Shown: one piece after another, positions 1-40,195 of the stretch | Layout: every line of letters begins with the position of its first letter | Numbering within the stretch: position 1 is the stretch's first letter | NCBI GenBank assembly: GCA_016194585.1 | Contig: JACQBG010000014.1 | Coordinates: 1 to 40,195, forward strand | Length of the DNA stretch: 40,195 bases | DNA from: Gemmatimonadota bacterium | GTDB taxonomy: Bacteria > Gemmatimonadota > Gemmatimonadetes > Gemmatimonadales > Gemmatimonadaceae | Direction of reading: 5' to 3' | Made by a program: the position numbers and the translations under genes | The notes under the pieces: generated by a model | Databases searched by the model: none | Seen by the model: the letters and a program-made list of their open reading frames with translations, nothing else | What the model was told of the DNA's origin: nothing

Positions 1-1
1 C

Positions 2-820
2 GCGATCGCCGACACGGATGGCGGCGCGGGCGAGGCGCGGGTGTACCGCGCCGCCCCGCTCGAGCGCTCGCGGCTCCCCGAGCTGTTCCGCGACGACCTC
101 GTGCGCGAGGACGTGGTCACGTTCGACGACGCGACGGGCGCCGTGCGGGCCGTGTCGCGCGAGCGGCTCGGAACGCTCGTGCTCGCGGAGCGCCCGCAGC
201 GGGAGCCGGACGCCGCGGCGATCCGTGCCGCGCTGCTCGACGTGGTGCGCCGCGAGGGGATCGGTTCGCTGCCGTGGAACGACGAGGCGCGGCGCGTGCG
301 CGACCGGATGACCTTCGTGCGGTCGCTCGACACGAGCTGGCCGGACGTCTCGGACGACGCGCTGACCGCCGACCTCGACGCGTGGCTCGCCCCGCATCTC
401 GACGGCGTGACGCGAAAGGCGGCGCTCGCGAAGCTCGACCTCGTCTCGCTCCTGCTCGGCCGACTCGACTCGAAGCGACGCGCCGCGCTCGACGAGCTCG
501 CGCCCACGCATCTGCAGGTGCCGAGCGGCTCGCGCATCGCCGTCGATTACGCCGATCCGGCGAGCCCCGTGCTCGCGGTGCGGCTGCAGGAGCTGTTCGG
601 CGCCACCGACACGCCGCGGGTCGGCGGGGGACGCGTGCCGGTCACCCTCCACCTGCTCTCCCCGGCGCACCGCCCCGTGCAGGTGACGCGCGACCTCGCG
701 GGCTTCTGGCGCGGCAGCTATTTCGAGGTGCGGAAGGACCTGCGCGGCCGGTATCCCAGGCACTTCTGGCCCGAGGATCCGCTGCAGGCGGCGCCGACCC
801 CGAGAGCGAAGCCCAGGTGA
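2..820 (+). CDS. hrpB: ATP-dependent RNA helicase HrpB, C-terminal part (5' end outside window)
   Basis: The reading frame is open from the window edge, so only about the last 272 residues of a protein of roughly 820-850 residues are present; the DEAD/DEAH helicase core is missing. What remains matches the HrpB C-terminal domain: a stretch with APTHLQVPSGSRIAVDY, then LAVRLQELFG, LHLLSPAHRPVQVTRDL, and the closing GRYPRHFWPEDP, which I recognise as the signature end of this family. HrpB is a DEAH-box family helicase of poorly defined role, probably in RNA metabolism. A GTG at 41 lies in this frame but is internal. The next gene follows after 41 bases on the same strand with no clear terminator between them. 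Confidence 0.93.
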   Translation, partial: AIADTDGGAGEARVYRAAPLERSRLPELFRDDLVREDVVTFDDATGAVRAVSRERLGTLVLAERPQREPDAAAIRAALLDVVRREGIGSLPWNDEARRVRDRMTFVRSLDTSWPDVSDDALTADLDAWLAPHLDGVTRKAALAKLDLVSLLLGRLDSKRRAALDELAPTHLQVPSGSRIAVDYADPASPVLAVRLQELFGATDTPRVGGGRVPVTLHLLSPAHRPVQVTRDLAGFWRGSYFEVRKDLRGRYPRHFWPEDPLQAAPTPRAKPR

Positions 821-861
821 GCCGAGTGTCGTTCGCGCCGCCGTACCGATAGCTTCACTCT

Positions 862-3093
862 ATGGTACAGGGGTACGCACTCGGCGCCGCACGACGGGGT
901 TCCGGCCTGGCGCTGCTCGCGCTCGCATGTGCATGGCCGTCGGCGGCGCGGGCCCAGCGGGCGTCGTGCACCGCCCGGCACCCGATGGTCGACGGGGTGT
1001 CGTTCACGGGCAACCGGCGCATCCCCTCCGGCGACCTCGCGCCGATCATCGCGACGGAGCGCACGGGGCTGTGGCGCCGGACGTTCGGGTGGAACGTGGG
1101 GCCGCTGACCTGCCTCGACACCGTCGAGTTGCGGCTCGACGCGACCCGCATCCACGACCTCTACGAGGAACGCGGCTACTTCGGCACCGCCGTGCGCGCG
1201 ACGGTCGAGCGTCATGGCGAGCGGCGCGCGCGGGTGAAGTTCATCATCGAAGAGGCCGCGGCGGTGCTGGTGGAGTCGGTGATCGTGACGGGCGTCCCGC
1301 CGGAGGCGGTGAACCTGCGCGAACTCGAGCGCCGCCTCCTCCACGCGCCCTTCGACTCGCTGGTGCGCAAGACCGTGCGCGACTCGGTGCAGGGGCTCGT
1401 GAAGGGGCGCGGCTATGCGAACGCGCTCGAGCCGATCGATTCGAGCCGCTTCGATCCGGTGACCCGTCGCGGCACGGTGCGGCTCGTCTACCGGCCGGGG
1501 CCGCTCGTGCGCGTGGGGCCGATCGTCGTCCGCTTCACCGACACGACCCGAGCGCCCGCGCTCGACGCCGACGCGGTGAAGTCGTTGCTCCGTTTCCACA
1601 CGGGGCAGCGGCTCGAACCGCGGCGCATCGCGGGGAGCCAGCGTGACCTGTACGCCTCCGAGCTCTATCGCTCCGTACGCATCGACTACGTGCCCGTCGA
1701 CAGCACCGTCGACTCGGTGTTCGTGCAGCTGACCGAGGGCGACCGGCGGCGCGCCCGCATCGGCGCAGGATGGGGCACGCTCGACTGCTTTCGCGCGCAG
1801 TCGCGCTACGTCGAGGAGAACTTCCTCAGTTCCGGGCATCGGGTGGAGTTGAACGGCCGCCTCTCGAAGATCGGCATGGCCGCGCCCCTGGGCGGCTTCT
1901 CGGGGCTGTGCGCACCGACGACGCGCGACGATCCCTTCAGCCAGGACCTGAATTACTACGCGGGCGCCACGCTCAACCTGCGCGGGTTGCTCGGCGCGAA
2001 CCTGCGGCCGGCGCTCACGCTGTTCACCGAGCGCCGCTCGGAGCCGTACGCGTACGAGCAGAAGACGGACATCGGCGCCGTGGCGTCGCTGGCGCGCGAG
2101 CTCAGCCCGCGGCTGATGGCGACGACACAATACCAATATGTGGACGCGACGACCGTCGCCGACCGCGCCGTGAGCTGCACGACGTTCGGCTTCTGCCGGC
2201 TCGAGGACCTCACGAGCTTCCTGCTGCCCAGCCCGATCCACTCCGTCAGTCTCTCCTTCGCGCGCGACCCGCTCCTGCCGACGTCCGACCCCGACCACGG
2301 CGTGCGGTGGCAGCTCGACCTCAAGTACGGCCACACCGCCATCTCGCGCACGACGCCGCTCGACTTCGGCCGCGTGCAGGGCGAGGTGGCGACCTACCGG
2401 CAGTTGAGCGAGTGGTTGGTACTCGCGTCGCGCGTGCAGGCCGGCTTCGTGTTCGCGCCGAAGGACCGGTCGGTGCTGCTGCCACCCGCCGAGCGGTTCT
2501 ATTCCGGCGGGCAGAACAGCGTGCGCGGATTCGGCCAGAACCTGCTCGGCCCCGGATCGTACATCGTCGACACGCTGGTGACGAAGACGCTGCCGGATGG
2601 GACGGTGGTGGGCGAAGTGCCGGCGACGGCGGGCTACAAGCGCATCGCGCCGAGCGGTGGCAACGCCATGTGGGTGGCGAACGTGGAACTGCGCACGCGG
2701 CGCGGGTGGCCCGCCGACCTCCTGCGATGGGCGTTCTTCGTCGACGCCGGGCAGGTGTGGAACTCGAACGACGTGTTCAGCGTGCTCAACGCGCAGCCGA
2801 AGGTGACCCCCGGCATCGGCGTGCGGCTGATGACGCCGCTCGGTCCGTTCCGCATGGACATCGGCTACAACCCCTATCCGCTCGAGGCGGGACCCGCGTT
2901 CTACGTGGTGAACGGCGACCTCGCGAAGGGGACGTTGGGCACGGTCACGTGCGTGAGCCCCGGCACGCACGATCCCATGCCCGGCAGCGGCCGGCCGGCC
3001 GCCGCGAGCTGTCCGGCGACCTTCACGCCGACCGGGCGCGGCGGCCTGCTCCCGCGCCTCGCGTTCCAGTTCAGCATCGGGAACGCCTTTTGA
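862..3093 (+). CDS. tamA: Outer-membrane Omp85 protein, TamA/BamA family
   Basis: The 743-residue product starts with a signal peptide ending near AARAQ (about residue 32). POTRA-type repeats follow over roughly residues 40-300 (for example VDGVSFTGNRRIPSGDL and LYEERGYFGTAVRA), then an Omp85 beta-barrel to the C-terminus. The protein ends in phenylalanine (SIGNAF), the usual terminal signal for barrel insertion. BamA and TamA share this architecture. The gene abuts tamB, which favours TamA, the outer-membrane half of the translocation and assembly module that inserts some outer-membrane proteins and takes part in lipid transport. The stop codon overlaps the TTG start of tamB, so translation is probably coupled. 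The ATG at 862 is chosen because a full signal peptide follows it. BamA itself remains possible. Confidence 0.85.
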   Translation: MVQGYALGAARRGSGLALLALACAWPSAARAQRASCTARHPMVDGVSFTGNRRIPSGDLAPIIATERTGLWRRTFGWNVGPLTCLDTVELRLDATRIHDLYEERGYFGTAVRATVERHGERRARVKFIIEEAAAVLVESVIVTGVPPEAVNLRELERRLLHAPFDSLVRKTVRDSVQGLVKGRGYANALEPIDSSRFDPVTRRGTVRLVYRPGPLVRVGPIVVRFTDTTRAPALDADAVKSLLRFHTGQRLEPRRIAGSQRDLYASELYRSVRIDYVPVDSTVDSVFVQLTEGDRRRARIGAGWGTLDCFRAQSRYVEENFLSSGHRVELNGRLSKIGMAAPLGGFSGLCAPTTRDDPFSQDLNYYAGATLNLRGLLGANLRPALTLFTERRSEPYAYEQKTDIGAVASLARELSPRLMATTQYQYVDATTVADRAVSCTTFGFCRLEDLTSFLLPSPIHSVSLSFARDPLLPTSDPDHGVRWQLDLKYGHTAISRTTPLDFGRVQGEVATYRQLSEWLVLASRVQAGFVFAPKDRSVLLPPAERFYSGGQNSVRGFGQNLLGPGSYIVDTLVTKTLPDGTVVGEVPATAGYKRIAPSGGNAMWVANVELRTRRGWPADLLRWAFFVDAGQVWNSNDVFSVLNAQPKVTPGIGVRLMTPLGPFRMDIGYNPYPLEAGPAFYVVNGDLAKGTLGTVTCVSPGTHDPMPGSGRPAAASCPATFTPTGRGGLLPRLAFQFSIGNAF

Positions 3094-6000
3094 ACCGGCG
3101 CGCGCGCATCGCGTGGTGGAGCGCGGGCGGCCTGGCGCTGGCGCTCGCTCTCGTCGTGGCCGTGGTGGTCGTCGCCGTCGAGACGGAGTGGGGACGCGCC
3201 TTGGCGCTCCGTGCCGTCGTCGCGCGCATCGACCTGTCGCTGGCGGGGCGCGGCACGTTGCGCGTCGCCCACCTCGACGGCGGCTTCCACCGCCCGATCG
3301 TCGCCGACTCGGTGGCGCTTCGCGACGCGAAGGGCGCGCTGGTGTTCTCGGCGACCCGTGTCGAGATCCTCAGCGACTGGTTCAGCCTCGGCGCGCTCCG
3401 CGGCCAGGTGCGCGTCGGGCGCCTGAGCGTGACGCGCCCGCTGCTGCACCTCGTGGAGGCGCGGGACGGCTCGTGGAACCTGAATCGTCTTTTCTCCTCC
3501 GGCGCGCGCGGCGCGACGGCGGGCCCGTCGACGCTCACGCTCAACTTCGACAGCATCGCCGTCACCGACGGACGCGTCGAACTGGTGCAGCCCGACACGG
3601 GGGCGAAAGGGGTGAAGCGCCGGACGTTCGACCACGTGCAGCTCGCGGCCGGCGCGACGCGCGCCGTCGATCCGGCGCATCCCGACGGCGACGCGCTCAT
3701 CCGGCAGCTCTCGTTCGCCGTCGACGCGCCGCCGTTCACGGTACGCTCGCTGCAGGGCCGCTTGCGCTGGTGGCGCGACTCGCTCGCCTTCGAGGCGCCG
3801 AGCGTGCAACTCACGGCATCGCGCGGGTCGGCGACGGGGTCGGTGGCGTGGGGGGGCAAGGGCGACCCGCGCGTGAGCGTGCGCGCCGAGATCGACCCGC
3901 TCGTGATCACCGACGTCGCGTGGATCTCGCCGCTGCTGCCGCGCTCCGGTCGTGGCCGCACGGCGCTGCACGTGTACTCGACCGGCACCCACGGCGGGTT
4001 CGCGTACGCGCTGTCGGACCTCGACCTGCGCGCGTCGCAGTCGCGCCTCACGGGATCGCTGGTGGCGTCGACCGGCGACAGTGTCGAGATCCGCGACCTG
4101 CGACTCGACGCCCGCCCCATCGACCTCGCGCTCGTCCGCGAGATCTTCGGGGCCAACCTCCCCAAGCCGCCGTGGTCGGGGTGGGTCGAGGGCACGATCC
4201 GCGGCGCGGGGGGCCCGCTCTCGGCGCTTCGGCTCGACAGCATCGCGCTGCTCTGGCACGATGCGCGCGTGACCGGCGCGACGGGGCGGCTGCAGATCGG
4301 CGGCACGATCGACGCGTCCGCCACGCCCGCCGTGATGCACGACCTCGCGATCGCGTTCTCCGATCTCGACGTGCGAACGCTCGGCGCCGTGTCGAGAGCG
4401 GCGGATTCGCTGCACGGCACACTCGACGGCCGCGTCGTGCTCGAAGGCCCCACCCCCGACTTCAAGTTCCACGACCTCGTCGTACGGCATTCCGACGGCG
4501 CCCTCGCGCGATCGCTCCTCCATGGCGAGGGACGTTTCGCGACCGACGTGAACACGCAGTGGCTCGAGGCGGCGCTCGTGCTCGACTCGATCATGCCCGG
4601 CACGCTGCTGCGCGACCGGACGACGGTGCCGCTGCGGGGCGTCCTCACAGGCACGCTCGACGCGCGGGCGACGGGCGACACCGTCGCGTTCGAGTCCCTG
4701 CTCCACGCCGGCGCGGGCACGATGCGCTTCACCGGCACGTCACTGCTCGACTCGACGCGCACGTCGCTCCACGGGCACGCCGCGCTCTCCGCGTTCGATC
4801 CGCGCACGGTCATCGCCCGGCGCGACATCCCACGGCTGTTCCTCGGCGGTCGCGCCGACGTCGATATCGAGGGGCCAGCGGCGTCGCCCGACGCGCACGT
4901 GCTCCTCGCGCTCGACACGACGAGCCGCATCGGCGGATCGCCGGTACGCTTCGGCACCGTGCGCGCCGGATTCGACAGCGCCGGGTTCCACGTCGACACG
5001 GCGGAACTGCAGGCGGCCGACTGGGAGTTGAGCGCCCGCGGGCGGCTCGCGCGCACCGGCGCGACGCACGACACACTCCTCCTGCGCGCCCGCTTCGCCG
5101 AGGCCGACTCGCTGCGCACCCTCCTGCTCGATACCGCCGGCAAGGCGCTGCTCGACACGCTGCATGGGGCGCTCACGGTCGGCGGCACGCTCATCGGCTC
5201 GCTCGACGCATTCTCGCTCGACGGACTCATCGGCGTGCACGACGCGAGCCGCGGCGCCCTGCATGTGCGCGACCTGATCGGCACCGCACGGCTCACGAAC
5301 CTGCCCGACCACGCGACGGGCACCGTCGCCGTCACCGCGAACACGGTGGGCACCGCCACGTTCCAGACGACGGGGCTCCACGCCGACGCCGCGCTCCGCG
5401 ACGGCCGCACGGCGCGCCTGCAGCTCACGGCGGAATCGGGGGACTCGCTCGGCCTGCGTCTCACCGGAGACGGCGTGCACGAGGGGGACAGCACGCAGGT
5501 GACCATCGACAGCCTGACGATGCGGGTCGGCTCGCGCCGCTGGCAGTTGCAGCAGCCCGTGGTGGCGCGGATGACGCCGGCGCTGCTCGATCTCCAACCC
5601 TTCCGCGTGGCCAGCAACTCGGGGGCGCTCATCGAGGGTCGGCTGCGCCTGCCCGACGCCGGCGACATCGCGGGGTCGGTGGTGGTCTCGAACCTCCGCT
5701 CGCCCGAGATGTCGCTCTCGGACTGGATGCCGCCCGATCTCGAATTCCGCGCGAACGCGACGCTCGCGCTCGAGGGCACGCGGAGCGCGCCGGTGATGCG
5801 GCTCGACGCGGCCGTCGACTCGCTCATGATCGGCACGCGCCACGGTCCGCGGCTCCAGGCCTCGGCGACGTATCGCGACCGGTCGGCCGACGCCGTCTTC
5901 GCGGCCGTCGACGTCGCGGGAGGCGATTCACTCCGGGTGACCGGACGCCTGCCACTCGATCTCGCGCTGCGCTCCGTCGACAAGCGCCTGCTCGACCTGC

Positions 6001-7424
6001 CGCTGGCCATCGACGCGCAGGCGTGGCGCTTCGCCCTCGGCACCCTCGACGGCGTGCTGCCGACGGTGAGCGGACTCGCGGGCCGCTTGGATGCCGACGT
6101 GCACCTCGCGGGCGACTGGCACCGGCTCGAGCCGACCGGGTCGCTGAGCGTGACGGACGGGGCGTTCGACGTGGCGCGCGCCGGCTTCGCGGCGCGGCGT
6201 CTCTCGCTCGACGCCGGCCTGCGTCCCGACAGCATCACCCTGCGCCACCTCGTCTTCGCCGACGATGCCGACGGCCGCGACACCGTCAGCGCCGCGGGCA
6301 CCCTCGTGCGGCGCGCCGGCCAGTGGCAGGTGCAGGCCACGAGCGTCGCCGACGGCTTCACCGTGATGGACGACCCGCGCCTGCTCGTCGCCGTCGCGAA
6401 CTGGCGGCTGCGCCTCGCCGGCCCGCTCAAGCAGCCGTCGCTCAGCGGCGAGATGACGCTGCCGCGCGCCGTGTTCGTGATCAACGACGCGCGGCGCGTG
6501 CGCGCCGTCCGCAACCTCGCCGCCGAGGACGAAGGGGAACTGCAGGTCGGCATGCCGATCATCTCGGGGCTTCGCGTGCAGCTCGGCAACGACGTCCGCC
6601 TCAAGTCGAGCGCGGCGAACGTGCAGCTGGCCGGCACCATCGAGATCGCCGGTCAGGTGAACAACCCGTACCTGCTCGGCGAAGTGGACGCGAGCCGCGG
6701 CACCTATCGCGTCGACCTTGGGATGCTCAAGCGCACCTTCCGCGTCGACAGCGGCACGGTGCGCGTCGCCGGCACGAAGGACCAGGCCGCGTCGCTCGAC
6801 ATCTTCGCGTCGTACATCGTGCGCGGCGACGAGTCCGACCTGAGCCGCGACGTCCACATCGACGCGCACCTCACCGGACTCTCCACGGCGCCGGTCCTCG
6901 AGCTGAGCAGCGACCTCGGCAGCGGCGTCGGGCAGAGCGAGATCATCAGCTACCTGATCTTCGGGTCCCCCAGCTTCATGCTCGACGGCCAGGGGGGATC
7001 GACCGTCAAGTCGGCGACGGCGGCCCTCGTGCCGTCGCTCGGCGGCGTGCTCGAAGGGGTGCTCGGCACCATGCTCCCGTTCTTCAGCAGCCTCCAGGTG
7101 ACGACGGTCGCCGGCAGCGGTCCGCAGAACCTGACGACCAGCCCCCTCGACGGCATCCTCAACAGCTTCGCCATCACGGGCGGGCGGCAGGTCGGTGCCG
7201 ACGGATTCCTCAACGTGTCGGGGGGCGTCTGCCGCGGCAGCCGGCTCGCGTCGACGCAGAGCCCGTCGGGGTGGGCCGGCGTGTCGCTCGAATACCGGCC
7301 GCACCTCGGGATCGGGGCGGTCGCCTCGGTCGATCCGGGGCCAAGCCCGTGCAACAGCATCGGACGCCTCTCCCGCGTGTATCAGATCGGCGTCGACGTC
7401 TTCCGCGAGTTCCGCTGGCGGTAG
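3090..7424 (+). CDS. tamB: Translocation and assembly module protein TamB (DUF490)
   Basis: About 1444 residues. A single N-terminal membrane anchor (rich in Leu, Ala and Val, residues about 12-31) follows an Arg-rich start. A long repetitive beta-rich region comes next, as in AsmA/TamB-type bridge proteins. The conserved DUF490 domain occupies roughly the last 400 residues and includes GQSEIISYLIFGSPSF, typical of the family. TamB spans the periplasm from the inner membrane to TamA in the outer membrane. The start is taken as TTG at 3090, which shares bases with the tamA stop (TTGA). No ATG or GTG lies in frame between it and the membrane segment, and the residues after TTG are basic as expected before an anchor. 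The length is close to that of TamB proteins elsewhere (about 1250-1500). Confidence 0.9.
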   Translation: MNRRARIAWWSAGGLALALALVVAVVVVAVETEWGRALALRAVVARIDLSLAGRGTLRVAHLDGGFHRPIVADSVALRDAKGALVFSATRVEILSDWFSLGALRGQVRVGRLSVTRPLLHLVEARDGSWNLNRLFSSGARGATAGPSTLTLNFDSIAVTDGRVELVQPDTGAKGVKRRTFDHVQLAAGATRAVDPAHPDGDALIRQLSFAVDAPPFTVRSLQGRLRWWRDSLAFEAPSVQLTASRGSATGSVAWGGKGDPRVSVRAEIDPLVITDVAWISPLLPRSGRGRTALHVYSTGTHGGFAYALSDLDLRASQSRLTGSLVASTGDSVEIRDLRLDARPIDLALVREIFGANLPKPPWSGWVEGTIRGAGGPLSALRLDSIALLWHDARVTGATGRLQIGGTIDASATPAVMHDLAIAFSDLDVRTLGAVSRAADSLHGTLDGRVVLEGPTPDFKFHDLVVRHSDGALARSLLHGEGRFATDVNTQWLEAALVLDSIMPGTLLRDRTTVPLRGVLTGTLDARATGDTVAFESLLHAGAGTMRFTGTSLLDSTRTSLHGHAALSAFDPRTVIARRDIPRLFLGGRADVDIEGPAASPDAHVLLALDTTSRIGGSPVRFGTVRAGFDSAGFHVDTAELQAADWELSARGRLARTGATHDTLLLRARFAEADSLRTLLLDTAGKALLDTLHGALTVGGTLIGSLDAFSLDGLIGVHDASRGALHVRDLIGTARLTNLPDHATGTVAVTANTVGTATFQTTGLHADAALRDGRTARLQLTAESGDSLGLRLTGDGVHEGDSTQVTIDSLTMRVGSRRWQLQQPVVARMTPALLDLQPFRVASNSGALIEGRLRLPDAGDIAGSVVVSNLRSPEMSLSDWMPPDLEFRANATLALEGTRSAPVMRLDAAVDSLMIGTRHGPRLQASATYRDRSADAVFAAVDVAGGDSLRVTGRLPLDLALRSVDKRLLDLPLAIDAQAWRFALGTLDGVLPTVSGLAGRLDADVHLAGDWHRLEPTGSLSVTDGAFDVARAGFAARRLSLDAGLRPDSITLRHLVFADDADGRDTVSAAGTLVRRAGQWQVQATSVADGFTVMDDPRLLVAVANWRLRLAGPLKQPSLSGEMTLPRAVFVINDARRVRAVRNLAAEDEGELQVGMPIISGLRVQLGNDVRLKSSAANVQLAGTIEIAGQVNNPYLLGEVDASRGTYRVDLGMLKRTFRVDSGTVRVAGTKDQAASLDIFASYIVRGDESDLSRDVHIDAHLTGLSTAPVLELSSDLGSGVGQSEIISYLIFGSPSFMLDGQGGSTVKSATAALVPSLGGVLEGVLGTMLPFFSSLQVTTVAGSGPQNLTTSPLDGILNSFAITGGRQVGADGFLNVSGGVCRGSRLASTQSPSGWAGVSLEYRPHLGIGAVASVDPGPSPCNSIGRLSRVYQIGVDVFREFRWR

Positions 7425-7478
7425 CGGCTGGCGGCCGACGCGAGTCCGCGACGCCCACCGCCACGCCCCGGATCGTGT

Positions 7479-7922
7479 CTACAGCTGCGACGTGCAGTTG
7501 GGGCAGCGCGTCGCGGCCATCGGGATCTGCGTCGCACAGAAGCCGCACGGCTTGGTCGTCGGCGCGGGCGCCGGCGCCGGGCGCTGGAGGCGCGCCACCA
7601 GCTTCACGATCATGAACACGCAGGCGGCGACGATCAGGAAGGAGACGGTCTGGTTGATGAACAGGCCGTAGTTCAGCGTCACCGCGCCGGCGGTCTTCGC
7701 TTCGGCGATCGACGCGTACGGCCCGACCGCCTTCGCTCCGTCCTTGAGCACGATGAACTTGTTGGCGAAGTCGATGCCACCGGTGGCGAGCCCGATCGGC
7801 GGCATCAGCACGTCCTCGACGAGCGACTTCACGATCGCCCCGAACGCCGCACCGATGATCACGCCCACGGCAAGGTCGACGACGTTGCCGCGCAGGATGA
7901 ACGCCTTGAAGTCCTTGAGCAT
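7479..7922 (-). CDS. mscL: Large-conductance mechanosensitive channel MscL with C-terminal zinc ribbon
   Basis: The 147-residue protein carries the MscL signature at its N-terminus: an amphipathic start (MLKDFKAFILRGNVVDLAVG), TM1 about residues 16-42 ending in the family DVLMPP motif, a periplasmic loop, and TM2 about residues 88-110. MscL forms a homopentameric inner-membrane pore that opens under high membrane tension and releases solutes on hypo-osmotic shock. After TM2, the usual cytoplasmic helix bundle is replaced by a Pro/Ala linker and two CxxC pairs (Cys126/129 and Cys140/143), the spacing of a zinc ribbon. A purine-rich GGAGA lies just before the ATG, and a TAGAAT hexamer at 7968-7973 (complement) could be its -10. 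The gene converges on tamB with a 54-bp gap. Confidence 0.95.
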   Translation of the reverse strand: MLKDFKAFILRGNVVDLAVGVIIGAAFGAIVKSLVEDVLMPPIGLATGGIDFANKFIVLKDGAKAVGPYASIAEAKTAGAVTLNYGLFINQTVSFLIVAACVFMIVKLVARLQRPAPAPAPTTKPCGFCATQIPMAATRCPNCTSQL

Positions 7923-8101
7923 GTCCGTTCTCCGATGGAGTGGACCCGGACGGCCGGGCCGTTCGATATTCTAGCGCCAAGTCGGCGCGGAGGGCGAGTC
8001 CTGAGGTTGTCCGCGGCGACGGGACGCCGTACGTTCGCCACGATGACCGCGGCCACTCCCGCCACTCCCGCCACGTCGGCCACCGCCGGCGCGCCCCGCG
8101 C

Positions 8102-8677
8102 ATGACCGCGGCGTTCGCGCTCGCTCAGGCGCTGGCGCTGGCGTACGCGGGTGGCATCAGCGTGTACGCGACGGTCGCCCTGCTCGGCATCTTCGAGCGA
8201 TGGGGATGGGTGAGCGGCGTCGCGTCGCCGCTCGACGCGGCGCGTTCGCCATGGGTCATCGGCCTCGCCTTCACGCTCACCGTGGTCGAGTTCGTGGCGA
8301 CGCTGGTGCCCGGCCTCGCGTCGGCGTGGGAGGCGGTGCACAGCGTCATCCGCCCGCCCGCGGCGGCGGCGCTGGCGGTGCTCGTCGCCTGGCACGGCGA
8401 CGCGTCGCTCATCCTCGCCGCGGGGCTGCTGGGCGGCGCGCTCGGTCTCGCCACGCACGCCACGAAACTCGGCGTTCGCGTCGCCATCGACACGTCGCCC
8501 GAGCCGGTCACGAACTTCGGCGCGTCGGTGGCCGAACTGACGATGGTCGCCGGCATCGTCGCGTTCGCATGGCGGCACCCTGTCGCGACGCTCGGCGTCG
8601 CGCTCGCGATGTGGGTGGGGGTGCTGCTGCTCGTGCGCACGGTGTGGCGCACGATGCGCCGCGCCGTCGCCAGCTGA
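8102..8677 (+). CDS. DUF4126 family membrane protein
   Basis: A 191-residue protein made almost wholly of hydrophobic segments, about five to six predicted membrane helices (for example residues 3-25, 45-70, 80-110 and 145-185). It resembles the DUF4126 family, including the AYAGGISVYATVALLG start and the THATKLGVRVAIDTSPEP-type loop followed by a long final helix. The function of this family is unknown. The ATG at 8102 is chosen because the family similarity begins immediately after it; upstream codons in the same frame are low-complexity. The gene is divergent from mscL and converges on the VOC gene at 8685 with a 7-bp gap, so the two stop regions nearly touch. Confidence 0.75.
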   Translation: MTAAFALAQALALAYAGGISVYATVALLGIFERWGWVSGVASPLDAARSPWVIGLAFTLTVVEFVATLVPGLASAWEAVHSVIRPPAAAALAVLVAWHGDASLILAAGLLGGALGLATHATKLGVRVAIDTSPEPVTNFGASVAELTMVAGIVAFAWRHPVATLGVALAMWVGVLLLVRTVWRTMRRAVAS

Positions 8678-8684
8678 GCCGCGC

Positions 8685-9056
8685 TCAGGAGCCGAGGCCG
8701 AACACCTCGACGAACGTGAGCACGTTGCCGTCGGGGTCGTGCACCGAGAACTCGGTGGTCCCCCACGGCTTCGCGGCGATGTCGGCGTCGGCCTGCACCA
8801 CGCCGCGTTCGCGGTAGGCGCTGTACAGCTTGCGGATCTCCGTCACCTCGATGCGGCAGGTCGACGGCACGAGCGGATCGGCGCCCTCCGGGGTCCAGAA
8901 GTGCACCTCGATCGCGTCGCGGCGCACGCCGCCGTACGAGCCGGCGTTGAACCCGAACTTGAACTCGAGCACGTCGACGTAGAAGTCGATCGCCGTGCGC
9001 ACGTTGGCGACGGGGAGCATCGGGATGCCGCGGGCGAAGTACGACGCGCTGCTCAT
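8685..9056 (-). CDS. VOC-fold (glyoxalase/bleomycin-resistance-like) protein
   Basis: 123 residues with the two beta-alpha-beta-beta-beta modules of the vicinal-oxygen-chelate fold: ARGIPMLPVANVRTAIDFYV at the N-terminus and FSVHDPDGNVLTFVEVFG at the C-terminus. The HDPDGN segment is the common VOC motif. The LGFEF-like region reads VLEFKFGFNAGSYGG, closest to bleomycin-binding-like members. The substrate cannot be read from the sequence. The ATG at 9056 is chosen because the fold begins about 10 residues later. The gene lies 26 bp after the GNAT gene on the same strand, so the two are probably cotranscribed; both families are often involved in detoxification. Confidence 0.88.
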   Translation of the reverse strand: MSSASYFARGIPMLPVANVRTAIDFYVDVLEFKFGFNAGSYGGVRRDAIEVHFWTPEGADPLVPSTCRIEVTEIRKLYSAYRERGVVQADADIAAKPWGTTEFSVHDPDGNVLTFVEVFGLGS

Positions 9057-9082
9057 GGGATGACCGGACGAGCTCGGGTGGA

Positions 9083-9520
9083 TTACAGCGGCTTCGTAAG
9101 AAAGTACTGGCACGACCCCGGCGGGAACCCCTCGAGCGTCCCGAACACGCGATAGCCGAGCTTCTCGTAGAAGGGGCGCGCCTGGTAGCCGAAGGTGTCG
9201 AGGGAGGCGTTGGTGGCTCCCTGCTCCCGCGCGTACTGCTCGGCGGCGAGCATGAGACGGGTCCCCGCCCCGGCCGACCGGTAGCCGTCGCTCACCCACA
9301 ACTTGGCCACGTACAACCACTTCCACTTGATGTGGCCGCTCAGGCCGCCGACGACCCGCCCGTCGGCGTCGCGCAGGAACACGTGCACCGGCCGCTCCCC
9401 GGAGGGTCCGACCTGCGTCACGTTGTAGGCGCGCAGCCCGTCGTGTACCGCCTGGATGTCGGCGGCGGCAGCGTCCGGTTCGACGGTCACGGTGGTCGCG
9501 GGGCGGGCGTCGTCGCTCAT
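9083..9520 (-). CDS. GNAT family N-acetyltransferase
   Basis: 145 residues with the GNAT core: a VVGGLSGHI beta strand, the VSDGYRSAGAGTRLM acetyl-CoA pyrophosphate loop (a variant of R/Q-x-x-G-x-G/A), and the closing ARPFYEKLGYRVFGTLEGFP. The end resembles acetyltransferases annotated against small molecules. The substrate is unknown. The ATG at 9520 gives a normal-length enzyme; a longer frame upstream is Arg-rich and crosses the divergent promoter region, so I reject it. The gene is divergent from the DUF1080 gene at 9603, leaving 82 bp for both promoters, and is probably cotranscribed with the VOC gene downstream. Confidence 0.9.
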   Translation of the reverse strand: MSDDARPATTVTVEPDAAAADIQAVHDGLRAYNVTQVGPSGERPVHVFLRDADGRVVGGLSGHIKWKWLYVAKLWVSDGYRSAGAGTRLMLAAEQYAREQGATNASLDTFGYQARPFYEKLGYRVFGTLEGFPPGSCQYFLTKPL

Positions 9521-9602
9521 ACCCCGGAAAGTTCTCCTTTCGCATCCCCGGGGCAAGGCGCATTTTCTGGGGACCTCAACCTTCGACCCTTTCGGAGCCT
9601 CG

Positions 9603-10322
9603 ATGCCCTCGCGTTTCGTCCGCCTGTCGACCGCCGCCCTGCTCCTCGCCGTCACCGCCGCCGCCGGCCGCGCTCAACCTGCCGCCAAGCCGGGCGCCAA
9701 GGGCGCGGGTGGCTGGACGTGGCTCTTCAACGGTACGTCGACCGATGCCTGGCGCGGCTATCAGATGAAGACGATGCCCGCCGGCTGGAGCATCAAGGAC
9801 GGCACGCTCACCAAGAGCGGCTCGGTCGAAGATCTGATCAGCAAGGACGAGTGGGGGAACTTCGAACTCGAGTTCGAGTGGAAGCTCGGCAAAGGCGGCA
9901 ACAGCGGCGTGTTCTATCGCGCGACCGAGGAGTATCCGAAGGTGTACTGGAGCGCGACCGAGTATCAGCTCCTCGATGATGCCGGCCATCCCGACGGCAA
10001 GAATCCGCTGACGTCGGCGGCCGCGGCCTACGCGCTGTACGCGCCGCCGCGGGGCGTCGTGAAGCCGGCGGACCAGTGGAACAGCTCGCGCATCGTCGTC
10101 CGCGGCACCCACGCCGAGCACTGGCTGAACGGCAAGAAGGTCGTCGAGTACGAGTACGGCAGTCCCGATTGGACGGCGAAGGTGAAGGCGAGCAAGTTCG
10201 GCGAGTGGGCGAACTACGGGAAGGCGGCGAAGGGGCACGTCGCGATCCAGGGCGACCATGACGGCCAGCTCGCGCTGCGCAACATCCGCATCCGCGCCAT
10301 CAGCCCGAAGGAGCCGAAATGA
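9603..10322 (+). CDS. Secreted DUF1080 protein (3-keto-disaccharide hydrolase/lyase family)
   Basis: 239 residues with an N-terminal signal peptide (basic start, [13 protein letters not shown]) and a single DUF1080 domain, a concanavalin-like jelly roll. Recognisable motifs are [16 protein letters not shown] near residue 38, [27 protein letters not shown] near residue 121, the WNSSRIVV strand and the closing [11 protein letters not shown]. Members are periplasmic and have been linked to cleavage of glycosidic bonds in 3-keto-glycosides made by GMC-type dehydrogenases. GGAG lies 6 bases before the ATG. The stop overlaps the ATG of the MFS gene (ATGA), so the two are translationally coupled. 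The local context, a sugar-type permease, supports a role in sugar use; the substrate is not visible. Confidence 0.9.
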
Positions 10323-11527
10323 GCGCGGTCAAGGCGAAGCTCTCGGTGATGATGTTCCTCCAGTACTTCGTGTGGGGGAGCTGGTTCGTCACGATGGGCA
10401 CCTACCTTGGCCAGACGCGGCATTTCGCGGATACGCAGATCGGCGACGCCTACGGCGCGATGGCGATCGCGGCGATCCTCTCGCCGTTCTTCATGGGGAT
10501 CGTCGCCGACCGCTTCTTCGCGAGCGAGAAGCTGCTGGCGTTCCTGCACGTGCTCGGCGGATGCGTCATGTGGTTCGTGAGCCGGCAGACGGAGTGGACG
10601 ACGTTCTACCCGCTGCTCCTCGTGTATGCGCTCTGCTACATGCCGACGCTGTCGCTCACGAACTCGATCTCGTTCCACCAGATCAAGGACCCGGCGAAGG
10701 ACTTCCCGCTCATCCGCGTGCTCGGCACGATCGGCTGGATCGTGGCCGGGATCGTGGTCGGCAAGGTGCTCCACGCCGACGCGCTCGCTCTCCCGATGCA
10801 GCTCGCCGCCGGGGCCTCGGTGGTGCTCGGCCTCTTCTCGCTCTCGCTGCCGAACACGCCGCCGAAGGCGGCAGGCGCGCCGTTCAGCATCCGCGACGCG
10901 CTCGGGCTCGACGCGCTGCAGCTGCTCAAGAACCGCGACTTCCTGATCTTCGTGCTCGGGTCGTTCCTGCTCTGCGTGCCGCTGCAGTTCTATTACACGT
11001 TCGCGAACCCGTTCCTGAACGAGATCAAGGCGCCCGAGCCGGCGTTCATCCAGACGTTCGGCCAGATGTCGGAGATCGGCTTCATGCTCCTGCTGCCGTT
11101 CTTCCTGCGCCGGTTCGGCATCAAGTCGATCATGCTGCTCGGCATGGCGGCGTGGGCGGCCCGCTACTTCGCCTTCGGCAACGGCAATGCGGGCGCCGGC
11201 ATGTGGCTCATCTACGCGGGGATCGTGCTGCACGGCGCATGCTACGACTTCTTCTTCGTGGCCGGGCAGATCTACACCGACGAGACCGCGGGAGCGAGGA
11301 TCCGCGGCGCCGCGCAGGGGTTCATCAACCTCGTCACGAACGGGCTCGGCTACTTCGTGGGCGCGGCGGTGAGCGGGCGCGTGGTGAACGCGTACGCGAC
11401 GACCGTCGCCGGCACGACGTCGCACGACTGGGCGAAGATCTGGCCGGTGCCGGCCTACATGGCGCTCGTCGTGTTCTTCATCTTCTTCGTGCTGTTCAAG
11501 CCGAAACCCGCGCCGCAGGCGGCCTGA
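10319..11527 (+). CDS. MFS permease of the nucleoside:H+ symporter type
   Basis: 402 residues with about 12 hydrophobic segments. The start ([24 protein letters not shown]) and the [33 protein letters not shown] region are typical of the nucleoside:proton symporter (NupG/XapB) branch of the major facilitator superfamily. In many environmental bacteria this branch sits beside DUF1080, Gfo/Idh and TIM-barrel isomerase genes, where it more likely carries sugars or keto-sugars than nucleosides; that is an inference here. It overlaps the DUF1080 gene by 4 bp and cutC by 1 bp (TGATG), so all three are one operon. Confidence 0.88.
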
Positions 11528-12168
11528 TGGCCGTCCTCGTCGAAGCCGCCGTCGACACCTTCGCCGACGCCCTCGCGGCGCAGGCCGAGGGGTGCCACCG
11601 CATCGAGCTGTGCGGTCCGCTCCACTACGGCGGCACGACGCCCAGCGGCGGGCTCATCGCCCGCTGCTCCGACCGCCTGCTCGTGTCGGTGCACGTGCTC
11701 GTGCGCCCGCGCGCCGGCGACTTCGTCTACACCGACGACGAGATCGCGATCATGACGCGCGACATCGCCATCGCCAAGGAGTTCGGCGTCGACGGCGTGG
11801 TGGTCGGCGCGCTCACCCCCGACGGCGACGTCGACACCGAACGGATGGCCGAACTCATCGCCGTGGCGAGCCCGATGCGCGTCGGTTTCCATCGCGCCTT
11901 CGACCAGGTGCGCGACCCCGACGAGGCGCTCGAACTGCTCGTCGCGCTGCAGGTCGATCACGTGCTCACGAGCGGCGGCGCGAAGACGGCCGCCGAGGGC
12001 GCGGCGCGGCTCAAAGGGCTCGTCGACCGCGCCGGCGACCGCATCGCCGTGATGGCGGGCGGCTCCATCACACCGGCGAACGCCTGTGCGCTCGTCGAGG
12101 CGACGGGCGTGCGCGTGGTGCACGGCCGGGCGTTCCGCGGGCTTCCCCAGGCGCTCGGCAGCGCCTGA
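11527..12168 (+). CDS. cutC: CutC family TIM-barrel protein
   Basis: 213 residues matching CutC over the full length: VLVEAAVDTFADALAAQAEG, RIELCGPLHYGGTTPSGGLI, VHVLVRPRAGDFVYTDDEI, the VGALTPDGDVD loop, FHRAFDQVRDPDEALE, VLTSGGA and VMAGGSIT. The family was named for copper homeostasis in E. coli, but that role is disputed and the enzymatic function is not settled. Its place as the third gene of an operon with a DUF1080 protein and a sugar-type permease argues for a carbohydrate-related reaction, which the TIM-barrel fold would suit. The ATG overlaps the permease stop; the histidine kinase follows 11 bp after the stop. Confidence 0.93.
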   Translation: MAVLVEAAVDTFADALAAQAEGCHRIELCGPLHYGGTTPSGGLIARCSDRLLVSVHVLVRPRAGDFVYTDDEIAIMTRDIAIAKEFGVDGVVVGALTPDGDVDTERMAELIAVASPMRVGFHRAFDQVRDPDEALELLVALQVDHVLTSGGAKTAAEGAARLKGLVDRAGDRIAVMAGGSITPANACALVEATGVRVVHGRAFRGLPQALGSA

Positions 12169-12179
12169 CCGGCGGCCGC

Positions 12180-13646
12180 GTGGGCCAACTCAGCTCGTTC
12201 GACCAGATCAACCTCGGCGCGACGTTCCTGCAACTCGCGGTGATCGTCGCGTTCGCCGTGGCGGTCATCGGCGTCTGGTACACGTCGCGGCGCCCCGTGA
12301 TGCGGCCGCTCGCCGGCTACTGGGCGCTGCTCGCGGTCGCGTCGCTGGTGAACGTCGGCTCGTCGTGGACGGGCGCGATGCTGCACGACCGGCCGCTCTC
12401 GTTGACGCTGACCACGGTGGTGGTCGCGCTGCACGGCGCGGCGATCGCGTTCGCGCGCGCGGCGCTCGAATCGCTCGGCGTGCTCGAAGGCCCGCCGGCC
12501 AAGGCGCGGGGCGCCCTCCGGACGGGACTCGCCGTGCTCGCCCTGCACGGCGTCGGGGTCATCTGGCTCTTCCGGGCGATGCCCCTCGACCGGCGGGGCG
12601 TGGTGCTCTGGAGCCGGAGCGTGCACTTCCTCGTCCTCCTCGTGCCGGCTGTGCTCGCCTGGCGGGCGGTGGCGCGCGCCAAGCACACGCGCGCGCCCAT
12701 GCGCCTGCTCGCCATCGGCTGGACGGCGATCGCCGCGCGCGCCGCCATCGAGATCGGCTTCGGCTTCGACGTCGGCGGCGGCGCGCTCCCCGTCGACGTC
12801 GTCCTCGGCGCGATCGTCGTGAACGTGCTGGCGATGATGGTCCTCGGCGTGACGGCGCTCGTCGCCGCGTCGCGTGAGGAGAGCGACCTCCTGCAGCGCG
12901 AGTCGACGTTGCTGCAGCAGACGCAACGGCGGCTCGCGCGCGTGAAGCGCATCGAGAGCCTCGGCCGCCTCGCCGTCGGCATCGCGCACGACTTCAGCAA
13001 CGTGCTCACCGTCGCCCAACTCGCGGCGACCGAGGGGCAGCGCAACCCGGACAGCGCGCGCAAGGACGAGGCGTTGCGGGAGGTGAGACTGGCGAGCGAC
13101 CGCGGCCGCGAGCTCGTGCAGCAACTGCTGACCTTCGCGCGCCAGCAATCGGACGACGTCGAGCGGTTCGATGCGAGCGACCGCGTCGAGGCGATGTCGA
13201 CCATCCTGAGTCGCCTCACCGGAACGGTGACGTACGCGTTCGAGCCGTCCCCCGAACCGACGGCGGTGCGCATGGACCCGTCGCAGTTCGACCAGATCGT
13301 GCTCAACCTCGTCACCAACGCGCGCGACTCGATGCCCGCGGGCGGACGCGTGGCGGTCTCGGTCTCGTCGAGCGAGCAGTCGGCGGAGAACCCTTCGGCG
13401 GACGTCCCGCCAGGCTCGTACGTGCGCGTGCGCGTCGAGGACACGGGCGAGGGGATCCCGGCGGAGGTGCTGCCGCACATCTTCGAGCCGTTCTTCAGCA
13501 CCAAGGACGACCGCGGCACGGGACTCGGGCTCGCGACCGTGCGGAGCATCGTCCAGCGCGCGGCGGGGGACATCACCGTCCGCACGACACCCGGCAAGGG
13601 CACGGTGTTCGAGGTGTTCCTCCCGGTGGCGCCGCTCGGCACCTGA
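12180..13646 (+). CDS. Membrane-bound sensor histidine kinase
   Basis: 488 residues starting at GTG. The first about 235 residues hold six to seven hydrophobic helices and form a membrane sensor of no recognised family. A short coiled coil (about 236-262) leads into a HisKA-like segment with the phospho-acceptor His270 in GIAHDFSNVLTV. The ATPase domain has its N box (NLVTNARDSMPAGG), G1 (DTGEGIP), F box (FEPFFSTK) and G2 (GTGLGLATV), all intact. No receiver domain and no response regulator are nearby, so the partner lies elsewhere. The start is GTG at 12180, 11 bp after cutC; a membrane helix follows about 12 residues later. It probably belongs to the operon beginning at 9603. Confidence 0.9.
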   Translation: MGQLSSFDQINLGATFLQLAVIVAFAVAVIGVWYTSRRPVMRPLAGYWALLAVASLVNVGSSWTGAMLHDRPLSLTLTTVVVALHGAAIAFARAALESLGVLEGPPAKARGALRTGLAVLALHGVGVIWLFRAMPLDRRGVVLWSRSVHFLVLLVPAVLAWRAVARAKHTRAPMRLLAIGWTAIAARAAIEIGFGFDVGGGALPVDVVLGAIVVNVLAMMVLGVTALVAASREESDLLQRESTLLQQTQRRLARVKRIESLGRLAVGIAHDFSNVLTVAQLAATEGQRNPDSARKDEALREVRLASDRGRELVQQLLTFARQQSDDVERFDASDRVEAMSTILSRLTGTVTYAFEPSPEPTAVRMDPSQFDQIVLNLVTNARDSMPAGGRVAVSVSSSEQSAENPSADVPPGSYVRVRVEDTGEGIPAEVLPHIFEPFFSTKDDRGTGLGLATVRSIVQRAAGDITVRTTPGKGTVFEVFLPVAPLGT

Positions 13647-13671
13647 GCGGGCACGCCACCCCGGCGGGAGG

Positions 13672-14946
13672 CTACACGAATTTGAGCCGGCGCGCGCCGA
13701 ACGCGAGCATGGCGAACAGCAGCGCGCCGTGCCGCCACCGCGAGATGTTCGTCTCGCCGTACGTCCGTTCGCGGTAGGTGATCGGCACCTCGACGATCGC
13801 CAGCCCCATCCGCGCCGCGCCGAAGAGCAGGTCGAAGTCGCCGAACGGGTCGAACTCGCCGAAATAGGCGCGCTCGGCGGCGAGCCGCTCGTACCGCGCG
13901 CGCATCAGCGCCTTCGTGCCGCACAGCGTGTCCTTGACGTCCTGCGCGAGCACGAAGCTGAACGCCATCGCGAAGAACTTGTTGCCGAGCAGGTTGAGGA
14001 ACCGCATCGCGCGCCGCTCCATCGGGTACACGAGCCGGCTGCCGTTGATGAACTCGCCTTTGCCGGAGACGAGGGCTGCATAGAACTTCGGCAGGTCCTC
14101 GGGCGGCACGGAGAGGTCGGCATCGAGGATCATCAGCACCTCGTTGCGCGCCATCGCGAATCCCTTGCGCACGGCGTCCCCCTTCCCCGTGCCCTCCTGC
14201 TGCGCGATGCGGATGCGCAACCGCCCGTCGTGCACCCCTTCCAGCCGCTGGATGCGCCGCCACGTATCGTCGCTCGATCCGCCCTCGACGAAGATCAGCT
14301 CGTCCTCCGGCCCCATCGCCGGCAGCCGGTCGACGATCGCGTCGATGTTGCCGGCCTCGTTGCGCGCGGGCACCACGATGGACACCGATGGGCGCCGCTC
14401 CGCCGGCATCGGCCGCGGCCGGGGGCGCGCCACGAGAACGTTCACGAGGCAGAGCGACGAGAACAGCGGCAACGGCGCGAGGAACCGGTTAACGAGCCCG
14501 CTGAGCAGCGGGATCCGAACCGGGAACAGCACCTTCTGTTCCGTGCGCACCACCTCGAAGTCGGCCAGGCGGACGAAGTTCCGGATGTCGCCGTGGGTCA
14601 GCCAGTTCTGCTCCGGCGTCCGGCGCCTGATCCCGAGCGCCGTCGCGAGCGCGATGAGCGGGCGCCAGAGCGCGCTGTAGTACGTGACGATGAGCCGGCT
14701 CTCGTCGCGCATCGCCGCGCGGAGCCGCGACAGGCACGCGTCGATGTCGCGCTCGTAGTGCAACGTGCCGTTGAGCAGCACATGGTCGGCGTCGATCGGG
14801 TGTCCCTCGCCGGGCTCGCGCGCGGCACGCCACGGGCCGACCGTCGTCAGGTCGGTGCCGGTGGAGCCGACATTCAGCACCGTGTCGCCCGGCGCGGCGA
14901 CCAGCCCCACGTACCGCGCGAGCAGTTGGTCGAGGTACGTCGTCAC
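13672..14946 (-). CDS. Methyltransferase-like / family 2 glycosyltransferase fusion
   Basis: 424 residues in two parts. Residues 1-180 resemble a class I methyltransferase without a clean SAM loop ([16 protein letters not shown] in place of the usual GxGxG). They keep the later [21 protein letters not shown] and [19 protein letters not shown] elements. Residues about 188-424 are a GT-A fold family 2 glycosyltransferase: [31 protein letters not shown], the DADLS nucleotide-sugar/metal motif, and a C-terminal region like dolichol-phosphate-mannose synthases ([19 protein letters not shown]). It probably adds a sugar to a lipid carrier or polymer. The GTG start overlaps the stop of the upstream fucose synthase gene by 4 bp (GTGA), so they form one operon. 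It converges on the kinase gene with a 25-bp gap. Confidence 0.85.
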
Positions 14947-15881
14947 TGCCGCACCGCCCCGCCGAGCTCGACGTACCAGGCGTACGTGCTCGCGATCCCG
15001 TCGGCGAGCGCGATCCGCGGGCGCCAGCCGTACGCGGCGAGGCGGGAGACGTCGAGCAGCTTGCGCGGCATGCCGTCCGGCTTGCTCGTGTCCCAGCGGA
15101 TGTCGCCGGCGAAGCCCACCACCTCGCGGACGAGATTCGCCAGATCGCGGATCGGCAGGTCCTCGCCCCGGCCGATGTTCACCGGTTCATCCGCCGCGTG
15201 CCGCTCCAGCACCACCGCGCACGCCTCGACCATGTCGTCGACGTGCAGGAATTCACGACGCGCCGCCCCGCTCCCCCAGAGCGTGACGTGCGGCGCGCCG
15301 GCGACCTTCGCCTCGTGGAACCGGCGGATGAGCGCCGGGATCACGTGACTGCTCTGCAGGTCGAAGTTGTCGCCGGGGCCGAACAGGTTGGTCGGGATCA
15401 CCGACCGGTACTCGGTGCCGTACTGACGATTGTACGCGCGGCACATCTCGATGCCGGCGATCTTCGCCATGGCGTACGGTGCGTTCGTGGGCTCGAGCGG
15501 GCCGGTGAACAGGGCGTCCTCGCGGATCGGCTGTGCGGCCAGCCGCGGGTAGATGCACGAACTCCCGAGGAACAGCAGTTGGCGCACCCCCTGCTGGTAC
15601 GCCGCCTCGATGACGTTTCACTGGATGGCGAGGTTCGACCGGATGAAGTCGGCCGGGAACGTGTCGTTCGCGACGATGCCGCCGACCTTCGCGGCCGCGA
15701 GGATGACCCCCTCGGGCCGTTCGCGCGCGAAGAAGGCGCGCACCGCCGCCTGGTCCTCGAGGTCGAGCTCCGCGTGCGTCGGGCCGAGGACCGTCGCGCC
15801 ACGGAGGGCTGGGCTGCGGGCGAACGCCGAGCCGACGAGACCGGAGGCCCCTGCGAGGAACAGCCGCGCGCGCAGATCCAT
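14943..15881 (-). pseudogene. fcl: GDP-L-fucose synthase gene interrupted by an in-frame TGA
   Basis: Full-length frame of 313 codons, near the family's usual 310-320. From the ATG at 15881 it encodes the Rossmann motif (LFLAGASGLVGSAF) and AAAKVGGIVANDTFPADFI. After codon 87 a TGA (complement of 15618-15620) stops it. The same frame then continues without a shift through [26 protein letters not shown], the catalytic YAMAKIAG and [17 protein letters not shown] to the end. The enzyme makes GDP-L-fucose from GDP-4-keto-6-deoxymannose for surface glycans. In E. coli Fcl the equivalent residue is serine, so TCA to TGA is a possible change. Either the gene is dead, the base is an error, or the stop is read through. 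A GTG at 15587 could start a C-terminal fragment, but without the cofactor site. Confidence 0.85.
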
Positions 15882-16028
15882 GAGTGTGGGCAAGATACCG
15901 GCGGCGCGAGAGTGCGTCGAGAGGCCGCGCGTGGCACCGCGAGGCGGCGCGGCCGGCACGGCGCGGCGGCGGCTCGGTGCGCGGCGCTGTGCGCGGCGCG
16001 GCGTGCGGCGCGAATCGCCCCGCGGTCC

Positions 16029-16058
16029 TTGGAGTTTGGCGCGAAAGGTCTTTTATTT
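16029..16058 (+). promoter_or_regulatory. Possible promoter upstream of the homospermidine synthase gene
   Basis: TTGGAG (16029-16034) and TTATTT (16053-16058) are 18 bp apart, in the only AT-richer patch of the 252-bp gap between the divergent fucose synthase and homospermidine synthase genes. The rest of this gap (15882-16028) is extremely GC-rich and low in complexity. This is a match by eye to sigma-70-like boxes only. Confidence 0.35.
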
Positions 16059-16133
16059 GACCCACGCGATCCGTCGCGATTGTCGCTCCCGCCCGCGCGC
16101 GGCTCCGGCCGCCGCTCCCTTTCGGACCCGATC

Positions 16134-17591
16134 ATGACCCGTTTCGAGCACAAGATCCTCTTCGTCGGCTACGGCGCCGTGGCCGAATGCACCTTGCCCA
16201 TCCTCCTCAAGCATCTCGACGTCGCGCCGTCGAACGTCACGGTGATGGACTTCGAGGATCGCACGGAGAAGCTGAAGCCGTTCACCGCTCAGGGCGTCCG
16301 ATTCGTCCGCGACCGCGTGACCCGCAAGAACATGGGGGCGCTGCTCGGCAAGTACGTCGGCGCCGGCGACGTGATCATCGACCTCGCCTGGAACATCGAC
16401 GCCTGCGAGATCCTCGACTGGTGCCACAAGAAGGGCGTCCTCTACGTCAACACGTCGACCGAGCTCTGGGACCCCTACGCCGCGGGCCCGAAGCAGCATC
16501 CCACCGAGAAGACGCTCTACTGGCGGCACATGAACGTCCGCCGCCTGATGGCGAAGTGGAAGACGAAGGGCCCGACGGCCGTCCTCGAGCACGGCGCCAA
16601 CCCGGGGCTCATCTCCCACTTCACCAAGCAGGGGCTCCTCGACATCGCCGCCGCCTCGCTCGCCGACAAGAAGTTCAAGGCCAAGCCGGCCGAGCAGATC
16701 CGCGAGTTCGTGGCGACGCAGCAGTGGAACCAGCTCGCCCGCGCGCTCGGCGTGAAGGTCATCCATTGCTCGGAGCGCGACACGCAGATCAGCGACAAGC
16801 CCAAGCAGGTCGACGAGTTCGTCAACACCTGGAGCATCGAGGGCTTCCGCGAGGAGGGGCAGACGACGGCGGAGATGGGCTGGGGGACGCACGAGAAGGA
16901 ACTCCCCGCGTACGCCTACAAGCACAAGGAAGGTCCGAAGAACCAGATCTGCCTCGCGCGGATGGGAATGGACACCTGGGTGCGCACGTGGGTGCCGAAC
17001 TACACGATCCGCGGGATGGTCGTGCGCCACGGCGAAGCGTTCACCATCTCCGACCACCTCACGGTGTGGGAGAAGGGGAAGCCCGTCTACCGCCCGACCG
17101 TGCACTACGCCTACTGCCCGAGCGACGCGGCGATCGCCTCGCTCAACGAGATGCGCGGCTACGACTACAAGCTGAACGACAACCAGCGCATCATGAACGA
17201 CGAGATCACCAGCGGCTCCGACATCCTCGGCGCGCTGCTGATGGGGCACCCGTACAACTCGTGGTGGACGGGGAGCGACCTCAGCATCGAGGAGTCGCGT
17301 CGCCTCGTGCCGCACCAGAACGCCACGACGATGCAGGTCGCCATCTCCGTCGTCGCGGCGACGGTGTGGATGGTGCAGAACCCGGCCATGGGCGTCGTCG
17401 TGCCCGACGACCTGCCGCACGAGTTCGTGCTGGGCATCGCCAAGCCGTACCTCGGCAAGTTCATCTCGACGCCGAGCGACTGGACGCCGCTCAAGCACTA
17501 CAAGAACCCGTTCCCCGGGTACAACAAGCCGCAGTTCGACCTGAGGGATCCCTGGCAGTTCAAGAACTTCCTGGTCAAGGACGGGGAATGA
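16134..17591 (+). CDS. hss: Homospermidine synthase
   Basis: 485 residues, close to the roughly 475-480 of bacterial homospermidine synthases. An N-terminal NAD-binding Rossmann domain (ILFVGYGAVAECTLPILLKH) is followed by the saccharopine-dehydrogenase-like body. Recognisable stretches are DLAWNIDACEILDWCHKKG, YVNTSTELWDPY, VLEHGANPGLISHFTKQGLL, TTAEMGWGTHEKELP, YNSWWTGSDLSIEE and the NATTMQVA region. The enzyme condenses two putrescines, or spermidine and putrescine, into sym-homospermidine using NAD+ as a transient acceptor, in the cytoplasm. The ATG at 16134 is just before the Rossmann fold. The stop overlaps the ATG of the decarboxylase gene (ATGA), so putrescine supply and use are translationally coupled. 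Confidence 0.93.
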   Translation: MTRFEHKILFVGYGAVAECTLPILLKHLDVAPSNVTVMDFEDRTEKLKPFTAQGVRFVRDRVTRKNMGALLGKYVGAGDVIIDLAWNIDACEILDWCHKKGVLYVNTSTELWDPYAAGPKQHPTEKTLYWRHMNVRRLMAKWKTKGPTAVLEHGANPGLISHFTKQGLLDIAAASLADKKFKAKPAEQIREFVATQQWNQLARALGVKVIHCSERDTQISDKPKQVDEFVNTWSIEGFREEGQTTAEMGWGTHEKELPAYAYKHKEGPKNQICLARMGMDTWVRTWVPNYTIRGMVVRHGEAFTISDHLTVWEKGKPVYRPTVHYAYCPSDAAIASLNEMRGYDYKLNDNQRIMNDEITSGSDILGALLMGHPYNSWWTGSDLSIEESRRLVPHQNATTMQVAISVVAATVWMVQNPAMGVVVPDDLPHEFVLGIAKPYLGKFISTPSDWTPLKHYKNPFPGYNKPQFDLRDPWQFKNFLVKDGE

Positions 17592-18727
17592 TCACGAAGG
17601 CCCGCCTCAAGGCGCTGGCCGAAGAGCACGGCACGCCGCTCTTCGTCATCGACCACGACGAACTGCGCAAGAACTTCCGGACCTTCCGGAAGTACCTGCC
17701 CCGGGTGCAGCCGTACTTCGCGGTGAAGGCGGGGGCCGATGCGGCCGTCGTCCGCACGCTGTTCAAGGAAGGCTCGAGCTTCGACGTCGCCTCGATGCCG
17801 GAGTTCGAGCTCGTGCACGAGAACATCGCGCACTACCCGAAGAAGAAGCGCCAGCAGTGGATCTGGGACCGGATCATCTACGCCAACCCGATCAAGCCGG
17901 TGGAGACGCTCGCCGAGCTCGACCAGTACAAGCCGCTCGTCACCTTCGACAACCTCGAGGAGATCGAGAAGATCAAGCAGCACGCGCCTCGCGCCGGGCT
18001 CGTGCTGCGGCTCAAGGTGGCCAACACCGGCGCGATGGTCGAGCTGTCGTCGAAGTTCGGCGCGAACCCGGGCGAGGCGGTGGACCTGATCCTCGAGGCC
18101 GACCGGCGCGGGCTCACCGTGGAGGGGATCAGTTTCCACGTCGGCAGCCAGACGACCAACTTCGAGAACTACGTGCAGGCGCTCAACCTCACGGCCCACA
18201 TCTATGAGGAAGCGAAGCAGCGCGGCTACACGAAGATGAACCTCGTCGACATCGGCGGCGGCTTCCCGGCGCCCTACGACGTCTCCGTGCGCCCGTTCCG
18301 CGAGCTCGCGCGGATCATCAACTCCGAGATCAAGCGGCTCTTCCCGAAGCACATCGAGATCCTCGCCGAGCCCGGGCGCTTCTTCGTGGCCACCGCGGGG
18401 TATGCCGTCTCGAAGGTCATCGGCAAGGCGATGCGCGACGGCAAGGCGTCGTATTACGTCAACGACGGCGTGTACCACACCTATTCAGGGCAGATCTTCG
18501 ACCACTGCAAGTACACGGTGAAGGCGTTCAAGCGGGGGAAGCCGCACCTCTCCGCGGTGTTCGGCCCGACGTGCGACGCGCTCGACGTCATCTCGATGGC
18601 GGAGAACCTCCCGAACCTCGAGCGCGACGACCTCGTGTACAGCGAGAACATCGGCGCCTACAGCCATGCGTCGACCACGCACTTCAACGGCTTCTCGCCG
18701 GCGACGGTGGTGCACGTGAACGAGTAG
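17588..18727 (+). CDS. PLP-dependent ornithine-type decarboxylase (alanine racemase fold)
   Basis: 379 residues of the fold-type III decarboxylase family. The PLP lysine is in YFAVKAGAD (about residue 43). The barrel carries ISFHVGSQ, NLVDIGGGFPAPY and ILAEPGRFFVA. The C-terminal beta domain carries FGPTCDALDVI, whose Cys-Asp pair is the substrate-binding element of ornithine and lysine decarboxylases. Diaminopimelate and carboxynorspermidine decarboxylases share the fold, but the partner gene, homospermidine synthase, uses putrescine, so ornithine is the most likely substrate. GGACGGGG lies just before the overlapping ATG. An inverted repeat that could end transcription begins 16 bases after the stop. 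Confidence 0.88.
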   Translation: MITKARLKALAEEHGTPLFVIDHDELRKNFRTFRKYLPRVQPYFAVKAGADAAVVRTLFKEGSSFDVASMPEFELVHENIAHYPKKKRQQWIWDRIIYANPIKPVETLAELDQYKPLVTFDNLEEIEKIKQHAPRAGLVLRLKVANTGAMVELSSKFGANPGEAVDLILEADRRGLTVEGISFHVGSQTTNFENYVQALNLTAHIYEEAKQRGYTKMNLVDIGGGFPAPYDVSVRPFRELARIINSEIKRLFPKHIEILAEPGRFFVATAGYAVSKVIGKAMRDGKASYYVNDGVYHTYSGQIFDHCKYTVKAFKRGKPHLSAVFGPTCDALDVISMAENLPNLERDDLVYSENIGAYSHASTTHFNGFSPATVVHVNE

Positions 18728-18742
18728 GGCCGGGCGCCGGAC

Positions 18743-18762
18743 CCCCGGGCACCCGCCCGGGG
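18743..18762 (+). terminator. Hairpin after the polyamine operon
   Basis: An 8-bp perfect G+C stem (CCCCGGGC / GCCCGGGG) with a 4-base loop is followed by TATTT. It begins 16 bases after the decarboxylase stop. The T-run is weak, so termination may be partial or Rho-assisted. Confidence 0.6.
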
Positions 18763-18887
18763 TATTTGCGTTGGCAGCCCGAGGGCGTTACTCTCTGCTG
18801 CCAGATGGGATCGATCGCGTCGACCCCCCGGCGATGCCGCCACTTGCACCGACACGCGCGCCCCGATCGGCTGTTGGAGTACCCCGC

Positions 18888-19253
18888 ATGCCGATCCTCC
18901 CGAGCGTCACCGCCCCGGAGCTCGTCGACCGCTTCCTCGAGCACACCCGTGGCCTCTCCCACGTCGCGGCCGCGCGCCTGTGGGGCGTGAACCCGAGTTA
19001 CATCCGGCAGCTCCGGCGCGGCAAGCGTCCGCAGCGCCTGCACACGGCGCATCGCTCGGCACTCGTCACCGCTGTCGAGCAGCTCGAGCGCGAGGCGACA
19101 CGCGCCCGCACCCCACAGCGCCGGGCGCGCACCGCCGACGGCCCGATCGCGTCGCGCGTGAAGGCCGCCGAACGACAGCTCGCCGAGCTGTCACGCGACA
19201 TGGTCGCGTTGATCGCGCAGCAGGACCGGCTCGCGCGCGAGCTCGCGCGGTGA
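18888..19253 (+). CDS. Small helix-turn-helix protein with C-terminal coiled coil, unrecognised
   Basis: 121 residues, no family I can name. Residues about 8-45 look like a helix-turn-helix (FLEHTRGLSHVAAARLWGV then NPSYIRQLRRGKRP), a pattern typical of DNA-contacting helices. The middle is Arg/Ala-rich. The last about 35 residues form an amphipathic helix (AAERQLAELSRDMVALIAQQ) that could dimerise. It may be a small DNA-binding regulator. The ATG at 18888 is chosen because the helix-turn-helix starts soon after; an ATG at 18834 in the same frame would add 18 low-complexity residues. GGAG lies about 9 bases upstream. It stands alone between the polyamine operon and the tiny membrane protein. 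Confidence 0.55.
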   Translation: MPILPSVTAPELVDRFLEHTRGLSHVAAARLWGVNPSYIRQLRRGKRPQRLHTAHRSALVTAVEQLEREATRARTPQRRARTADGPIASRVKAAERQLAELSRDMVALIAQQDRLARELAR

Positions 19254-19351
19254 GCTCCTCTCGTGCCGCCGGCGAGCGCATACCGGCTCGTCGGCGGCGG
19301 CGATGGACGGCCGTACCCTCAGGGTCGTAGACCGTTCGTGCGATAGTCCCT

Positions 19352-19365
19352 GACCGCGCGCGGTC
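19352..19365. repeat. Perfect 14-bp palindrome
   Basis: GACCGCGCGCGGTC reads the same on both strands. It lies in the 147-bp gap between the helix-turn-helix gene and the small membrane protein gene, 35 bases before the latter's ATG. It could be an operator for the neighbouring small regulator, but GC-rich DNA makes short palindromes common. Confidence 0.35.
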
Positions 19366-19400
19366 CGAGATTGCGGTCGTCCCCAACTCGAGACCGCACG

Positions 19401-19517
19401 ATGACCAAGAGCGTCAACCGCCTCCATACCCGCATCGTGATCGGCGGCGTCGTGCTGCTCGCCGCGTTCGTCGCCTGGATCTACCTGCTCGACGGCGGGA
19501 TGTACTTCGCGCGTTGA
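19401..19517 (+). CDS. Putative 38-residue single-pass membrane protein
   Basis: The frame from ATG encodes MTKSVNRLHTR, then a clean hydrophobic helix (IVIGGVVLLAAFVAWIYLL, residues 12-30), then a short polar tail (DGGMYFAR). The basic start and the single helix predict the N-terminus in the cytoplasm. No family is recognised. It is supported only by the sensible membrane topology and the ATG after a purine-containing leader; no promoter or strong ribosome site is evident. It could be a chance frame. Confidence 0.4.
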   Translation: MTKSVNRLHTRIVIGGVVLLAAFVAWIYLLDGGMYFAR

Positions 19518-19577
19518 ACGCGGCGGGCCCGGCGCACCCGGGCGAATCGGCGCAGGATCTCTTGCTTCACGCGCCCC

Positions 19578-20504
19578 TCATCCCACCATCGACTTCATCA
19601 CGAACCAGACGTTCGCCGGCCGCTCGGCGAGGCGCCGCATGTACCACGGGAACCAGCTCGTGCCGTAGCTGATCAGCGTCCGCACCGTCCGCCCTTCGGC
19701 GCGCAGCGCCTTCTGGTCGTTCTCGCGGATGCCGTACAGCATGTGGATCTCGTACGCCCCGTCGTTCACCCCGAGCGCGCGCGCCTTGTCGACCAGCCGC
19801 CGCAACAGCGGCACGTCGTGCGTGCCGAACACCGGCAGGCACTTCCCCTGCGCCGCCCCCTCGAGCATCCGCACGCTCAGCTCATAGAACGCGCGATCCG
19901 TATCCGCCTTCGCGGGGAAGGCGATCGCCGCCGGCTCGGCGTACGCCCCTTTCACCAGGCGGATCGCCGGGCCGATCGGGAGCAGCGCCTCGAGATCGGC
20001 CGGCGTGCGCCGCAGGTACGCCTGCAGGCAGATCCCCACCTTCTCGTGCTTCGCCCGCAGTCCGCGGTACAGCGCGAGCGTGCGGTCGACGTACGAGGAA
20101 TCCTCCATATCGATGAAGAAATACGTCCCCGTCGCCTCCGCCTTCTGGGCGAGCGTCTCGCAGTGCGCGAGACACGCCGATTCCGACAGGTCGAGCCCGA
20201 GTTGCGTCGGCTTCACCGAGACGTGCCCCGGCACGCGTCGCGCCGCCACCTGGTCGAAGAACCACAGATAGTGATCGCGCACCGCTTCGGCATCGGCGAG
20301 CGACGTGAGATTCTCGCCGAGCTTCGTGAACACGGTGCCCCGCCCCTCGGCGGCGAGCTTGAGTCCCGCGTCGAGCGCATCCTCGGGCGCCTCGCCGGGC
20401 ATGAACCGCTTCGTCGCGCGCTTCACGAACGCGCGGTGCGTGGCTTGATGATTGAGGAACGCGCTCTTCGAGGCGCGCAGCAGGAGGGCACGGGCGATGG
20501 ACAC
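19578..20504 (-). CDS. Proline dehydrogenase (stand-alone PRODH)
   Basis: 308 residues, the size of monofunctional proline dehydrogenases. The FAD-binding TIM barrel shows VSVKPTQLGLDLS, the FFIDMEDSSY strand, RLVKGAYAEP, YEIHMLYGIR near residue 245, and YMRRLAERPANVWFVMKSM at the C-terminus; the last contains the paired Arg residues that bind proline. The enzyme oxidises L-proline to pyrroline-5-carboxylate and passes electrons to quinone at the membrane. No P5C dehydrogenase is in the window. The start is GTG at 20504, after which family similarity begins; there is no earlier ATG in a sensible position. It is the last gene of a long minus-strand run, 29 bp after the Gfo/Idh gene. Confidence 0.93.
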   Translation of the reverse strand: MSIARALLLRASKSAFLNHQATHRAFVKRATKRFMPGEAPEDALDAGLKLAAEGRGTVFTKLGENLTSLADAEAVRDHYLWFFDQVAARRVPGHVSVKPTQLGLDLSESACLAHCETLAQKAEATGTYFFIDMEDSSYVDRTLALYRGLRAKHEKVGICLQAYLRRTPADLEALLPIGPAIRLVKGAYAEPAAIAFPAKADTDRAFYELSVRMLEGAAQGKCLPVFGTHDVPLLRRLVDKARALGVNDGAYEIHMLYGIRENDQKALRAEGRTVRTLISYGTSWFPWYMRRLAERPANVWFVMKSMVG

Positions 20505-20533
20505 GGGTGGGAGTCCTGTGGTTCGGCGTTCGG

Positions 20534-21766
20534 TTACGGCTTCCAGGTGCCCTGCGCGACTTTCGGCACGAACGTGTCGAGGCCACGGGGCGGGAACGGG
20601 AGCGTCTTGCCCTGCTCGGCGCTCTGGTAGGCGGTCATCAGCACGCGCACGACGTCGAGGCCGTCGTCCCACGTGAGCAACGGCGGCTCCTTGCCGAGGA
20701 ACGCCCGCACGAAATGGCGGTCCTCGTTGGTGTAGCCGTAGGCGGCGTACTCCTCCGGCACGACGGGCATCACCCCCTGCTCGGCGTTCTGCTTCTCGAC
20801 GAGGTCCTCGCCGGCGCGCCCCGTCACCTCGCGGCTGAAGAACAAGTTCAGCCCACTGTCGAGCGAGTTCCACTTCATCGAGTACTCGGGACCGAGCAGT
20901 TCCGCCGACAGACGCAGCCCCGCGCCGACGAAGCTCCAGCTCGTGCTCGCCTCGCCGATGGCGATCCCCTCCGGCGTCTCGAAGTCGATCGTCACGCTCG
21001 CGAAATCCTCCGACGGGTGCTTCGTGTAGTCGGCCCCCATCGTCTTCTTCAGTTGCTTCGCGTACTTCGGGCGCGACCACTTGAGCGACGCGATGTGCCC
21101 CGTGATGCGCACCGGCTTCACCGACTCGCGCGCCTCGCCGGGCTTGGTGAGCAGATGGCGCACGACGAGCGCCGAGTGGCACATCATGTCGTTGAGCACG
21201 CCGCCTCCCTGCAGGCGGCCGTTCCAGAACCAGGGCATGTGCGGCCCGCTGTGCTCCTCGGCGGCACGCGCCAGATACGGGCGCCCCGTCGTCGCCGCCC
21301 CGCGCGCCCAGATGAGCGCGCGCCCCGCTTCGATATGCGGCGCGAACAGCTGGTTCTCGAGGTAGCCCGTCGCGAGTCCGACGCTCTTCACCAGCTTCGT
21401 GATGTACAGCGCCTCCTTCACGTTGCGCGCCAGCGGTTTCTCGCAGGCGATCCCCTTGAGTGTCCCCTTCCCGCTCTTGATGGCGCTGACGATCTCCTCG
21501 ACGTTCTCGATGCGCGCCTGGTTCGGTCCGGTGAGCCAGATCGCGTCGATCGACGGATCGGCGACCATCTCGGTGATCGACTTGAATGCCTTCGCGGCGC
21601 CGATGTCGAGCGACCTCGCGAGCGCGGCCGCCGACTCCGCGTTCTTCGCGTTCGGGCTCCACACGCCGAGCACCTCGGCGTCGCGCACGCCGCGCCAGCC
21701 GAGCATGTGGAACCGCGCGTTGAAGCCGCTGCCGATGAAGCCGACGCCGAGTCGTGGGGAAGCCAT
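20534..21766 (-). CDS. Gfo/Idh/MocA family NAD(P)-dependent oxidoreductase
   Basis: 410 residues. The N-terminal Rossmann domain starts GVGFIGSGFNARFHMLG. The EKP motif (GIACEKPLARNVKEA, about residue 113), whose lysine is catalytic in the family, is intact. The C-terminal alpha/beta domain has GGGVLNDMMCHSALVVRHLL, which holds the conserved His. These enzymes oxidise or reduce sugars, inositols and related polyols or keto-sugars. It lacks the Tat signal seen in many relatives, so it is cytoplasmic. It sits between an amidohydrolase and proline dehydrogenase on the same strand, but a role in the keto-sugar chemistry encoded elsewhere in the window is possible. The substrate cannot be read. 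Confidence 0.92.
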   Translation of the reverse strand: MASPRLGVGFIGSGFNARFHMLGWRGVRDAEVLGVWSPNAKNAESAAALARSLDIGAAKAFKSITEMVADPSIDAIWLTGPNQARIENVEEIVSAIKSGKGTLKGIACEKPLARNVKEALYITKLVKSVGLATGYLENQLFAPHIEAGRALIWARGAATTGRPYLARAAEEHSGPHMPWFWNGRLQGGGVLNDMMCHSALVVRHLLTKPGEARESVKPVRITGHIASLKWSRPKYAKQLKKTMGADYTKHPSEDFASVTIDFETPEGIAIGEASTSWSFVGAGLRLSAELLGPEYSMKWNSLDSGLNLFFSREVTGRAGEDLVEKQNAEQGVMPVVPEEYAAYGYTNEDRHFVRAFLGKEPPLLTWDDGLDVVRVLMTAYQSAEQGKTLPFPPRGLDTFVPKVAQGTWKP

Positions 21767-21799
21767 GTGGATCGTGGGGTGGAGGAGTGACGTGTGCGA

Positions 21800-23221
21800 C
21801 TAGAAGAGCCCGACCTTGCCCTTCACCGACGCGATGAGCTTCGCCGGGTCGTAGGCGACGCCCTGCCTGAAAACTAGCTCCACGTTGCGCAGGTCCGCGA
21901 TGTGCGCCGACGGGTCGCCGGCGATCACGACGAGGTCGGCCTGCTTGCCCACCGCGAGCGAGCCCACGCGGTCGTTACGCTTCAGATACGTCGCACCGTT
22001 GAGCGTGCCCACGCGGATCGCCTCGAGCGGCGTGAGTCCCGCGTCGACGAGCAACTCCAGCGCGCGCTGGTCCGAGTAACCGGGGATCACCCCGCCGCCA
22101 CCCGTGGGGTCGGTGCCGGCGACGAGCAGCCCGCCGGCGCGGAAGAATGCCACCTCCATCGCCCCGGCCTTCGGGAAGAGCGTCGCCCACACGCTCGACG
22201 GATTGCGCTGCGCCGCCGCGTACCGCTGCTCGAACTGCTCCTTGAGCTGCGGCGTGAGCACGTCCTGTCCCGGCGGCATCGGGTGTCCGGGGGTGAACGT
22301 CTCGAAGATCGTGAGTGTCGAGGTGAGCGCGACCTTGCGGCGCACGAGGTCGGCGACGAGCGACGTGAAAGGCTCCCCCTTGGGGTCGACCGCGATGAGC
22401 GACGCCTGCACCTTGGCCTGAGCCGGACACTCGTCGGGCTTCTTGTCGGCGACGAAGTCACTCGACGCGAGGAACCCGTGCTCGAGGTCGTCGATGCCCG
22501 CCGAGGCGGCCTCGCGATACGTCACCGAGCAGAGGTGCCCGGTGATCTTGTAGCCGCGCGCGTGCGCCGCGACCGCGGCCGCGTGCAGCTCGGCGCGCGT
22601 GATGTGCATGTACGCCTTGTACGACGTGGCACCCTCGTCGGCCCAGAAGTTCACTTCGCGCGTCGCGTCGGCGGCGTTCTTGAGTTCGCGCACCTGGCCG
22701 AGGCCGAGCCCCGGTCCCTCGAGGTACGGGGCGGTCGCGTCGAGCCACGGCCCCGGCTTCTGTCCCGCGTCGATGGCGCGCTTGATGGCGAGCTCGCCGT
22801 AGCCGTTCATGTTGCCGCCGGTGCGCATCGACGTCACGCCGCCGGCGAGGTAGAGTCGCGTGAAGCTCTCGGCAAGATTGCCGTACACGCCGGGGCCGGT
22901 GGGGTAGAACAGGTGCTCGTGCACCATCACGAGCCCCGGGATGACGCTCTTGCCGGCGAGGTCCATCACCAGCGCGCCGGCGGGGATGGCGACCGTGCCG
23001 TCGTCCCCGAGCGCGGCGATCGTGCCGTCGCGCAGCACCAGCGTCTGATTCGACTTCGGCGCGGCGCCGGTGCCGTCGATCACGCGGGCGTGCGTGAGCG
23101 CGATGAGATTCGAATCCGTTCGAACGTACGTTCGAACATTGGCTGATAGCGCGGGGCGCTGGGCGCGTGCCGGGCCGGCCAGTGCCGCCGCGAAGGCTGC
23201 GAACTGCAACGACCTTCTCAC
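21800..23221 (-). CDS. Exported amidohydrolase (imidazolonepropionase-like)
   Basis: 473 residues with a signal peptide directly after the GTG start (RRSLQFAAFAAALAGPARAQ). The metal-dependent amidohydrolase body follows: HEH in VMVHEHLFYPTG, Lys in TSYKAYMHITRAEL, His in GYKITGHLC and in DDLEHGF, and Asp in LVAGTDPTGGG, then the C-terminal small domain (VGSLAVGKQADLVVIAGDP). It probably hydrolyses a cyclic amide or peptide-like bond in the periplasm. The GTG at 23221 lies at the base of a long repeat hairpin and no Shine-Dalgarno sequence is visible, so initiation here may be weak or structured. A 20-bp perfect palindrome lies inside the coding region at 23118-23137. Confidence 0.87.
   Translation of the reverse strand: MRRSLQFAAFAAALAGPARAQRPALSANVRTYVRTDSNLIALTHARVIDGTGAAPKSNQTLVLRDGTIAALGDDGTVAIPAGALVMDLAGKSVIPGLVMVHEHLFYPTGPGVYGNLAESFTRLYLAGGVTSMRTGGNMNGYGELAIKRAIDAGQKPGPWLDATAPYLEGPGLGLGQVRELKNAADATREVNFWADEGATSYKAYMHITRAELHAAAVAAHARGYKITGHLCSVTYREAASAGIDDLEHGFLASSDFVADKKPDECPAQAKVQASLIAVDPKGEPFTSLVADLVRRKVALTSTLTIFETFTPGHPMPPGQDVLTPQLKEQFEQRYAAAQRNPSSVWATLFPKAGAMEVAFFRAGGLLVAGTDPTGGGGVIPGYSDQRALELLVDAGLTPLEAIRVGTLNGATYLKRNDRVGSLAVGKQADLVVIAGDPSAHIADLRNVELVFRQGVAYDPAKLIASVKGKVGLF
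23118..23137. repeat. Perfect 20-bp palindrome inside the amidohydrolase gene
   Basis: GTTCGAACGTACGTTCGAAC is identical to its reverse complement and AT-richer than its surroundings. It encodes NVRTYVRT just after the signal peptide cleavage site. It could be a protein-binding site or a chance result of repeated Val-Arg-Thr codons. Confidence 0.6.
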
Positions 23222-23297
23222 CGCAGAGGACGCGGAGGACGCTGAGGACTTCAAATGCCGGCCTGAAGTCCTCCGCGTCCTCTGCGTCCTCTGCGGT
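23220..23297. repeat. GAGGACGC-type inverted repeat (copy 1)
   Basis: Two 34-bp arms (23220-23253 and 23264-23297) differ at only two positions and enclose a 10-base loop. Each arm is built of 9-base units of the form GAGGACGCN, which on one strand read Glu-Asp-Ala. It lies between the acetamidase stop (23320) and the amidohydrolase start. It could act as an intergenic terminator or an mRNA-stabilising stem. Purine-rich repeats of this kind are scattered in several phyla and often read into the ends of proteins. The second copy lies at 24330-24469. Confidence 0.85.
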
Positions 23298-23319
23298 AGA
23301 CCCCCTCCCACTGTAGTCC

Positions 23320-24492
23320 TCACTTCCGCGCCCCGGCCAGCACCGACTTCGCGATCATCATGTGCACTCCCACGTTGCCGTCCACGAGCTGCGTGATGTG
23401 CAGGTCCGCCGCCATCGACGCGGCCTGGTACGCCTCGGTCTGCGTGATCCCCTTCGTCTCCATCAGGAACTTCACCATCTGCCGTATCGCCACCTGCGTA
23501 GCCACGGTGAGACTCGTGTCGGTCCCCATCACGATCCAGTGCGTGGGGGTCTCGATGCGCGGCCAGTCGAGCTTCATGTCCTTGCGCACGACGAGCTGGA
23601 TGCGGCCGCGGAGGTCGGTCTCGATGGCCGTCTGGTCCACCTCGCCGTCGCCCTGCGCGGCGTGGCCGTCGCCGATCTCGAGCAGCGCGCCCTTCGTGAA
23701 GACGGGCACGTAGAGCGTCGTACCGGCGACGAGCTCGCGGTTGTCCATGTTCCCCGCGTGCGGGCCGGGTGGATTGCTGCTCACGCGGCCGAGCGAGGCG
23801 GCCGGCGCGACGCCCATCGAGCCCCAGAACGGCCGCAGCGGCACGACGATCCCCGGCGCGACCTCGGCGGTCATCCGCTGCCGGTCGAGCGCGATGAGGC
23901 GGCTGCCGCGCACCTCGCACAGCTCGCGGAGGAAGCCGCTGCAGCCGTTGTAGCCGTAGGCGAGCGGGAGCGTGATCGACTGGATGCGCACCTCGAGCAC
24001 GTCGCCCGAGTCGGCGCCTTCGACATAGATGGGGCCGGTGAGGATGTGGCCGCCGGGCCCCTTCAGCGAGCCGGTGTCCTGCGCGACGATGTCGCGGAGG
24101 TCCTGCGGCACGTCGGCCGGCTTCACTCCCATCCGCTCGAGGCCGACGGGGGTGTTGGTGAGCATCGTCTCGACGTCGACGATGTCGCCGTTCTTCACGC
24201 GCAGCGCGGGTTTCGCTTCGGACCAGTAATAGCCGTAGGCGACGGTGGCCGGCGTGGCGGGGAGCTGGTGGACGGTCGGCGACTGCGCGGCGAGTGGGGC
24301 GGAGACAAGAGCGGCGAGCAACAGCAATTCTACCGCGGAGGACGCAGAGGACGCAGAGGACTGCAAGTACTTGTACGTGCGGTCCTTCGTGCCCTCCGTG
24401 TCCTCCGTGGTGAAAGCCGTTGCCGTTGCCGTTGCCTCTGCGTCCTCCGCGTCCTCTGCGGTAGAATTCGCAGTCGTCTCGAACCTCCTCAC
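23320..24492 (-). CDS. Acetamidase/formamidase family protein with a repeat-encoded insert in its signal peptide
   Basis: 390 residues from GTG. The body, residues about 70-390, matches the FmdA/AmdA family: GPIYVEGADSGDVLEVRI, PHAGNMDNRELVAGTTLYVP, FTKGALLEIGDGHAAQGDGE and the C-terminal ETKGITQTEAYQAASMAADL. These enzymes release ammonia from short amides. The GTG at 24492 overlaps the peptidase stop by 4 bp (GTGA), a strong sign of the real start. It begins MRRFETTA, but the hydrophobic signal core (LLLLAALVSAPLAAQ) appears only at residues 56-70. In between are about 46 residues encoded by a repeat (TAEDAEDAE ... SSASSASSAV). A TTG at residue 56 is an alternative start giving a very short signal. 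Export may be impaired. Confidence 0.85.
   Translation of the reverse strand: MRRFETTANSTAEDAEDAEATATATAFTTEDTEGTKDRTYKYLQSSASSASSAVELLLLAALVSAPLAAQSPTVHQLPATPATVAYGYYWSEAKPALRVKNGDIVDVETMLTNTPVGLERMGVKPADVPQDLRDIVAQDTGSLKGPGGHILTGPIYVEGADSGDVLEVRIQSITLPLAYGYNGCSGFLRELCEVRGSRLIALDRQRMTAEVAPGIVVPLRPFWGSMGVAPAASLGRVSSNPPGPHAGNMDNRELVAGTTLYVPVFTKGALLEIGDGHAAQGDGEVDQTAIETDLRGRIQLVVRKDMKLDWPRIETPTHWIVMGTDTSLTVATQVAIRQMVKFLMETKGITQTEAYQAASMAADLHITQLVDGNVGVHMMIAKSVLAGARK
24330..24469. repeat. Composite GAGGACGC-type inverted repeat (copy 2), read through in the acetamidase gene
   Basis: The outer arms run GAATTCTACCGCAGAGGACG and its near mirror CCGCGGTAGAATT, each about 34 bp with two mismatches, and are bounded by GAATT on both sides. 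The inside carries a second repeat type (CACCACGGAGGACACGGAGG, complement of about 24391-24411) and three GTTGCC hexamers (24416-24434). The distance between the two GAATT boundaries is 139 bp, not a multiple of 3, yet the present reading frame stays open across the whole element. Confidence 0.85.
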
Positions 24493-26489
24493 GGCTTCAC
24501 TCCCGACTGTCGTGTCCATGTGTTGTCGTTCGGGTTCCGGTCCGGGAACCGCCGCATCGGGTCGAGCGTGATCGATTCGATCGTGCGCCCGCCGAAATCG
24601 AGCACGGCCTTGTAGCTCTTGCTGCCGTTGAACCAGACGTCCACCGGCCAGGTGACGACCGCCGTCGTCGGGTCGGTCATGACGGCGTTCTTCATCGGCG
24701 CGATCGCCGGGCCATCGGGCGCGAACTGCACCTTGAGCACGATCGGCGACGGCATCTGCCCGTCCTGCCGCACCGTCACGGTCGTGCGCGTACCGCTCGT
24801 CGTGACGCCGGCGATGGAGCCATCGACGCTCTCCGTCGTGAACAGCCAGTAGTTCCAGAACCAGCCGAGCTCGCTCGCATGGTTCTTGAGCGCGTTGCTC
24901 ATGAAGAAGACGTAGTCCCACGGCGACGGGTGCTTGAACATCCAGGCGCGCGCCCACTCGCGGTGCGCGCGCTGCACGGCGCTGTCGCCGACGATGCCGC
25001 CGAGCATCGACAACATCATGGGCGTCTTGCTGTACGTCGTGAATCCGTAGAACTGCGGACCGTCGTAGTTCGCGTTCCACATCATCGGCGGCTCGGCTTC
25101 TTCGCCGCTGACGCGCCCGTAGCTCTGCCCCGGGCCGTCGAGGTTGGCGGGACGCGCGGCACGGTCGGCCGCCGAGAGGATGTTCATGTACTGGTTGAAC
25201 CCCTCGTCCATCCAGCCGTACCAGGTCTCGTTGTTGCTGACCGTCATCGGCCACCACTGATGACCGGTCTCGTGGTCGGCGGCGCCGCGATTGGAGTTGA
25301 TCACCATCGGGTACTCCATGCCGGCGCTGGGCCCGTCCTGCAGCGTGAGTTGCGGGAACTGGTAGGGGAACCATTGCTTCGAGTAGAACTCGAGGGCGTG
25401 GCGCGCGATCTGTCCGGCGTCGGCGTAGAGCGCCGAATCGCCCGGGAGGTAGTACATGTTGACCGGCAAGGCGCCCTTGGTCGGGATGGTCGCGCGCGTC
25501 GCCTTCCACACGAACTTCTTCGCGGTGGCCCAGGCGAAGTCGTTGACGGTGTCGGCGACGAAGTGCCACACCAGCCGGTCGCCGGCGGCTGTGGCTCTCC
25601 CCGGTCCGATCTCGTCTGGCCCGACGATCGTGCGCACCTCGTCCGATTCGAGCACGTGCGTGAGCCGCTCACGTGCCGCGGGGGTGAGCACGTCCTTGGC
25701 ATTCTGCAGCACGCCGGTGCCACTCACGATCCACCCCGCCGGGACGTCGATCTTCACGTCGAAGCGGCCGAAGTTGTTGTAGAACTCCGAAGGGCCGAGG
25801 TACAGCTCGGGATCCCAGCCGCGCAGGTCGTCGTACATGGCGACGCGCGGATACCACTGCGTGGGCTGGTAGAGCGTGTCGGCCCAGCGCTGCGTCATGC
25901 GGTGGGCGACGCCCGGACCGCCGGGCACCTTGTGGCTCCACGCGATCTCGAGCGTCGCGCGCCCATGCGCGGGGATCGGCTTGGCGAGCTCGATCGTCGC
26001 GCGCGTGGTCGCGAGTCCGCTCACGCGGTTCTCCGAGGGAGCCGGCGGCGGCGCGCCGCGGGCGCCCCGGGCCGCGGGCGCCGGCGAGAGGTTCACCGGC
26101 TGTCCATCGACGCTCATGCGCGAGATGGCGAATCCGTCGGTGAGCTCGGCGGGCACCCACGGCACGGCGCGCGGCACGTTGAACAGGAACATGTTCATGT
26201 CGAGGCGCAGGACGATCGTCCGCAGCTCGTCGGGGCTGTTGTTCTGCAGCGCGATCGTCTCGTGCCCCGAGATGCGCGAAGTGGCCGGGTCGAGCCGCGC
26301 GTCGATCGTGTAATCGGTGCGCAGCTGCCAGTACTTGCTGGTGGGACGCCCGGTCGAATCGCGCGTCCCCGCCGCGAGCGCCTTGCGCATGATGTTCGTG
26401 ATCGGCACGTCGCGCCGGATGGCGCGCTCCGGCGCCTGCGCCAACACGAGAACCGGGACGAGCGACGCGAGGAGCAGTGTGCGAGTCAT
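24489..26489 (-). CDS. Exported M1 family metallopeptidase (first of two)
   Basis: 666 residues with a signal peptide (MTRTLLLASLVPVLVLAQA). The zinc site is intact: HETGH at residues 406-410 and the third ligand Glu429 in WYGWMDEG, the gluzincin spacing HExxH-x18-E. The upstream substrate motif is GMEYPMV rather than the classical GxMEN, common in this branch of M1 relatives. A Pro/Ala-rich insert (about residues 150-170) lies in the N-terminal beta domain. It probably trims peptides in the periplasm. The ATG at 26489 is chosen for the signal peptide. The stop overlaps the acetamidase start by 4 bp, so the two are coupled. A hairpin lies upstream between it and the second M1 gene. Confidence 0.92.
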   Translation of the reverse strand: MTRTLLLASLVPVLVLAQAPERAIRRDVPITNIMRKALAAGTRDSTGRPTSKYWQLRTDYTIDARLDPATSRISGHETIALQNNSPDELRTIVLRLDMNMFLFNVPRAVPWVPAELTDGFAISRMSVDGQPVNLSPAPAARGARGAPPPAPSENRVSGLATTRATIELAKPIPAHGRATLEIAWSHKVPGGPGVAHRMTQRWADTLYQPTQWYPRVAMYDDLRGWDPELYLGPSEFYNNFGRFDVKIDVPAGWIVSGTGVLQNAKDVLTPAARERLTHVLESDEVRTIVGPDEIGPGRATAAGDRLVWHFVADTVNDFAWATAKKFVWKATRATIPTKGALPVNMYYLPGDSALYADAGQIARHALEFYSKQWFPYQFPQLTLQDGPSAGMEYPMVINSNRGAADHETGHQWWPMTVSNNETWYGWMDEGFNQYMNILSAADRAARPANLDGPGQSYGRVSGEEAEPPMMWNANYDGPQFYGFTTYSKTPMMLSMLGGIVGDSAVQRAHREWARAWMFKHPSPWDYVFFMSNALKNHASELGWFWNYWLFTTESVDGSIAGVTTSGTRTTVTVRQDGQMPSPIVLKVQFAPDGPAIAPMKNAVMTDPTTAVVTWPVDVWFNGSKSYKAVLDFGGRTIESITLDPMRRFPDRNPNDNTWTRQSGVKP

Positions 26490-26590
26490 AGATGTTTTCC
26501 CGCTACGGGCACGTGATTCGTTTTGGACCGCGTTTTCGACGTGCTGTTCGATTTTCACTCGAAGCGTCCGCCCCGGCGAATCTCCGGGGT

Positions 26591-26624
26591 GATCAGATCG
26601 GATCAGTTCCGATCCGTTCTGATC
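26591..26624. terminator. Inverted repeat between the two M1 peptidase genes
   Basis: Arms GATCAGATCGGATC (26591-26604) and GATCCGTTCTGATC (26611-26624) pair with one mismatch around a 6-base loop. It lies 40 bases after the stop of the downstream-reading M1 gene at 26665, so it may end or attenuate that transcript. No T-run follows. GTTCCGATCCGT (26606-26617) also occurs in the long palindrome at 36554-36705, so this may be a remnant of that element. Confidence 0.5.
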
Positions 26625-26664
26625 GGCGGCGCAGCCGCCCCCCGCCGTTCCTCCCACTCCGACC

Positions 26665-28371
26665 TCAGTCTCGCTTGACGATCACGTAATAGTTGTCGTC
26701 CACGACGATCTGATCGGACGAACTCGCCGTCGTCGGCTCCGACTTCCATTCTTCGGTCGGGTGCAGCAGCTCGCTCCCGTGTCCCGGATTCGTCACCCGC
26801 ACCGGCATGTCGAAGCCGGGGACGACGTTCATCCAGCGGTACGAGAGCGTGCCCCCGGCGACCTTCACCTCGAGCGCCGGGATGAGGACCGTCCGCAGGT
26901 ACTGGTCGAACACCTTGGCCAGCGGCACGCCGGTCTGCTCGGCGATGTAGTTCTCGATCTGCGCCGTCGTCACGGTCTGGTGGCGGAACGTCGCGTTCAG
27001 CCCGCGCAGCACCCGCCGCCACTTCTCGTCGTCGTTCACGAGCTGGCGGATGGTGTGCAGCATGTTGCCGCCCTTGTAGTACTTGTCGCCGCTCCCTTCG
27101 TCGTTCACGCCGTAGCGGCCGATGATCGGGCTGTCGTTCTTGATCAGCGCCCGCGTGCCGATCACGTATTCGGCGCCGGCTTTCTTGCTCCCCGTCTGGC
27201 ACTCCGTGTAGAGGTTCTCCGAATAGTTCGCGAACCCCTCGTGCACCCACATGTCGGCGCCGTCCTTCACCGTGATGTTGTTCCCCCACCACTCGTGCGC
27301 GCTCTCGTGCACGATGATGAAGTCCCACTGCATCCCGTGCCCCGTCTTCGAGAGGTCGCGCCCGAGGTAGCCGTTCTCGAACCGGTTCCCGTACGCCACG
27401 GCGCTCTGGTGCTCCATGCCGAGGTGCGGCGCCTCGACGAGCTTGTAGCCGTCCGTGTACCACGGGTACGGGCCGAACCAATGCTCGAAGCAGGCCATCA
27501 TCGACCGCGCCTGCACCCACTGCCGCTTCGCGGCGTCGAGGTGCACGGCGAGCGGCCAGAAGTCCATGCTCAGCGGTCCGGCCTCTCCCGCATAGTTCTC
27601 GGTCCAGTGCGCGTACGTGCCCGCGTTCACCGACACGTCGTAGTTGTTGATCGGTTCGGCGACGAACCACTCGTAGGTCGTGGTGCCGTCGCCATTCTTC
27701 GTGGTGCTGCGCAGCCGCCCGTTCGACACGTCGACCATCGGGTCGGGCATGGTGATGGCGATGCGCTGGCTGTCGGGTTCGTCGGCGAGATAGTCCTTGT
27801 TCGGCCACCAGACGCTCGCGCCGAGCCCTTCGTTCGCCGTCGCCACCCAGCGGTTGCCGAGCGTATCGCGCCGCCAGATGTAACCACCGTCCCATGGCGG
27901 ACGGATCGCGGCGCGCGGCTTGCCGTGATAGTAGACGGTGAGCGTTCCTGTCTCCCCCGCCCGCGGCGCGCCGGGGATCGCGACGAACAGCGCGTTGCCA
28001 TCGCGCGTCCAGGTGAGCCGGCTGCCGCCCTGCACGATGCTGTCGGCGACCATCGGCACCTGCAGGTCGATCTGCATCTGGAGCGCGCTCGCGTGCGCGT
28101 CGGCGAGCACGTCGCTCGCCGGGCGCAGCACCCGATACGTGATCCCATTCCACCCGGCGATCGTCGAATCGGCCGGCGAGACCTTCACGTGCAGGTCATA
28201 GAACGAGGCGTCCCACCAGGAGCGCCACGGGCCGTTGCTGCCGCGCAGCGTGTCGGCGTGGGTGAACTTCTGTTGGGCGCCGGCAGCGAGTGGCGCGAGG
28301 AGCAGGGTGGACAGCAGCAGCCGCGCGAGCGGGCGCGGAACGATGGCGTTGCGATGGACGACCGAGGGCAC
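26665..28371 (-). CDS. Exported M1 family aminopeptidase (second of two)
   Basis: 568 residues, GTG start with GGAGG four bases upstream. The signal peptide is in the first 33 residues (LLLSTLLLAPLAAGAQ). The N-terminal beta domain is followed by the exopeptidase motif LGMEHQSAVAYGN, the zinc ligands HESAH and, 18 residues on, Glu in MWVHEGFANY. The catalytic Tyr is likely in DKYYKGGNMLHTIR. All catalytic elements are present, so an active periplasmic aminopeptidase is expected. It is more classical than the neighbouring M1 protein, with which it shares no close identity by eye; they look like separate branches rather than a recent duplication. Confidence 0.93.
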   Translation of the reverse strand: MPSVVHRNAIVPRPLARLLLSTLLLAPLAAGAQQKFTHADTLRGSNGPWRSWWDASFYDLHVKVSPADSTIAGWNGITYRVLRPASDVLADAHASALQMQIDLQVPMVADSIVQGGSRLTWTRDGNALFVAIPGAPRAGETGTLTVYYHGKPRAAIRPPWDGGYIWRRDTLGNRWVATANEGLGASVWWPNKDYLADEPDSQRIAITMPDPMVDVSNGRLRSTTKNGDGTTTYEWFVAEPINNYDVSVNAGTYAHWTENYAGEAGPLSMDFWPLAVHLDAAKRQWVQARSMMACFEHWFGPYPWYTDGYKLVEAPHLGMEHQSAVAYGNRFENGYLGRDLSKTGHGMQWDFIIVHESAHEWWGNNITVKDGADMWVHEGFANYSENLYTECQTGSKKAGAEYVIGTRALIKNDSPIIGRYGVNDEGSGDKYYKGGNMLHTIRQLVNDDEKWRRVLRGLNATFRHQTVTTAQIENYIAEQTGVPLAKVFDQYLRTVLIPALEVKVAGGTLSYRWMNVVPGFDMPVRVTNPGHGSELLHPTEEWKSEPTTASSSDQIVVDDNYYVIVKRD

Positions 28372-28679
28372 TGCGCCTCCGAGAGTGGGCCGAGCGTCTC
28401 GAAGTTACGGGGCGGGCCGAGGGTCGGCCAGCGGCGACCGGACGATCGGAATGCGCCCGCGGGAGGGAGACGCGGTCGGGGAGCGCGTGCCGCCCCTCGC
28501 GATGCTTCGTTCAGCGGTGCGCGATGACGATGCCGCAGTCGCGGCGGTGTGCGCGCAGGATGCGGAACGGGGGCGCGGCGCGCGCGGCACCCGGCGTCCC
28601 CGACGGCACACCGGAGAGCCGGACTTGTTACACATAACGTGATCCATTATATTCCATCCGCGCGAGGGGTCACCACCCG
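28372..28679. other. Gene-free 308-bp region between the M1 and higB genes
   Basis: Divergent promoter region. Up to about 28620 it is GC-rich and I see nothing coding or structured in it. The last 60 bases are sharply AT-richer and hold the higBA promoter described separately. The promoter of the M1 gene must lie near 28385-28420 but I cannot identify it. Confidence 0.6.
28625..28653 (+). promoter_or_regulatory. higBA promoter with inverted-repeat operator
   Basis: TTGTTA (28625-28630) and TATATT (28648-28653) are 17 bp apart, a good sigma-70-like promoter and rare in such GC-rich DNA. GTTA-CACA-TAAC (28627-28638) is an inverted repeat overlapping the -35 box, where HigA-type antitoxins commonly bind. 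The higB ATG follows 27 bases after the -10, with GAGGGG in between. Confidence 0.7.
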
Positions 28680-28976
28680 ATGTCGATCGCCTCATTCGCG
28701 GACCGTGCGACGGAAGACGTCTTCAACGGGGTGGACTCCAGGCGCGCGCGTCGATGCTGCCCGTCGTCACTGTGGCCGGTCGCCGCACGGAAGCTCGAAC
28801 AGCTGAACGCCGTCGATCGGCCGGCCGACCTGCGACTGCCGCCCGGAAACCGGCTCGAGGCGCTCTCGGGCGACCGCGCGGGACAGCATTCGATCCGAAT
28901 CAACGATCAGTACCGCGTCTGCTTCCGCTCGACCGGCCGCGGCTTCGAAGATGTCGAGATCACCGACTACCACTGA
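28680..28976 (+). CDS. higB: HigB-type toxin (RelE/ParE superfamily)
   Basis: 98 residues, about the family's usual 92-100. After a SIASFADRATEDVFNG start, the conserved core reads ARKLEQLNAVDRPADLRLPP, then GNRLEALSGDRAGQHSIRIN, DQYRVCFRS and the ending DVEITDYH. This is the classical HigB/GraT pattern with the C-terminal His. HigB proteins cleave mRNA on the ribosome. Residues about 20-32 are Arg/Cys-rich and atypical, but the frame is intact. higA follows after 49 bp on the same strand: the toxin-first order is typical of higBA. Confidence 0.9.
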   Translation: MSIASFADRATEDVFNGVDSRRARRCCPSSLWPVAARKLEQLNAVDRPADLRLPPGNRLEALSGDRAGQHSIRINDQYRVCFRSTGRGFEDVEITDYH

Positions 28977-29025
28977 CCGGCCGTCGCGGGCCGTCTTCCC
29001 CGATACCGGATCCCAGGACACACCC

Positions 29026-29343
29026 ATGCTCCGCGTCCCGACGCACCGCGCACCCATACACCCCGGCGAGATGCTCCTCGAGGAGTTCCTTCGTCCGCTG
29101 GGCCTCAGCCAGACCGACTTCGCGCTCCGGATCGGCGTGTCGTATCCGCGCCTGAACGAGATCATCCACGGCAAGCGAGCGGTGACGCCCGATACGGCAC
29201 TGCGACTCGAGAGGGCGCTCGGGATGGACGCGCACTTCTGGCTGAATCTTCAGCTCGTATGGGACCTTCATCACGCCAAGCACGCGGCGTCGGCGGCGAC
29301 CATCCGCAAGATCAAACCGATCCGGATGAAGAAAGCGGGCTGA
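29026..29343 (+). CDS. higA: HigA-type antitoxin, HTH-XRE
   Basis: 105 residues with the HigA signature HPGEMLLEEFLRPLGLSQTD, a helix-turn-helix (FALRIGVSYPRLNEIIHGKR) and the LERALGMDAHFWLNLQ stretch. It binds and neutralises HigB and represses the shared promoter. The ATG at 29026 is chosen because HigA proteins usually start 10-15 residues before HPGE; an earlier in-frame GTG-type start would overlap higB and give a non-conserved tail. The C-terminus is Lys-rich. It converges on the serine hydrolase gene with a 14-bp gap. Confidence 0.93.
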   Translation: MLRVPTHRAPIHPGEMLLEEFLRPLGLSQTDFALRIGVSYPRLNEIIHGKRAVTPDTALRLERALGMDAHFWLNLQLVWDLHHAKHAASAATIRKIKPIRMKKAG

Positions 29344-29357
29344 ACGGTCGCGCTCGC

Positions 29358-30599
29358 CTACCGCCCCGTCAGCGCCGCGAACACCGCCGACGGCCACACC
29401 ATCTGGATGTCGCTCATCAGCGGCATCACATTGATCATCAGCACCACCGTCATCCGCTCGGCGGGGTCCACCTTGTAGGTGGAGCCGTACGCGCCGCCCC
29501 AGCCGAACGAACCGACCGAGTATGGCCCGCTCGCTCCGTAGCGCTCGACGGTCTCGAACCCGAAGCCGTAGCCCAGCCCTTCGCCATAGGGCGTGGTGCC
29601 CAGCTGGTTGGTGGTCATCAGGCGGACGGTGTGCGGCGCGAGGATGCGGTGGCCGTCGAGCGTGCCGCCGTTGCGGATCATCTCGAGGAAGCGCGCGTAG
29701 TCGCGCGCCGTGGAGACGATCCCCGCGCCCCCCGCGAAGTTGTGCCGCGGGCCGTCCACGTAGTGTCCCTGCCCCTTCGCGCCGTCGGGCGCGCGCACCG
29801 CGTGCCCCGTCGAATCGTTCATGTACACGGCGACGAGCCGGTCGCGCTTCTCGGGCGGGAGGAAGAAATACGTGTCATTCATCCCCAGCGGCTTGGTGAT
29901 GCGCTCGCGGATGAAGACGTCGAGCGGCTGTCCGCTGGCCCGCTCGACGATGCAGCCGAGGATGTCGGTGTTGTAGCCGTAGACGAACCGCGCCCCCGGC
30001 TGCGAGACGAAGGGCAGCGTACCGAGCCTGTCCATCGTCTCGCAGACTTCCTCGGACTTGTCGGCCGTATACCAGCCATAGCCCGCGGCCGGCCCCAGCC
30101 CCTTCGCCTCGTAGAGGTCGCGCACGATCGCGTCGGTGCCGTAGGAGATGCCCGCCGAGTGCGTGAGCAGGTCCCTGATGGTGATGCGCCGGGTGGCCGG
30201 CGTGATGACGCGCCCCGTGTCGCTCCGCGTGGCGACGGTGGTCTTCGCGAACGACGGGATCCAGCGGGAGACCGGGTCGTTGACGGTGAGCTTCCCCTCC
30301 TCGGCGAGGATGAGGACCGCGGTGCTCGTGATCGCCTTGGTCTGGGAGGCGATGCGGAAGATGGAGTTCGTGGCCATCCGGCGGCCGGCCTCCTTGTCCG
30401 CGAAGCCGGCGGCGTGCTCGTAGACGACCTTGCCGTCGCGCATCACCAGGCCGACGGCGCCGTTGAGCCGGTTGGCATCGACGTAGTGCTGGAGGACGGT
30501 GTCGATGCGGGCGAGGCGGGCGGGGTCGAAGGCCGGGGGCGCGCCGCGTTGGGCGGCGAGAGGGGCGGACAGAGCCAGCAGGACGGCAAGGCGACGCAT
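29358..30599 (-). CDS. Exported class C beta-lactamase-fold serine hydrolase
   Basis: 413 residues with a signal peptide (MRRLAVLLALSAPLAAQ). The serine hydrolase triad motifs are SxxK in RIASQTKAIT (about residue 85), YxN in FVYGYNTDILG, and in place of KTG a GWGGAYGST segment. These enzymes are D-alanyl peptidases or esterases; true beta-lactamase activity is not indicated. It sits between the two toxin-antitoxin modules and is read in the opposite direction to both. The sequence resembles other exported hydrolases of the same genome, so it may be a resident gene, with the modules acquired on either side. Confidence 0.92.
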   Translation of the reverse strand: MRRLAVLLALSAPLAAQRGAPPAFDPARLARIDTVLQHYVDANRLNGAVGLVMRDGKVVYEHAAGFADKEAGRRMATNSIFRIASQTKAITSTAVLILAEEGKLTVNDPVSRWIPSFAKTTVATRSDTGRVITPATRRITIRDLLTHSAGISYGTDAIVRDLYEAKGLGPAAGYGWYTADKSEEVCETMDRLGTLPFVSQPGARFVYGYNTDILGCIVERASGQPLDVFIRERITKPLGMNDTYFFLPPEKRDRLVAVYMNDSTGHAVRAPDGAKGQGHYVDGPRHNFAGGAGIVSTARDYARFLEMIRNGGTLDGHRILAPHTVRLMTTNQLGTTPYGEGLGYGFGFETVERYGASGPYSVGSFGWGGAYGSTYKVDPAERMTVVLMINVMPLMSDIQMVWPSAVFAALTGR

Positions 30600-30833
30600 G
30601 GTGGGGGACTCCGATTCGTGCGGGTTCGAATGCGGTCGTGAGAAACGTGCACTTCGCGGAAGGGACTCACCTCGCCGGTACTCGCTGATCGTGCATCCCG
30701 GCGCGGCTCATCCGCGACGCCTCAACGTGCATGAAATCGATGCCGATCGCCACGATCAGGCGGCGCCGGCGCCTTCGGGAACGCCAAGCTTCAACCGGGG
30801 ACACCTGTTGGCGGCACCGATCACGAGTCACCA

Positions 30834-30863
30834 TTGACATCTTACCATACTATGATGTAATAT
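30834..30863 (+). promoter_or_regulatory. AT-rich promoter and operator of the DUF4258/MqsA-like module
   Basis: TTGACA (30834-30839), 18 bp, TAATAT (30858-30863). An alternative -10, TATGAT, lies at 30851-30856. The inverted repeat ACATC-N12-GATGT (30837-30841 and 30854-30858) overlaps both boxes and fits autorepression by the downstream HTH protein. The start codon comes only three bases after TAATAT, so either TATGAT is the true -10 with a leaderless transcript, or translation starts further in. The upstream part of the gap (30600-30833) shows nothing else. Confidence 0.6.
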
Positions 30864-30866
30864 CAC

Positions 30867-31163
30867 ATGTCGATCGATCCTGAAGTCACCCCGCTCAGGC
30901 CACCCGAAGCCAAGGCCCTCGCTCGCCGGATCGCCAACGTCGGTACCATCAAGTTCTCCGGACATGCCCGCGAGGAGATGTCGAAGGATGGCCTCGACGC
31001 GAGCGACTGTCGTAATCTCGTGCGTGCCGGCGTCTTCGAGCCAGCGGAACTGGAGAACGGCGAATGGCGCTATCGGGTGCGGACGGCGCGGATGTGCATC
31101 GTCGTCGCGTTTCGCTCCGTCGATCACCTGACCGTCATCACTGCGTGGAGAGTCCGACCATGA
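30867..31163 (+). CDS. DUF4258 domain protein, putative toxin
   Basis: 98 residues. The DUF4258 pattern is seen in IKFSGHAREEMSKDGLDASD followed by CRNLVRAGVFEPAE, then a beta-rich end (EWRYRVRTARMCIVVAFRS, LTVITAWRV). The fold is related to small RNase toxins of the RelE/BrnT kind, and genes of this family often precede MqsA/YgiT-type antitoxin genes. Here too the next gene overlaps by 4 bp (ATGA). Toxin activity is inferred from context. No catalytic residues can be assigned with confidence; His34 and Arg36 in GHARE are candidates. Confidence 0.75.
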   Translation: MSIDPEVTPLRPPEAKALARRIANVGTIKFSGHAREEMSKDGLDASDCRNLVRAGVFEPAELENGEWRYRVRTARMCIVVAFRSVDHLTVITAWRVRP

Positions 31164-31678
31164 TCTGCGAAGAGTGCGGTGCCAAGGCCACCGTCGATCG
31201 ACACGCTGTCCGGCGCTATGAGCTCGGCGGCGTGCCACACGTCGAACTGCACGGTATCGAAGTCACGCTCTGCCCCGCCTGCGGCGACGAGACGATCGGC
31301 ATCCCGCGGCTCGCGCATCTGCACCGCGTCATCGCGCACGCATTCGTCGAGCAGCGCCGCATGCTCGCGCCCGTCGAGATCCGCTTCCTCCGCAAACACG
31401 TCGGGCTCTCTTCCGTCGCGTTCGCGCAGCGCATGGGCGTGACGCGCGAAACCGTCTCGCGCTGGGAGACCGGCGCGCAACCGATGGGCGCTGTCGCTGA
31501 CCGACTGCTACGGCTGCTCGTGGTGACCCACGAACCTTCGGAGAGTTACGCCGTCGACGATCTGCTGAGCACGCTCAACGACGAGCAGGCACCTGCGCGA
31601 CTGGCCTCGTTGGCCGTGAAGATCAGCAAGGAACAAGGCTGGCGCCCACTGCCGAAACGCGATCCCTTACCCACCTGA
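31160..31678 (+). CDS. MqsA/YgiT-like antitoxin: zinc finger plus HTH
   Basis: 172 residues. The N-terminal zinc finger has CxxC at residues 3-6 (CEEC) and a second CxxC in LCPACGDE about 35 residues on. The middle of the protein holds an XRE-type helix-turn-helix (RKHVGLSSVAFAQRMGVTRE then TVSRWETGAQPM). A C-terminal tail of about 55 residues is longer than in MqsA. MqsA uses its zinc domain to bind toxin and its HTH to bind DNA, so this protein should repress the promoter at 30834-30863. The pairing with a DUF4258 protein, not MqsR, is recurrent in bacteria but little studied. Confidence 0.85.
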   Translation: MICEECGAKATVDRHAVRRYELGGVPHVELHGIEVTLCPACGDETIGIPRLAHLHRVIAHAFVEQRRMLAPVEIRFLRKHVGLSSVAFAQRMGVTRETVSRWETGAQPMGAVADRLLRLLVVTHEPSESYAVDDLLSTLNDEQAPARLASLAVKISKEQGWRPLPKRDPLPT

Positions 31679-31709
31679 CACGATCCAGCGCTCGGTCGCT
31701 CCCGAAACG

Positions 31710-32441
31710 CTACAGCCCCAGTTTGTCGAGCACCGCCTTCGGCGGCAGCTCCCACTTCATCGACGCCACGTTCCCGACGTACCCCACGTCCTTCATCCCC
31801 GCGTCGGTCGTGTAGTACGCCGTTGCGGTCAGGTTCCGCACCAGCGAGAAGAAGCGCGCCCCCGCCTTGAACTCTTCCTTCGCCTTGGGCGCGTAGCAGA
31901 TGTCATCGCAGATCGTCGTCTTCTGCGACGCCGAGAGTTTCACGAAGGTCTTCGCGAACCGCCGCTCGGACTCGACGTTCAGCCACGATACCCCGCCCCG
32001 CACCCGTACCAGGTCGCGCTCGTATCCCGCGCCCGGCGCCGACACGTGCTCATTGATATAGTGGTGCGCCCCCTGGCTCGACGCGCTCGGCGACTTCGCG
32101 TCCGCCGGGATGATCACGTCACAGAGCGCCGCCAGTGTCGCCAGCTCGCTCGCCGTCAGCTTCCGCGGCCAATCGCTCTTCGGATGGATCAGGTCCGGGT
32201 CCCACGCATCGCCCCGCGGGCCGCGCGTGATCTGCACGGGCGCCTGCGCCGCGGGCGCTGTCGCCGCCGCGGGCTTCGGCGTCCCCTGCGCGCTCGCCTC
32301 CGCCCCGATCATCGTGATCGCCGCGGCACTCGCGATCGCCTTGAGCGCGTCGCGCCGGTTCACCCCGTTCACGGCGCCCTCGCCACTCGTCGCACCTGCG
32401 TCCATCGCCGTGCCGCCGTCATCTTCGTCGAGCTGCGTCAT
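31710..32441 (-). CDS. Gluconate 2-dehydrogenase subunit 3-like protein (small subunit of GMC dehydrogenase)
   Basis: 243 residues with a Tat signal, NRRDALKAIASAAAITMIG, at residues 28-46 after an acidic leader. The mature part shows LTASELATLAALCDVIIPAD and ICDDICYAPKAKEEFKAGAR, then FFSLVRNLTATAYYTTDAGM, as in the subunit-3 family. In such complexes the small subunit carries the Tat signal and takes the folded GMC flavoprotein to the periplasm. It overlaps the GMC gene by one base (TGATG). No cytochrome c subunit is encoded next to it, so the electron acceptor must come from elsewhere. Confidence 0.9.
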   Translation of the reverse strand: MTQLDEDDGGTAMDAGATSGEGAVNGVNRRDALKAIASAAAITMIGAEASAQGTPKPAAATAPAAQAPVQITRGPRGDAWDPDLIHPKSDWPRKLTASELATLAALCDVIIPADAKSPSASSQGAHHYINEHVSAPGAGYERDLVRVRGGVSWLNVESERRFAKTFVKLSASQKTTICDDICYAPKAKEEFKAGARFFSLVRNLTATAYYTTDAGMKDVGYVGNVASMKWELPPKAVLDKLGL

Positions 32442-34231
32442 CAGATCTCCCGCTTGTGCAACTGGTCCAGGATGTAGTCCGTCGTCCGCCAGGCGAGCGC
32501 GAGGATGCTCAGCGTGGGATTCTTGTCGGCGTTGCTCACGAACGGCGCGCCGTCCGTCACGAACAGGTTCTTCACGTCCCAGCTCTGGCAGTGCGCGTTC
32601 AACACCGAGGTCTTCGGGTCGCTGCCCATCCGGCAGGTGCCCACTTCATGGATGATCTGCCCGCCCTTCGCGATGGCCTTGTTGCCGTCGGTCTGCACGG
32701 TGCCGCCCACTTTGCCGCCCATCGCCTCGATGATCTGGGCGAACGTCTGCTGCATGTGCACGGCCTGCTTGAGCTCGTGGTCCGACCACTTCCAATGGAA
32801 GCGCAGCACCGGGATCCCCCACTGGTCCACCACCTCGGGGTCGAGCTCGCAGTAGCTGTCCTCGTTGGGGATCATCTCGCCGCGGCCGTCGAACCAGACG
32901 TGGCTCCCGTAATACCGCCGCGCGGCCTCCTTGTATCGCTTGCCGTACGCCCCCTCGGTGAGGTTCTCGAGGAAGTTCATCGACCCGTTGCCGGGCATGT
33001 CCTTGCCGCCGCCGAACTCGATGTGGTAGCCGCGCGCGAACCCGAGCTTGCCGGCCAGCTGCTCCTTGTACAGCCACCACGGCATGTACATGTGCATCCC
33101 GCTCGCGCCGTCGTTGTTGTGCGGCGGCAGACTCTCCAGCGCGGGAATCTGCCCGCCGATCCCCGCACCCACCGTGTCCATCAGGTACTTCCCGACGAGC
33201 CCGCTCGAGTTCGAGAGTCCCTGCGGGAACTGCGCGCTCTTGCTGTTCAACAGGATGCGCGCCGTCTCGGCGGCCGACGCGGCCAGCACGACGATCTTCG
33301 CCTTCACGTGGCGATCCGTGCGCGTGCGCTTGTCGATGTAGCTCACGCCGTTCGCCAATCCGTTCTTGTCGACGGTGACTTCGCGCACCATCGCGTCGGG
33401 GACGAGGTCGACGTTCCCGGTGGCGAGCGCGGGCGGGATGAGCACCGTCGTGCTCTGGAAGTTGGCCTTGATGGAGCATCCCCACCCGCACGGCGTGGCA
33501 TAGAAGCACGCCTGCCGCGACCGCATGGAATCGCCGAGCACCTTCTGCGCGAGCTTGTTCCCGGGATGCAGCTTCTTGGGGAGCGTGTCGGCGTCCTGGC
33601 GCCGCGTCATGATGGCGAGATGCGCGGGGATCACGGGCACGCCGAGCGGCGCGGCGTGTTTCTTCGTCAGCAGCTCCGCGGCGCGCGGCGCCGGCGCGGG
33701 GTGCAGCACCCCGGGCGACGAGCGCGGAGTGTTCTCCATGTCGTCGTCGCCGCCGTACACGCCGATGAGCATCTCGGTCTTGTCGTAGTAGGGCGCGAGG
33801 TCCTTGTACTCCAGCGGCCAGTCGGCGCCGAGCCCGTCGCGCGACTTCGGCTTGAAGTCGTACTCGCCCATGCGGAGCGCGATGCGCCCCCAATGGTTGG
33901 TGCGACCGCCGAGCATGCGGGCCCGCCACCAGCGGAAATCGGTGCCGGGGGCGTTGGTATACGGCTCGCCCGGTACCTCCCAGCCGCCGTCCACCGTGGC
34001 GTCGTAGAAGCCGAACGGCTTCTCGCGCGACCCCGACCCGCGCAGCGGCGCCTCGCGCGGGAGCTTGAACATCGGCGTCTCGCGCACGGGGTCGTAGGAG
34101 CGGCCGGCCTCGAGCAGCAGCACCTTGAGCCCGTTGACCGAGAGCTGATAGGCGGCCATCCCACCGCCGGCGCCGGAGCCGACGACGATCGCGTCGTACT
34201 CGGTGTGGGACTTCACACTCCCGTTGCTCAC
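32441..34231 (-). CDS. GMC family FAD-dependent oxidoreductase (putative glucoside 3-dehydrogenase catalytic subunit)
   Basis: 596 residues from GTG. The FAD-binding Rossmann motif is VVGSGAGGGMAAYQLSVNG at residues about 16-34. LGGRTNHWGRIALRM follows as the second flavin contact. The C-terminal catalytic region has IIHEVGTCRMGSDPKTSV with the active His and NADKNPTLSILALAWR with the paired Asn. It has no signal peptide of its own and probably travels with the Tat-bearing small subunit. The closest family role is oxidation of sugars or sugar alcohols, including C3 oxidation of glycosides, with electrons to the respiratory chain. The GTG at 34231 is chosen because the Rossmann fold begins about 15 residues later; the frame upstream is low-complexity. 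Confidence 0.9.
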   Translation of the reverse strand: MSNGSVKSHTEYDAIVVGSGAGGGMAAYQLSVNGLKVLLLEAGRSYDPVRETPMFKLPREAPLRGSGSREKPFGFYDATVDGGWEVPGEPYTNAPGTDFRWWRARMLGGRTNHWGRIALRMGEYDFKPKSRDGLGADWPLEYKDLAPYYDKTEMLIGVYGGDDDMENTPRSSPGVLHPAPAPRAAELLTKKHAAPLGVPVIPAHLAIMTRRQDADTLPKKLHPGNKLAQKVLGDSMRSRQACFYATPCGWGCSIKANFQSTTVLIPPALATGNVDLVPDAMVREVTVDKNGLANGVSYIDKRTRTDRHVKAKIVVLAASAAETARILLNSKSAQFPQGLSNSSGLVGKYLMDTVGAGIGGQIPALESLPPHNNDGASGMHMYMPWWLYKEQLAGKLGFARGYHIEFGGGKDMPGNGSMNFLENLTEGAYGKRYKEAARRYYGSHVWFDGRGEMIPNEDSYCELDPEVVDQWGIPVLRFHWKWSDHELKQAVHMQQTFAQIIEAMGGKVGGTVQTDGNKAIAKGGQIIHEVGTCRMGSDPKTSVLNAHCQSWDVKNLFVTDGAPFVSNADKNPTLSILALAWRTTDYILDQLHKREI

Positions 34232-34301
34232 TCGTGGCACTCCTGTGCGTGGTGCGGAACGTGGTCGCGCGGCGCCGCTCCCGAGCGGGGCGGCGCGCGC
34301 C

Positions 34302-35147
34302 TCAGAATTCGAGCGTCTTGAGGTAGCGCGCGCTCGCCTCGATGCTCGTGAGGGGATCCTTCGGCTGGTCGTGCTCGACGTACACGTGCTCGATCCCGGC
34401 CTGGGCACGATGCCGGAAGATCGTCTTCCAGTCGATGGTGCCGGCGCCGACGTCGCGCATCTCGAACGCGGGGCGCGGGCCGCCGTCCTTCACGTGCACG
34501 AACTTGAACCGGCCCGGATACTTCGCGAAGTACGCGAGCGGGTCCGCGCCGGCGAAGCTGATCCAGTAGAGGTCCATCTCGAAGTCGACGAGCGCCGGGT
34601 CCGTCTCCGCGAGGAGGATGTCGAACGGGCGCGCTCCACCCTCGAGCGGCGGAAATTCGAAATTGTGGTTGTGGTAGCCGATGCGAAGCCCGTCTCCGGC
34701 GGCGCGCTTGCCGAGCGCATTGAACCGGGCGGCGAGCGCCTTCCAGTCGGCCACGGCGGGGAGCTTGCGCCGGTCGACCGACGGCACGATGAGCGTCTGG
34801 TGGCCGATCACCTTGGCCGAGGCCGCCTGCGCGGCCCAGTCGCCCTCCAGCGTCTCGATGGCGATGTGCACGCTCGGCGAGGTGAGCCGGAGCGCGTCGA
34901 GTTGGGCGCGGATGGCGGCGGGCTCGCGGCCGAAGTAGCCCGCGAACTCCACCTCGCGATACCCGGCCTTGGCGACGGCTTCGAGCGTGCGCTCGACGCT
35001 CTTCGCCATCTCGGAGCGGACGGTATACAGTTGCACGCCGAAGCGGTCGAGCCGCTCGCGGCGTGACAGCGCGCGCAGCGCGCCGGGGAAGGCCGTCGCG
35101 GCGGCAGCGGCGGAGAGGCTTCCGAGGAACTCTCGGCGGTTCGTCAT
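34302..35147 (-). CDS. Tat-exported TIM-barrel sugar isomerase/epimerase
   Basis: 281 residues with a clear Tat signal (TNRREFLGSLSAAAAATAFPG). The AP endonuclease 2-type barrel follows: FGVQLYTVRSEM, GYREVEFAGYFG, IGYHNHNFEF, VDFEMDLYWISFAG, FVHVKDGG and VYVEHDQP, which together hold the expected Glu, Asp and His metal ligands. This family isomerises or epimerises keto-sugars. Its place just upstream of the GMC gene, and its periplasmic location, suggest it acts on the 3-keto product. The gene is 35 bp after the SDR gene and 70 bp before the GMC gene. Confidence 0.9.
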   Translation of the reverse strand: MTNRREFLGSLSAAAAATAFPGALRALSRRERLDRFGVQLYTVRSEMAKSVERTLEAVAKAGYREVEFAGYFGREPAAIRAQLDALRLTSPSVHIAIETLEGDWAAQAASAKVIGHQTLIVPSVDRRKLPAVADWKALAARFNALGKRAAGDGLRIGYHNHNFEFPPLEGGARPFDILLAETDPALVDFEMDLYWISFAGADPLAYFAKYPGRFKFVHVKDGGPRPAFEMRDVGAGTIDWKTIFRHRAQAGIEHVYVEHDQPKDPLTSIEASARYLKTLEF

Positions 35148-35182
35148 TCCCGTATCTTGCCGCGCGGTCGCGGCGCGCGCAA

Positions 35183-36007
35183 TCAGGCGGGCGCCCGCTC
35201 GTCCTTGCGGAACCGGCGCACCTGCGACATCAGCATCTTCTCGAGGCGGCGCGGCCACAGGCGCGTGAACAGCCACGCCGTCCGCGCGATCTTGGGGAGC
35301 ACCACGAGCTCGTCGTTGCGCATGACGCCGGCGAGCAGCTCGTCGACCGACGCGTCGAGCGGCGCGATCGGGAACGGGACGCTCCGCTTGACCGAGATCT
35401 GCGAGGTGCCGGCCGTCACGGCGGCGGCGTAGATCCCCGTGTCGATGAATCCGGGGCAGAGCGCCGTGACCTTCACGCCGAGCGCCGCTCCCTCCACGCG
35501 CAGCGCGCGCGAGAGCGCGACGACGCCGGCCTTGGCCGCGGCGTATGGCGCCAGCAGCGGCGCGACGACGAGCCCCGCGAGCGACGCGGTGTTCACGATG
35601 TGCCCCGAGCCCTGCCGTACCATGATCGGATACGCGGCCTGCACGCCGTGGATCACGCCGAGCAGGTTCACGTCGAGCACGAGCTTCCACTGCTCGAGCG
35701 TCGCGTCACGCACCTCGCCGCGGAACCCGATGCCGGCGTTATTGAACACATAGTCGAGGTGTCCGTGCCGCTCGGCGGCGCCCTCGATGGCGGCGCGCAC
35801 GGCGTCGGCCTGCGTGACGTCGAGCGTCAGCGCCTCGGCCCGGCAGTTCCGCGCGCGGAGCCCGGCCGCGACGGCCTCCGCGCCGGTGCCGTTGATGTCG
35901 GTCGCGACGATGACGGCGCCCTGCGCGCCGAGCTTCTCGGCGATCGCGCGTCCGATGCCCGACGACGCCCCCGTGATGAACACGACCTTGTTCGAGAACA
36001 CCGACAC
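35183..36007 (-). CDS. Short-chain dehydrogenase/reductase
   Basis: 274 residues of the classical SDR family: cofactor loop TGASSGIGRAIA, acidic DINGT after the second strand (pointing to NAD), NNAG, catalytic Ser in NTASLAG, and YxxxK in PYAAAKAGV. An extended C-terminal tail (about 40 residues, basic, RLWPRRLEKMLM) may touch the membrane. The substrate is unknown; the operon suggests a sugar or polyol derivative. The start is GTG at 36007, a few residues before the cofactor loop; a second GTG lies six bases further in. It is divergent from the HemJ-like gene with an 89-bp gap. Confidence 0.9.
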   Translation of the reverse strand: MSVFSNKVVFITGASSGIGRAIAEKLGAQGAVIVATDINGTGAEAVAAGLRARNCRAEALTLDVTQADAVRAAIEGAAERHGHLDYVFNNAGIGFRGEVRDATLEQWKLVLDVNLLGVIHGVQAAYPIMVRQGSGHIVNTASLAGLVVAPLLAPYAAAKAGVVALSRALRVEGAALGVKVTALCPGFIDTGIYAAAVTAGTSQISVKRSVPFPIAPLDASVDELLAGVMRNDELVVLPKIARTAWLFTRLWPRRLEKMLMSQVRRFRKDERAPA

Positions 36008-36096
36008 TGCGCGCTCCGGCGGTGGGGATGGCTGGACGATGCGCGCCGGCCGCGGGGCGCACAAGCCTTGTGCGCTGAAGCACGCGCGGTTTGGTT

Positions 36097-36531
36097 ATGC
36101 GCGTGACGTTCCTCTGGCTGAAAGCCCTCCACATCCTCGCCGTCATCACATGGATGGCGGGAGTGTTCTACATCTACCGGCTGTTCGCCTTCCACGTCGC
36201 GCGGCGCGACTCGGCCGACGCGACGGCGCTGCTCCGGGTGATGGAGCGCCGGATGCTGCGCGTGGTGATGTGGCCCGGCGCGGCGCTCTCGCTCGCCCTC
36301 GGCCTCGCGCTTCTCGGCATGCGGATGGATTACCTGTCGCAGCACTGGTTCCAGCTCAAGCTGGCCGCCGTCGCCGGGATGCTCGCCTACAACGCCCACG
36401 CCGAATACACCGCCCGCCGTTTCGCCCGCGGGGAGTATTTCCTCACCGAGGTGCAGAACCGGCTTATGCACGTCGTGCCGACGGTCCTACTCGGCGTGAT
36501 CGTGGTGATGGTGGTGGTGCGGCCGTTCTAG
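36097..36531 (+). CDS. hemJ: HemJ-like membrane protein (protoporphyrinogen oxidase family)
   Basis: 144 residues with four hydrophobic helices (about 3-22, 48-70, 82-100 and 124-142). The start LWLKALHILAVITWMAGVFY has the His and Trp typical of HemJ, and YLSQHWFQLKLAAV keeps the conserved Lys region. HemJ oxidises protoporphyrinogen IX in haem synthesis; CopD-like copper proteins share the fold and are the alternative. The ATG at 36097 is taken over a TTG two codons upstream. The gene ends just before the long palindrome at 36554 and converges on the DinB-like gene. Confidence 0.75.
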   Translation: MRVTFLWLKALHILAVITWMAGVFYIYRLFAFHVARRDSADATALLRVMERRMLRVVMWPGAALSLALGLALLGMRMDYLSQHWFQLKLAAVAGMLAYNAHAEYTARRFARGEYFLTEVQNRLMHVVPTVLLGVIVVMVVVRPF

Positions 36532-36553
36532 CTTCGTGGACGGGACAGTTCTA

Positions 36554-36705
36554 CTGCCTGGCCACGGATCTCACGGATCGGAACGAGCGATCACTGCGGA
36601 TACGACAAATGAAATGGGAACGACGGCGTGAGTTCACGCTGTCGTTCCCATTTCATTCATCCGTGGCGATCGCCGGTTCCGATCCGTGAAATCCGTGTCC
36701 AGCAG
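36554..36705. repeat. Long imperfect palindrome, MITE-like
   Basis: The whole 152-bp stretch folds back on itself around GCGTGA-GT-TCACGC (36626-36639). The arms share CACGGATCTCACGGATCGG-like blocks at the outside and AAATGAAATGGGAACGAC / GTCGTTCCCATTTCATT near the centre, with a few mismatches and one small gap. It fills the space between convergent genes. It carries no gene. It may terminate transcription in both directions. Confidence 0.88.
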
Positions 36706-36726
36706 TCGCCGTGGCGCGAACGACGA

Positions 36727-37272
36727 CTACATGCCCGGCTTCATGCTCCACGGCGGCACGATGCCGTTGGTGCGGGCGTAGGCGATCGACTGGCCGAGGT
36801 GCTCGCCGGCGTGCTCGAGGTTGAACGTCAGGTACCCGCGGTAGGTGAACGTCGAGCCGAACACCTTGAGGGCCTTCTCGGCGTCCGCGTCGGACATCTT
36901 CATCACCGCGTCGGCGAACGCGTCGAAGCCGCCCTGCATGGTGGCGATCACCTTCTCCTTCGAATCGGGGCAGTTCTCGACCGTCTTGGGATCGATGCTG
37001 GCCGGCACCTTGCCGCCGATCTCCTTGCCGAGCATGTAGTTGTCGCCGCCGATGTGGAGGAACACCTCGCACACCGAGCGCACCCCCTTGCCCGGGCGCC
37101 ACGAGTACTTCTCCCACGGCGTGGCCTTCGCGAGTTGCTCGTACTTCGATTCCACGCCTTTCCACTGGCCGAGGAACTCGGCCCGAAAGCCGCTCTTCGG
37201 CGCCTGAGCCTGAAGCGCGGGCGTGGCGACAGCGACAGCGGTGATCAGGGTGAACATCCGGGGGAGACGCAT
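36727..37272 (-). CDS. Exported DinB-like protein
   Basis: 181 residues with a signal peptide (MRLPRMFTLITAVAVATPALQAQ). The four-helix DinB fold is suggested by EFLGQWKGVESKYEQLAKA, VCEVFLHIGGDNYMLG and TFNLEHAGEHLGQSIAYART, which supply the three His of the usual metal site. DinB-superfamily members bind metal and some act as thiol transferases; an exported member has unknown function. The WRPGKGVRSV segment before the first His is the common pattern in this family. The gene stands alone between a palindromic element and a serine hydrolase gene read in the same direction. Confidence 0.88.
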   Translation of the reverse strand: MRLPRMFTLITAVAVATPALQAQAPKSGFRAEFLGQWKGVESKYEQLAKATPWEKYSWRPGKGVRSVCEVFLHIGGDNYMLGKEIGGKVPASIDPKTVENCPDSKEKVIATMQGGFDAFADAVMKMSDADAEKALKVFGSTFTYRGYLTFNLEHAGEHLGQSIAYARTNGIVPPWSMKPGM

Positions 37273-37346
37273 CGAACACTCCAGTGATGAGGTACAGGGG
37301 GAACTTCGTACAGCCCTACGAACACGGTAGTACCCGGTTTCGTTCG

Positions 37347-38906
37347 TCAGGGTCGCTTGGGCGGCACCGGACGGAGCGCCAGGTCCTGGAAATCGAAACT
37401 GAAATCGGTCCCCGGGGTCGGGGTCATGCGCACGGCGGTCACGGCGCCGTTCGCCACCACGAAATTGACGAACGCGTCGGCGCGAAGGGAGCGGTCGTTC
37501 CAGCGCGCGATGAAGGCGTCGCCCTTCTGGTGTTCGAGGGTGCCGGCGAGCTCCGGTGTGTGGCTGAACCGAATCGTCAGCCGGCCGCCCTCGCTCCGCA
37601 CGATCACGTCGCCGTACCAGGCGTCGCGGTAGGTCATCGCGTACTTCGTCAACGGCAGGGTCGGTCGCACGGTGGTGTCGCGGGCGGTCGCCTTCGTCGT
37701 CGCCGTCGCGAGATGCGCGGCGGCCTCGTCGGCCTGCTTCTTGTAGGCGGCGAGCCAGTCGTGCGGCGGCGCACCGAGGTAGTGGTCGAGCACCGGGAGC
37801 GTGATGGAGCGGAACGCTTCCGTCGATTCCTGGTTCGTGAGCACCGCGACGCCGAGGCGCTGGTCGGGGATCATGAGGATCTCGGAGACGTACCCGGGAA
37901 GCCCGCCCGTGTGGTTGAGCATCTTGAAGCCGCGGTAGTCTCGCGTGCCGAAGCCCAGAGCGTACAGGCTGTAGTTCGAGCGCAGTGGCGCGAACTCGCC
38001 GGTGGGCACGCCGAACGGCGTCGGCGTGACGCCGGTCCAGAGCTGCCGCGCCGAGCGCGGCGTGAAGAGCCGGGTGCCGTCGGGGGTGCGCCCCGAGTCG
38101 AGCTGCGTGATCATCCACCGTGCGATGTCGGCGGCGCCGCTGTTGATGCCGCCCGCCGGGTTCGTGTTGTCGCTGGTCATCGGCGGCACGATCCGGACCT
38201 TGCCGTCGACCACGGCGTGCGTGGTCGCGACGTCGCCGCCGCGCATCGCGTCGGCGTGGCGCACGGTGCTGTGGGTCATCCCCACCGGCGCGAGGATCTC
38301 GTTCGCCACGAAGTCCTCCCACGAGCGCCCGCTCACCTTCTCGATCAGCTCGCCGGCGACGAGGTAGAGCACGTTGTCGTACGCATAGGCGCTGCGGAAC
38401 GACGTCGCCGGCTTGATGTAGCGCAGCCGGTGCATGATCTCGGCGCGCGTGTACGTCGAGGCCGGCCACCAGAGCAGGTCGCCCGCGCCGAGGCCGAGCC
38501 CGCTCCGGTGCACGAGCAGGTCGCGCACCGTCATCTCGCGCGTGACGAACGGCTCGTACATCGCGAAGTCGGGGAGGTAGCGCCGCACCGGCGCGTCCCA
38601 CTCGATCTTGCCACGCTCGACTAGGATGGCGAGCGCCGTCGCCGTGAACGCCTTGGTGTTCGAGGCGATGCCGAACCGGGTGAACGGCCCCACGGGGGCC
38701 GGATCGCCGAGCGTCTTCACGCCGTAGCCCTTGGCGAGGACGACCTGCCCGTCCTTCACGATGGCGACCGCGGCGCCGGGCACCTGGAAGGTGGCGAGCA
38801 CCTTCGCGACGTAGGCGTCGAAGTCCGGCGGCGGCGGCGCGGGCTGCTGCGCGGCGAGGGGCGTGGCGAGGGCGGCAGCGATCGGGAGGAGACGGAGATG
38901 GCGCAT
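37347..38906 (-). CDS. Exported class C beta-lactamase-fold serine hydrolase with C-terminal domain
   Basis: 519 residues. A signal peptide (residues 1-20, ending AAQQ) is followed by a Pro-rich linker. The catalytic motifs are SxxK in GIASNTKAFT (about residue 83), YxN as AYDN (about 170), and HTG in LNHTGGLPGYVSE (about 334). The last about 120 residues form a separate beta-rich domain (YRDAWYGDVIVRSEGGRL), as in the DUF3471-bearing hydrolases. It probably cleaves D-amino-acid peptides or esters in the periplasm. It differs clearly from the hydrolase at 29358 in length and motifs. Confidence 0.92.
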   Translation of the reverse strand: MRHLRLLPIAAALATPLAAQQPAPPPPDFDAYVAKVLATFQVPGAAVAIVKDGQVVLAKGYGVKTLGDPAPVGPFTRFGIASNTKAFTATALAILVERGKIEWDAPVRRYLPDFAMYEPFVTREMTVRDLLVHRSGLGLGAGDLLWWPASTYTRAEIMHRLRYIKPATSFRSAYAYDNVLYLVAGELIEKVSGRSWEDFVANEILAPVGMTHSTVRHADAMRGGDVATTHAVVDGKVRIVPPMTSDNTNPAGGINSGAADIARWMITQLDSGRTPDGTRLFTPRSARQLWTGVTPTPFGVPTGEFAPLRSNYSLYALGFGTRDYRGFKMLNHTGGLPGYVSEILMIPDQRLGVAVLTNQESTEAFRSITLPVLDHYLGAPPHDWLAAYKKQADEAAAHLATATTKATARDTTVRPTLPLTKYAMTYRDAWYGDVIVRSEGGRLTIRFSHTPELAGTLEHQKGDAFIARWNDRSLRADAFVNFVVANGAVTAVRMTPTPGTDFSFDFQDLALRPVPPKRP

Positions 38907-38940
38907 CAGAGAGTTGTGAGTGCGAGGGACTGCGCTGTGT

Positions 38941-39010
38941 CGTTCATCGTGCTTCGTTCATCGTGCATCGTGCATCGTCGGTCGACGATTGACGATACAC
39001 GATACACCGT
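38941..39010. repeat. ATCGTGC-type repeat and hairpin
   Basis: CGTTCATCGTGC occurs twice (38941-38952 and 38955-38966), followed by further ATCGTGC copies, the palindrome ATCGTCG-GT-CGACGAT, then GACGATACACGATACACC, which mirrors the left side with C/T differences. It fills most of the gap between the VOC gene (ends at 39011) and the serine hydrolase gene (starts at 38906). Confidence 0.7.
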
Positions 39011-39400
39011 TCACTTCGTCTCTCCCACTCGTTCCTCCATGAACGCCATCAGGTTCCCCTCGGTGTCGCGCCAGAACGACATCCAGAGTTCGTGATCGGG
39101 CATCCGCGTGATGAGGTGCGGCGCGCTCTCGACCTTCGCGCCCCCCGCGGCGAGCGCCGCGGTGGCGCCGTCGAGGTCGGCGGTGCGGAAGTACACCACG
39201 GAGCCGGGAGGCGCGAGTTCAGGCTGTTCGACGGGCGTCAGCATGAGCCGTACCTCGCCGCAACGGAAGAACGCGAGGTTCGGCGCGGCGAACAGGAACG
39301 GGAGGCCGACCACGTCACGGTAGAACGCGGTGGCCCGCGCGACGTCGTGACAGGGGATGGCGATCTGGCCGATGTTCTTGATGGACGGTCGGGGGGACAT
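39011..39400 (-). CDS. VOC-fold (glyoxalase-like) protein
   Basis: 129 residues. The two modules are IGQIAIPCHDVARATAFYRD and SVVYFRTADLDGATAALAAG, with the ending FWRDTEGNLMAFMEE, the common VOC motif region. The likely metal ligands are His18 (or nearby) and the C-terminal Glu. The start IKNIGQIAI and the LPFLFAAPNLAFFRCGEVRL strand resemble methylmalonyl-CoA-epimerase-like and lactoylglutathione-lyase-like small proteins; the substrate is unknown. The gene follows 31 bp after the carboxypeptidase-regulatory-like gene on the same strand. Confidence 0.9.
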   Translation of the reverse strand: MSPRPSIKNIGQIAIPCHDVARATAFYRDVVGLPFLFAAPNLAFFRCGEVRLMLTPVEQPELAPPGSVVYFRTADLDGATAALAAGGAKVESAPHLITRMPDHELWMSFWRDTEGNLMAFMEERVGETK

Positions 39401-39431
39401 GGCGGCTCCGGTCGCTGAGAGGGGGGAGAAT

Positions 39432-40195
39432 CTACTGCGAACCGCCCGGCATCGGCGCCGGACGCCGGATGATCAACGGCACACGCAGCGCGCCGAGAGA
39501 CGGGTCGACGCGCACGCGCGCCAACGGCGACGCGCGCCCATCGCCGAGCGCGCGGAGCTCGAGCGGACGATCGCGAGGCACGCCACAGGCGCGCCACCGT
39601 CCGTCGCCGTCGGCCGTGATGTCGGCGGACGACGTGGTCGCCTCCACCCGGCCATCGGCGACGACACGCGCGCGCGGCGGGTACGACAGCGCGACGGTCG
39701 CCCCGGCGACGGGGCGGCCGGCATCGTCGGTCACCGTGCCGAAGAGCATCGCCGGAAGCGGCTCGCCGGCCGGTTGGGCACGCGGACGGCCGCATTGTCG
39801 AGCGACCAGCGCTTCGACCGACGGGAGCGCGACGGTGTCGACGCGCGCGACATCCCTGATCTCGACGTCCCGCTCGATCGGCGAGAGGCGCGCCTCTCGC
39901 ATCATCGGCGTCGAGACGGCGACGTGATAGCGCCCCGGCAGCACGTGCATGAGTTGTGCCGCCCCGGCACTGTCGGCCGTGGCGACGTAGCCGCTGCCCG
40001 TCAGCTCCACGGTCGCGCCGGCGAGCACGGTGAGCGTGTCGGCGCGGCGGAGCCGCGCGCCCCACGTCGCGCCGCCGCCGTCGTACAGCAGCTGCCCGGC
40101 GCGCCGGATCTCGGCCACCTCGCCTCCCGACACGAAGATCGCCCGCGGCACGAGCCGATCGCCGTCGCCCATACTGGAGCGCACGCTCCCGATCC
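39432..40195 (-). CDS. Carboxypeptidase-regulatory-like domain protein, C-terminal part (5' end outside window)
   Basis: About 254 residues are present, and the frame is open to the window edge. Two beta-sandwich repeats are visible: DTLTVLAGATVELTGSGYV ... VLPGRYHVAVSTPMM, and LFGTVTDDAGRPVAGATVAL near the middle, which is the typical CarboxypepD_reg pattern. Between them is VDTVALPSVEALVARQCG. Such repeats occur in exported proteins and in TonB-receptor-like proteins, usually binding or scaffolding. The first portion could belong to a larger protease or receptor outside the window. No enzymatic motif is seen. Confidence 0.75.
   Translation of the reverse strand, partial: IGSVRSSMGDGDRLVPRAIFVSGGEVAEIRRAGQLLYDGGGATWGARLRRADTLTVLAGATVELTGSGYVATADSAGAAQLMHVLPGRYHVAVSTPMMREARLSPIERDVEIRDVARVDTVALPSVEALVARQCGRPRAQPAGEPLPAMLFGTVTDDAGRPVAGATVALSYPPRARVVADGRVEATTSSADITADGDGRWRACGVPRDRPLELRALGDGRASPLARVRVDPSLGALRVPLIIRRPAPMPGGSQ

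Follow-up and report, generated by a model that had tools for sequence, protein, structure and literature searches.

The window analysed here, a 40,195-nucleotide stretch of contig JACQBG010000014.1 from a member of the Gemmatimonadota (assembly GCA_016194585.1; genome G000), contains a hairpin in the spacer between two genes read in the same direction, an acetamidase and a secreted amidohydrolase. The spacer measures 98 nt from the acetamidase stop codon (23322-23320) to the amidohydrolase GTG at 23221. The arms of the underlying inverted repeat are 34 nt long, 94% complementary and built of tandem 9-bp units of the form CGCRGAGGA; features are listed in Table 1. Folding of the minus-strand RNA of the hairpin with its flanks gives -86.8 kcal/mol (z -7.8), a value that 0 of 200 shuffled sequences equalled. 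The first-pass annotation of this DNA had described a stem of 34 bp between the two genes with the start codon at its base, and the inverted repeat, the fold and the gene coordinates all bear this out; the GTG shares two bases with the outer end of the repeat. The copy is young or conserved enough for its GA spacers still to pair between the arms. Four of the six reading frames through the hairpin are free of stop codons. A terminator scan of positions 23000-24700 (i.e. for a stem followed by a T tract) found no sites, and a promoter scan of the same interval found no promoter-like sites.

Table 1. Features of the acetamidase-amidohydrolase junction and of the two element copies in the window.
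Feature	Coordinates	Strand	Remarks
Secreted amidohydrolase (PF01979)	21800-23221	-	
Amidohydrolase GTG start	23219-23221	-	Position backed by orthologs
Outer-left palindrome arm	23220-23253		Three 9-bp units: CGCAGAGGA CGCGGAGGA CGCTGAGGA
Palindrome loop, 10 nt	23254-23263		
Outer-right palindrome arm	23264-23297		Units in inverted copy
Outer flank with CCTCCCAC motif	23298-23312		By eye; motif outside many copies in own genome; GAGTGGGAGG on other side
Alternative in-frame GTG	23309-23311	-	30 codons upstream; frame through hairpin
GAGG	23318-23321	-	6 nt ahead of alternative GTG; overlaps acetamidase stop
Acetamidase/formamidase (PF03069)	23320-24492	-	Likely native start GTG 24492-24490
Second, longer element copy	24331-24463		In frame in acetamidase, between MRRFETTAN and ELLLLAALVSAPLAAQ

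The GTG at 23221-23219 had been put forward as the only start that gives a good signal peptide. Its position is upheld by the orthologs. Counted from this codon, the Q in the AQ(R)P signal-peptidase region comes at position 21; among the genus orthologs it comes at positions 18-22 in G001, G002, G008, G012 and G016, and at 28 in G011 (by eye), i.e. the distance from start to signal-peptidase region is the same within three residues in 5 of the 6 readable genus orthologs. This comparison omits the G004 row (L134), which was misplaced, and the 43%-identical proteins of G010 and G017; more distant orthologs agree in kind. Rather than starting at a later codon, which had been named as grounds for refutation, the homologs place the start at GTG 23221-23219. 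It is not, however, the sole in-frame start. A second GTG with an upstream GAGG lies just past the acetamidase stop, and the open frame from there through the hairpin would add 30 residues, although the orthologs give no support for its use. The reported absence of a Shine-Dalgarno sequence next to GTG 23221 also holds, and is not peculiar to the hairpin because none is seen by eye in G012 or G002, which carry the same gene pair without the repeat.

The same two genomes bear on the suggestion that the stem acts as a conserved leader regulating the amidohydrolase, either by tying initiation to ribosomes that have translated the acetamidase or by uncoupling the two genes. A strong stem placed exactly between stop and start, a GTG without an adjoining Shine-Dalgarno sequence, and a GAGG-GTG pair coupled to the acetamidase stop are what such a leader might look like. 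Against this, the comparison with a locus lacking the repeat, proposed in the first-pass annotation as a check, shows hairpin-free junctions in G012 and G002 (spacers of 42 and 63 nt, respectively, by eye) and so speaks against a conserved leader; the nearest relative, G014, lies outside this comparison, its contig beginning at amidohydrolase residue 63. The stem is moreover a copy of an element found at about 16 other sites in the genome, some of them within coding sequence, including that of the neighbouring acetamidase. Rfam returned 27 matches for the hairpin, all under gathering scores and mostly to long-hairpin miRNA models, and thus gives no known structured RNA leader. We consider the leader explanation unlikely, and a leader-specific RNA was dropped as the main reading since the stem is dispersed and missing in relatives. 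As a by-product, the insertion might couple initiation at the second gene to the first, or might uncouple the two. An effect of the hairpin on amidohydrolase expression is possible, and a regulatory role of the window copy, possible too, would need no special design.

The dispersal of the element is evident throughout the 3.34-Mb genome. The unit pattern matches 81 times (43 + 38) compared with 4 (2 + 2) for a reversed-pattern control, and BLAST with the hairpin gives 44 matches. These matches group into about 17 sites, the smallest palindromes measuring 80 bp and the largest, nested arrays, ~440 bp, together with some single arms; many of the sites lie at gene borders. A crude codon model was used to score what genes surround the sites, and no count is drawn from it because read-through frames made several calls unreliable. 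Contig C23 ends (L070) and contig C44 begins (L073) within element copies; the repeat therefore probably breaks the assembly, and the copy number is a lower bound. By eye, most copies end in TCTACC...GGTAGA, paired on both sides. The motifs GAGTGGGAGG / CCTCCCACTC stand outside the arms of many copies (in the window at 23300-23312), and the element may in truth extend outward as far as these motifs. We are all but certain that the window hairpin is one copy of this dispersed element; it is a solo iteron palindrome, i.e. one without a gene, that has been inserted here.

The longer copy inside the acetamidase occupies the signal-peptide region of that gene, whose likely native GTG start at 24492-24490 overlaps the stop codon of an upstream peptidase gene (24491-24489). 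Five of its six reading frames are stop-free, compared with four for the hairpin, so insertion of the element near a gene start need not destroy the protein. As to a target-site duplication, AATTC is found on both sides of this copy, but TTC/GAA is also part of the usual element ends. Rickettsia palindromic elements are palindromes inserted in frame into coding sequence, and are not known to have periodic iterons or a linked nuclease gene. In its in-frame position the palindrome of the acetamidase resembles them.

Sites in G000 were compared with the corresponding places in relatives. Shorter elements, of CACAGAGGA type, occupy the places of C19:10544 and C19:14422 in the nearest relative, G014; some copies therefore predate the split between the two genomes, and those at the two shared sites are not recent jumps. 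At one site the units differ between G000 and G014 in step on both arms. No element was seen by eye at C19:14422 in G010, G017, G004, G009, G015, G006, G016, G008 or G001, nor at C19:10544 in G010. At L068 (G000:C19:14426-14691; L319 on G014:C746) the element sits at the junction of two genes that almost touch in G004, G001, G016 and G008, and the downstream G000 gene, whose ATG seems to be lost, may start within the element. No case of insertion was seen between near-identical strains, and the empty sites in relatives are too diverged for borders to be placed and a target-site duplication defined.

A sister repeat of the form CRCRGAT-NNN (L330-L349) occurs in the same genome both solo and around a gene for a GxxExxY protein. 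Its unit CCRCRGATNNNCRCRGAT matches 44 times (control 0), and the resolved copies comprise ten paired palindromes, the gene lying within one. Several of the solo palindromes contain a core hairpin, GGGGGAACGAC...GTCGTTCCCCC, that is also found in larger window-type copies. The corresponding count for CGCTAAT arms in G214 is 31 (control 0); one pair surrounds a GxxExxY gene, and most copies end in AAC...GTT outside the units (by eye). Arm-to-arm identity in eight G214 pairs, one of them (L310) off register, is 160/168 for units and 5/48 for spacers; in the sister repeat the corresponding values are 140/150 and 10/30. Pairing between arms would keep the spacers too, and the units thus look like protein binding sites. 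On sequence conservation in these two families, the pattern points to 7-bp iterons that would be read by a protein, rather than to RNA pairing.

GxxExxY proteins often have N-termini that resemble a translated repeat of the window type. Three GxxExxY genes are present in G000, two between inverted arms of a related GAT-type unit and one (L002) without arms. None of the three has CGCRGAGGA arms, and the cognate partner of the window copy is therefore missing, lost or in trans. Searches of 200 Gemmatimonadota genomes gave 121 GxxExxY matches, of which 104 were scored for flanking inverted repeats after exclusion of 9 near contig ends and 8 with cut flanks (L163, L170, L172, L176, L181, L189, L199 and L216). 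A score of at least 36 was reached by 46/104 genes, compared with 0/156 control windows and 16/2938 mismatched flank pairs, and 58 genes fell below this threshold; at a score of at least 50 the count was 34/104, with no control window and no mismatched pair. The best self-match of the arms (lags 3-15 tried) fell at lag 8, 9 or 10 in 37 of the 46, with two ties and seven of another kind. Arms of the window type on both sides of the gene (score at least 26) were found at 8/104 genes and at 0/160 control windows. Some of the genes above threshold have flanks other than iteron arms; L254 in G094, for example, lies within a long (~435 bp) inverted duplication that resembles coding sequence.

Repeat and gene also occur together at the level of whole genomes. 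At least ten matches to the three-unit pattern were found in 15 of the 200 genomes, and 14 of these 15 have a GxxExxY gene (59/200 overall; P 1.3e-7). The exception, G097, has 12 pattern matches and no GxxExxY match among those listed, as is also the case for G065 and G120 with 7 and 8 pattern matches. In G064 the reversed control (122 matches) exceeds the pattern (70), and co-occurrence without this genome is 13/14; the control excess indicates that another repeat unit is abundant there. Arm similarity and protein similarity are correlated across genomes (Mantel r 0.441, 0/1000 permutations; 55 elements from 34 genomes, with a score of at least 36 and arms of at most 90 bp), as expected if arms and gene travel together, but this co-variation may reflect shared descent as well as recognition.

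Beyond the phylum, 25 genes were scored, i.e. 23 of 26 matches (L279 was partial, L293 and L295 were cut) plus two plasmids. They come from Opitutae, from MAGs of Alphaproteobacteria and other Proteobacteria, and from Sphingomonas and Fusobacteria plasmids; these two are among three plasmids taken from 8 records, the third of which, from Gemmatirosa, agrees with a G094 contig in length and place and was not counted again. A score of at least 36 was reached by 20/25, most with both arms within ~100 bp, and each has a unit of its own (CACGAAGGA, CGCTAAT-NNN, GACAGAATGAA, CGCGGAGA and others). Measured against mismatched flanks of other genomes, among which unit types are shared, only 5/25 exceed the 99th percentile of 49. 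Arms are present on the Sphingomonas plasmid and were not found on that of Fusobacteria. In the former case (L270; Sphingomonas parapaucimobilis plasmid NZ_CP155749.1) the GxxExxY gene lies between fabD and fabG with inverted arms of CGCGAAG type. As an association, the link between GxxExxY genes and iteron palindromes is strongly supported.

The linked genes belong to the GxxExxY family (TIGR04256) and to PF13366 (PDDEXK_3), with scores above the curated cut-offs; two proteins scored 131-134 bits against the TIGR04256 cut-off of 35. Among 54 GxxExxY sequences E44, D83 and K95 are invariant, and E93, Q107 and Y111 are conserved at 90% or more. The resulting arrangement, E-D-ExK-QxxxY, is that of the Cas4/RecB-like family. 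An AlphaFold2 model (mean pLDDT 92.2) has as its nearest solved structure SSO0001 (Foldseek E 1.3e-4; Z 9.9, rmsd 4.8 over 105 aligned residues), which is a Cas4 protein, followed by Hjc resolvases (Foldseek E 3.1e-3; Z 7.0, rmsd 3.3 over 84). From the modelled fold and the presence of the catalytic D-(E)xK residues, GxxExxY is a predicted PD-(D/E)XK nuclease of Cas4/Hjc-like type. It is like the Cas4/RecB-like and Hjc nucleases in both fold and catalytic residues, and unlike them in standing alone at about 120-145 residues. The likeness to Hjc is suggestive because palindromes could extrude four-way junctions. A sequence-profile search of the PDB with GxxExxY and a PHROGs search with two of the proteins gave no matches. 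The literature searched, mostly open-access and without preprints (weak evidence), yielded neither a function for GxxExxY nor an association of the family with repeats.

This protein could also be a nuclease of the host or of phage defence for which the arms serve as regulatory or protective sites, with the palindromes spreading by ordinary gene conversion or slippage and not mobilised by GxxExxY. The Cas4-like fold fits such a role, as does a weak Cas4b match to a defence model for one of two proteins (E 7.7e-4), and solo copies having units but not spacers in common would be expected of it. The other protein, however, matches no defence model; across genomes the arms vary together with the gene, as one unit; and similar inverted arms surround the gene in distant genomes. 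We regard the defence explanation as possible but doubtful.

Of the known systems, the closest parallel is that of REPINs and RAYT genes. REPINs are described as inverted doublets that form hairpins, are spread in extragenic space and are tied to RAYT genes (PMC3116915), and REP sequences are reported inside genes too (PMC3733652). The element resembles these in consisting of short inverted-repeat hairpins dispersed between genes, with gene-less copies beside a linked protein gene (PMC3116915), and, like them, is present in many copies (81 matches at about 17 sites), many at gene borders and some in coding sequence. These likenesses would also fit an actual REP/REPIN family moved by a RAYT protein (a Y1 tyrosine transposase), with the GxxExxY association being secondary. 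We find this very improbable, as the gene found between such arms encodes a PDDEXK_3/GxxExxY protein and not a Y1 protein, the arms consist of tandem 8-10-bp units in which spacers of variable sequence separate the 7-bp iterons, and the ends are usually paired (by eye) where one end of a REP would carry GTAG or CGTC as an unpaired tag. MITEs are likewise small, gene-less and numerous, with terminal inverted repeats as seen here. For our element no target-site duplication could be defined, and no transposase of a known class was found between related arms.

The best reading is a REPIN/RAYT-like system in which a nuclease replaces the tyrosine transposase. Elements of this kind are dispersed, are absent at sites in relatives, have gene-bearing copies and conserve their iterons. 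Leaving mechanism aside, it is likely that the hairpin is a solo copy of a dispersed palindrome with arms of tandem 7-bp iterons at an 8-10-bp period, that its gene-bearing kin hold a single gene, that of the GxxExxY nuclease, and that effects on the amidohydrolase are by-products. In the most likely mechanism, the nuclease would read the iterons in each arm and cut either a target or the palindrome, the latter at its ends or in the form of an extruded cruciform; break repair by the cell would then copy the element to the site or over it. Copies that are short and solo would be served in trans or be relics. The copy considered here would be one of these, placed in the spacer of two tandem genes with its edge touching the native GTG of the second, and its consequences for the amidohydrolase, i.e. 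an mRNA stem, a possible N-terminal extension of 30 codons and possible coupling, would be incidental. We infer movement of the palindromes by the nuclease with about even confidence.

The wider reading is that GxxExxY proteins are dedicated nucleases of widespread, unrecognised mobile palindromes, each reading its own 7-bp iteron, and that arms, nuclease and gene-less copies form a system parallel to REPIN/RAYT, of which the window hairpin is a gene-less member; this we hold to be evenly balanced between true and false. The association with iteron palindromes suggests what this widespread protein works on, and its function is directly testable because the palindrome around the gene provides a candidate genomic substrate. 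Such elements are also a possible source of the CAGAGGACACAGAGG-type repeats at which assemblies break and from which gene calls acquire odd N-termini (e.g. SASSASSAV). If true, a counterpart of RAYT based on a nuclease would be a second way in which bacterial genomes fill with small palindromes.

Follow-up and report, generated by a model that had tools for sequence, protein, structure and literature searches.

A palindromic repeat readable in frame within an acetamidase signal peptide of Gemmatimonadota, probably a copy of a dispersed coding palindrome

The window analysed here, a stretch of 40,195 nucleotides from the draft genome of a soil-type Gemmatimonadota bacterium, holds an acetamidase/formamidase gene whose signal peptide contains an inserted palindromic repeat. 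The repeat belongs to a family dispersed in the source genome, is absent from the orthologues of the gene and is used in the same frame in other proteins of the genus, and the gene that carries it is intact. It is probably a copy of a coding palindrome resembling the Rickettsia palindromic elements (RPEs), dispersed, tolerated in frame and translated from a GTG start at the boundary between the n- and h-regions of the signal peptide. The acetamidase insert is not an isolated case but belongs to a broader pattern, since in-frame copies of the repeat also occur in other proteins and make up parts of further export signals. On this reading, a copy moved by transposition or a copying process of some kind would have landed in the acetamidase signal peptide where its basic n-region gives way to the hydrophobic core, after which translation from the GTG would pass through the whole repeat with its three arms in a hydrophilic Ser/Ala/Thr/Glu/Asp frame. 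The signal peptide of the product would have an extended acidic n-region of about 55 residues, and export would presumably still run via Sec through the intact core and the AAQ cleavage region.

The insert and its host gene

The coordinates of the gene and of the insert are collected in Table 1. The overlap of the acetamidase GTG with the stop codon of the upstream peptidase, as GTGA, is confirmed in the sequence. The gene then encodes MRRFETTA, 47 stop-free codons, LLLLAALVSAPLAAQ and the enzyme, such that the insert is placed where the original prediction had put it, with a length of 47 codons (141 nt) in place of about 46 residues. The predicted inverted repeat is likewise present, as a long hairpin of −87.1 kcal/mol (z = −6.4; none of 200 shuffles was as stable), and the insert has terminal inverted repeats, AATTCTACCGC...GCGGTAGAATT, as expected of a MITE. 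The stretch finds 59 matches in its own genome (E ≤ 1e-3), nearly all of them at other loci; its repeat character is far beyond chance. A megablast search for this copy gave no phage or plasmid match, and its carriage by either was rejected.

Table 1. Features of the acetamidase locus in window coordinates
Feature	Position	Strand	Basis or remark
Acetamidase/formamidase gene (FmdA_AmdA), GTG 24492 start, stop counted in	23320..24492	-	ORF; PF03069, E 1.1e-31
TGA stop of upstream M1-peptidase-like ORF, overlapping the acetamidase GTG	24489..24491	-	PF01433 barely above cut-off
Likeliest acetamidase start codon, GTG	24490..24492	-	anti-SD −6.9 kcal/mol, best among in-frame candidates
GGGAG, putative Shine-Dalgarno motif 7 nt 5′ of GTG	24500..24504	-	
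Alternative in-frame start TTG (MQSSASSASSAVELLLL...)	24364..24366	-	anti-SD −3.5
Alternative in-frame start TTG of the original prediction	24325..24327	-	anti-SD −3.0
Hydrophobic core and cleavage region, LLLLAALVSAPLAAQ	24283..24327	-	
Inserted palindromic repeat, 141 nt, 47 codons (NSTAEDAEDAEATATATAFTTEDTEGTKDRTYKYLQSSASSASSAVE)	24328..24468	-	orthologues without it; repeat family; hairpin; edges ± about 10 nt each side
First arm, GC type, read STAEDAEDAE	24435..24462	-	
Hexamer linker GCAACG ×3, read ATATATA	24416..24436	-	linker enriched near arms
Inner arm, AC type, read TTEDTEGTK	24384..24411	-	
Inverted arm, GC type; gene strand reads SSASSASSAV	24332..24359	+	
GAATTGCTGTTGCTC, linker-like hexamers encoding E-LLLL, start of hydrophobic core	24316..24330	-	similar sequence beside arms on contigs C44 and C23; enrichment
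Second repeat copy, two arms, directly 5′ of GTG 23221, where the downstream amidohydrolase probably starts	23220..23297	.	orthologue starts

The original prediction had further taken the GAATT sequences on the two sides of the insert as its boundaries, and had argued that their spacing would shift the frame on simple excision. The spacing of 139 bp is correct, but GAATT(C/T) is arm and linker sequence and does not mark boundaries: one of the arrays, on contig C23, contains CTGCGAATTCCACC, and the inverted ends of the arms themselves have the sequence AATTCTACC...GGTAGAATT. The spacing therefore comes with the element itself and is no trace of excision. GAATT as a target-site duplication is thereby rejected, and the argument from a frame shift falls with it. 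Among the genomes compared, the closest repeat-free site (85% identity) is too distant to fix the ends of the element, and the edges are uncertain by about 10 nt per side because linker-like sequence runs on there. The LLLL of the core (TTGCTGTTGCTC) itself resembles the hexamer linker of the repeat, from which part of the leucine core probably derives. The frame is indeed open over all 47 codons, as had been remarked, but this is weak evidence, and was rejected as evidence by itself, since four of the six frames of the insert are without a stop.

The acetamidase was searched for in 61 genomes including the source genome, 36 of which gave a match. When 27 homologues were inspected, the insert was found in none, and the same-genus orthologues had a plain signal peptide. 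The closest of these, in genomes G006 and G008 (85% identity), also stand behind a peptidase gene; the signal peptide in G006 is MKNSRSGGSFGAEAWSRTTAAALLLAVSVTSASWQVAAAQ. Aligned by eye, ACGAC(T/G)GC in MRRFETTA corresponds to ...SRTTA just before the G006 core, which places the repeat at the n/h boundary. The sister genome G017, a metagenome-assembled genome of the same genus, gave no close match for the acetamidase among the 61 genomes. In a further orthologue, that of G005 (L055, about 1440-1470), the signal peptide holds TTTCTGCGTGGTCTGTGTGTTCTGCGG, which is like a decayed inverted arm (21 of 27 bases) and may be due to chance or to an old independent copy.

Arms of the repeat inside other genes

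When the matches are read out with their flanks, the source genome contains about 17 loci of the repeat. Each arm opens with TTCTACC, followed by 9-bp units that are ACCGCRGAGGACGCRGAGG or its AC variant; this gives two types of arm, the GC type, ACCGC(R)GAGGACGC(R)GAGGACGCAGAGGACTGC, and the AC type, ACCACGGAGGACACGGAGG. Some arms stand alone, whereas others form head-to-head pairs or nested arrays with as many as eight members, with hexamer linkers such as GCAACG/GTTGCT between them. In the examined regions of the source genome the linker GCYGTTGCY is concentrated around arms, its density being ~38 times higher at up to 45 bp from an arm than in the remainder (14 versus 10 occurrences). With its dispersed loci, its head-to-head arms and the 141-nt copy, the repeat has the form of an RPE-like palindrome of ~100–150 bp with inverted ends. 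Three large arrays (L081 2551-2684; L084 2770-2870; L085 3850-3900) have an inner palindrome, GGGGAAC...GTTCCCC, between their sets of arms, which is perhaps the core of a larger element. On contig C45 (L089 3032-3131) a TPP riboswitch (Rfam RF00059, 62.5 bits) closely follows an eight-arm array and precedes a TonB-receptor-like gene.

Several arms lie within proteins of the source genome. QueA has two in-frame arms inside PF02547 and MurD has one inside PF08245; pyruvate:ferredoxin oxidoreductase (POR) has an AC arm in frame in a C-terminal linker; the hydrogenase maturation protease HycI has one in frame at its C-terminus; and urocanase (HutU) has one in frame at its N-terminus, where the conserved domain follows without an intervening start codon. 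For QueA, POR, HutU and the acetamidase the in-frame insertion is absent from orthologues in members of the genus apart from the sister genome, whereas for the MurD and HycI inserts the orthologue comparison is confined to the sister genome. In the MurD gene (contig C21, L090 2402-3703) the Pfam matches comprise the N-terminal and middle domains only and the C-terminal part looks out of frame, which may reflect a frameshift or a sequence error.

G017 has inserts at the same QueA, POR, HutU and MurD sites, such that the insertions are real and older than the split between it and the source genome; the QueA, POR and HutU inserts are absent in the other genus members whose genes were readable. 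At the shared QueA (L124/L125) and HutU (L154/L155) sites the arms are of GC type in the source genome and of AC type in G017, all units of an arm differing together. This seems to be a concerted turnover of arms in place, perhaps by gene conversion.

The frames in which these arms are read are not evenly used. Within genes of the source genome they read STAEDAED/TTEDTE or SSASSAS/SVSSVV, and all three acetamidase arms follow the same frames. Among hand-checked internal arms of the genus outside signal peptides, the inverted ones read SSASSAS or SVSSVV at all five distinct sites and the forward ones STAEDAED at all three, for which equal use of the stop-free frames (two inverted, three forward) would give a probability of about 1e-3 by our own arithmetic on hand-curated sites. 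In Gemmatirosa the inverted in-gene arms also read SSASSAS; the forward ones read PQRTQRT, so the preference is only partly general, and a combined cross-genome probability of 1.4e-4 was dropped for that reason. Overall, the suggestion that the repeat entered the coding region by spreading and persisted there thanks to its open frame gains support from its dispersal, from the relatives without the insert, and from in-frame arms where translation is unavoidable (QueA, MurD, POR and urocanase). What counts against the preferred reading is the charge of the resulting n-region (see below), the fact that few stops occur in any frame of the repeat, the other forward frame of Gemmatirosa, and the ends of the insert, for the placing of which 85% identity is too low.

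Among known systems, the closest in behaviour are the RPEs (Ogata 2000, 2002) and the protein-coding palindromes of Wolbachia (Ogata 2005), the likeness being one of behaviour. As summarised in PMC10969869 and PMC2229807, and as far as these summaries go, those too are stem-loop palindromes of ~100–150 bp, dispersed between genes and in frame in unrelated conserved proteins, with some insertions common to related species. Unlike RPEs, the present repeat is from another phylum, is GC-rich, has arms of 9-bp units in two interchangeable types with hexamer linkers, also occurs as single arms, extends to more than ten phyla and is found in signal peptides. For enterobacteria, fusions of RU-1/RU-2 MITEs to genes have been described, including a MITE-derived signal peptide in Yersinia (RU-2/YPO1552; Delihas 2007, PMC2759123); those are fusion products of RU-2 in unrelated organisms, whereas here a conserved enzyme has insert-free orthologues, and two arm orientations and a linker contribute. 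The repeat shares with REP/RAYT systems (PMC3733652, PMC2817692) short palindromes in many copies, and its arm ends contain GGTAG; REPs, however, are chiefly extragenic, and mobilisation of this kind was rejected since a Pfam search found no Y1 transposase (Y1_Tnp, PF01797) in the source genome, in G017 or in Gemmatirosa (G033). Neither a transposase nor a target duplication was identified for the repeat, a further point against the preferred reading. The mitochondrial coding palindromes of Nematomorpha (PMC6649704) are also inverted repeats within protein-coding genes, but, in the part of that account drawn on here, they are animal, perfect repeats of up to 284 bp, with no such dispersed family of arms. 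A literature search, mainly of freely accessible papers, found no description of this repeat, and searching by arm sequence returned unrelated papers only. In the literature found, accounts of in-frame palindromes in conserved genes concern Rickettsia and Wolbachia, and those of MITE fusions concern enterobacteria; the cases in free-living Gemmatimonadota (QueA, MurD, POR, urocanase and acetamidase) suggest that the in-frame insertion of palindromes is a wider route of protein change.

The start codon and the role of the insert

Two in-frame TTG codons within or just behind the insert offer a different account, raised in the original prediction for the second of them, in which the start has been rewired to either TTG 24366 (MQSSASSASSAVELLLLAALVSAPLAAQ) or TTG 24327, leaving the repeat wholly or mostly as an untranslated leader. 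The signal peptide would then be of normal length, whereas the form initiated at GTG 24492 takes in the insert-encoded NSTAEDAEDAE and ATATATAFTTEDTEGTK and has about 55 residues before the core with a net charge of −6. An n-region of that length and charge is unusual for Sec. The downstream amidohydrolase also speaks for a rewired start. Its own copy of the repeat follows the acetamidase stop and precedes the amidohydrolase signal peptide, has a first arm that reads PQRTQRT, and is probably untranslated leader, because the orthologues begin at a short signal peptide; the gene seems, like them, to begin at the end of its repeat (GTG 23221, MRRSLQFAAF), the element end (GCGGTGAGAAGG in place of GCGGTAGAA) seemingly providing the GTG. 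ATG CAG and GTG AAA codons stand at comparable places in a further arm-bearing gene (C44:24118, see below). Set against this, both TTGs pair weakly with the anti-Shine-Dalgarno sequence (Table 1), both short forms are without a basic n-region, and nothing would hold the arms upstream of them in the frame used within genes. A rewired start is accordingly judged unlikely, and the GTG is favoured over the internal TTGs on account of its anti-SD pairing, the use of frame and the precedent of the RPEs. The core itself has a hydropathy of 2.5 over 12 residues, and LAAQ is present.

The repeat might alternatively act mainly as RNA, with a hairpin behind the GTG that tunes translation or processing of the peptidase-acetamidase-amidohydrolase mRNA, the encoded peptide being incidental. 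The high stability of the hairpin (z −6.4) would fit such a role, as would the many copies that are intergenic or in 5′ regions. The arms in POR, MurD, HycI and C44:18562, however, are without a partner inside the gene and hence without an arm-arm hairpin, the type of arm at a shared site differs between the sister genomes, and no Rfam family matches the insert at gathering score. The sub-threshold matches, mostly to microRNA hairpin models, were taken as artefacts of the stem, and a known RNA family was rejected. A role chiefly in RNA is thus quite improbable. That the insert arose in assembly or binning is highly improbable: the draft genome is in 50 contigs, and palindromes and repeats are prone to misassembly, but the separately assembled sister shares the QueA, POR and HutU insertion sites, where its arms differ in sequence and the frames are intact, and the repeat is abundant in Gemmatirosa, a plasmid record of which is matched at 100%.

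Export signals and spread across phyla

The preferred reading, of a repeat translated as part of a signal peptide, has parallels elsewhere in the source genome. Two more signal peptides bear arms, MSRIGLSLTRPRSMQSSASSASSAVKLLLPLLLLSSLPLSAQ (C44:24118) and MRERLSSLLFMLLLSSVASVSSVVELRAQ (C44:18562), and a long secreted protein (C44:23294) has an in-frame arm just behind its signal peptide. The orthologue of C44:24118 in G017 has a plain signal peptide, MRMHLGNFRVLRVVPLLALAFSTAVVRPAHAQ, making this the second signal-peptide repeat with a repeat-free relative. G017 itself has a signal peptide with an arm (L199). Among the loci examined, arm-containing signal peptides also belong to an OpuAC-type protein of Gemmatirosa (MSALRLNRRGRRGRRGEPFLAGFLCVLCVLCGSMSLSAQ, anti-SD −8.6), a beta-lactamase-family protein of a planctomycete of the Gemmataceae (MNWFWVFLCVLCVLCVLCGESSSRG, anti-SD −8.5), an acidobacterial CBM9/DUF5916 protein (MSLRADSRIEPFSPPRTPRKYLVRSIYLCVLCVLCVLCGDDARAQ), a glycoside hydrolase (MSEPQRTQRTQRRTRSRWFPLRPLRPLRFMLLVGTAASVHAQ) and an alginate lyase (MKFVRRLALLGVLCGAASLAGAQ).

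In some of these signal peptides the first arm is basic and the second hydrophobic. The purine strand of the repeat can read RRGRRG or QRTQRT, which is basic, and its complement the hydrophobic LCVLCVLC, or SSASSAS with a leucine linker; one palindrome placed by a start codon can therefore supply both n-region and core. Judged from these sequences, it is tentatively suggested that the family might repeatedly have been a natural source of signal peptides in different phyla. If so, the symmetry of the repeat could of itself encode a basic and then a hydrophobic segment and so seed export signals, a proposal that can be tested.

The distribution of the arm is patchy within the order (at least 17 of 288 genomes). 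Gemmatirosa kalamazoonensis has over 200 matches of AC type, mostly intergenic, as called approximately from GC content by codon position, and insertion into genes was consequently rejected as a universal habit of the repeat; a few copies there do lie in frame within proteins, gamma-glutamyltranspeptidase and an ArsA ATPase among them. An exact 30-base arm pattern is present in at least 31 stretches of GTDB representatives from more than ten bacterial phyla, with carriers among Gemmatimonadota, Cyanobacteria, Planctomycetota, Acidobacteria, Nitrospiria, Proteobacteria, Myxococcota, Ktedonobacterales, Streptomyces and others (L261-L291). Such an identical 30-base arm in so many phyla is hard to explain by descent.
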